Below are positions 1-35,152 of a DNA stretch of 35,152 nt, piece after piece. The translations under genes and the position numbers were made by a program. Source of the stretch: Gemmatimonadota bacterium. GTDB taxonomy: Bacteria > Gemmatimonadota > Gemmatimonadetes > Longimicrobiales > RSA9. The notes beneath the pieces were generated by a model. The model was not told the DNA's origin, searched no databases, and worked only from the letters and a program-made list of their open reading frames with translations. Every line of letters begins with the position of its first letter. The stretch's first letter is position 1. Location of the stretch: the NCBI GenBank assembly GCA_039715185.1, contig JBDLIA010000028.1, forward strand, positions 1 to 35,152, read 5' to 3'.

Positions 1-1407
1 CCCGTGGCGATCGACTACTACCTGTCTCTGCGCTGCATCCCGCCGCCCCTGACGATGCTGCGGGGGGTGCGGAAGCTGGCGGCCGGCCACCTGCTCTTCT
101 GGCGCGACGGCGAGGTGCGGACCGAGCGCTACTGGGGGCTTTCGTTCGCGCCCGATGAGTCGCGCTCGGACGCCTCTTGGGTGGAGGAGCTGGAGGCCCG
201 CCTGGACGACGCGGTACGGTCGCACATGGTGAGCGACGTGCCGGTGGGCGCCTTTCTGTCGGGGGGACTCGACTCGGGCGCCGTGGTGGCGGGAATGGCG
301 CGCAATTCAGAGGCGGCGTTCGCCACGTTCTGCGTCGGGTCCGACGAGGTTACCTTCGACGAGCGCGAGCACGCCCGCGCGGTCGCGGCGCACTGCGGCA
401 CGACCCACCACGAGGACTCCGTGGGGCCCGGCCTGATAGGCGATGTCCGCCGTATGGTGGCAGCGCTCGACGAGCCCTCCGATCCCATCTCCGCGTGCCT
501 GTTCGAGGCTGCGCGGCTCGCCTCCCGGCACGTCAAGGTGGTGCTCACGGGCGACGGCGGCGACGAGGTGTTCGCGGGGTTCGACCGGTACGCGGCTTTC
601 GACAGGGTAGGCAGATACGCGGCCCTGCCGAGGTGGCTGCGGGAGGGCGTGCTACGACCCATGATCCGGCGCATTCCGCAGGAGTTCGGCTACAAGAGCC
701 TGCCCCAGAGGGCGCGCTGGCTGGACGCCGTGTCCGCCGCGGACCCCGCGCGGCGGTACGCGCGCATGACGACCTTCTTCCGCTTCGGAGAAGCGGAGAA
801 GCAGTGGCTGTACGGACCCGCGCTCGCCGGGCCCCTGAAGGGCGCCGACGCCGAGGCGGCCGTGGCCGAGCCGTTCCGCGCCGCGGACGCCCGGGATGCG
901 CTGCACCGCATGATCTCGGCGGACCTGCTCACGCGCCTCCCCGAGCACACGCTCATGCTGGCCGACCGCACGAGCATGGCGCACGGACTGGAGGCCCGCG
1001 CCCCGCTGCTGGATCACGAGCTCGCGGAATTCACGTCTCGCATGCCCGCCCGCCTGAAAGCCGAGCGCGGCAGAACGAAGATCGCGCTCCGGCGCGCGGT
1101 GCGTGACTGGCTTCCCGCCAAGATCGTCTCACGTCCGAAGCAGGGGTTCATGTTCCCCGTCGCTTTCTGGCTGGACCGGGATCGATTGAACACAGTGCGC
1201 GACTCCCTCGCGCGCGGGCCCCTGGTGCGGGCGGCGTGGATCCGCGAAGAAGCCCTGGACCGGCTCGTGCGGGAACACCTCGCGAGACGCGAGGACCACC
1301 ACGTCCGTCTCTGGATGCTCCTGAATCTGGATGCGTGGTATCGCATCTTCGTCGACGATGACCCGGCGACCGTCCCCCGGTCGCCCCAAGCACAGGTGAA
1401 CGCATGA
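1..1407 (+). CDS. asnB: Asparagine synthase-like glutamine amidotransferase, C-terminal part (5' end outside window)
   Basis: The reading frame is open from base 1, so the start and most of the N-terminal glutaminase domain lie upstream. What remains begins with the end of the glutaminase domain (a segment resembling 'GVRKLAAGHLLFWRDG') and then the whole synthetase domain. The ATP-pyrophosphatase loop SGGLDS is near residue 87, followed by TGDGGDEVFAGF and, further on, SMAHGLEARAPLLDHE and PKQGFMFPVAFWL, all typical of AsnB. The family moves glutamine-derived ammonia onto an AMP-activated carboxylate. As the first visible gene of a glycan cluster, this copy may amidate a sugar carboxylate such as a uronic acid instead of making free asparagine; that role is inference. 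It overlaps the next gene by four bases (ATGA). Confidence 0.9.
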   Translation, partial: PVAIDYYLSLRCIPPPLTMLRGVRKLAAGHLLFWRDGEVRTERYWGLSFAPDESRSDASWVEELEARLDDAVRSHMVSDVPVGAFLSGGLDSGAVVAGMARNSEAAFATFCVGSDEVTFDEREHARAVAAHCGTTHHEDSVGPGLIGDVRRMVAALDEPSDPISACLFEAARLASRHVKVVLTGDGGDEVFAGFDRYAAFDRVGRYAALPRWLREGVLRPMIRRIPQEFGYKSLPQRARWLDAVSAADPARRYARMTTFFRFGEAEKQWLYGPALAGPLKGADAEAAVAEPFRAADARDALHRMISADLLTRLPEHTLMLADRTSMAHGLEARAPLLDHELAEFTSRMPARLKAERGRTKIALRRAVRDWLPAKIVSRPKQGFMFPVAFWLDRDRLNTVRDSLARGPLVRAAWIREEALDRLVREHLARREDHHVRLWMLLNLDAWYRIFVDDDPATVPRSPQAQVNA

Positions 1408-2240
1408 TCGGGACACGGTCGCGGGAGGCCGCGCTGGATCCGCAGCTCGAGCGGACCAGCGCGTCGGTGAGGGACTACTGGGACGCCCACACGCTGGGGT
1501 TCCAGTACGTGTCGGATGAGAGCATCGAGGTCGGGACGCCGGCGTTCTTCGACCACATCCGGCCCTGGATGAATCCGTACAAGTTCCCCTGGATAATGGA
1601 CCGGATCGAGCGAGAGTCGGCCGGGCTGCGGGGCAAGACGCTGCTCGAGATCGGCTGCGGCATGGGCTACGACAGCCTCGAATTCCTGAAGCGCGGCGTG
1701 CGGGTCACGGCGACGGATCTGACTCCGAACGCGGTCCGCATCGCCGAGCGCCATTTCGAAGTCGAGGGTGTGCGGGCGGACGACGTGCGCGTGGAAAACG
1801 CTCTCTCTCTGTCGTTCCCCGACGAGACCTTCGACGCGGTCTGGTCCAACGGCGTGCTGCACGCCACCGGAAACACCGAGAGGGCCATCGCCGAGGCGCG
1901 GAGGGTGCTCAAGACCGGCGGCCGGGCGATCATCTCGCACTTCTACCGCAAGCCTTCGTGGATGTGGACGATCCACCGGCTGGGCCGCGAGAACATCGAG
2001 TACAAGGAAGAGGACCCGCCGGTGAACCAGTTCTATACCGACGAGGAAATCCTCGCCATGTTCAAGGGCTTCCGGATCGAGGAAGCAACGCACGAGCACC
2101 ACAGGGCGCTGCCGGCGAAGCGAAGCGGGCTCAAGGCTGCGCTTTATCACTACGGCTTCAAGCCGCTTTACAACGCGCTGCCCGAACGCACGGCGCTCAA
2201 GTGGGCCTACAAACTCTCCGTCACAGCGGTCAAGGTGTAG
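1404..2240 (+). CDS. Class I SAM-dependent methyltransferase
   Basis: The 278-residue protein has a full Rossmann methyltransferase core. Motif I LEIGCGMGYD is at about residues 81-90, an acidic residue in TATDLT near 105 should bind the SAM ribose, and WSNGVLHATGN and the VLKTGGRAIIS strand follow. The N-terminal 70 residues (YWDAHTLGFQYVSDE) and the C-terminal part, which carries several Lys/Arg residues, probably set the substrate. It starts at an ATG that overlaps the stop of the amidotransferase and ends 22 bases before the next gene. In this operon it probably methylates a sugar or glycan intermediate, but the acceptor cannot be read from the sequence. A quinone or lipid substrate is possible but less likely given the neighbours. 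Confidence 0.85.
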   Translation: MIGTRSREAALDPQLERTSASVRDYWDAHTLGFQYVSDESIEVGTPAFFDHIRPWMNPYKFPWIMDRIERESAGLRGKTLLEIGCGMGYDSLEFLKRGVRVTATDLTPNAVRIAERHFEVEGVRADDVRVENALSLSFPDETFDAVWSNGVLHATGNTERAIAEARRVLKTGGRAIISHFYRKPSWMWTIHRLGRENIEYKEEDPPVNQFYTDEEILAMFKGFRIEEATHEHHRALPAKRSGLKAALYHYGFKPLYNALPERTALKWAYKLSVTAVKV

Positions 2241-2262
2241 CGGGCGGTAGGGGGACACACCC

Positions 2263-3366
2263 ATGCGAATCGGCCTGATGCTGCGCGCACTGGATGAAAG
2301 AGGCGGGGTCGGCGTTTACGCGCGCAACCTAACAGAGGAACTGCTGGCGCTGGACAGGCACAACCATTACGTGCTTCTGTACCGCAGCGCCGAGCAACTA
2401 GGGCGGTTTTCGCACTATCCCAACGTTACCGAGCGGGTAGTGCGCGCGCCGGGCAAAGCGCTTTGGGACCAGATTGCGGTTCCCTGGCGGCTGTGGCGGG
2501 ACCGCGTGGACGTGGTGTTCCACCCCAAGTTCACGGTCCCTCTTCTGGCCCCGTGTCCGTCTCTCATGGTGCTGCACGGAGCGGGCTGGTTTCTGACGGA
2601 CTTCTTTGGGAAGTGGGACGTGCGTTACGTCAAGCTGGTCATGCCCCTCTACCTACGTCGGGCGACAAAGGTGCTGGCGGTATCGCCGGCCACCAAGGAA
2701 ACCTTCAACGCAGTCTTCAACCTCCCGGATGGCCTGATCCAGACCGTCTATTTCGGTCCGGCCAGCCATTTCAGGCGCGTCGAGAACCCCGATCGCCTGG
2801 CCGAAGTCCGCGCTCGCTACGACCTGCCTGACCGTTTCGTCTTCACGCTGACCAAGGCAAACGGCGGCGAGCGCAAGAATATCGCGGGAATCCTGGAAGC
2901 CTTCCGCCTCCTGCATTTGCGGACCGGCGGCAAACTCGTCATCGGGGGCAAGGGCTGCGAGCGATTCTCGGAGGACTACGGCGTATCCGAGCAAAGCTAT
3001 GGACCGGATGTCCTGTTTCCCGGTTGGATCTCTCAGGAGGATCTGCCTGCTGTTTATTCCCTGGCAGACGTCTTCCTGTATCCCTCCAACCTGGAGTCCG
3101 CATCGATCCCACTCATGGAGGCCATGGCGTGCGGAACGCCCATTGTGACGTCGAGGGTGCCAGACATGATGAATGTCGCGGACAACGCCGCTGTCTTCGT
3201 CGACCCAGCGCGCCCCGATGAGATCGCGGAGGCGACGCAGAGGGTGCTCGAGGATCCCGAGCTGGCCCACCGCCTCGGGGAGCGGGGTCTGGCACGCTCC
3301 AGCATCTTCAGCTGGAAGAAATGCGCTCAAGAGACTCTGGACCTCATAGAGGCAGCGGCCGCGTGA
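2263..3366 (+). CDS. Glycosyltransferase family 4 (GT-B fold)
   Basis: A 367-residue retaining glycosyltransferase. The N-terminal domain opens with MRIGLMLRALDERGGVGVYARNL, a typical donor/acceptor Rossmann start with a Gly-rich loop. The C-terminal domain holds LTKANGGERKNIAGILEAF, where the K/R residues normally contact the nucleotide-sugar phosphates, and the E-x7-E motif in YPSNLESASIPLMEAMACG. The ATG is preceded by an AGGGGG ribosome binding site at good spacing. It sits 22 bases after the methyltransferase and 19 bases before the next gene, so co-transcription is likely. It presumably adds one hexose-type sugar to the lipid-linked glycan at the cytoplasmic membrane face; the sugar is unknown. 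Confidence 0.9.
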   Translation: MRIGLMLRALDERGGVGVYARNLTEELLALDRHNHYVLLYRSAEQLGRFSHYPNVTERVVRAPGKALWDQIAVPWRLWRDRVDVVFHPKFTVPLLAPCPSLMVLHGAGWFLTDFFGKWDVRYVKLVMPLYLRRATKVLAVSPATKETFNAVFNLPDGLIQTVYFGPASHFRRVENPDRLAEVRARYDLPDRFVFTLTKANGGERKNIAGILEAFRLLHLRTGGKLVIGGKGCERFSEDYGVSEQSYGPDVLFPGWISQEDLPAVYSLADVFLYPSNLESASIPLMEAMACGTPIVTSRVPDMMNVADNAAVFVDPARPDEIAEATQRVLEDPELAHRLGERGLARSSIFSWKKCAQETLDLIEAAAA

Positions 3367-3385
3367 GCCGATCGCGGGGCAGGGA

Positions 3386-5134
3386 ATGCGCTCTTGTGCG
3401 GGACTGCACGGACGCGTCGGAGCGGGCCGGCAACGAGCCTTCGGCGACCGTGGAGGCCAATCCCATCGGTGCCTCGAGCCGTCCGTGACACCTGCGCCCC
3501 CCCGCACCGAGCAAGAGCCGGGCGCGCGCGGGCTCGGTGCCTTCCCGGGTCCCGTTCTCGTTCTCGCGCCGCATATGGATGACGAGACGCTCGCGTGCGG
3601 GCGCCTCTTGGCCGCGCTGGCGACCGCCGGGCGGACCATCCACATCCTATACGCCACGGATGGCGCCCGGTCTCCCCGCGTACGCGAGGACGACGCGCAA
3701 GCCGTCGTGCGGTCGAGAGCTCGCGAGGCCCACTGCGCCGCCGCCGCCTTGGGCCTTTCGGCGCATCGGCTTTCATTCCTCGCGCTGCCCGATGGGAGCC
3801 TCGCCCGCCACACAGTGTCGCTTACACGCGGCGTCGGTCGCTTGTGGGACGGCGTGCGACCCGGCTCCGTGCTGCTACCCTTTCGCTATGACCGCCACCC
3901 CGATCACCTGGCGTTGCATCGCGCGGCGCTCGCGTGCGCTGGTCGCGCTCCCGGACGGCCGGTGCTGTGGGAGTACTTCGTTTACTACCGTTGGCGCCTG
4001 GTGCCTGGCGGGGACGTGCGACGTTGCGTGCGGGAGGACGTGATCCATGAGCCGGCAACGCTCGTGTTCTCCGAGCACAAGCGGCGTGCCCTTGAGTGTT
4101 ATCGCACGCAGACGACCGTCTGGGCACCGGGACAACGGCGGGCCATCATCCCCCAGAGCCGGGTGGAGGAAGTGAGCACGGCGCCCGAACTGTTTGCAAA
4201 GATGGAGGCGGGCGGTCGCTCGCCCCTTGCGCCCGGCGTTAGATCCTGGGTACGCGTGACGCACCGCCTGGAGCCGAAGCTCAAGCAAATCAAGGACACG
4301 GCGGCCGACATGGCCCATGGCGCTGTCACGATGCGGCGGGGCCGCCGATCCCGGCGGCTGGCGCCTGCCGACGGCGCGGCCAGCGAGGTCCCGCCGCCAA
4401 CGCGCGTAGTGGTCTTCGCGAGCCCGTTCCCCCTGCCCGCAGAATGGCTTTTCCTCGCCCGGGTCGATGCGCACCCGAAGCTTGAGCTCACGGGCGTGCT
4501 GTGCCGTGGATCGGGCACCGGCGGCAGGGAGCGCATGGTGGACGCCTGGCGACGGCGGGGATGGCTCGCGCCGGCGGTGCTCCTGGCCGACTACGGTCGG
4601 CGATACCTGCAGCGCGCGGGACCCGATCGAGCGACACGCGTTCGCCTTCGACGTCGATTCCGAGTCGCACCGAACGTACATGCGCCGGACGTTCTTCGGT
4701 GGGCCGAGTCGTTGAGGCCGGACATCGGGGTCGTGTACGGCGGCCCGATCCTGAAGCCCGAACTGTTCGATATTCCCACGCGGGGCACGCTGGGCGTGCA
4801 CCACGGACAGCTTCCGGAATATAGGGGCAAGAAGACCATCTTCTGGGCGATGTTCAACGGTGAGAAGAGCGCCGGCGTAACGATCCAGAAGATCAACACC
4901 GGGTTGGACACCGGCGAGGTGATTCGCGAAGGTGCGGTCCGGATTCGCGGCCGGTCCTACGGCGCAGTTTCCCGCGAGGTCCAAGCGCTCGGAGTAGACC
5001 TCCTGCTCGACGCGATTCTTGCCAAAGGGCAGACCGGATCCGGGACGAGCCGTGGAAGCGGTGGCATGTTGTATCGCGACCCGAGTGCAGCCGACATCGC
5101 GCGCTTTGTCGTGAGCCGATTCAGGAGCAGGTGA
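3386..5134 (+). CDS. Two-domain fusion: PIG-L (LmbE) deacetylase plus formyltransferase
   Basis: One uninterrupted frame joins two enzymes. From the ATG at 3386, residues 56-240 form a PIG-L zinc deacetylase: APHMDDE at 61-67 and RHPDH at 170-174 supply the His/Asp/His zinc ligands and the catalytic Asp; the usual Pro of AHPDDE is Met. A linker with many Arg, Ala and Pro residues spans roughly 300-338. Residues 339-545 form a formyltransferase of the methionyl-tRNA/sugar N-formyltransferase type: GVHHGQLPEYRG at 470-481 and GLDTGE at 506-511. Known families suggest removal of an N-acetyl group followed by N-formylation of the freed amine on a sugar; that coupling is inference. The first 33 residues are low-complexity, so the in-frame GTG at 3485 (549 residues) may be the true start. 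The formyltransferase half lacks the usual catalytic Asn. Confidence 0.85.
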   Translation: MRSCAGLHGRVGAGRQRAFGDRGGQSHRCLEPSVTPAPPRTEQEPGARGLGAFPGPVLVLAPHMDDETLACGRLLAALATAGRTIHILYATDGARSPRVREDDAQAVVRSRAREAHCAAAALGLSAHRLSFLALPDGSLARHTVSLTRGVGRLWDGVRPGSVLLPFRYDRHPDHLALHRAALACAGRAPGRPVLWEYFVYYRWRLVPGGDVRRCVREDVIHEPATLVFSEHKRRALECYRTQTTVWAPGQRRAIIPQSRVEEVSTAPELFAKMEAGGRSPLAPGVRSWVRVTHRLEPKLKQIKDTAADMAHGAVTMRRGRRSRRLAPADGAASEVPPPTRVVVFASPFPLPAEWLFLARVDAHPKLELTGVLCRGSGTGGRERMVDAWRRRGWLAPAVLLADYGRRYLQRAGPDRATRVRLRRRFRVAPNVHAPDVLRWAESLRPDIGVVYGGPILKPELFDIPTRGTLGVHHGQLPEYRGKKTIFWAMFNGEKSAGVTIQKINTGLDTGEVIREGAVRIRGRSYGAVSREVQALGVDLLLDAILAKGQTGSGTSRGSGGMLYRDPSAADIARFVVSRFRSR

Positions 5135-5532
5135 GCGTTGCGTTGCCACATCGCCTGTCGCGCCGAGACCAGCCGCCCGGAGATCGCGGTGCGGTGTCGC
5201 GAACGCATGAGCGAGGCCAATCGCGCGCCATTCCGGGGCCTTCGCGAAGGGAAAGGTGTCGCTCAGTCGCGCGATCGGGTCGACGCCGGCTGGCACGCGA
5301 TGTGGAGTAGGATTGAGAACCAGTGCGTGCGGCAATCCAGTGCCGCGCGACCTCGCGCAAACACGGGGATCAGCGTTGGCCAGCGATAGGGCATTTCGAA
5401 TCGGACCCATGCCGCGGGCTCTCGGTGAGCACGGGGCGGTGAGAGCCTGCGTCCGATGTCCAGCGGTGAGGGAGCCGACCACCCGGCGGCGCACTCTGCG
5501 CGGCGCCGGGCGAGAGCGACGGAGCTGACACA
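5135..5532 (+). other. 398-base gap without a supported gene
   Basis: This is the only long break in an otherwise overlapping plus-strand operon. Short open frames exist on both strands, but none has a recognisable motif, a good ribosome binding site or homology I can name. The last 50 bases hold a strong hairpin just before the next gene. The gap could hold an internal promoter, a leader RNA or the decayed remains of a gene. No convincing -35/-10 pair was seen. Confidence 0.5.
5482..5510 (+). promoter_or_regulatory. GC-rich hairpin upstream of the methyltransferase start
   Basis: An inverted repeat pairs CCCGGCG (5482-5488) with CGCCGGG (5504-5510). Inside it GCGCA (5489-5493) pairs with TGCGC (5497-5501) around a CTC loop, leaving a two-base GG bulge. 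It ends 22 bases before a TTG start that has a GGAG at 5521-5524. No T-run follows, so it is a poor intrinsic terminator. It could be a leader structure affecting translation or mRNA stability; function is unproven. Confidence 0.4.
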
Positions 5533-6279
5533 TTGGGTATCACCCGGTCCCTCTTCCGCCGCTTCGTGCCGTCCTCCATCCGCAGGCGCCTGACGCGGCT
5601 GGCGGTCCACCCTCCGGTTGGCTCGGTCGACTTCGGCGACCTTCGGGTGACGCGGCCGATCAGCACCAACTGGGGGTATGACAGAGGCACGCCGATCGAC
5701 CGCCACTACATTGAGCGCTTCCTGGAGGCCCACGCCCGCGACATTCGCGGACGCGCCCTCGAGGTGAAGGACGACACGTACGTGAGTCGATTCGGCGTCG
5801 CGGTGGAAAGCGTGGACACGCTGCTACCGCACCGCGAGGGGAGCGCCACGGTCGTCGCTGACCTGACCCGACCCGAGCAGCTACCGGCGGATACGTACGA
5901 TTGCTTCGTGTGCACCCAGGTTCTCCAGTTCATCGACGACGTGGCGGCCGCAATAGCGGGGTGCCGGAGGGTCCTCCGTCCGGGCGGAGTCCTGCTCGTC
6001 ACCGTGCCCGCGATTTCGCGCACCGAAGGAGCTCCCGAGGACTCTTCCGGGGACTACTGGCGCTTCACGCCCCGTTCGGCGGAGCGTCTGTTCGGCGCCG
6101 ACTTCGGCCCGGACGCCGTCCGGGTCAGCCTGTACGGCAACGTGCTGAGCGCCACCGCCTTCCTGCACGGTCTGGCGGCCGAGGAGTTGACGGCCGCGGA
6201 GTTGGACCTCGCCGACCCCGAGTTTCCGGTCATTGTGGGAATCCGGGCCCAGGTCGGCCCGGAGTCGGCGAACCCGTGA
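5533..6279 (+). CDS. SAM-dependent methyltransferase-like protein with altered motif I
   Basis: A 248-residue protein. Its fold is shown by DCFVCTQVLQFIDDV followed by CRRVLRPGGVLLVTVPA, the motif II/III region of class I methyltransferases. The glycine-rich motif I is not classical: ALEVKDDTYVSRFG near residues 75-88 stands where LEIGCGxG is expected. DYWRFTPRSAERLF near 175 is common in methyltransferases of glycan clusters. The start is a TTG with GGAG eight bases upstream; no ATG or GTG fits well. It overlaps the following deacetylase by four bases (GTGA). It may methylate a glycan or nucleotide-sugar, or the changed motif may mean reduced or different activity. Confidence 0.75.
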   Translation: MGITRSLFRRFVPSSIRRRLTRLAVHPPVGSVDFGDLRVTRPISTNWGYDRGTPIDRHYIERFLEAHARDIRGRALEVKDDTYVSRFGVAVESVDTLLPHREGSATVVADLTRPEQLPADTYDCFVCTQVLQFIDDVAAAIAGCRRVLRPGGVLLVTVPAISRTEGAPEDSSGDYWRFTPRSAERLFGADFGPDAVRVSLYGNVLSATAFLHGLAAEELTAAELDLADPEFPVIVGIRAQVGPESANP

Positions 6280-7205
6280 GGGGTGTCGGCGTGGCGCGGC
6301 GATTCCTGCGTCGACGGCTGGACCGTTGGCGGCGAGGGGCCTTCATCCTCCTCTACCATCGAGTCGAGGACGATGGCCCGGATCCGTTCGGGATCCGCGT
6401 GACTCCCGCCCGGTTCGAGGAGCAGCTCGCCATGCTGCGCGACCGCTGGACGATCGTGCCCATGGCCGACCTCGTGCGGGCGCTGCGCTCCGGCAGGGAC
6501 GTGCGTGGGTGGGTGGCCATCACCTTCGATGACGGCTACGAGGACAACCTCAGGTTGGCTCTGCCCGCGCTGCGTGAAGCGGGGCTACCGGCCACGGTTT
6601 TCGTCGTGTCCGACGAGCTCGGGCGGCGCTTCTGGTGGGACCGGCTCACCAACCTCTGGGCGACGCGGCGCGGCGCCCCGGACACCGGCGAGTTCTTCGC
6701 GCTGCACCGGCGGCTGCGGGGCACCGAGCCGGGAGCCCGCGATCGTGAGCTGGACGCGCTGGCCTCCGAGCCGGCGCTGGCTGGCACGCAAACCGCCTCG
6801 GGCCGTCCGCCGCGCGCGATGACCGACTCCGAGGTCGCCGAGCTCGCCGCCAGCGGACTCGTCGAGATCGGAGCACACACGCGCAACCACCCCTTCCTCC
6901 CGGACCTGACTCGGGAGCGCCAAGAGCGGGAGATCGGCGGCGCCAAGGTCGTGCTGGAGGAAGTCATCGGCCGACCGGTGCCCGGTATGTCGTACCCGTA
7001 CGGCGGATTCGACGGCGCCAGCGTGGTTGCCGCCGGGAAAGCCAGCTTCGACTACGCTTGCGCCGCCGCCCCCGGCGTGTGCACAACCGCTTCGCCCCTC
7101 CTGAGCCTGCCCCGCGTCACCGCTCTCGACTGGTCGGGGGACGAGCTCGACACCCATCTCCGCGCGCGCGCTCCCGGCTCGGCTCGGCCCGGGAGCCGGC
7201 CGTGA
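6276..7205 (+). CDS. Polysaccharide deacetylase (NodB/CE4 family)
   Basis: The chosen GTG at 6276 overlaps the upstream stop as GTGA and gives 309 residues; the frame stays open further upstream, but that part runs through the methyltransferase in another frame. AFILLYHRVEDDG at about 22-34 is the usual opening strand of the NodB domain. Catalytic motif 1 TFDDGYEDN is at 83-91 and metal-binding motif 2 HTRNH at 201-205. MSYPYGGFD further on matches motif 3. CE4 enzymes hydrolyse N- or O-acetyl groups on sugars with a divalent metal. No signal peptide is seen: the N-terminus is Arg-rich (RRFLRRRLDRWRR), so it probably acts in the cytoplasm or at the inner membrane on lipid-linked glycan. The start might instead be the GTG at 6291. 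Confidence 0.85.
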   Translation: MRGVGVARRFLRRRLDRWRRGAFILLYHRVEDDGPDPFGIRVTPARFEEQLAMLRDRWTIVPMADLVRALRSGRDVRGWVAITFDDGYEDNLRLALPALREAGLPATVFVVSDELGRRFWWDRLTNLWATRRGAPDTGEFFALHRRLRGTEPGARDRELDALASEPALAGTQTASGRPPRAMTDSEVAELAASGLVEIGAHTRNHPFLPDLTRERQEREIGGAKVVLEEVIGRPVPGMSYPYGGFDGASVVAAGKASFDYACAAAPGVCTTASPLLSLPRVTALDWSGDELDTHLRARAPGSARPGSRP

Positions 7206-8437
7206 CGCGGGCGCTCCGCATCGTCCTGCTGACCGAGACCTACGCGCCGCAAGTGGGAGGCGCGGAGACCCAGGCGCGCCTGCTGGCCGAAGGCCTCGCG
7301 GCCCGCGGGCACCGGTTGCTGGTCGTGACCCGCCGTACCAGCCGCGACCTGCCCCGCCGCGAGGTTCTGCTCGGCGTGCGCGTACGGCGCGTGGGCCCGG
7401 TGGGCTCGCATCACCTGCTCAAGTGGGGCTTGGTTGGCAGCGTCCCGCCGGGCGCGCTGGGCGCCCTGCGAAGCGCCGACGTTCTCTTTGTCTCAGGCCT
7501 GAGAGTGCTAGGGATCCCGGTCCGGCTCACGTCCCTTGCCGCGCGCGTCCCTTGCGTGCTCAAATCGGACAATAATGGCGAGCTTTCAGGGGCTTTCTTC
7601 GAGCGCGGCCTGCGGAGGCTCCGGTTGCGCACCGACAGCGCCGCCGTGCGCATCGCCATCGCCGCGCGCAACCGGCTGCTCCGTGGGGCCAACGCCTGGG
7701 TGGCAATTTCCGAGGACATAGCGACCGAGTACGAGTCTCACGGCGTGCCGGCCCCTCGCATCCACCGCATTCCCAACGGCGTGGATACCGAGCGCTTTCG
7801 ACCTGCCTCCGAGCAGGACCGCGCCGCGCTGCGTAGGCGGCTCGGCCTCCCCGCAAGGGCACCGGTGGCGATCTACACGGGGCGACTCGTGTCCTACAAG
7901 GGGCTGCCCGAGCTACTCGAGGCGTGGCGCTCCGTGCTGCGCCTCCACCCCGATGCGATTCTCCTGCTCGTGGGGCCTGGGGGCCTGGACATCCACAACT
8001 GCGAAGCCGAACTCCGCGGATTCGTGGATCTGCACGAGATGGCAGAAAGCGTGCGCTTCACAGGCGTCGTCGACGCGGTAGAGGACTACCTGCGCGCGGC
8101 TGACGTCTTCGCGCTGCCGTCGCGCAACGAGGCGTTCGGGTTGTCGCTCGTTGAGGCCATGGCGTGCGGGTTGCCGTGCGTGGCCACCCCGGTGGGGGCC
8201 ATGAGAGAGATCGTGCGCGACGGGGACAGCGGCCTGTTGGTGCGCGCGGGCGATCCTGAGGCTCTTGCGCGGGCGCTGGCCGACCTGCTGGCGGGCGGGC
8301 CGGAGTCCCTGGCAATGGGGGCCAGGGCGGCGGAGTCTGTCCGCGGGCGCTTCGGGGCGAACGCCGTCATCGGGGCCTACGAGGATCTCTTCCGGCGGGT
8401 GTCGGCTCGTGTGACGGCGCAGGAGGAGCTTGCGTGA
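7202..8437 (+). CDS. Glycosyltransferase family 4 (GT-B fold)
   Basis: From the GTG at 7202, which overlaps the deacetylase stop (GTGA), the protein is 411 residues. It begins RIVLLTETYAPQVGGAETQA, a standard GT4 N-terminal strand and Gly loop. The central segment IPNGVDTERFRP and the donor-binding strand AIYTGRLVSYKGLPELLEAW are highly typical. The E-x7-E motif is in PSRNEAFGLSLVEAMACGLP. A longer in-frame reading from 7058 lies over the upstream gene and was rejected. The protein should transfer a sugar from a nucleotide-sugar to the growing glycan with retention of configuration; donor and linkage are unknown. It is translationally coupled to the sulfotransferase that follows. Confidence 0.9.
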   Translation: MTRALRIVLLTETYAPQVGGAETQARLLAEGLAARGHRLLVVTRRTSRDLPRREVLLGVRVRRVGPVGSHHLLKWGLVGSVPPGALGALRSADVLFVSGLRVLGIPVRLTSLAARVPCVLKSDNNGELSGAFFERGLRRLRLRTDSAAVRIAIAARNRLLRGANAWVAISEDIATEYESHGVPAPRIHRIPNGVDTERFRPASEQDRAALRRRLGLPARAPVAIYTGRLVSYKGLPELLEAWRSVLRLHPDAILLLVGPGGLDIHNCEAELRGFVDLHEMAESVRFTGVVDAVEDYLRAADVFALPSRNEAFGLSLVEAMACGLPCVATPVGAMREIVRDGDSGLLVRAGDPEALARALADLLAGGPESLAMGARAAESVRGRFGANAVIGAYEDLFRRVSARVTAQEELA

Positions 8438-9444
8438 ACGTGAAGAAGGCGCCACCGCTTCAGCCGATACTCCCCAACGTGTGGCACGCTGCGAGACGCG
8501 CCCGAGTCTACTCGTACCGGCTCCTCCACCGCGACAGGGGTGGCGATCCCGAGCGCGCCGTGGCGATATTCGGTTCGGGGCGAGGCGGTACGACATGGCT
8601 CGGAAGCTTGATCGCGAGCGGCCTCGGAGCCCGAATCGTATTCGAACCGTTCCACCCCAGCTGCGTGCCGCGGGGCAGTCGCTTCGGTCTTCATCCGTAT
8701 CGGCGCCCGGACGAGCCGGACGACGAACTGCTGGACTTCTGCCAAAGGGCTTTCGGCGGCCTGATCAACACCACCTGGGTGAATCGGCAGCCGACAGTGC
8801 TCCGCCCCGACGGCCGCGTCGTGAAGTGCGTCAGGGCGAACCTGCTCGTCGGGTGGTTGCGCGAATGGCTACCCGAGGTCCCCAAGGTCATGATCGTGCG
8901 ACACCCCGCGGCGGTCGTACTCTCGCGGATGGAGGCCGGCTGGAAGTCGTCGATGGACTTCGAGGCGCTGTTGGCTGACGAGCACCTGGTCGAGGATCAT
9001 CTTCGCGAGCAGGCGGACTGGGCCCGGGCCCTGGCGACGGACGAGGAACGCCACGCTTTCGCGTGGGCCGTGCACCATCTCGTCCCGCTCGCGCGAGGCC
9101 TCGGTGACGGGATCGAGTTGGTCTTCTACGAGGATCTCGTGCGCACCCCGGACGACGAGTTGAGGAGGATCTTCAGGGGCATCGGGCGGGCGCCGAGCGG
9201 TTCCGAGCGAAACCAGGTATCGACTCCGTCCTTCACGTCTCACGGGGACAGCGCGGTAGTTGCTGGATCCGACAAGCTGCACCGCTGGGAGAGCCGGCTC
9301 GGCGCTACGCAAGTGCGGCGAATACTGGACGTGGTTGAGCGCTTTCAGTTGGACTGGCTTTATGGGGCCGGAGTGCTTCCGTCCGATTCGGCCAGACGCC
9401 GGCTGGCCTACCCGGGGACGGCGGCGGAGCGCGGGGAAGCTTGA
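8434..9444 (+). CDS. PAPS-dependent sulfotransferase
   Basis: A 336-residue protein. The 5'-phosphosulfate binding loop FGSGRGGTTWLGSLI lies at about residues 46-60, and the 3'-phosphate binding segment VIVRHPAAVVLSR follows near 155-167. IELVFYEDLVRTPDDELRRIF is the usual late helix of this family. The enzyme should move sulfate from PAPS to a hydroxyl or amino group, here most likely on the glycan built by this cluster. The GTG start has AGGAGGAG six bases upstream and overlaps the GT4 stop. A stop/TTG overlap (TTGA) links it to the GT2 gene. No PAPS synthesis genes are visible in the window. Confidence 0.85.
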   Translation: MNVKKAPPLQPILPNVWHAARRARVYSYRLLHRDRGGDPERAVAIFGSGRGGTTWLGSLIASGLGARIVFEPFHPSCVPRGSRFGLHPYRRPDEPDDELLDFCQRAFGGLINTTWVNRQPTVLRPDGRVVKCVRANLLVGWLREWLPEVPKVMIVRHPAAVVLSRMEAGWKSSMDFEALLADEHLVEDHLREQADWARALATDEERHAFAWAVHHLVPLARGLGDGIELVFYEDLVRTPDDELRRIFRGIGRAPSGSERNQVSTPSFTSHGDSAVVAGSDKLHRWESRLGATQVRRILDVVERFQLDWLYGAGVLPSDSARRRLAYPGTAAERGEA

Positions 9445-10328
9445 GTTTCGGCAAGCCCGTGGCGGACGACCTGTCGGTGGTCATCCCCACCGTCGGTCGA
9501 CCGATCCTCCTCGAGTCGTTGCGACGGATCGCCGCCGGCGATGTCCTGCCGAAGGTGGTGGTGGTAGCCGATCAGAGCGGCGGATCCTATCCGTATGAGC
9601 AGTGGGTCGAGGAACTCGGTGTCAAGGGACTCACCGTGGATATCGCGGACGATCCCGGCACGGGGCGGTCCTCGGCGCTGAACCGGGGACTCGCTCGGGT
9701 GACGGGCCGCTTTGCCGGGATCACCGACGACGACTGCTTCGCCGAGCCCACGTGGATCGCCGCGTTAACGGCGCGCCTTAGGGCCGAGCCGGATGCGATC
9801 GTATCCGGCCGGGTAGAGTCGGTCGGAGAGGAGCCGAACGTGGATACCGCTACCTCCGGCGCCGAAAGGCGGGCCACACGACCGTCTCTGACGTTCGACC
9901 CGCTGGCCGGCGGCAACGTGGCTTTCTCCCTGGACACGTACCGGCGCGTCGGCCCGTTCGACGAGCATCCGTCGCTGCGGGCGGCCGAGGACGGTGACTG
10001 GGCCTACCGGGCGTTGCGGCGCGGAGTGCAGATCGTGTACGCGCCCGAGGTCGCTGTAGCCCACGCGTCGTGGCGCGATGAGGACGAACGCCGGGACCGT
10101 TACCGCGCCTACGCGCTGAGTCAGGCCGGCTTTTACGGCAAGCACATTCGGCGCGGAGACGTGTTCATCGCGCTCCGAGCCGGTGTCAATACCGCGCGGG
10201 CCGCTCGGCGCTGGGTGCGGGGTGTGGTAGGCCGGGATCCGGAGATGCGCGCGCACGGCTCGGCCTTCATGCGCTACCTGATTCCAGGAGTGCTCGCTGG
10301 ACTCGGGCGCTCCCCGCGCGACGCATGA
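9441..10328 (+). CDS. Glycosyltransferase family 2 (GT-A fold)
   Basis: A 295-residue GT2 enzyme. The nucleotide-binding start LSVVIPTVGRPILLESLRRI is near residue 11, DDPGTGRSSALNRGLA follows, and the metal-binding DxD region is FAGITDDDCFAEPTWI. A later EDGDWAYRALRRG segment supplies the catalytic-base region of the inverting fold (ED). The start is read as a TTG that overlaps the sulfotransferase stop (TTGA); a GTG at 9459 is an alternative that keeps the first strand. It ends in an ATGA overlap with a second GT2 gene. It probably adds a sugar at the cytoplasmic face; specificity cannot be told. Confidence 0.88.
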   Translation: MSFGKPVADDLSVVIPTVGRPILLESLRRIAAGDVLPKVVVVADQSGGSYPYEQWVEELGVKGLTVDIADDPGTGRSSALNRGLARVTGRFAGITDDDCFAEPTWIAALTARLRAEPDAIVSGRVESVGEEPNVDTATSGAERRATRPSLTFDPLAGGNVAFSLDTYRRVGPFDEHPSLRAAEDGDWAYRALRRGVQIVYAPEVAVAHASWRDEDERRDRYRAYALSQAGFYGKHIRRGDVFIALRAGVNTARAARRWVRGVVGRDPEMRAHGSAFMRYLIPGVLAGLGRSPRDA

Positions 10329-11287
10329 TCGACAGCTCGCGCGAGCCCGAAGCGACCGCCCCGCCGGCTCCGACTCCCCGAGAGCCGAGCATCGCGGTCA
10401 TTCTGCTGACCTACGATCAGCCCGACGACCTGTTCGCGTGCCTGGACAGTCTGCTGGCGCTGGAACAGGAGCCGCCCTTCCGCCTTCTGGTCTGGGAGAA
10501 CGGGACGGGTATCGACACAGCTGGGGAGATGGCGCGCCGGTACCCATCGGCGCGTTACGAGCTTGCCGGTGAAAACCTGGGCGTCGCCGGGGGGCGCAAC
10601 TCGGCTGCGCGGCTTGCGACCGAGCTCTGGGCCCCGACGCACCTGCTGTTCCTCGACAACGACATGGTGGTCGAGAAGGGCTTCGTTCGGGAGCTTGCCC
10701 GCGCCTTCCGGGACGACCCCGCGCTCGCCCAGGCGCAGGCCAAGCTGCGCATGATGACCGAACCGTCGATTCTCAACGACGGCGGCGGTTGCGACGTCCG
10801 GTTCTGGCTGGGGCGTACCCGCCCCGTCGGCATCGGCGAGGAGGACCGGGGCCAGTACGACAGCGTGCGTCCCTGCGTAGCGGCGGGCGGCGCTACCCTG
10901 ACGAGGCGCGCCGTCTTCGAAGCACTGGGCGGCTTCGACACGACGTTCAACCCCTACGGACCCGAGGATCTCGACTTTTCGCTGCGCGTGCGGGAGGCGG
11001 GCCACGAATCGCTCTTCGTCCCTACCGCGGTAGCGTACCACAAGTACAACCGCACCTACGTCGGAAAGTCCTATACCGCCGCATATGCTAGGGGCAAGGC
11101 GCGCAACTGGTTTCGCCTGATGCGAAGGCACGCTTCAGCTCTGGATTGGCTGGGCTTTCTCGCCATCGGGGCGCCCCTCGGTCTCGCTCGCGCCGGGATC
11201 AGGGAGATCCGGCGCGGCAACGCCCGCGCCATCGGCGGGCTACTGAGGGGGGCGTTGGACGCGGTGTGGGGTCGGGTCAGGCCTTGA
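10325..11287 (+). CDS. Glycosyltransferase family 2 (GT-A fold), rhamnosyltransferase-like
   Basis: A 320-residue GT2 enzyme. It opens with IAVILLTYDQPDDLFACLDSL after a proline-rich leader. AGENLGVAGGRNSAAR and LLFLDNDMVVEKGF carry the DxD-like metal site. AGGATLTRRAVFEALGGFD and PYGPEDLDFSLRVREAG are the typical acceptor/catalytic-base region (ED). The pattern NLGVAGGRN recalls the dTDP-rhamnosyl transferase type, but the donor is not certain. The C-terminus has a short hydrophobic stretch (LDWLGFLAIGAPLGLARAGI) that may attach it to the membrane. It is the last gene of the plus-strand operon; the next gene on the other strand ends 137 bases away. Confidence 0.88.
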   Translation: MIDSSREPEATAPPAPTPREPSIAVILLTYDQPDDLFACLDSLLALEQEPPFRLLVWENGTGIDTAGEMARRYPSARYELAGENLGVAGGRNSAARLATELWAPTHLLFLDNDMVVEKGFVRELARAFRDDPALAQAQAKLRMMTEPSILNDGGGCDVRFWLGRTRPVGIGEEDRGQYDSVRPCVAAGGATLTRRAVFEALGGFDTTFNPYGPEDLDFSLRVREAGHESLFVPTAVAYHKYNRTYVGKSYTAAYARGKARNWFRLMRRHASALDWLGFLAIGAPLGLARAGIREIRRGNARAIGGLLRGALDAVWGRVRP

Positions 11288-11353
11288 TAGGCAAACGCCG
11301 TTCGCTTCAAGTAGAACCTCCTCAGTCGCCGCCACACCGGCCCTCGGCGCAGC

Positions 11354-11383
11354 CACCAGCGGTCAGCGCGCACCGCGCTGGTG
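11354..11383. terminator. Inverted repeat between convergent operons, possible terminator
   Basis: CACCAGCG (11354-11361) pairs with CGCTGGTG (11376-11383) around a 14-base loop, in the 137-base gap between the converging GT2 and wzt genes. Its place suits a two-way transcription end, but there is no T-run on either side, so classical intrinsic termination is doubtful. The rest of 11288-11424 shows no gene. Confidence 0.35.
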
Positions 11384-11424
11384 ACATCGGGCCGCCGGGG
11401 CGTCTGCAACCCGCGCTCTCTCGC

Positions 11425-12744
11425 TCAATCCGCTGCGGTGGTGCTCGTGCTGGACGCTCCGTGACCGGCTCCCGGTCCAGACGCCTCCTGAACGGCAACC
11501 GAATAGCGCGCTGAAACGACCCCCTCACGCGGCGCCCCTCCCCTCGGCAGAGGCGCAACCCCGCCCTCGACCTCGACCTGGAACGCGACGTCGACGGCGT
11601 CGATCGCGCGCCCCGCCTCGTCGCCTAGCCAGAGTCCGCCCTGGTAGATGCCCGGCCTCAGGTGCAGCCTCTCCAGAGCAACGCGCACTGTGTTGCGACC
11701 GGCCCGGAGCCTCAGGTCTGCGGCGTCCAGGTTGAGCAAGCAGGTGCCGCCGGGAGGAGATAGCGTCAGCGAGAGGCTACGCGCGGTGAGGGGCTCGGAA
11801 GCCTCCACGAGGATTTCGAACTCCAGCGGCCTATCGGGGGCAACGCCTCCGTCACCGGGCTTGCCGAACCGGACGGCGCCGAAACGCGCCTGCCCCGAAC
11901 CGCGCCGCGGCGCCGTATCAAGCTCGATCCACCTGCCCGTCGAGGAGGTGGTGCCATCGGGGACGTACTGGGCGACCACCTCCTCGGTCGAGCCGATGGC
12001 GCTGATGCGGCCGTGATCCAGAAGCACGCAGCGGTCGCAGAGGCGCCGGATCGCGCGCAGGTCGTGACTTACCACGAGCACAGTACGGCCCAGATCCGTG
12101 GTGAGGTCGTGCATGCGGGCGATGCAGCGGCGCTGGAACGCGTCATCGCCCACGGCCAGTACCTCGTCGACCACGAGGATATCGGGTTCGAGGTGGGCGG
12201 CCACCGAAAAGGCGAGTCGCAGGTACATGCCGCTCGAGTAGAACTTCACGGGGGTGTCGATGTAGCGGTCTATGCCCGCGAAGGCGACGATCTCGTCGAA
12301 CTTGTCGAGGATCTCGCTACGCTTCATGCCGAGCACCGCGCCGTTGAGGAAGACGTTCTCCCTTCCGGTGAGCTCGGAGTGGAAACCTGCGCCTACCTCG
12401 AGCAGCGACCCGACCCTGCCGCGGACCTCCCCGCGCCCCTCCGTGGGAGCGGTGACGCGGGAGAGGACCTTCAGCAGGGTGCTCTTCCCTGCCCCGTTGC
12501 TGCCGATGATGCCGACGGCCTCACCCTCGACGACATCGAAGCTGACGTCCCGGAGCGCCCAGATCACGTCGGTGGATGAAGCGCCGTCGCCAGAGATCAC
12601 CCGCCTCGCCCACGCCGTCGTATTGCGACCGGCGGCGGCGATCTGGTCGCGCAGTGTGTTGTGTCGACCCTTCAGCTTACCGGTCCGGTAGCGCTTGCCC
12701 AGACCGAAAGCGCGGATCGCGTATCGGGTGCCTTCAGACGACAT
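11425..12744 (-). CDS. wzt: ABC transporter ATPase for polysaccharide export, Wzt type with C-terminal extension
   Basis: From the ATG at 12744 the protein is 439 residues. Walker A GSNGAGKST is at 81-89, the signature YSSGM at 169-173, Walker B DILVVDE at 188-194 and the switch His in VVSHDLR at about 227. GSLLEVGAGFHSELTGREN after Walker A is characteristic of KpsT/Wzt ATPases. Residues from about 285 on form a beta-rich domain (FEILVEASEPLTARSL) matching the position of the Wzt carbohydrate-binding domain, which in known systems recognises the finished glycan end. It powers export of lipid-linked glycan across the inner membrane with Wzm. A GTG at 12765 would add seven residues; the ATG has GGGG upstream and an 11-base overlap with wzm. 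Confidence 0.92.
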   Translation of the reverse strand: MSSEGTRYAIRAFGLGKRYRTGKLKGRHNTLRDQIAAAGRNTTAWARRVISGDGASSTDVIWALRDVSFDVVEGEAVGIIGSNGAGKSTLLKVLSRVTAPTEGRGEVRGRVGSLLEVGAGFHSELTGRENVFLNGAVLGMKRSEILDKFDEIVAFAGIDRYIDTPVKFYSSGMYLRLAFSVAAHLEPDILVVDEVLAVGDDAFQRRCIARMHDLTTDLGRTVLVVSHDLRAIRRLCDRCVLLDHGRISAIGSTEEVVAQYVPDGTTSSTGRWIELDTAPRRGSGQARFGAVRFGKPGDGGVAPDRPLEFEILVEASEPLTARSLSLTLSPPGGTCLLNLDAADLRLRAGRNTVRVALERLHLRPGIYQGGLWLGDEAGRAIDAVDVAFQVEVEGGVAPLPRGGAPREGVVSARYSVAVQEASGPGAGHGASSTSTTAAD

Positions 12745-13618
12745 CGGCGAACCCCGCTTCCACACGCCTGAAGTAGAAGGCCCCGGTCACGAACAGCAGC
12801 AGCGCTACCAACGCCGAGGCCAGGACCAGACCGGGGGGAGCCGAGTCCGTCCCCAGAAGCGTCCAGCGAAAGCCCTCGACCACGCCCGCCATGGGGTTGA
12901 GGCCATACAGGGTGCGCCAGGGCTCTTCGAGCAGGCTGCTTGGATATGCGATCGGAGTGATGAAGAGCCATGCCTGAACGGCGAACGGCAGCGCGTGCCG
13001 GATATCTCGGTAGCGCACGTTCAGGGCGGACAGCCAGAAGCCCACTCCCAAAGCGGTGACCGTCGCGAGGAGAAGAAGCGCGGGTATCCAGACCACGTTC
13101 CCAGTCGGGGCTATCCCGTAGTAGGCCATCATCGCGATCAGCACGAGGAAGGCGATCGCGAAGTCCACCAGGCCCGCCAGCACGGCCGCTATCGGCACGG
13201 TCAGCCGCGGAAAATAGACCTTCGTGATCAAGTCTCGGTTGGACACCAGACTGTTGGCCGACTGGACAAGGCCCGTAGCGAAGAAGCTCCAGGGAACCAG
13301 CGCAACGAAGCTGAAGATGGGATATGGCACTCCGTCGGAGGGCACTCGTGCGAGACGGCCGAAGAAGATGCTGAACACGACCATCGTGAAAAAAGGCTGC
13401 AGCACAGCCCAAGACGCCCCGAGAAGGGTCTGCTTGTAGCGGACCTTTATGTCGCGCCAGACGAAGAAAAACAGCAATTCCCGGTAGCGCCACAGCGAGG
13501 CGAGGTCCAGCGGCATCCACCTCCGCGGCGGACGGATCACCTCCACGTGGAGCGACTCGCGACCTGCCGCCCGATCCGGCTGCGCAGCCACCGAAGCGTC
13601 CAGGTGTGAAACGCTCAT
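12734..13618 (-). CDS. wzm: ABC transporter permease for polysaccharide export, Wzm type
   Basis: A 294-residue ABC-2 type permease. A cytoplasmic N-terminus of about 45 residues leads into LLFFFVWRDIKVRYKQTLLG, the amphipathic segment seen in Wzm/TagG permeases. About six hydrophobic helices follow, such as LLGASWAVLQPFFTMVVFSIFF, AVLAGLVDFAIAFLVLIAMM, and LVLASALVALLLFVTGAFYF near the end. LNPMAGVVEGFRW before the last helix is another family hallmark. It forms the membrane channel with the Wzt ATPase encoded next, with which its end overlaps by 11 bases. Its start overlaps the acyltransferase stop (ATGA). The glycan exported is probably the product of the converging operon. Confidence 0.92.
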   Translation of the reverse strand: MSVSHLDASVAAQPDRAAGRESLHVEVIRPPRRWMPLDLASLWRYRELLFFFVWRDIKVRYKQTLLGASWAVLQPFFTMVVFSIFFGRLARVPSDGVPYPIFSFVALVPWSFFATGLVQSANSLVSNRDLITKVYFPRLTVPIAAVLAGLVDFAIAFLVLIAMMAYYGIAPTGNVVWIPALLLLATVTALGVGFWLSALNVRYRDIRHALPFAVQAWLFITPIAYPSSLLEEPWRTLYGLNPMAGVVEGFRWTLLGTDSAPPGLVLASALVALLLFVTGAFYFRRVEAGFADVV

Positions 13619-14472
13619 CGGGGCAACTCCCCCGCGACCTCCGGCCCTTCGGCGGCCGCCTCGCGCTCAGTCCCCACATTCCGGTGGCGGACGACCCGCG
13701 CGGGCACGCCCACCGCTACGGCCCCGGGTGGCACGTCCTCGCGCACCAGCGAGCCCGCGCCGATCACAGCGTTCGCGCCGATCGTCACCCCGTCGAGCAC
13801 CGTCACGCGCGCCCCCAGCCAGGCCCCATCGCCGATCGTAATGCCCCTCGACAGGCGCGCCTGGTGGAGAATGGGGGTGTCCAGATCAGCGAACGCGTGC
13901 TCGCCTGCGATGACTGCGGTGTAGGGGCCGATGGAGACGTTCGAGCCGACCGTGATGTGGCTACCGGTGCGCAGGTAGCAGTTGGGCCCCATGGACACGA
14001 AGTCACCGAACTCGATCGACGCGTCCGTGCCGCTCAGGATGCTGTTGCGGCCGATGAGCACGTCGCTGCCCAGGCGCACGCGGGCGTTCGGCCCGCTGCC
14101 CTTGGCGTCCAGCACGGCGCCCTCGTCGAGCGTCACGTTGTCGCCCACGCGGATGCGTCCGGGGCAGCGGAGGGTGACGTTGCGCCCCACGAGGAGGTTG
14201 CGCCCGGCTCCCTCGAGCAGGTGCGGCAGCAGCGCCTTGCGGAGAGCGAGGCCGAAACCGCCGGGCACCGGCCCCAGCATGGCCACGACGGCCTCGTAGG
14301 CGATCAGCGCGCCAAGCGACGTGCTGCCGACGAACATCGCCTGATACTTGGCCAGCGCCGACGCCCCCTCGCCCTTGAGGTGCTCGATGAGCGGCGTCGC
14401 GGCGTCGCTCGCCGGCGCGAGGCGCCCCTCGGCTTCGCCGCCCCCCTGCCCCTCTCGCGGGTCAGCTTCCAT
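13615..14472 (-). CDS. Left-handed beta-helix (hexapeptide repeat) acyltransferase
   Basis: A 285-residue protein. The N-terminal 80 residues include a hydrophobic segment (MFVGSTSLGALIAYEAVVAM). After about residue 90 there are many hexapeptide turns such as VGRNVTLRCPGRIRVGDNVT, IGRNSILSG and VGSNVSIGPYTAVIAG, ending with the family signature IGANAVIGAGSLVREDVPPG. The His in AGEHAFAD is in a place that suits the catalytic His of O-acetyltransferases. Relatives move acetyl or other acyl groups from acyl-CoA to sugars. Overlaps with the flavoprotein upstream (11 bases) and wzm downstream (4 bases) tie it to export, so acetylation of the exported glycan is a fair inference. Confidence 0.88.
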   Translation of the reverse strand: MEADPREGQGGGEAEGRLAPASDAATPLIEHLKGEGASALAKYQAMFVGSTSLGALIAYEAVVAMLGPVPGGFGLALRKALLPHLLEGAGRNLLVGRNVTLRCPGRIRVGDNVTLDEGAVLDAKGSGPNARVRLGSDVLIGRNSILSGTDASIEFGDFVSMGPNCYLRTGSHITVGSNVSIGPYTAVIAGEHAFADLDTPILHQARLSRGITIGDGAWLGARVTVLDGVTIGANAVIGAGSLVREDVPPGAVAVGVPARVVRHRNVGTEREAAAEGPEVAGELPR

Positions 14473-16096
14473 CGTCGTCTCCCACCCGTCCCATGACCTG
14501 CGCGATGACGCCGTGGTCGCCGCGCGCCAGCGCCAGCGCGGCGGCGGCGAGTTCCTCCGCCCTGTCGTCCACGAGCGCTCGCGGCCCGAGCTCGGTGCGC
14601 CGGTACAGCAGATCGTCCACGGTGCGGCCCATTTCGTGCCGGGCCGCGTGCACGAGCTGCCCGAAGATAACAGGCGCTCCCGCCACCACGCGCCTGTCCC
14701 AATCCCTCACCTCGCGCATGGCCGTGACTACCGCGGCGGCACCCGAACCGTAGCAGCGCAACAGGTGGTCGCGCACGTCCGGCGCGAGCGCCACGCCGGC
14801 GGCGGCCTCGACAGCGTCGGCGCGCCCGGGTTCGGCCGGCTCGCCTCCCGGCAGCGGAAGGTACGAATCGGCGGGGCGCAGGTCGGCGCCCCGCAGCTCA
14901 CGGCACAGCGCGTCCACAACGGACTCCGCCAGCTTGCGCGCGTAGCTGAATCGAACGCTCACCACGCTGACCAACCCCGCCGCGCCGTCGGCCGCGTGAT
15001 CACGCACGAGCGGACGACGCAGCAGCCGCACCCGGCCGGGGTCGCCAGCCGCCGCGGGGAGGAGTCCCGCGTGCGTAAGCAGCACGTCCTCGGCGCGCAC
15101 GCGCGGTCCGTCCCACGCTGCGTTGGCCTCTGCCAGGAGCGGCGTCGGGTCCTGTGAGGCGGGGTCGAACGCCTCGGGGGCGCCGTCGAAGGGATAGTGG
15201 CCCGTGCCCAGAATCGTGCGCCCGCGCCAGGGTACGAACAGGAGCTGCCGGGCCGCGCCGTTCCAGCGGCTGCGCAGAGCGAAAGCGACGCGGTAGCCCA
15301 GGTCCGGCAGCACCACGTTCAGCGCCAACGAATGCCGCACGCGGCGCGCGGGAGCCCCCCGCAGGCGACCGCTGAGCGACCGCGCGGTAGCCCCGGTGGC
15401 GACGACCACCCGGCGCGCCCCGATCTCCCACGTCCCGCCGTCGAGGGTGTCGCGCAGGCGAGCGCCGCGAATCGAACCGTCGGGGGACCGCAGCAGCTCT
15501 TCGAGCTGGGCGTGGTTGGCCGCCCGCGCCCCGGCCGCCACGGCCGCTTGGACCAGCGCCAAGACCAGCCGGGCGCCGGAGTACATCTGTCCTTCGTGCC
15601 AAAGCGCGGCGCCGGTCAGCCCGTCCCCGGGCAGGTCCGCCACGTGCGCGCGGGCCTGATCGCGGGTGAGCATCCGCCAGCCGGGGAACGGCCTGTCGCG
15701 CGCGCGGACGGGCGACAGGGCGGCGGCCGCGCTGAGCGCGACGCGCAGCGCCAGCCGGCCCTGGCTCGGACCGCGGTAGGTGGGGAGGAGAAAGGGGAGC
15801 GGGTCGACGAGGTGCGGCGCCATGCGCGCCCAGCCGGCCTGTTCGCGGGCCCCGGACCGAACCGCGCCGACGGCGAGGCGGCGCAAATCGCGCAGGCCTC
15901 CGTGAAGTATTTTCAGGCTGTTCGCCGACGTACCCGCGCCGAAATCGGCGCGTTCGACCAGCGCCGTGGACAGTCCGCGGAGCACCGCGTCGCGCGCTAT
16001 GCAAGCGCCGGTGACCCCGCCGCCGACGACCAGCAGGTCGAATTCCTCCCCGGAGAAGCCCTCGCTGAGTGCTCGCACGGGGAGACTATCCGTCAA
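14462..16096 (-). CDS. GlpD-family FAD-dependent oxidoreductase
   Basis: From a TTG at 16096 the protein is 544 residues, near the usual GlpD size. The FAD loop VVGGGVTGACIARDAVLRG begins near residue 23. DFGAGTSANSLKILHGGLRDL, the flavin contact region, is at about 51-71. RQLLFVPWRGRTILGTGHYP follows in mid-protein, and the C-terminal helical domain includes GRTVDDLLYRRTELG, a strong GlpD trait. Aerobic glycerol-3-phosphate dehydrogenase passes electrons to quinone. One point differs: where GlpD has a GGKLTTYRK-like motif, this protein reads VRFSYARKLAE, so the substrate may not be glycerol-3-phosphate. It overlaps both neighbours. A GTG at 16078 is an alternative start. Confidence 0.82.
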   Translation of the reverse strand: MTDSLPVRALSEGFSGEEFDLLVVGGGVTGACIARDAVLRGLSTALVERADFGAGTSANSLKILHGGLRDLRRLAVGAVRSGAREQAGWARMAPHLVDPLPFLLPTYRGPSQGRLALRVALSAAAALSPVRARDRPFPGWRMLTRDQARAHVADLPGDGLTGAALWHEGQMYSGARLVLALVQAAVAAGARAANHAQLEELLRSPDGSIRGARLRDTLDGGTWEIGARRVVVATGATARSLSGRLRGAPARRVRHSLALNVVLPDLGYRVAFALRSRWNGAARQLLFVPWRGRTILGTGHYPFDGAPEAFDPASQDPTPLLAEANAAWDGPRVRAEDVLLTHAGLLPAAAGDPGRVRLLRRPLVRDHAADGAAGLVSVVSVRFSYARKLAESVVDALCRELRGADLRPADSYLPLPGGEPAEPGRADAVEAAAGVALAPDVRDHLLRCYGSGAAAVVTAMREVRDWDRRVVAGAPVIFGQLVHAARHEMGRTVDDLLYRRTELGPRALVDDRAEELAAAALALARGDHGVIAQVMGRVGDDDGS

Positions 16097-17621
16097 GCGT
16101 CGTGCCGTCGGCCCGATTGGAGTAGGCCGAGCACCCGGCCGAGCTACAGGCGCGCACTCGGTAATCGAACTTGGTTTCCTCGGGCAATCCGGTGTCGGTG
16201 AACGTAATCACGTCCGCGCCCAGCTCGGCGATCCGGCTCCAGCCGCCGCCCCCGGACCCGTTCCTGCGCTCCAACTCGAAGGTCGTCTCGTCCGCAGAGT
16301 TGTCGGCCCAGTCGAGCCGTATCTGGCTCTCGGACAGCCCCGTGGCGACCAGGTCGGTCGGTGGGTTCGGCGGCGCGGCGGCCGGGGTGGTCACCGGCTC
16401 CTCGTTGGAGAAACCGGAGCAGCCGGCGGCGTTGCAGGCCTGCACGCGGTACACGTATCCCGTGCCGGCGGCGAGAGCCTCGTCCATGAAGGCGGGGACG
16501 TTCGGATCCGTGGTGCCCACGAGCTCGAACGCGTCGGACGAATCCAGCCGCCGCTCCACTCGGAATTCCTCCTCGTTGGACGCGTTGTCGATCCATTCGA
16601 GGCTCACCGCGGTCGCCGACGTGGCGGTCGCCGTGAGCTCACTCGGCGCCGCCGGTGCCCCCTGCGGGGCGTGCGTCGCCGCCACCACCGGGCCTACGTA
16701 GTCAGAGCACCCGGCGGCGTTGCACGCCCTCATGCGGTACGCGTACGTGGTGCCGGGGGTAAGCGGACCGTCGGTGTGGGAGGTCGCGCCCGCCGCCGCC
16801 ACGCCGACCTCTACCCACGGAGCGAACAAGGACGAACGCCGCTCGATCCTGAAGGTCTCCTCGTCGTCGGACGCGTCGATCCAGGACAGTTCGATCTCCG
16901 TCTCGGACACCCCGTTGGCGACCAGGCCCTGGGGAGGTGTCGGGGCTGAAGAAACCACCTGGAAGGTCACTTCCAGCACGGCGGCCACCGCCGGGCCCGC
17001 ACCGGATACGGTCACCTGCGCTCCGTAGCTGCCCTCGGCTATCTCTCCGGGAAGCGCGCGCAGGCGCAGCGTCGTGGGCGCGGACTGAGCGTCCAACTCC
17101 GACTCCAGCCATCCGCTCGGGCCACCGCCATCGTACGCGACGCTGACGGTCAAGCCGAACAGAACTCCGCCCCCCGCGTTGGAGACCGCGACGGCGACCT
17201 CTTCGGACGGCAGGCCGCGCCGCCGGGCGCTGACGGTGGCGGTCGCGGGATCGACCGCCACCGCCGGCACGGACGATACCGACACGGTGGCCGAACCGTC
17301 GACGCTCCCCATTTCGGCGGTGATGTCCACCGTCCCCTCGGCCAGCGCGCTCACCAGGCCGTTGCCGTCCACCGTGGCGATGGAGGGATCCGCCGAGCGC
17401 CACGTGATGGGACGCGGCAGGGCGTTGCCCGACGCATCCGTGGCGGTCGCCTGGAGCCGCCGCGTCGCGCCGATGTCCAGCGCAAGCGAGCCCGGGGTCA
17501 CGCTCACGACCGCGACCGGCACCGGCTCGACGACCACTTCATCGCAGCTCAACAGGGCCGCCGCCATGCAGATCATGCCGGCCGCGGCTCTGGACGGTCC
17601 GGATTTGCTCGATACGACCAT
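16086..17621 (-). CDS. Lipoprotein with one Big_2 and three fibronectin III domains
   Basis: From the ATG at 17621 the protein has 511 residues. The N-terminus ends in a lipobox (LLSC, Cys26), so it should be a lipoprotein facing the periplasm or surface. A Big_2 Ig-like domain spans about 37-116 (ITWRSADPSIATVDGNGLVSA). A further beta domain covers about 118-223. Three Fn3 domains follow at about 227-316, 324-412 and 420-510. Each Fn3 ends in the same pattern: RACNAAGCS, QACNAAGCS, RACSSAGCS, with two Cys five positions apart. Such domains usually bind proteins or glycans. The start shares one base with the TPR gene stop (TGATG). Its role is unknown; the place next to a glycan exporter suggests a surface or envelope task. 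Confidence 0.85.
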   Translation of the reverse strand: MVVSSKSGPSRAAAGMICMAAALLSCDEVVVEPVPVAVVSVTPGSLALDIGATRRLQATATDASGNALPRPITWRSADPSIATVDGNGLVSALAEGTVDITAEMGSVDGSATVSVSSVPAVAVDPATATVSARRRGLPSEEVAVAVSNAGGGVLFGLTVSVAYDGGGPSGWLESELDAQSAPTTLRLRALPGEIAEGSYGAQVTVSGAGPAVAAVLEVTFQVVSSAPTPPQGLVANGVSETEIELSWIDASDDEETFRIERRSSLFAPWVEVGVAAAGATSHTDGPLTPGTTYAYRMRACNAAGCSDYVGPVVAATHAPQGAPAAPSELTATATSATAVSLEWIDNASNEEEFRVERRLDSSDAFELVGTTDPNVPAFMDEALAAGTGYVYRVQACNAAGCSGFSNEEPVTTPAAAPPNPPTDLVATGLSESQIRLDWADNSADETTFELERRNGSGGGGWSRIAELGADVITFTDTGLPEETKFDYRVRACSSAGCSAYSNRADGTTLDG

Positions 17622-18823
17622 CAGAACCTCATGCGCACGAAGGACAGATCCACACCCTCTCCCCCCGCACCGATCGCCGGGCCCAGCTCGATCCGCCCCG
17701 CCTCGGTCTCCACCGACAGCCCCAGGCGCGGCCCGCCCGCGCCGGCTCCCGAAGACCAGAGGTGCTGCTCGAGGGCGCCCAGAACGGATACGAGGGCGGC
17801 CGCCCCGATGCCGGCGGCGAGGTACGGACGCTCCGTGGCTGTGCCCACGACTTGCCCGGCCGGGCATTCGCCACCCACTGGCAGGACGATGCAGCTCACC
17901 GTCTGCCGCTCGCTCATGACTCCGAGCGCCACCGCACCCGCCGCTGCGGCCAGGGCCAGGACGCCGACGCCGTATCGACCCGATCGGAACTGACCCAGAC
18001 CGGGGAATACGGCGTTCGCCGCGAAACCGGTCCGCTGCACCGCGGGGCTGGACGGCTGCACGACCGGCGGAGGCGGCGGCGCTTCCAGCGCGGCGAGCCG
18101 CAGCTCGACCGGAGCCAGGTCGTCCGCGTCGGGGCGCAGCTCCAGGTACCGCCGCAGGTCCGCGCGGGCGCCCGCCGTATCCGCGGCCTCCGCCCGCACC
18201 AGCGACCGGTTGTACCAGGCCTCGGGCCAATCGGGGGCCAGAGTCACGGCGTTGGAGAAGGCGGCGTCCGCGCCGGCGATGTCCCCTTCCCCGGCCCTCT
18301 GCAGCCCCAGGGAGAAGGCCGCCTGGCCGCGCCCGTCGACTGACGGCGGCGTGGCCTCGGCGAGGGTCGCGAGGCGCTCCACGGCGTCCTCGGCCTGCGC
18401 GCCGGTCGACACCAGCGCCAAGAATCGACAGTACTCGAATACCGCGCCCGCCGGATCGCTCGCGTCCTCCAGGCCGCGCGCCAGCCGATACGCGACCTCG
18501 GGCGCCGCGGGGTCCAGCGCGGCGGCGCGACGCAGCAGATCGGTGGCACGGTCCGCCTCGCCCAGCAGCGCCGCTTCGTCCGCCTGGCCGAGCAGCGCCA
18601 CCGCCCGATCGCTGTCGGCCGTCGTCGCCGTTCCCGCCCCGAACGGACCCAGCCGCTCGCACACCGATACCGGGGTGGGGAGCGGCTTCAGGTCGCCGGA
18701 CAGATCTCGCTGAGCGCTGGCGGGAGAAGCCGGAGCGCCCAGCAGCGCGCCGGCAACGCCGAGCAAGGCGAGCGCGCGGACGGGCGGAGTGGCGATCTGA
18801 AGACGGGCCGTGATCACGGTCAT
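17621..18823 (-). CDS. Secreted or membrane-bound TPR protein
   Basis: The ATG at 18823 overlaps the RCC1-gene stop (ATGA) and gives 400 residues. A signal peptide ends near ASPASA-Q at about residue 38. TPR-like helical pairs occupy about 73-135 and 165-235 (SLGLQRAGEGDIAGADAAFS, EAWYNRSLVRAEAADTAGAR). A proline run at about 249-254 leads to a C-terminal part with two hydrophobic segments near 287-303 and 334-352; the first follows FPGLGQFRSGRYG, seen in DUF5683-like proteins. Cys311 and Cys320 flank a short loop between them. TPRs mediate protein contacts, so this may link the RCC1-like protein and the Fn3 lipoprotein encoded beside it; that is inference. Confidence 0.78.
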   Translation of the reverse strand: MTVITARLQIATPPVRALALLGVAGALLGAPASPASAQRDLSGDLKPLPTPVSVCERLGPFGAGTATTADSDRAVALLGQADEAALLGEADRATDLLRRAAALDPAAPEVAYRLARGLEDASDPAGAVFEYCRFLALVSTGAQAEDAVERLATLAEATPPSVDGRGQAAFSLGLQRAGEGDIAGADAAFSNAVTLAPDWPEAWYNRSLVRAEAADTAGARADLRRYLELRPDADDLAPVELRLAALEAPPPPPVVQPSSPAVQRTGFAANAVFPGLGQFRSGRYGVGVLALAAAAGAVALGVMSERQTVSCIVLPVGGECPAGQVVGTATERPYLAAGIGAAALVSVLGALEQHLWSSGAGAGGPRLGLSVETEAGRIELGPAIGAGGEGVDLSFVRMRF

Positions 18824-20766
18824 GGCCTCCCGGAGACCCGCGTCGGGGTCGATCGGTTGTCGCGGCTCCGGTCTCCGAGCTGGCCGTGACGATTGTAACC
18901 CCAGCAGTACTGGCGGCCGTCGGTGGCCAAGGCGCAGGTGTGCGCGCCGGCGGCCCAGAGCTGGCGGAAGCGCAGGTCTCCGCTTACCCGTTTCGGCTCG
19001 ACGCGGGGCTCGGTGGTGCCGTCGCCGAGCTGACCGTAGGCGTTGCTGCCCCAGCAGTAGGCGACGCCGTCGCCGCTGAGCCCACACACGTGGACGCCGC
19101 CCGACGCGATGGCGCGAAACGAGACCTCCGCTGACACCGCCTGGGGCGCGTCGCGGTCGGCCATGTCGCCCGTACCCAACTGCCCCGAGTGGTTGCGCCC
19201 CCAGCAGTGAACCACGCCGTTGGAAGCGAGCCCGCACGAGTGGTCGCTACCCGTCGCCAGCGCGCCGAAGTGCAACCCCCCGGCGACCGCCCTGGGACGC
19301 GTTCGCGTGGCGGTCGAGCCGTCTCCCACCTGGCCGTAGCGGTTGCGTCCCCAGCAGTAGGCGGCTCCCTCGAGCGACAGCGCGCAGGTGTGCAGCCAAC
19401 CCGCGCTGATCGCGCCAAAGCGCACCTCAGACGACACGACCGAGGGCGCGGAGCGGTCGTCCAGGCCCCCGACGCCGAGTTGTCCGGTGTCGTTTCCGCC
19501 CCAGCAGTAGCCGCGCGAGTCGATTCCCACGGCGCAGTTGTGCCCGAGCCCCGCCGCAATCAAGCGCAGGGGCACCGGGGACTCGACCTTGCGCCCGTCC
19601 AGCGCGGCGCCGGTCCGCGACGCGCCGAGCTGTCCGTTTCCGTTGGAACCCCAGCAGTAGGCGTCTCCGGCGTCGGTCAGCGCGCAGGCGTGGCGTACCC
19701 CCGCGGCCGCGGTGGCGAACCGCAACCCATCCGCCAGCTGCCGCCCGAGTTGGCCGCTGGTGTCGTCGCCCCAGCAGCGCAGGTCTCCGTCCTCGCCAAC
19801 CCGGCACGTGAAGGTGCCGCCCGGAACGAGTCCGGGGCGCACCGCCAGGGCCGCGCTCGCCGCGGCGGTTGGCCGAGCCTCGCTGCCCTCCGGGCCTTGG
19901 GTCGGATCCCCCCCCGCGGGCCCCGGCGAGGCCACGGCCTGGGGCTCGGCGGCCGCCAGCGCCGGCGCCACCGCGAAGGCGCGGAAGATCACCTCGCGGC
20001 GTCCGTCGTCTCCGAGCCGGGCGACCAGCGTCTGGCCCCCCGCGCGCGCTCCCAGTCTCCACGACGCGCGCGCCAGGCCGGTGGCGTCGGTGCGCGAGCT
20101 GGTCGGCGACACGCCTCCGCTGCCCTCCGCCGGGATGAAAGCGACGAGCACGCCGGGCACCGGACGACCGCCACCGTCCAGCACGCGCACGGCCACCGAA
20201 TCCGCCAGCCGGGTGCCTGGCGCCACGCTCTGCGCGCTGCCCGACGCGCGCAGCGTGGCCGCCACCAGGTCCACGCCCTCGGCGGGCGCGGTCGGGCTGG
20301 CCGAGTCGGCAACGGCCTCCGGGGCGTCTGTCGCGTCTCCGGGCGCGGCCACGACGGGGAGGCCCCGCGGGTCGGTTGGGATCACCGCGCCGGGCTCCAG
20401 CGACCCCGCTAGCGGATCGCCCTCGAAGCCGCCGCCGACCAGTACGGCCGCCGCGCCGAAGCCGAGCACCACCGCGGCGATCGCGGCGTAACGAGGCCAC
20501 CGCCGGCGACGCGGCTTATCGAGCGGCCACGGGGCCGCGGGCACGGGTCCGGACCCGAGTGGAGCTTCATCGTCCGCCGGCAGGGGCAGCAGGACCCTCG
20601 GCAGGTGATCGAAGGGGTGCCTGCGGCCGGGCTCTTCGGGGCGAATCGCGGGTGTCAGATCGACAAAAGGAGACCCCGCGGCGTCGCGCCGCTCGGGCGC
20701 GTCGTCGCCTCCTGATGCGTCGGGTAGGGAGCCCTCGCCCGCGGGCGGGGGGGAATCCTTCGACAT
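18820..20766 (-). CDS. Membrane-anchored RCC1-like seven-repeat propeller with an Ig-like domain
   Basis: A 648-residue protein with the topology of a type II membrane protein. Residues 1-90 are Pro/Asp-rich and end in KPRRRRWPR, followed by one membrane helix at about 93-113, so the rest should be outside the cytoplasm. An Ig-like (Big_1 type) domain lies near 166-251 (DSVAVRVLDGGGRPVPGVLV). From about 317 seven RCC1-like repeats run to the end, each with a CWG core (YCWGSNGNGQLG and variants). Each has a Cys ten residues before the CWG Cys, at 321/331, 361/371, 411/421 and then every 50. Seven blades would close one propeller. It begins a chain of overlapping genes that runs down to wzt. 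Function is unknown; binding of a protein or glycan is likely. Confidence 0.85.
   Translation of the reverse strand: MSKDSPPPAGEGSLPDASGGDDAPERRDAAGSPFVDLTPAIRPEEPGRRHPFDHLPRVLLPLPADDEAPLGSGPVPAAPWPLDKPRRRRWPRYAAIAAVVLGFGAAAVLVGGGFEGDPLAGSLEPGAVIPTDPRGLPVVAAPGDATDAPEAVADSASPTAPAEGVDLVAATLRASGSAQSVAPGTRLADSVAVRVLDGGGRPVPGVLVAFIPAEGSGGVSPTSSRTDATGLARASWRLGARAGGQTLVARLGDDGRREVIFRAFAVAPALAAAEPQAVASPGPAGGDPTQGPEGSEARPTAAASAALAVRPGLVPGGTFTCRVGEDGDLRCWGDDTSGQLGRQLADGLRFATAAAGVRHACALTDAGDAYCWGSNGNGQLGASRTGAALDGRKVESPVPLRLIAAGLGHNCAVGIDSRGYCWGGNDTGQLGVGGLDDRSAPSVVSSEVRFGAISAGWLHTCALSLEGAAYCWGRNRYGQVGDGSTATRTRPRAVAGGLHFGALATGSDHSCGLASNGVVHCWGRNHSGQLGTGDMADRDAPQAVSAEVSFRAIASGGVHVCGLSGDGVAYCWGSNAYGQLGDGTTEPRVEPKRVSGDLRFRQLWAAGAHTCALATDGRQYCWGYNRHGQLGDRSRDNRSTPTRVSGRP
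18899..19780 (-). repeat. Seven tandem in-gene repeats, mostly 150-base period
   Basis: On the plus strand the sequence CCCCAGCAG (complement of the CWG codons) begins at 18899, 19049, 19199, 19349, 19499, 19649 and 19769. Six intervals result: five of exactly 150 bases and one of 120. These code for the RCC1-like repeats. The regular spacing implies expansion by duplication, with sequence divergence between the cores. Confidence 0.9.
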
Positions 20767-20791
20767 CGCGGCGTCGGTGGAGTCGCAGGGG

Positions 20792-20837
20792 GGCGCCCAC
20801 CGTCGCGCGGGCGCCTTCGAGGGGCGGTTTCCGCCCC
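20792..20837 (-). promoter_or_regulatory. Two adjacent hairpins in the leader of the RCC1-like gene
   Basis: GGCGCCC (20792-20798) pairs with GGGCGCC (20809-20815), and GGGGCGG (20821-20827) pairs with CCGCCCC (20831-20837) around three bases. They lie in the 174-base gap 20767-20940, between the stop of the exported DUF1579-like protein and the RCC1-like start. Neither is followed by a T-run on the minus strand, so they may end the upstream transcript inefficiently or shape the leader. Nothing else was recognised in this gap. Confidence 0.35.
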
Positions 20838-20940
20838 CTTCTATGTTAGCGGCAAGCGCTGGACCACGGTAGCCAAAACCGGCGTTCCGGGGCGCACCTC
20901 CGCATCACACCGACGATCGAAGTGTCGCGCGGGTCACTCG

Positions 20941-22041
20941 TCAACGCGCTGGGGAGAGCGGCTCGAATTCGGCCCGCCAGGTGCGCGGCGCGTCGTCGTC
21001 GCCCGCCGGTGCCTCGTCGATCCACGTGAAGGCGCCGTTCCCCGACAACGTGACGCACGCCGTCCCGCCGTTCTCCCCCGCCCGAGCCTGCGACCAAACG
21101 AGTTCCCGCGAGCCCACGTCGCCGTACAGGACGCGCGCCGCGGATGCCGGACGGTCGTCCAGAATCGTGATCTCCGGACGGTCGGCCCCGGTGCTGTAGG
21201 TGATGTGAGCGAACCGCTGGCGCGGCCGGCCATCCTCCTCCCAGTCGAGGAACACCAGCACCGCGCAACCGCCCAAGACCCTGTACCCCCGCAGGGTCGC
21301 CGGCGCTGCCGGCTCCGCGTCGCCCGCCAGCCGACCCTCGAAGCGGCCGACCAGGCGGTCCAGCGGAGCGAAGCCGTCCGCGGTGCAGCGGCCGCCTCCG
21401 GCGTAGGTGTGCGCGTCCCCGCCGGCGGGGTCCAGCGTGGGCACGTCGGCTGTCCGCGAGAACTCCATGATCCAGTTGTTCGACCACGTTTCGCCGCCGT
21501 CGCGGGTGTAGGCGTCGTCCCACCGCAGCGACCGCGGGCCTATGTCGTTGAAGGAATACCGGGCGAGGGTGGTGGTCCCGTCCGCGTTCTCGCTCGAGGA
21601 GAAGAAGTCCCCGCGGCCGTGTCGGAAGCCGCCGCTCAGGCTGGAGGAGCCGGCCCTGTTCGCGCCCGGCCAGTTGAGCCACAGCGTCCACTCGCCCCGC
21701 GCCGGATCGTAGTAGCGCAGGCTGTAGCCCTTGATGCGCTCCGAGTCCCACAACTCCAGCACCGCCTTCCCGTTCAGGATCGGATAGATGCGCGCCACGG
21801 CCCGGTGCGTGTCCTTCCACGAGAAGTCAGGCTGACGTATGCGCAGGTTCACGTCCCATTCGCCCACCCAGAAGTCGAACTGCCGGGCCTCCGCCGGCAG
21901 GTCCGCGGACACCGGCCACGCCGGCGCGTACGCTCGCCCCTGGGCCAGCACGGGTAACGCGACCGCAAGGAGGAGCGCAGCGGCGAACGGCGCTGCGGCG
22001 AGCCAGCGCGACCGACGCGTCGACGAAGCGGATCGAAGCAT
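20941..22041 (-). CDS. Exported DUF1579-like protein
   Basis: A 366-residue protein with a clear signal peptide (AAAPFAAALLLAVALPVLAQ). The motif FDFWVGEWDV after the mature N-terminus, and the later FDWEED-like and beta-rich segments, match small calycin-like proteins of the DUF1579 type. WTLWLNWPGANRAGSSSLSG and WSNNWIMEFSR suggest a beta-barrel with aromatic lining, perhaps binding a hydrophobic ligand. An AAGGAG lies eight bases before the ATG. The start is only 26 bases after the tRNA-Gln 3' end, so the two probably share a transcript. No enzyme motif is seen; function is unknown. Confidence 0.7.
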   Translation of the reverse strand: MLRSASSTRRSRWLAAAPFAAALLLAVALPVLAQGRAYAPAWPVSADLPAEARQFDFWVGEWDVNLRIRQPDFSWKDTHRAVARIYPILNGKAVLELWDSERIKGYSLRYYDPARGEWTLWLNWPGANRAGSSSLSGGFRHGRGDFFSSSENADGTTTLARYSFNDIGPRSLRWDDAYTRDGGETWSNNWIMEFSRTADVPTLDPAGGDAHTYAGGGRCTADGFAPLDRLVGRFEGRLAGDAEPAAPATLRGYRVLGGCAVLVFLDWEEDGRPRQRFAHITYSTGADRPEITILDDRPASAARVLYGDVGSRELVWSQARAGENGGTACVTLSGNGAFTWIDEAPAGDDDAPRTWRAEFEPLSPAR

Positions 22042-22067
22042 TGTGACGGCTCCTTACAAGGTGGGAA

Positions 22068-22138
22068 TTCCGGGGGGAGGAATCGAACCTCCACAGCGAG
22101 ATCCAAAGACTCGCGTCCTGCCATTAGACGACCCCGGA
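22068..22138 (-). tRNA. tRNA-Gln (anticodon TTG)
   Basis: The minus strand folds as a full cloverleaf. Acceptor TCCGGGG pairs with CCCCGGA, the D stem is GTCT/GGAC with loop AATGGCA, and the T stem GGAGG/CCTCC encloses TTCGATT. The anticodon stem CGAGT/TCTCG carries the loop CTTTGGA, which places TTG at 34-36 and reads CAA. The innermost anticodon pair is T-T. The discriminator is A, and the CCA end is not encoded, so a CCA-adding enzyme must finish it. The gene sits 54 bases after one protein gene and 26 bases before the next on the same strand. Confidence 0.9.
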
Positions 22139-22192
22139 GCAGCTGAAAAGCTATACAAGGCCCCGAGGCGACGCTATCCGCCCGGCGATCCC

Positions 22193-23308
22193 TCAGCCGC
22201 GGGGGTCGCGGTCGGCCGCCGGGCCGCCGCGCAGCGCGACGTCGTCCTCCACCGCGGTCTCCACGATGTCCTCGCTGCCGCCCACCTCACCCCACGAAAG
22301 CCCGATCCGCGACGCGTACCAGAGTCCTATCAACGTCACCGGGATGAAGCCGGCCAGGTGGAAGCCGATTGCGAACGCCGCGGCCGGCGTGGGGTCGACG
22401 CCCCAGACGCCCTCCAGGCCCACGGTCGCGGCCCACTGGTAGAGCCCGAAGAATCCGGGCGCCGACGGCACCGCGACGACGAGCGAGATGATCGACTGGA
22501 GAAACATGGCGCCTATGAACGGAACGTCGATCCCGAACGCCTTGAAAGCGAGCCAGAAGCCCAGCGAATTATACAGCCAGAGGCCGATCGACCACGCGCT
22601 GATCTCCACCAGGAGGCGCGGGTTCTTCAGCACCTTGAGCCCGGATAGAAACGCCTCGAGGGCGTCGACGATGGGGCGGCAGAAGGACCGGGGCAGGGTC
22701 GCTCTGGCGAGCCGCTCGGCCCACGCCACCGCGCGGACCGGGCTCCGCACCATGGCGACGAGCACGGCCACGAGCGCCAACGGAGCCACCAGGCCCAGGG
22801 TGGCCATCCGGCTGACGAGGCTGCCGGCGTCGCCTACCTCGGGGAAGCTGGGCCAGGCCACCGCTACCGCGAGCAGACCGACCACCGTGAGGCCGTCGAA
22901 GATGCGCGCCACGACGAGTGACCCGAACGCCCCCGGCATCCCCACCGGCTCCTGACGCGCCAGGGCGTACGCCCGAACGAACTCGCCCACGCGCGCCGGA
23001 ATGAGGTTGTTGGCCATGAAGCCGATCATCACCGACGAGAACCGCGAACCGAAACGGGTGGCCACGACGGGTGCCAGGATCGGCTTCCAGCGGAACGCTC
23101 GCACGACCATCGTGGTCGTCGCGACGAAGGTGGCGAGGATCAGCCAGAGCGGGTCCGCTCGGCCCATTTCCGAGACGACGTCGCCCAGGTCCACGTCGCG
23201 CAGAACCCACCACAGCAGCGCCGCGCTGATCGCGATGCCCACTGCGGCCCGCCAGTTCAGCCAGCCCGACCGGGCCCGAGGAGACCTGGCGCTCGCGGGC
23301 GCCGTCAC
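22193..23308 (-). CDS. Lysylphosphatidylglycerol synthase TM-region / flippase-like membrane protein
   Basis: A 371-residue protein with about eight hydrophobic segments, e.g. AVGIAISAALLWWVL, LWLILATFVATTTMVV and FIGAMFLQSIISLVVAVPSAP. Family signs are GFMANNLIPARVGEFVRAY, the membrane-loop motif of the UPF0104/AglD group, and VPSAPGFFGLYQW. Members of this group relate to the flippase part of MprF and to proteins that act on lipid-linked sugars. It lacks the catalytic synthase domain of MprF. The GTG start overlaps the stop of the Hpt-like gene (GTGA). Likely role: movement or modification of a lipid in the inner membrane, substrate unknown. The C-terminal tail is acidic (EDIVETAVEDDVAL). 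Confidence 0.82.
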   Translation of the reverse strand: MTAPASARSPRARSGWLNWRAAVGIAISAALLWWVLRDVDLGDVVSEMGRADPLWLILATFVATTTMVVRAFRWKPILAPVVATRFGSRFSSVMIGFMANNLIPARVGEFVRAYALARQEPVGMPGAFGSLVVARIFDGLTVVGLLAVAVAWPSFPEVGDAGSLVSRMATLGLVAPLALVAVLVAMVRSPVRAVAWAERLARATLPRSFCRPIVDALEAFLSGLKVLKNPRLLVEISAWSIGLWLYNSLGFWLAFKAFGIDVPFIGAMFLQSIISLVVAVPSAPGFFGLYQWAATVGLEGVWGVDPTPAAAFAIGFHLAGFIPVTLIGLWYASRIGLSWGEVGGSEDIVETAVEDDVALRGGPAADRDPRG

Positions 23309-24627
23309 GCGCGCGCCAGGTCGATCAGGTCGAACACCTCTTCCACGATGTCCCTGGCGCTGACGGGGTCGGCCTTCTCCCAGGCCGATCGCAGCTGCGC
23401 CGCTCGGCGGAGCGCCCGCGCACCGGAGTAGCAGAGGTCGGAGATCGGGACCGCCCCCTCGGGGTCGGCGAGCGCAGGCGCGGGGGCGGGCGCCTCGGAG
23501 GCCCCCGCCGTGACGATGGGTGCCGCGGCCGCGTCCACGCGATCCGGCGCGGGCCGATCGGCCTCGGCGTGCGCCGGGGGCTCTTCAGCGCCGAGCGCGT
23601 CCAGAACCTCCGCGGCGAGCCCCGCGACCAGCGACGGCAGCTCTCCGTGCTGCGCCACATCGATCGAACCGACGGCCTCGTCCAGACGTCCGCCCACGGC
23701 GCCGAAGCCGAACGTAACCGCGGTGGTGGACAGGGAGCTCAGGGCAGACTTCAACCGGTCGACAGCGGTCGCGGTCCGTCCCTCGGCGGCGTCCCCGGCC
23801 AGCTGCTTCGCACGGGCGAGCTCCGCGCGCGCCTCGGACCTGAAGAAGTTCACGACCTCGACCGGGATCTCGGGCTCGCCGTCGCCGGCGCCCAAAGCGA
23901 CGGCGGCGGCGCGATCGAGTCGCATCAGAACGGCCTCCTGGTCCTCCCCCGCGCCGTCGTCGAACGCCTCCAGCGCCGTGGCGATTTGACCGAAGGCCGC
24001 CGAAAACTCCTCCCCTCCGGGTTCGCCGGTGAGCAGCCCGCGCGCCAGCGAGTCAGCCACCTGCAGGCAGCGCGCTACCACCGGCACATCCGCCAGCGCC
24101 GAGCTCCCCGACAGCGCGGCCTGCGCGTCCAACAGACCGCGCAGCGCGGCGGGATCCGGCGCTTCCATCGAAGCCGCCACGGCAGCGGCGCGTGCCGCGG
24201 CGGCGATGCGCTCGGCCTCGGCCCGCAGGAACGCCCCGAAGTCGCCTTCCTCCTCTACCGCCGCATCCGTCCCTCCGGCGAGCGCACCCGAGGTCGGGGC
24301 GCCGAGAGGCGCGAGCGTGGCGAGCGCGGCGTCCGCGGTGGCGACGCTCTCCGTGTCGGCGACGGCCTTCAGGTCGCCCAAGGCGGAGGCGAGCGCCCCG
24401 CGGGTGGCGTCGTCCCAGGCGAGCCCGCCCTCTTCAGCGGTCCGCACCACCGCCTCCAGCGCCAAGGCGACGCGAAGCGTCTGGTCGCGCGACGCCATGT
24501 GCGCGCTGCCGCGCAGACGCCGCGCTGGCGCGCGCAGCCGTGCCGCCTCCGCTTTGGTCGCGAGGAGGCTTTCGAGCTCGGCGACGCACTCGGCCGCCTC
24601 CGCGGCGAAGAACATGGGCAGGCTCAC
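23305..24627 (-). CDS. Protein with three Hpt-like helical segments lacking the phospho-histidine
   Basis: From the GTG at 24627 (GTGA overlap with pdxJ) the protein has 440 residues, very rich in Ala and Glu. The first segment [17 protein letters not shown]...RRLRGSAHM at about 6-44 resembles an Hpt domain of CheA type, where HTLKGSA is expected; here Arg stands at the His position. Similar segments recur at about 131-200 ([12 protein letters not shown]) and 257-330 ([14 protein letters not shown], then DRLKSALSS), also without His. A Pro/Ala linker lies near 345-390 and a short helical end follows. Fold assignment is by pattern only. It may be a non-phosphorylating scaffold. It sits between pdxJ and the flippase-like gene, with no chemotaxis gene in view. 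Confidence 0.6.
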
Positions 24628-25373
24628 GAGCGCGCCTCTCGCAGAAGGCGCTTCATCTCGCGCACCGCGCGCTCCATGCCGACCAGCACCGACCGCGAGA
24701 CGACGCTGTGGCCGATGTTCAGCTCCTCGACGCCTTCCAGGGCGGCCACCGGGCCGACGTTCTCGTACGTCAGGCCGTGCCCCGCGTGGACCCGCAGGCC
24801 GAGGTCCATCCCGAGCTCCACCGCCGCCTCGAGCCGCTCGAGCTCGGCGCTCCACTCGGCCACGCCGGCGCCGTGGCGGCGCGGCCACGCGTTGGCATAT
24901 TCGCCGGTGTGCAGCTCCACCGCGTTGGCGCCGAGGTCGGCCGCGATGCGGACGTCCTCTGGAGCGGGATCGATGAAGAGCGACACGGGAACGTCCGCCC
25001 CGCGCAGACGAATCAACGCCTGATCGACGCGGCCGCGGGAGTCGGGGTCGCGCAGCGCAAGCCCGCCCTCGGTGGTGACTTCTGCGCGCTTCTCCGGCAC
25101 GAGCGTGGCCTCCATCGGCCGCACCTCTTCGGCGACGGCCACCACGTCGCTCGCGGCGGCCAGCTCGAGGTTCAGGCCGGTGCGTATCGTGGCGGCCAGC
25201 AGGCGCACGTCGCGGTCCTGGATGTGCCGCCGGTCTTCGCGCAGGTGCACCGTGATCCCATCGGCGCCGCCCAGCTCCGCGAGGACGGCGGCGCGCACCG
25301 GATCGGGCTCGTCCGTGCGGCGAGCCTGCCTAACGGTGGCCACATGGTCGACGTTGATGTGAAGGCGCATCAT
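24624..25373 (-). CDS. pdxJ: Pyridoxine 5'-phosphate synthase
   Basis: A 249-residue protein, close to the usual PdxJ length of about 240. It begins [19 protein letters not shown], and [33 protein letters not shown] and LHTGEYAN are the phosphate- and substrate-binding signatures of the family. PdxJ condenses 3-amino-1-hydroxyacetone phosphate with deoxyxylulose 5-phosphate in the last step of the DXP-dependent vitamin B6 route. The first of two adjacent ATGs (25373) overlaps the stop of the upstream dehydrogenase; the end overlaps the Hpt-like gene. This indicates a DXP-dependent B6 route rather than the PdxS/PdxT route. Confidence 0.96.
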
Positions 25374-26266
25374 GGAATCTCAGAGAGCAGCGCCGCGATT
25401 TCGTGCGCCCGGTCCGCGTCCAGGCCAGACCGGAGAGCGACGCGCAGGGCCTCCCGGCCGAGGGCGCAATATACGGGGCGGTCTTCGGCCGACAACCGAG
25501 TCAGATGCAGGCGAACCGTGTCCACGTCTCCGCGAGCGATCGGCCCGGTGAGCGCTCTTGCGAGCCCCAACTCTTCCACGTTGTCCAAAGTGCCTCGGAC
25601 CAGGGGCAGCAGCGCGCGAACCCTCTCCCGCTCGTCCAGGCCGAGTCCATCCAACTGGCGCGCGGCCAGGTCCAGCAAGGCGACCAGATAGTTCGAGGCG
25701 ATCACCGCCGCCGCGTGATACGCGGGCCGAACGTGCGGCGGCACGACCAGCACCTGATCGGCCAACCTGCCCACCAGCCGGCGAGCCGCCTCCATCGCCT
25801 CGGCATCGCCACCGATCGCGAAGGCGCAGCCCCGCAGCCGAGAGGCGCCCGCGGCCGGATCGGCCACCGTCTGGAGGGGGTGCAGCGAGCCGGTCGGGTA
25901 GCCCATCTCACGCAGTGGCTCGAGGACCGACGCGGTCAGCGCTCCGGACAGGTGCAGCGCGACGCACCCGCGCGGCCGGGGAAAGGCGGACAGCGCGCGC
26001 GCGGCGCTCCGAAGACCGTCGTCCGGCACCGCCAGCAGCACGACCGTGGTGTCTGGCAGAGGCGCGGTGACCCCCTCCTGGTAGGACACGCGGGGGTCCG
26101 AGAACAGAGGGGTTTGCGGTGGGACGGCGGACCGACTCGCGTAGCAGAGCGAGCTCGCCGTTCCCGCTCCCAGCAAGGCCTCGCCCAGAGCGAGCCCCAT
26201 GCGCCCCGCGCCTAGCACGTACACGCGGTCGCCGTCGGCCGGGGCTGGGCTGGAGGAACGACTCAC
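25370..26266 (-). CDS. DUF2520/Rossmann-like NAD(P)-dependent dehydrogenase
   Basis: A 298-residue protein. [21 protein letters not shown] near residues 14-34 is a GxGxxG dinucleotide loop. [19 protein letters not shown] and [14 protein letters not shown] follow as in the 6-phosphogluconate dehydrogenase-like fold. [15 protein letters not shown], then [24 protein letters not shown], is the C-terminal DUF2520 helical domain, whose His residues sit at the active-site position. The family is often annotated as Rossmann-like plus DUF2520; the substrate is not settled. The GTG start overlaps hflX by four bases and the end overlaps pdxJ by four. Confidence 0.85.
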
Positions 26267-27552
26267 CCGCCCGCCACGCGCACCCCCGGCCGGGCCCGCA
26301 GCCGACCCAGCATGGGCCTGGGCAGGCGCGCGACGACGTCCACCCGCGCGCCTTCGTGATTGGTCGACACTACCTCGCCTTCGCGGTATATGGCGGCTAG
26401 CGCCTCCCCGTCAGAGGCGGGCAAAGACACCGAGACCTCGGGACGTTCGGCGCGGACCCGGTCCAGCAGCGCGCGCCGCAGCTCGTCCAACCCTCCCACC
26501 TCGTGCGCGGAGCAGAGCACCGGCGGCGGGTCGAACCGGCCCGCGAGCCGCAGGCGCAGCGCGTCCTCCTCTTCGTGCGTGAGCCGATCGATCTTGTTGA
26601 ACACGTGCAGCGTCGGGTGGCCGCGCAGTCCGAGGTCCGCCAGCACCTCGCGAACCACCTCCAGGTGCTCGGGCCAATCGGAGGCAGACGCGTCGATCAC
26701 GTGCACGAGCACGTCCGCCGACGCGGCCTCTTCCAGGGTGGCCCGAAACGACGCCACCAGGTCGTGGGGGAGCTTGCGGATGAAACCCACGGTGTCGGTC
26801 AGCAGGAGGCGGGTGCCGTCCAGCTCCACGGCGCGCGTCGCCGGATCCAGCGTGGCGAAGAGCCTGTCCTCCACGAAGAGGTCCGATCCGGAGAGTCCCC
26901 GCAGAATCGATGACTTGCCGGCGTTGGTGTATCCGACCAGGGCCACCTGGAACTCCCCGGCCCGGGCCCGTCGCTGCGTTTCGCGACGGCGCTCCACCAC
27001 CTGCAGCTTGGCGCGCAGGTCCCGGATGCGCCGGTTGATGATCCGGCGATCGCTCTCCAGCTGAGTTTCACCGGGTCCGCGCAGGCCGATGCCGCCCCGG
27101 ATCCTGGAAAGGTGGGTCCACATGCGCTTGAGCCGCGGCAACAGATACTCGAGTTGGGCGAGCTCGACCTGCATCTGGGCCTCGGAGGTGCGGGCCCGAA
27201 ACGCGAAGATGTCGAGGATCAGCTCGGCGCGGTCGACGACGCGAAGATCAAGCGCCTGCTCCAGGTTGCGGCCCTGGGCTGGCGACAATTCGTCGTCGAA
27301 CACGACCAGGCCCGCTGCGCGTTCCTCCACCAGCTCCTTGAGCTCGGCGACCTTCCCCTTGCCGATGTAGAAGCGTGGGTGCGGCGCACCGAGCCGCTGC
27401 ACGACCGTGCCCACGACGTCGGCTCCAGCGGTATCGGCCAGCCGCCCCAGTTCGCGCAGGTGCTCGTCCGCCACGCTCTTGGGCAGGTCCGAGGCGGGAG
27501 CGCCGACCAGGATCGCTCGCTCGCGCTCCTCGCGATCGTCCAGCTCGATCAC
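26263..27552 (-). CDS. hflX: GTPase HflX
   Basis: From the GTG at 27552 (GTGA overlap) the protein has 429 residues, near E. coli HflX. The N-terminal HflX domain includes HPRFYIGKGKVAELKELV and FDDELSPAQGRNLEQAL. The Gly-rich linker GGIGLRGPGETQLESDRR is diagnostic. The G domain has G1 GYTNAGKS at 207-214, G3 DTVGF, G4 NKID and a G5-like CSAHE. HflX binds the 50S ribosomal subunit and splits stalled ribosomes, notably after heat stress. A longer upstream reading of the same frame lies inside the LEA14 gene and was not used. It is co-transcribed with rarA and the lipoprotein upstream. Confidence 0.96.
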   Translation of the reverse strand: MIELDDREERERAILVGAPASDLPKSVADEHLRELGRLADTAGADVVGTVVQRLGAPHPRFYIGKGKVAELKELVEERAAGLVVFDDELSPAQGRNLEQALDLRVVDRAELILDIFAFRARTSEAQMQVELAQLEYLLPRLKRMWTHLSRIRGGIGLRGPGETQLESDRRIINRRIRDLRAKLQVVERRRETQRRARAGEFQVALVGYTNAGKSSILRGLSGSDLFVEDRLFATLDPATRAVELDGTRLLLTDTVGFIRKLPHDLVASFRATLEEAASADVLVHVIDASASDWPEHLEVVREVLADLGLRGHPTLHVFNKIDRLTHEEEDALRLRLAGRFDPPPVLCSAHEVGGLDELRRALLDRVRAERPEVSVSLPASDGEALAAIYREGEVVSTNHEGARVDVVARLPRPMLGRLRARPGVRVAGG

Positions 27553-28034
27553 CGGCGCGCGCTCCCGTTCAGGTCCGCGAACCCCTCCTGTCGATACGGC
27601 ACGCGCCGGCGGATGGGCCGCTGGAGGTCCACGCTCCCGGACACCCTGTACCGGGGCGCTTCGCCCGCGAACACGGTGCTGGCCAGTGAGAGCGCGTCGC
27701 CCAGCCCGAACTCGACCGGGATCTCCACGTCGGCGCTGCCGAGCGCCGGCACCGTGAGTCCGTCCTCCAGCTCGCCCTCGGCCAGATCGACCCAATCTTC
27801 CCCGCGCCCGAGGTCCAGATCGTAGTCCACCCTGGACGCCTCGATGTCGAAGTCGTTGGGGTTGTCCACGCGCACGAGAACGTGCACCACGCCGCCGTCG
27901 AAGCCAACGCGACCCACGCGCACTCCCTCGATGCTTATCCGCGGCTCCACGAAGTCCGGCGTGCACGCCGCGATCGTCGCCAGGACCAACAGCGGCAGCA
28001 GCGCGGCGCCCCGCAGCCGAGAGTATGCCGTCAC
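27549..28034 (-). CDS. LEA14-like lipoprotein (LEA type 2 / WHy domain)
   Basis: From the GTG at 28034 (GTGA overlap with rarA) the protein has 161 residues. The N-terminus has a hydrophobic stretch ending in TIAAC at Cys25, a good lipobox. After it, VRVDNPNDFDIEASRVDYDL is the WHy core seen in LEA14 and water-stress proteins. This single Ig-like domain carries no enzymatic residues. In bacteria such proteins are anchored in the envelope and linked to desiccation or stress, with unknown mechanism. The end overlaps hflX by four bases. Confidence 0.8.
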   Translation of the reverse strand: MTAYSRLRGAALLPLLVLATIAACTPDFVEPRISIEGVRVGRVGFDGGVVHVLVRVDNPNDFDIEASRVDYDLDLGRGEDWVDLAEGELEDGLTVPALGSADVEIPVEFGLGDALSLASTVFAGEAPRYRVSGSVDLQRPIRRRVPYRQEGFADLNGSARR

Positions 28035-29458
28035 GAGGTCCGCTCCGGGCCCGTTTCGGCCTCGCCCTCGGATGCTTCGGAGCCTCCGGCGCCCACGTCC
28101 CCGGTGCGCGCGCGCCACGCACGCAGCCGCTCGGCGATCTGGGCCTCCTCGCCGAACTCGCTGGGCTCGTACAGGACCGCCTCACCGATAGAGTCAGGCA
28201 GGTACGCCTGCGGCTGGTGGTGCTCCGGGTCATCGAACGCGTACCGGTAGCCGGCGCCGTACCCGAGCTCCTCCATCAGGGGCGTGACCGCGTTGCGAAG
28301 GTGGAGCGGGATGGGCTCCGCGGGCGTCTCCCGCGCCAACTCCCTGGCCCGGCCGAAGGCCTCGTAGACGCGGTTGGACTTGGGCGCCGACGCGAGGAAC
28401 ACGGCCGCCTGCGCGAGCGCCAGGTCGCCTTCCGGCGAGCCCAGGAAGTGGTAGGCGTCGCGGGCGGCCACGGCGAGGGGCAGCGCGCGCGGCTCCGCCA
28501 GCCCGATGTCCTCGCTGGCCATGCGCACCAGCCTTCTGGCGATGTAGAGCGGGTCTTCGCCCGCCTCCAGCATACGCGCCAGCCAGTACAGCGCGCCGTC
28601 GGGGTCGCCTCCCCGCACCGACTTGTGCAGCGCCGAGATGTGGTCGTAATGACCCTCGCCACTCTTGTCGTAGCGCGGCACCCGGCGCTGCAGCGCCTCG
28701 CGCACGGCGTCCGCGCCAATGCGGCCGCCCCGGGTCAGAGCGGCCGCGGTCTCCAGGGCGTTCAACGCGCGCCTCGCGTCGCCGTCCGAGGCCAGCGCCA
28801 GCAGATCGAGCGCCTCGTCGTCGACGTCCACCCCCGCCAGGGCATCGTCACCCGCCAACGCGCGTTCCAGGAGGCGCCGCACGGCGGCCTCGGAGAGCGA
28901 CTCCAGGACGAACACGCGCGTCCTGCTGAGGAGCGCCCCGTTCACCTCGAACGAGGGATTCTCCGTGGTGGCGCCGATCATCGTGACGAGGCCAGTCTCC
29001 ACCGAGGGCAGCAGCGCGTCCTGTTGGGACTTGCTCAGGCGATGGATCTCGTCGATGAACAGCAGCGTCGCCCTACCCGCGCGCGCTCGCTCAGCGGCCG
29101 CGTCGAAGATTTTCCTGAGCCTGGGCACGCCTTCCGACACCGCGCTGAAGGGGACGAATTCCGCGGCTGCGTGTCGAGCGATGACGCGCGCCAACGTGGT
29201 CTTGCCGGAACCCGGAGGTCCCCAAAAAACCAGGCTCGGAACGGCGTCGCCCTCGATCAGCGCGCGCAGCGCGCGGCCCTGCCCCAGCAGGCGATCCTGG
29301 CCCACGATGTCGCCGAGGTCGGTCGGCCGCACCCTGGTGGCCAGGGGCTGCCGCCCGCCGGCGGCGCCCGTCCGCGCGGCCGGGAGCCCGGAAGCGCCGA
29401 CCTTCGGCGGATCGGGTGCGCCGCCGCGCTCGGGAGGAAATAGCTCCAAGTCGCTCAC
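28031..29458 (-). CDS. rarA: Replication-associated recombination protein A (AAA+ ATPase)
   Basis: The GTG at 29458 is preceded by AGGAGG at good spacing and gives 475 residues; a longer reading from 29527 lacks this site. Walker A GPPGSGKTT is at about 80-88 and Walker B LLFIDEIHR at about 132-140. GATTENPSFEVNGALLSR is the sensor-1 region, and RVPRYDKSGEGHYDHISALHKSVRGGDPDGALYWL is the RarA C-terminal hallmark. The family acts at stalled replication forks and loads or remodels proteins on single-stranded DNA. The C-terminal tail (GAGGSEASEGEAETGPE) is unusually long and acidic. It is the first gene of a closely packed set that includes the LEA14-like gene and hflX. Confidence 0.95.
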   Translation of the reverse strand: MSDLELFPPERGGAPDPPKVGASGLPAARTGAAGGRQPLATRVRPTDLGDIVGQDRLLGQGRALRALIEGDAVPSLVFWGPPGSGKTTLARVIARHAAAEFVPFSAVSEGVPRLRKIFDAAAERARAGRATLLFIDEIHRLSKSQQDALLPSVETGLVTMIGATTENPSFEVNGALLSRTRVFVLESLSEAAVRRLLERALAGDDALAGVDVDDEALDLLALASDGDARRALNALETAAALTRGGRIGADAVREALQRRVPRYDKSGEGHYDHISALHKSVRGGDPDGALYWLARMLEAGEDPLYIARRLVRMASEDIGLAEPRALPLAVAARDAYHFLGSPEGDLALAQAAVFLASAPKSNRVYEAFGRARELARETPAEPIPLHLRNAVTPLMEELGYGAGYRYAFDDPEHHQPQAYLPDSIGEAVLYEPSEFGEEAQIAERLRAWRARTGDVGAGGSEASEGEAETGPERTS

Positions 29459-29552
29459 CTGTCCTCCTACCCTGCTGGCCGGCCGGTGTCCCGGGCGCGC
29501 GGGCCCGGCATGGGGCCACCAATCCACCCGCTGCCGGAGGTCACCACGGCGC

Positions 29553-30266
29553 TCAGAACGGCGCCACCAGACGGGCCAGGTAGTACGCCGCCACGCCGAC
29601 GAACACTCCGCCCGGCAGCAGCCAGCCGCGCTGGCGCTGCGCCTCCGGGATCAGGTTGGACGCCGCCACGTAGAGCGTAACGCCGGCCGCGAGCGCCAGG
29701 CCGTACCGTTCCAGCAGCGTGCTCGCGGGGGTGATCAGGGCGCCCACGACGGTGGCCGCTGCCACCACCGCGACCGCCGCCAGGGTCCGGGAGCGGTCGT
29801 TCCCGCTGGCCAGCATGATGCTGGCCAACGCGGCGCCGGCCGGCACCTTGTGCAGGAGCACCGCGAGCGCGATCAGCACGCCCAACTCGGCCGCAAGAGC
29901 GTACCCGCCCGCGATCGCTACGCCGTCGAAGAACGCGTGCGGCAGCATCCCGGCCACCGCCATCAGACCCACCCGCGGCGACACCATCGCGTCCGCGTGG
30001 GTCTCCTCGCCGAAGTGGAAATGGGGGACGACGGTGTGCTGGGCGAGGTGAACCCCCAGGTACCCGAGCAGAACCGCGGTCAGGCCGTGCGTGACCTCCA
30101 GCGCCGGAGGCAGCATCTCCAGCAGCGCCACCGCCAGCATGAACCCGGCGCCGAAGCCGACCAGGAAGCCGAGCAGCGTGCGCCTGCCCAGGGCCCCCTG
30201 GGTCACCACGAGCGCTCCCGCGACGTTGGCCGCCGCGACTATCAGCACCAGAGCAAACACGCTCAC
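29553..30266 (-). CDS. ZIP family metal ion transporter
   Basis: A 237-residue protein with about seven or eight membrane helices, within the usual range. The metal-binding helices are MLPHAFFDGVAIAGG (H-x4-DG) and VLLHKVPAGAAL (HK-x-PxG), both typical of ZIP. VVPHFHFGEETHAD is a His-rich loop between helices that may sense or gather metal. ZIP proteins move zinc, iron or other divalent metals into the cytoplasm. The GTG start overlaps the CCA-adding-type gene stop. The 94 bases between its stop and rarA hold no gene. Confidence 0.88.
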   Translation of the reverse strand: MSVFALVLIVAAANVAGALVVTQGALGRRTLLGFLVGFGAGFMLAVALLEMLPPALEVTHGLTAVLLGYLGVHLAQHTVVPHFHFGEETHADAMVSPRVGLMAVAGMLPHAFFDGVAIAGGYALAAELGVLIALAVLLHKVPAGAALASIMLASGNDRSRTLAAVAVVAAATVVGALITPASTLLERYGLALAAGVTLYVAASNLIPEAQRQRGWLLPGGVFVGVAAYYLARLVAPF

Positions 30267-31609
30267 GGACGCCGCTCCCGCACGAGCCCCAACAGGCGCT
30301 CGCGATCGTTGGCTCGCGGTTCGTCCAGCACCACCTCCAGGAGCTCACGCAGGATCAACGAGAACTCGGGACCCGGCGTCAGCCCGAGCTCGATCAGGTC
30401 GGAGCCGTCGATGGCGAGGTCGGAGATGGAAAGCGCGGGGCGGTCTCGCAGGACCGCGCGCGCCATCCGCCAACGCTCGATGAGATCCTCGGCGGGCGGC
30501 GCCCCGCCCGACCGCACGACCGCCGCGCGCACACGAGCCGAGCGCAGGCGGAACAGATCGGCAACGCGCTCGGGCCGGACCCTGCTCAGCCAGCGGCGCA
30601 CGCGCGCGCCGTCCGAGTCGGGCGGGAACAGGTCCTCCTGCAGCGCGACCAGATCGCCCACCCTGTCGATATCCGCGTTCGAGTATCGCAGCCGCCCGAG
30701 CAGCTCGCGGGCGAGCCGGGCGCCGGCCCGCTCGTGGCCGGTGAAGCGCCAGCCTCCGCGCAGGTCGCGGGTCCGCGCTTCGGGCATGCCGACACGCGCC
30801 AGGAGCGCCGCGAGCCGCAATCCGCCGCGCTCGGGGCGCAGGTGGTCCACGGCGAGCAGGGTCTCCGACCAGGGCGTAGTGACGGGGCCCAACTCGGTTT
30901 CCAGGTCCACCAGATCCGCCAGCGGGGGCGCGACGTGTCGCATGACCCCGGACGCCGCCAGTAGCGACAGCGCGGCGGACGGACGCCGGTGAGCGAGGAT
31001 CTTGGTCAGTTCTTCGCGCACCCGTTCCGCCGACAGGTTGTCGACGGACGCGCGGGCGGCCACCAGCGCCTCCCACGTGCGCGGAGCGATGGCCAGGGCG
31101 AAGCGGCCCGCGAACCGTACCGCGCGTAGGATTCTCAGGTAGTCCTCGGCGAAGCGCTCTCGCGCCTCGCCCACCGTGCGGAGCACGCCGCTGCGTAGGT
31201 CCCGCTGCCCGGCGAACGGATCCAGCAGCTCGTGCCGTATCGGGTGCCAGGCGATCGCGTTGATGGTGAAGTCGCGCCGCGACAGGTCGTCCTCGATCCG
31301 GTCCGCGAACCTCACGACCGCGTGCCGGCCGGTGGTCTCCACGTCCCGCCGGAAGGTGGTGACCTCGAGCATGTCGCCGCTCGGCCCCAGCACCCCGACG
31401 GTGCCGTGCTCCACCCCGAGCGGAACCGTGCGCCGGAATATCCGGCGCACCTCCTCCGGCCTGGCCGCGGTGGCCAGATCCCAGTCCGAGCCGCCGTGGC
31501 CGAGCAGCGCGTCGCGCACGGCACCGCCCACCGCCCAGGTGTCGTGGCCGGCGGCCTCGAGCCGTTCCGTAACGCTCCGCACCAGGGTGGGCGCCAGGAG
31601 ATCGGGCAT
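30263..31609 (-). CDS. cca: CCA-adding-type tRNA nucleotidyltransferase (class II)
   Basis: From the ATG at 31609 the protein has 448 residues. GHDTWAVGGAVRDALLG then DWDLAT is the class II nucleotidyltransferase core (GG-x-VRD and D-x-D). RRDFTINAIAWHP follows, then RILRAVRFAGRF for RNA contact. A C-terminal helical domain continues to the end. The same fold occurs in poly(A) polymerases, so CCA-adding, A-adding or CC-adding activity cannot be told apart here. The tRNA-Gln of the window has no encoded CCA, so at least one such enzyme must exist. It is 11 bases after nadE and overlaps the ZIP gene. Confidence 0.85.
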   Translation of the reverse strand: MPDLLAPTLVRSVTERLEAAGHDTWAVGGAVRDALLGHGGSDWDLATAARPEEVRRIFRRTVPLGVEHGTVGVLGPSGDMLEVTTFRRDVETTGRHAVVRFADRIEDDLSRRDFTINAIAWHPIRHELLDPFAGQRDLRSGVLRTVGEARERFAEDYLRILRAVRFAGRFALAIAPRTWEALVAARASVDNLSAERVREELTKILAHRRPSAALSLLAASGVMRHVAPPLADLVDLETELGPVTTPWSETLLAVDHLRPERGGLRLAALLARVGMPEARTRDLRGGWRFTGHERAGARLARELLGRLRYSNADIDRVGDLVALQEDLFPPDSDGARVRRWLSRVRPERVADLFRLRSARVRAAVVRSGGAPPAEDLIERWRMARAVLRDRPALSISDLAIDGSDLIELGLTPGPEFSLILRELLEVVLDEPRANDRERLLGLVRERRP

Positions 31610-31620
31610 GGCGGAGACGA

Positions 31621-32400
31621 TCAGTCGAGCCGCGCGAGCGGCGCGGGCTCGACCTTGTGGCGGCTCGCCGCAATGCGGCCTCGAATGAGCTCGTCCACCG
31701 CGGCATCGCCCGACGTACCCCGCAGCAGGAAGGCGTCCAGGCGCTCGTAGGTGATGCCCATCTCGCCTTCGTCGGTCTGGCCGGGCTCCAGCCCCGCGGT
31801 CGGCGGCCGCTCGATGATCTCCGCGGGCACGCCCAACTCCCGGGCGAGCGCCCAGACCTCCGACTTGACCAGGTCCGCCAGCGGAAAGATGTCCGCGCCC
31901 CCGTCGCCGTACTTGGTGAAGTAACCCACGGCGAACTCGGCCGCGTTTCCGGTACCGACCACGAGGCGGCCGAGTGTGTTCGCGAAGTAGTACAGGCTGG
32001 CCATGCGCAGGCGCGGCTTGACGTTCATGCGCGCCAGGCGCTCGCGCTCGGCTCCGGCCGGCGGCAGGTCGGCCCCGGACGCGGCCCAACGGAGCGCGTC
32101 CAGCAACGCGTCGAAGGCGTCCTCGAGCCGGACCTCGGCGGTGGCCACGCCGAACTTACGGGCGACCTCGCGGGCCAGGCGCGCGTCATCGGGCGCCGAC
32201 TCGATGGGAAGGATCACCCCCAGGCACCGCTCGGCTCCCAGCGCCTCCGCTGCCAGACCGCACACGACCGCCGAATCGACCCCTCCGGAGAGACCGAACA
32301 CGGCTCCGTCCGAACCCGACTCGCGAACGCGATCGGCTATCCACGCGACCAGCCGCGCGCGCACTTCCCGGGGCTCTCTCGGGTCCCTCTTCGGCGTCAC
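31621..32400 (-). CDS. nadE: NAD+ synthetase, ammonia-dependent type
   Basis: A 259-residue protein, about the size of single-domain NadE. FGLSGGVDSAVVCGLAAEAL holds the PP-loop SGGVDS. GTGNAAEFAVGYFTKYGDGG and IFPLADLVKSEVWALARELG follow, then the substrate contacts of AGLEPGQTDEGEMGITY. It converts nicotinic acid adenine dinucleotide to NAD+ with ATP and ammonia. There is no N-terminal nitrilase/glutaminase domain, so ammonia must come freely or from a partner. The GTG start is 16 bases after the SDR gene stop. Confidence 0.94.
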   Translation of the reverse strand: MTPKRDPREPREVRARLVAWIADRVRESGSDGAVFGLSGGVDSAVVCGLAAEALGAERCLGVILPIESAPDDARLAREVARKFGVATAEVRLEDAFDALLDALRWAASGADLPPAGAERERLARMNVKPRLRMASLYYFANTLGRLVVGTGNAAEFAVGYFTKYGDGGADIFPLADLVKSEVWALARELGVPAEIIERPPTAGLEPGQTDEGEMGITYERLDAFLLRGTSGDAAVDELIRGRIAASRHKVEPAPLARLD

Positions 32401-32416
32401 CTTCGCGCCCTCCGTC

Positions 32417-33175
32417 TCATAGCACCGCGCCTCCGTTCACGCTCACCGTGGTGCCCGTGACGTGCCGCGCCAGGCGGCTGCACAGGAACACCACCGGCCC
32501 AGCCACGTCCTCCGGCTCGGCCACCCTGCCCAGCGGTATGCCGGCCTCGATGCGCGCGCGGCCTCCTCCCGCGAACGCCGCCTCGCACATCTCTGTGTCG
32601 ACCCACCCCGGCGCCACGCAGTTGACCGTGATGCCGCGCGGGGCCAGCTCCACCGCCAGGCTCTTCACGAGCCCCGCGAGCGCCGCCTTGGAGGCCGCGT
32701 AGTCTGCGTGCCCGGGCTCGCCCCGCTGGCCCGCGGTGGAGCTGATCAGAACTAGGCGCCCGCCGTCGGCCAGGCGCCGGACCGCGGCGCGCGTGACCTC
32801 GAAGAGCCCGTCCAGGTTCAGCGCGAGCGTGGCGCGCCAGCGCTCGGCGGACAGCTCCCCGAAAGGCACGTATTCGGCGGGCCAGACGCCGGCGTTGGCC
32901 ACGAAGATGTCCAGTCCCCCTAGCGACTCGACGGCATCCGCCACCAGCTCATCGGCCGCTCCCCGCACGGCCAGATCGGCGCGGGCCGTGTGCGCCCGCA
33001 CGCTCTCGCCGCGGGCCTGCTCGGCCACCGCCAGGGCTTCCTCCTCGCGAGTCCGGTAGGCGATGCACACGTCGGCCCCGGCGCGCGCGAGGTGGAGAGC
33101 GATGGCGCGGCCGATGCCGCGAGACGCGCCGGTCACCAGGGCGCGGCGGCCGGCCAGTCCCAGGTCGATGGCCAT
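32417..33175 (-). CDS. SDR family oxidoreductase, FabG-like
   Basis: The ATG at 33175 gives 252 residues. Classical SDR motifs are all present: TGASRGIG at about 14-21, NAG near 89, the catalytic Ser in LISSTAG, and YAASK with catalytic Tyr and Lys. SVNGGAVL at the C-terminus is the FabG-type ending. The enzyme should reduce a ketone or oxidise an alcohol with NAD(P)H. FabG itself (3-oxoacyl-ACP reductase) is possible, but no fatty acid genes are nearby and many SDRs look alike. It shares one base (TGATG) with the gmhA-like stop. Confidence 0.88.
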   Translation of the reverse strand: MAIDLGLAGRRALVTGASRGIGRAIALHLARAGADVCIAYRTREEEALAVAEQARGESVRAHTARADLAVRGAADELVADAVESLGGLDIFVANAGVWPAEYVPFGELSAERWRATLALNLDGLFEVTRAAVRRLADGGRLVLISSTAGQRGEPGHADYAASKAALAGLVKSLAVELAPRGITVNCVAPGWVDTEMCEAAFAGGGRARIEAGIPLGRVAEPEDVAGPVVFLCSRLARHVTGTTVSVNGGAVL

Positions 33176-33762
33176 CAGGCGTCGTCGGTCGAGCGCAGGC
33201 GCTCCTCCACGACCGCGCACACGGCGTGACCGATGGCGAGGTGCGCCTCCTGCGCGTGCGCCGGGTCGTCGGTGTCCAGGACCAGCGCCACATCCACCAG
33301 GTCGCGCAGCGGACCGCCGCCGGCGGCGAGCAGCGCGACGGTGCGCACGCCGGCCGCGCGGGCCGCCTCCGCCGCCCTCAGCAGGTTGGGAGAGCGGCCG
33401 CTGGTCGAGTGCATCACGAGGACGTCGCCTGCGCGACCGTGCGCCTCCACCTGACGCGCGAACACCTCCTCGAACCCCAGATCGTTGGCGGCAGCCGTGA
33501 GGAGCGACGTGTCCGTGGTCAGCGCCAGCGCGGCCAGGGGCTTGCCCGCGCGGCGGAAGCGCACGACGTACTCGGTCGCGAGGTGCTGCGCGTCGGCCGC
33601 GGAGCCGCCGTTCCCAGCGAAGTAGACCCTGCCTCCACCCCTCAGGGCTGCGGTGATCGCTTCCGCGATCCGGCCGACGGCGTCCGCCTGCTCGGCCGCG
33701 GAGCGCTCCAGCAGCCTGGACAGCCGCAGCAGGTGCTCGGTCGGATCGATGGGGGCGCTCAC
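33175..33762 (-). CDS. gmhA: SIS-domain phosphoheptose isomerase-like protein
   Basis: From the GTG at 33762 (GTGA overlap) the protein has 195 residues, the usual GmhA length. GNGGSAADAQHLATEYVVRF and HSTSGRSPNLLRAAEAA bind the sugar phosphate. HLAIGHAVCAVVEERL at the end holds the His used by GmhA, and the Glu in ATEYVV is the second catalytic candidate. GmhA turns sedoheptulose 7-phosphate into D-glycero-D-manno-heptose 7-phosphate for LPS core and other heptosides. No other heptose gene (hldE, gmhB) is seen here, so another SIS sugar isomerase function is possible. Confidence 0.88.
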   Translation of the reverse strand: MSAPIDPTEHLLRLSRLLERSAAEQADAVGRIAEAITAALRGGGRVYFAGNGGSAADAQHLATEYVVRFRRAGKPLAALALTTDTSLLTAAANDLGFEEVFARQVEAHGRAGDVLVMHSTSGRSPNLLRAAEAARAAGVRTVALLAAGGGPLRDLVDVALVLDTDDPAHAQEAHLAIGHAVCAVVEERLRSTDDA

Positions 33763-34181
33763 GGTCGAACCGGGAGCAGGGTGGCGAGGCGCGCGGGCGA
33801 CAGCCAATCGGCGATCGCATGCACGGACTCGGGGCCGTCCTGGGCGGCGGCCTCCAGCGCGTACGTGAGCAGCGCGTCGACCACCAGCAGATCAGCCGCC
33901 CGGGCTCGCAGCGCGGCGAGCGCCGGCGCGCCTTGCGGGCCGGCCGCGGCGAGCTCCTTGGACCCGGGCCCAGCCGGCTCACGAGCGAGCGCCGCCAAAC
34001 CCTGCAGAGCCAGCCCGCCGAGCCGCGACGCGCGCGGGCCGACGCCCTCCGGCACAGAAGGCATCTCGTCGGCTGCGGCTTCCACCACGGAGCGGATGCG
34101 CGTCGCAAGGGCCGGCGGCGGCTGTGGCTCGCGCTCGGCCAACCAACGCATCACGTCCCCCGCGTCACCGGGGGTGCTCAC
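33759..34181 (-). CDS. Small helical protein of unknown function
   Basis: A 140-residue protein that I do not recognise. It is Ala/Leu/Arg-rich and largely helical by composition (LAALRARAADLLVVDALLTYALEAA). No signal peptide, membrane segment or metal motif is present. The GTG start overlaps the alaS stop and the end overlaps the gmhA-like gene, each by four bases; this arrangement supports a real gene. It could be a small partner of one of these enzymes, but there is no direct evidence. Confidence 0.6.
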   Translation of the reverse strand: MSTPGDAGDVMRWLAEREPQPPPALATRIRSVVEAAADEMPSVPEGVGPRASRLGGLALQGLAALAREPAGPGSKELAAAGPQGAPALAALRARAADLLVVDALLTYALEAAAQDGPESVHAIADWLSPARLATLLPVRP

Positions 34182-35152
34182 GCGTCGGCCTCCAGGAGTC
34201 CCTTGACCAGTCCCGGCACCGCACGCAACGCCTCAGCAACCTGGTCCGGGTCGCCGACGCCTCCCTGCGCCATGTGTGGCCGTCCGCCGCCGGATCCACC
34301 GGTGCGCGTGGCCACTTCGCGCACCAGCACGTCGGCGCGCACGCCGCGGCCCACCAGATCGTCGGTCACCACCGCGAACAGCGACGTGCGCTCGGGCAGG
34401 CGCGCGGCGAGGACCGCCGCTCCGGTGCCCAGCCGCGCCCGCAGCGTATCCCCGAGCTCGCGCAGCTCATCGACGGATCCCACCTCGACTTCGCGCGATA
34501 CGATGCGCGCGCCGTCCACCGCTTCCGCCTCGGCGACGATGGCGCCGACCACATCGTCGGCGTCCGCCGCGCGCGCCTCGCGCAGCCGCTTCTCCAGCTC
34601 GCGGACCTGATCGCCGAGCTGCTCGACCCTCTCTACCAGGCGCTCGGGGGCGACCTTGACCTTGTCCGAAGCGGCGCGCAGCGTGGCCTCGTGCCCCACC
34701 GCCAGCCTGTAGGCCGCGGGCCCCGTGATCGCCTCCACGCGCCGGACTCCGGCGCCGACGCTGCTCTCGGACACGATGCGGAACTGTCCGATCTCCGCGG
34801 TGTGGCGCACGTGCGTGCCACCGCACAGTTCCATGCTGACGCCCGGAATCTCGACCACCCTCACCAGGTCCCCGTACTTTTCTCCGAACAGCGCCATGGC
34901 GCCGGCGTCCACCGCCTCGCGGTACTCGCGCTCGACGGGCTCAACCGCGTGGTCTTCGAGCACACGAGCGTTCACCCACGCTTCGACCGCCGCGCGCTCT
35001 GCGCCGGTCATGGGGCCCGTGTGGGCGAAGTCGAACCGCAGCCGATGGGGCGCGACGAGCGACCCGCGTTGGACGACGTGCTCACCCAGCACTCGGCGCA
35101 AAGCCGCGTGCAGCAGGTGCGTCGCGGTGTGGTTGCGTTCGGTGTCGTGGCG
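34178..35152 (-). CDS. alaS: Alanyl-tRNA synthetase, C-terminal part (5' end outside window)
   Basis: The frame is open to the window end, so the catalytic N-terminal half lies beyond it; 324 residues are seen. The first residues (RNHTATHLLHAALRRVL) hold the HxxxH zinc motif of the editing domain. CGGTHVRHTAEIGQFRI supplies the remaining Cys and His ligands, and ESSVGAGVRRVEAITG is typical. A coiled-coil linker follows (about 167-205, EQLGDQVRELEKRLREARAA), then the C-Ala domain with GGSGGGRPHMAQGG. AlaRS charges tRNA-Ala, and this part removes wrongly attached Ser or Gly. It ends in a GTGA overlap with the small unknown gene. Confidence 0.96.
   Translation of the reverse strand, partial: RHDTERNHTATHLLHAALRRVLGEHVVQRGSLVAPHRLRFDFAHTGPMTGAERAAVEAWVNARVLEDHAVEPVEREYREAVDAGAMALFGEKYGDLVRVVEIPGVSMELCGGTHVRHTAEIGQFRIVSESSVGAGVRRVEAITGPAAYRLAVGHEATLRAASDKVKVAPERLVERVEQLGDQVRELEKRLREARAADADDVVGAIVAEAEAVDGARIVSREVEVGSVDELRELGDTLRARLGTGAAVLAARLPERTSLFAVVTDDLVGRGVRADVLVREVATRTGGSGGGRPHMAQGGVGDPDQVAEALRAVPGLVKGLLEADA

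Follow-up and report, generated by a model that had tools for sequence, protein, structure and literature searches.

The window, by which we mean the whole 35,152-nt stretch of DNA that was analysed, is a complete contig of a 3.66 Mb draft genome in 252 contigs. It carries a single open frame of 549 aa that begins with GTG, ends with a TGA at 5132 and contains no internal stop (Table 1). GTG 3485 is uncertain as the exact start of the coding sequence; no convincing Shine-Dalgarno sequence was found upstream of it, and ATG 3386 is an alternative in-frame start. The N-terminal half matches the PIG-L family PF02585 (E 3.4e-25, 89.4 bits, gathering cut-off 28.2) and the C-terminal half matches the formyltransferase family PF00551 (E 3.3e-14, 53.5 bits, gathering cut-off 26.1), whereas the Pfam search of the protein gave no match to Formyl_trans_C. 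These scores and the uninterrupted frame bear out an earlier note on this DNA that had read a PIG-L deacetylase and a formyltransferase on one chain, and the motifs it named, APHMDDE, HPDH, GVHHGQLPEYRG and GLDTGE, are all found in the translation. Each half aligns to its orthologues across almost its full length. Neither half is a named enzyme, since every NCBIfam equivalog cut-off is missed: BshB1 (50.7 against 182.5) and MshB (18.8 against 224) by the PIG-L half, and fmt (63.9 against 201.5), ArnA (45.1 against 777) and PRK06988 by the formyltransferase half, which falls far short of all three. A housekeeping Fmt reading was rejected on the missed fmt cut-off and on the genome's own fmt-like gene, which has the Asn of the catalytic triad (L002).

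The surroundings of the fusion form a glycan gene cluster, confirming the suitable setting that the earlier note had seen in the neighbouring glycosyltransferases. Besides the genes in Table 1, the cluster has a methyltransferase after the fusion, a sulfotransferase and two GT2 glycosyltransferases. The closest solved relatives of the GT4 upstream of the fusion include MshA and BshA. The cluster genes of the window that were scanned include no PLP-dependent sugar aminotransferase, and all DegT-type aminotransferases that the genome encodes are on other contigs, which leaves the PIG-L half as the visible amine source inside the cluster. Elsewhere in the window, positions 16086-20766 of the reverse strand encode two proteins, one carrying fibronectin III and Ig-like repeats and another resembling RCC1-type repeats, with a tRNA-Ser gene nearby.

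Table 1. Features of the fusion and its surroundings, and related single-chain proteins at other loci (positions are those of the window unless a locus is given).
Feature	Position	Strand	Evidence
AsnB-like amidotransferase, truncated by contig start	4..1407	+	Profile matches, orthologue comparison
SAM methyltransferase; orthologues in L029, L031, L034	1404..2240	+	Pfam, orthologue comparison
GT4 glycosyltransferase directly upstream of fusion; orthologue precedes PIG-L in 5/5 orthologous pairs	2263..3366	+	
Fused PIG-L deacetylase/formyltransferase-like CDS	3485..5134	+	ORF, Pfam, AlphaFold2, Foldseek
PIG-L (PF02585) domain, residues 25-151	3557..3937	+	Pfam, six-row alignment A5
HMDDE; putative zinc ligands H30, D33; putative base D32	3572..3586	+	H30, M31, D32, D33 invariant (A5)
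HPDH, residues 138-141; putative third zinc ligand H141	3896..3907	+	H138, D140, H141 invariant (A5)
Flexible linker, residues 259-299	4259..4381	+	pLDDT < 50; stop-free in all frames
Formyl_trans_N (PF00551), residues 397-508	4673..5008	+	Pfam, alignment
G437-V-H439; Gly in triad Asn place, His retained	4793..4801	+	Alignments to Fmt and A4
D475, triad Asp, retained	4907..4909	+	Invariant column D193 of A4
CE4/NodB-type polysaccharide deacetylase, own gene	6276..7205	+	
GT4; orthologue is fusion partner of formyltransferase in G046 and G054	7205..8437	+	
ABC exporter (Wzt/Wzm-like) and hexapeptide acyltransferase of glycan cluster	11425..14472	-	
Formyltransferase-CE4/NodB single chains	L046 6554-8428; L045 4977-6698; L053 1399-3432		

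The catalytic residues of the PIG-L half are intact: H30, D32, D33, H138 and H141 are invariant in the window protein and its orthologues, and by analogy with MshB we take H30, D33 and H141 to be the zinc ligands and D32 to be the base. The Asn-His-Asp triad of formyltransferases, whose roles are presumably those generally assigned in the family, is incomplete in the other half. The Asn-x-His of Fmt and ArnA corresponds to Gly-x-His in the window family; Asn is replaced by Gly in 7/7 family members, and the His and Asp are retained in all seven. The motifs HHG, YRG and AGVTIQ around the triad are strongly conserved across three phyla. AlphaFold2 (12 alignment rows, mean pLDDT 78.8) predicted two confident domains separated by a disordered linker; with a pTM of 0.50 the model does not fix the relative placing of the two active sites, whose orientation the earlier note had suggested comparing. 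In Foldseek, the N-terminal half best matched MshB and BC1534, and the formyltransferase half matched WbkC, ArnA and Fmt, with WbkC reaching the top target-normalised TM-score (0.67) among the formyltransferases listed.

By scanning the formyltransferase alignment against one genome per species (84,980 species), we found six loci: two in Gemmatimonadota (contigs of G054 and G046), three in Anaerolineae (Chloroflexota) and one in a Deltaproteobacterium. At five of the six, PIG-L is a separate, overlapping gene directly upstream of the formyltransferase and is itself preceded by the orthologue of the window GT4; the sixth (L031) is without PIG-L within 16.7 kb. At another locus (L033) a NodU/TobZ-type carbamoyltransferase (4197-5975) immediately precedes the orthologous set of GT4, PIG-L and formyltransferase. 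The family itself is carried by only three of 395 Gemmatimonadota genomes, and no second fused PIG-L-formyltransferase was found in these 395 genomes, in the six species-wide loci or in a second clade of Gly-type formyltransferases (see below). The fusion was seen in one MAG only and was rejected as a conserved architecture. The search for PF02585-PF00551 proteins and their gene neighbourhoods that the earlier note had called for thus yielded a singleton fusion but a gene pair conserved in five loci and two phyla. The same note would have counted homologues that are always separate against its reading; all orthologues found are indeed unfused, but in five pairs the two genes adjoin and overlap, an arrangement that suggests the merging of a functional pair.

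All three frames are free of stops from the conserved end of PIG-L (codon at about 4295) to about 4403, where the conserved part of the formyltransferase begins; the stops nearest the junction are at 4257 and 4407 in frame +1 and at 4240 and 4483 in frame +2. A simple frameshift therefore cannot have joined two genes here, and the sequencing artefact that the earlier note had feared was largely ruled out by this stop-codon test. The ATG at 4331 (residue 283) is in frame and stands where relatives start their formyltransferase gene, and in G046 the two genes overlap as ATGA at about this place; overlapping genes thus appear to have merged end to start in the fusion.

We tentatively propose, giving the idea slightly less than an even chance, that a conserved two-gene cassette, here fused end to start, re-acylates an amino sugar during surface glycan assembly, most simply with formyl. 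The PIG-L half would remove the N-acetyl group from a 2-acetamido sugar by hydrolysis and pass the freed amine to the formyltransferase-fold half, which would add a one-carbon acyl group to it, most simply formyl from N10-formyl-THF. We infer that both halves are active and act on one nitrogen, and likewise the level of action and any benefit of the fusion. To judge by the gene order (glycosyltransferase, PIG-L, acyl transfer), the protein probably acts on a lipid-linked or glycosidic sugar that the upstream GT4 has already transferred, and not on a free nucleotide sugar. Known PIG-L enzymes (MshB, BshB, PIG-L and BtrD) act on glycosides. This family precedent, together with the MshA and BshA relatives of the GT4, makes a lipid-linked or glycosidic N-acetylhexosamine a likelier candidate than a UDP-sugar such as UDP-GlcNAc, and the UDP-N-acetylamino sugars on which the earlier note would have assayed the protein are not the kind of substrate for which PIG-L enzymes offer a precedent.

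Formyl transfer by the window family is a prediction from sequence, unproven because the triad Asn is missing. The next closest formyltransferases in Gemmatimonadota retain this Asn. A second, ArnA-like clade has Gly in its place too and often adjoins PIG-L (G049, Leisingera and six further loci); the ArnA-like Gly-type loci are L044, L069-L071, L075-L082, L084, L085, L087, L088, L092 and L093. In Ensifer, the Gly-type formyltransferase lies beside ATP-grasp and HAD genes. Two haloarchaeal plasmid formyltransferase-like proteins (L072, L074), with Ser at the triad Asn and an HHG/HRG motif, fall inside the window clade on a long branch. In a tree built from 58 formyltransferases the Gly and Asn states require two changes, and grouping all Gly types in one clade is rejected (p-AU 0.022); two separate losses of Asn are therefore probable. 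PIG-L was present in the fetched flank, of unequal length and about 1.5 kb for most, of 14 of 25 Gly-type enzymes and of none of 13 Asn-type non-Fmt enzymes (Fisher p 0.0009). This association is suggestive only, since it comprises just two phylogenetically independent comparisons, and with two independent pairs a sign test on the tree cannot reach significance.

The family-wide Gly, its second occurrence in a PIG-L-linked clade, the skewed neighbour counts and the separate grouping of the nearest Asn-retaining relatives, some of them CE4-fused, would all fit a protein in which the deacetylase works while the formyltransferase fold has changed or lost its chemistry, and binds, hydrolyses or transfers another group. 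The product would then be a free amino sugar or one with a different acyl group. We consider this possible but somewhat unlikely: the conservation of the triad His and Asp and of the surrounding residues in three phyla argues for a working active site, and the link between Gly and PIG-L has few independent instances, with PIG-L neighbours sought within short flanks.

The partners of the formyltransferase vary between loci. In G046 and G054 it is fused to the downstream GT4 and not to PIG-L (L005 244-2298 and L034 6825-10043); both this fusion type and that of the window join members of the cassette. In Leisingera, the PIG-L/formyltransferase pair is flanked by a sugar transferase on one side and a DegT aminotransferase on the other, with a dehydratase also beside it, and the formylated amine there could come from the aminotransferase. 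These cases, and the L031 locus without PIG-L, favour a reading in which both domains are active on different sugars, or on different amines of one sugar, and the fusion is a merging of operon neighbours. However, in three Gemmatimonadota genomes (G355, G417 and G037) formyltransferases are fused to CE4/NodB deacetylases, one of these chains (L053) having Asn at the triad Asp position. These fusions are an independent, convergent joining of a deacetylase and a formyltransferase, and chance merging alone is a poor explanation for fusions with two unrelated deacetylase families. We consider separate substrates or amines quite unlikely. Very improbable is an assembly or sequencing error that joined two separate genes: the draft is fragmented into 252 contigs, all orthologous pairs are unfused and the junction sits at the place of the G046 ATGA stop/start overlap, but with no stop in any frame the error would have to lie in the stop codon itself, and the junction is no homopolymer run.

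The exchange of N-acetyl for N-formyl by one protein, as the earlier note had it, therefore stands in part. Overlapping PIG-L and formyltransferase genes at five orthologous loci in two phyla, the two fusion types made up of cassette members, the convergent CE4 fusions of related formyltransferases, the second formyltransferase clade beside PIG-L, the lack of a PLP sugar aminotransferase among the cluster genes scanned and the two well-folded domains on a flexible linker speak for it, whereas the Gly throughout the family, the orthologue without PIG-L, the Leisingera aminotransferase, the restriction of the fusion to one MAG and the pTM of 0.50 for the domain arrangement speak against it. A broader generalisation, which we regard as unlikely, is that Gly-type formyltransferases form a functional class apart from the Asn-His-Asp enzymes and serve PIG-L-freed amines on glycosides or on sugars linked to lipids. 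Of this class the window protein would then be the first single-chain version, converting N-acetyl to N-formyl (or another one-carbon acyl group) on a transferred sugar.

The N-terminal half has its fold and the catalytic residues HxDDE and HPDH in common with the PIG-L/LmbE enzymes MshB, BshB and BC1534, none of which, to our knowledge, nor any other known member, is fused to a formyltransferase. In the thiol pathways the step after the PIG-L-type deacetylase is cysteine ligation, and in this the window protein differs. WbkC and the N-terminal domain of ArnA share the fold and the triad His and Asp with the formyltransferase half; unlike them, the window protein has Gly for Asn and no Formyl_trans_C, and its amine would come from a deacetylase and not from a PLP aminotransferase. 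The formyltransferase-CE4 fusions likewise place a deacetylase and a related formyltransferase on one chain in the same phylum, but in them the formyltransferase comes first, the NodB-type deacetylase is unrelated to PIG-L and the triad Asn is retained. In the NodC-NodB-NodA, BshA-BshB-BshC and MshA-MshB-MshC routes, glycosyl transfer is followed by N-deacetylation and then by addition of a new N-acyl group. The gene logic of the window cassette is alike, although the acyl group and the acyl-transfer family differ, and we claim no homology for the third enzyme.

Both domains are known. In the open literature, which omits many formyltransferase papers, we found no published PIG-L/formyltransferase or CE4/formyltransferase fusion, no earlier description of the repeated pairing of PIG-L with Gly-type formyltransferases and no papers on ArnA triad mutants. 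If the proposed re-acylation is correct, it would constitute a second route to N-formyl sugars, which starts from a common N-acetyl sugar and exchanges its acetyl group, as opposed to formylation of an aminotransferase product. 'Methionyl-tRNA formyltransferase-like' genes without an assignment in glycan clusters would gain a predicted partner and substrate, and the natural change from Asn to Gly allows a direct test of the accepted triad requirement.
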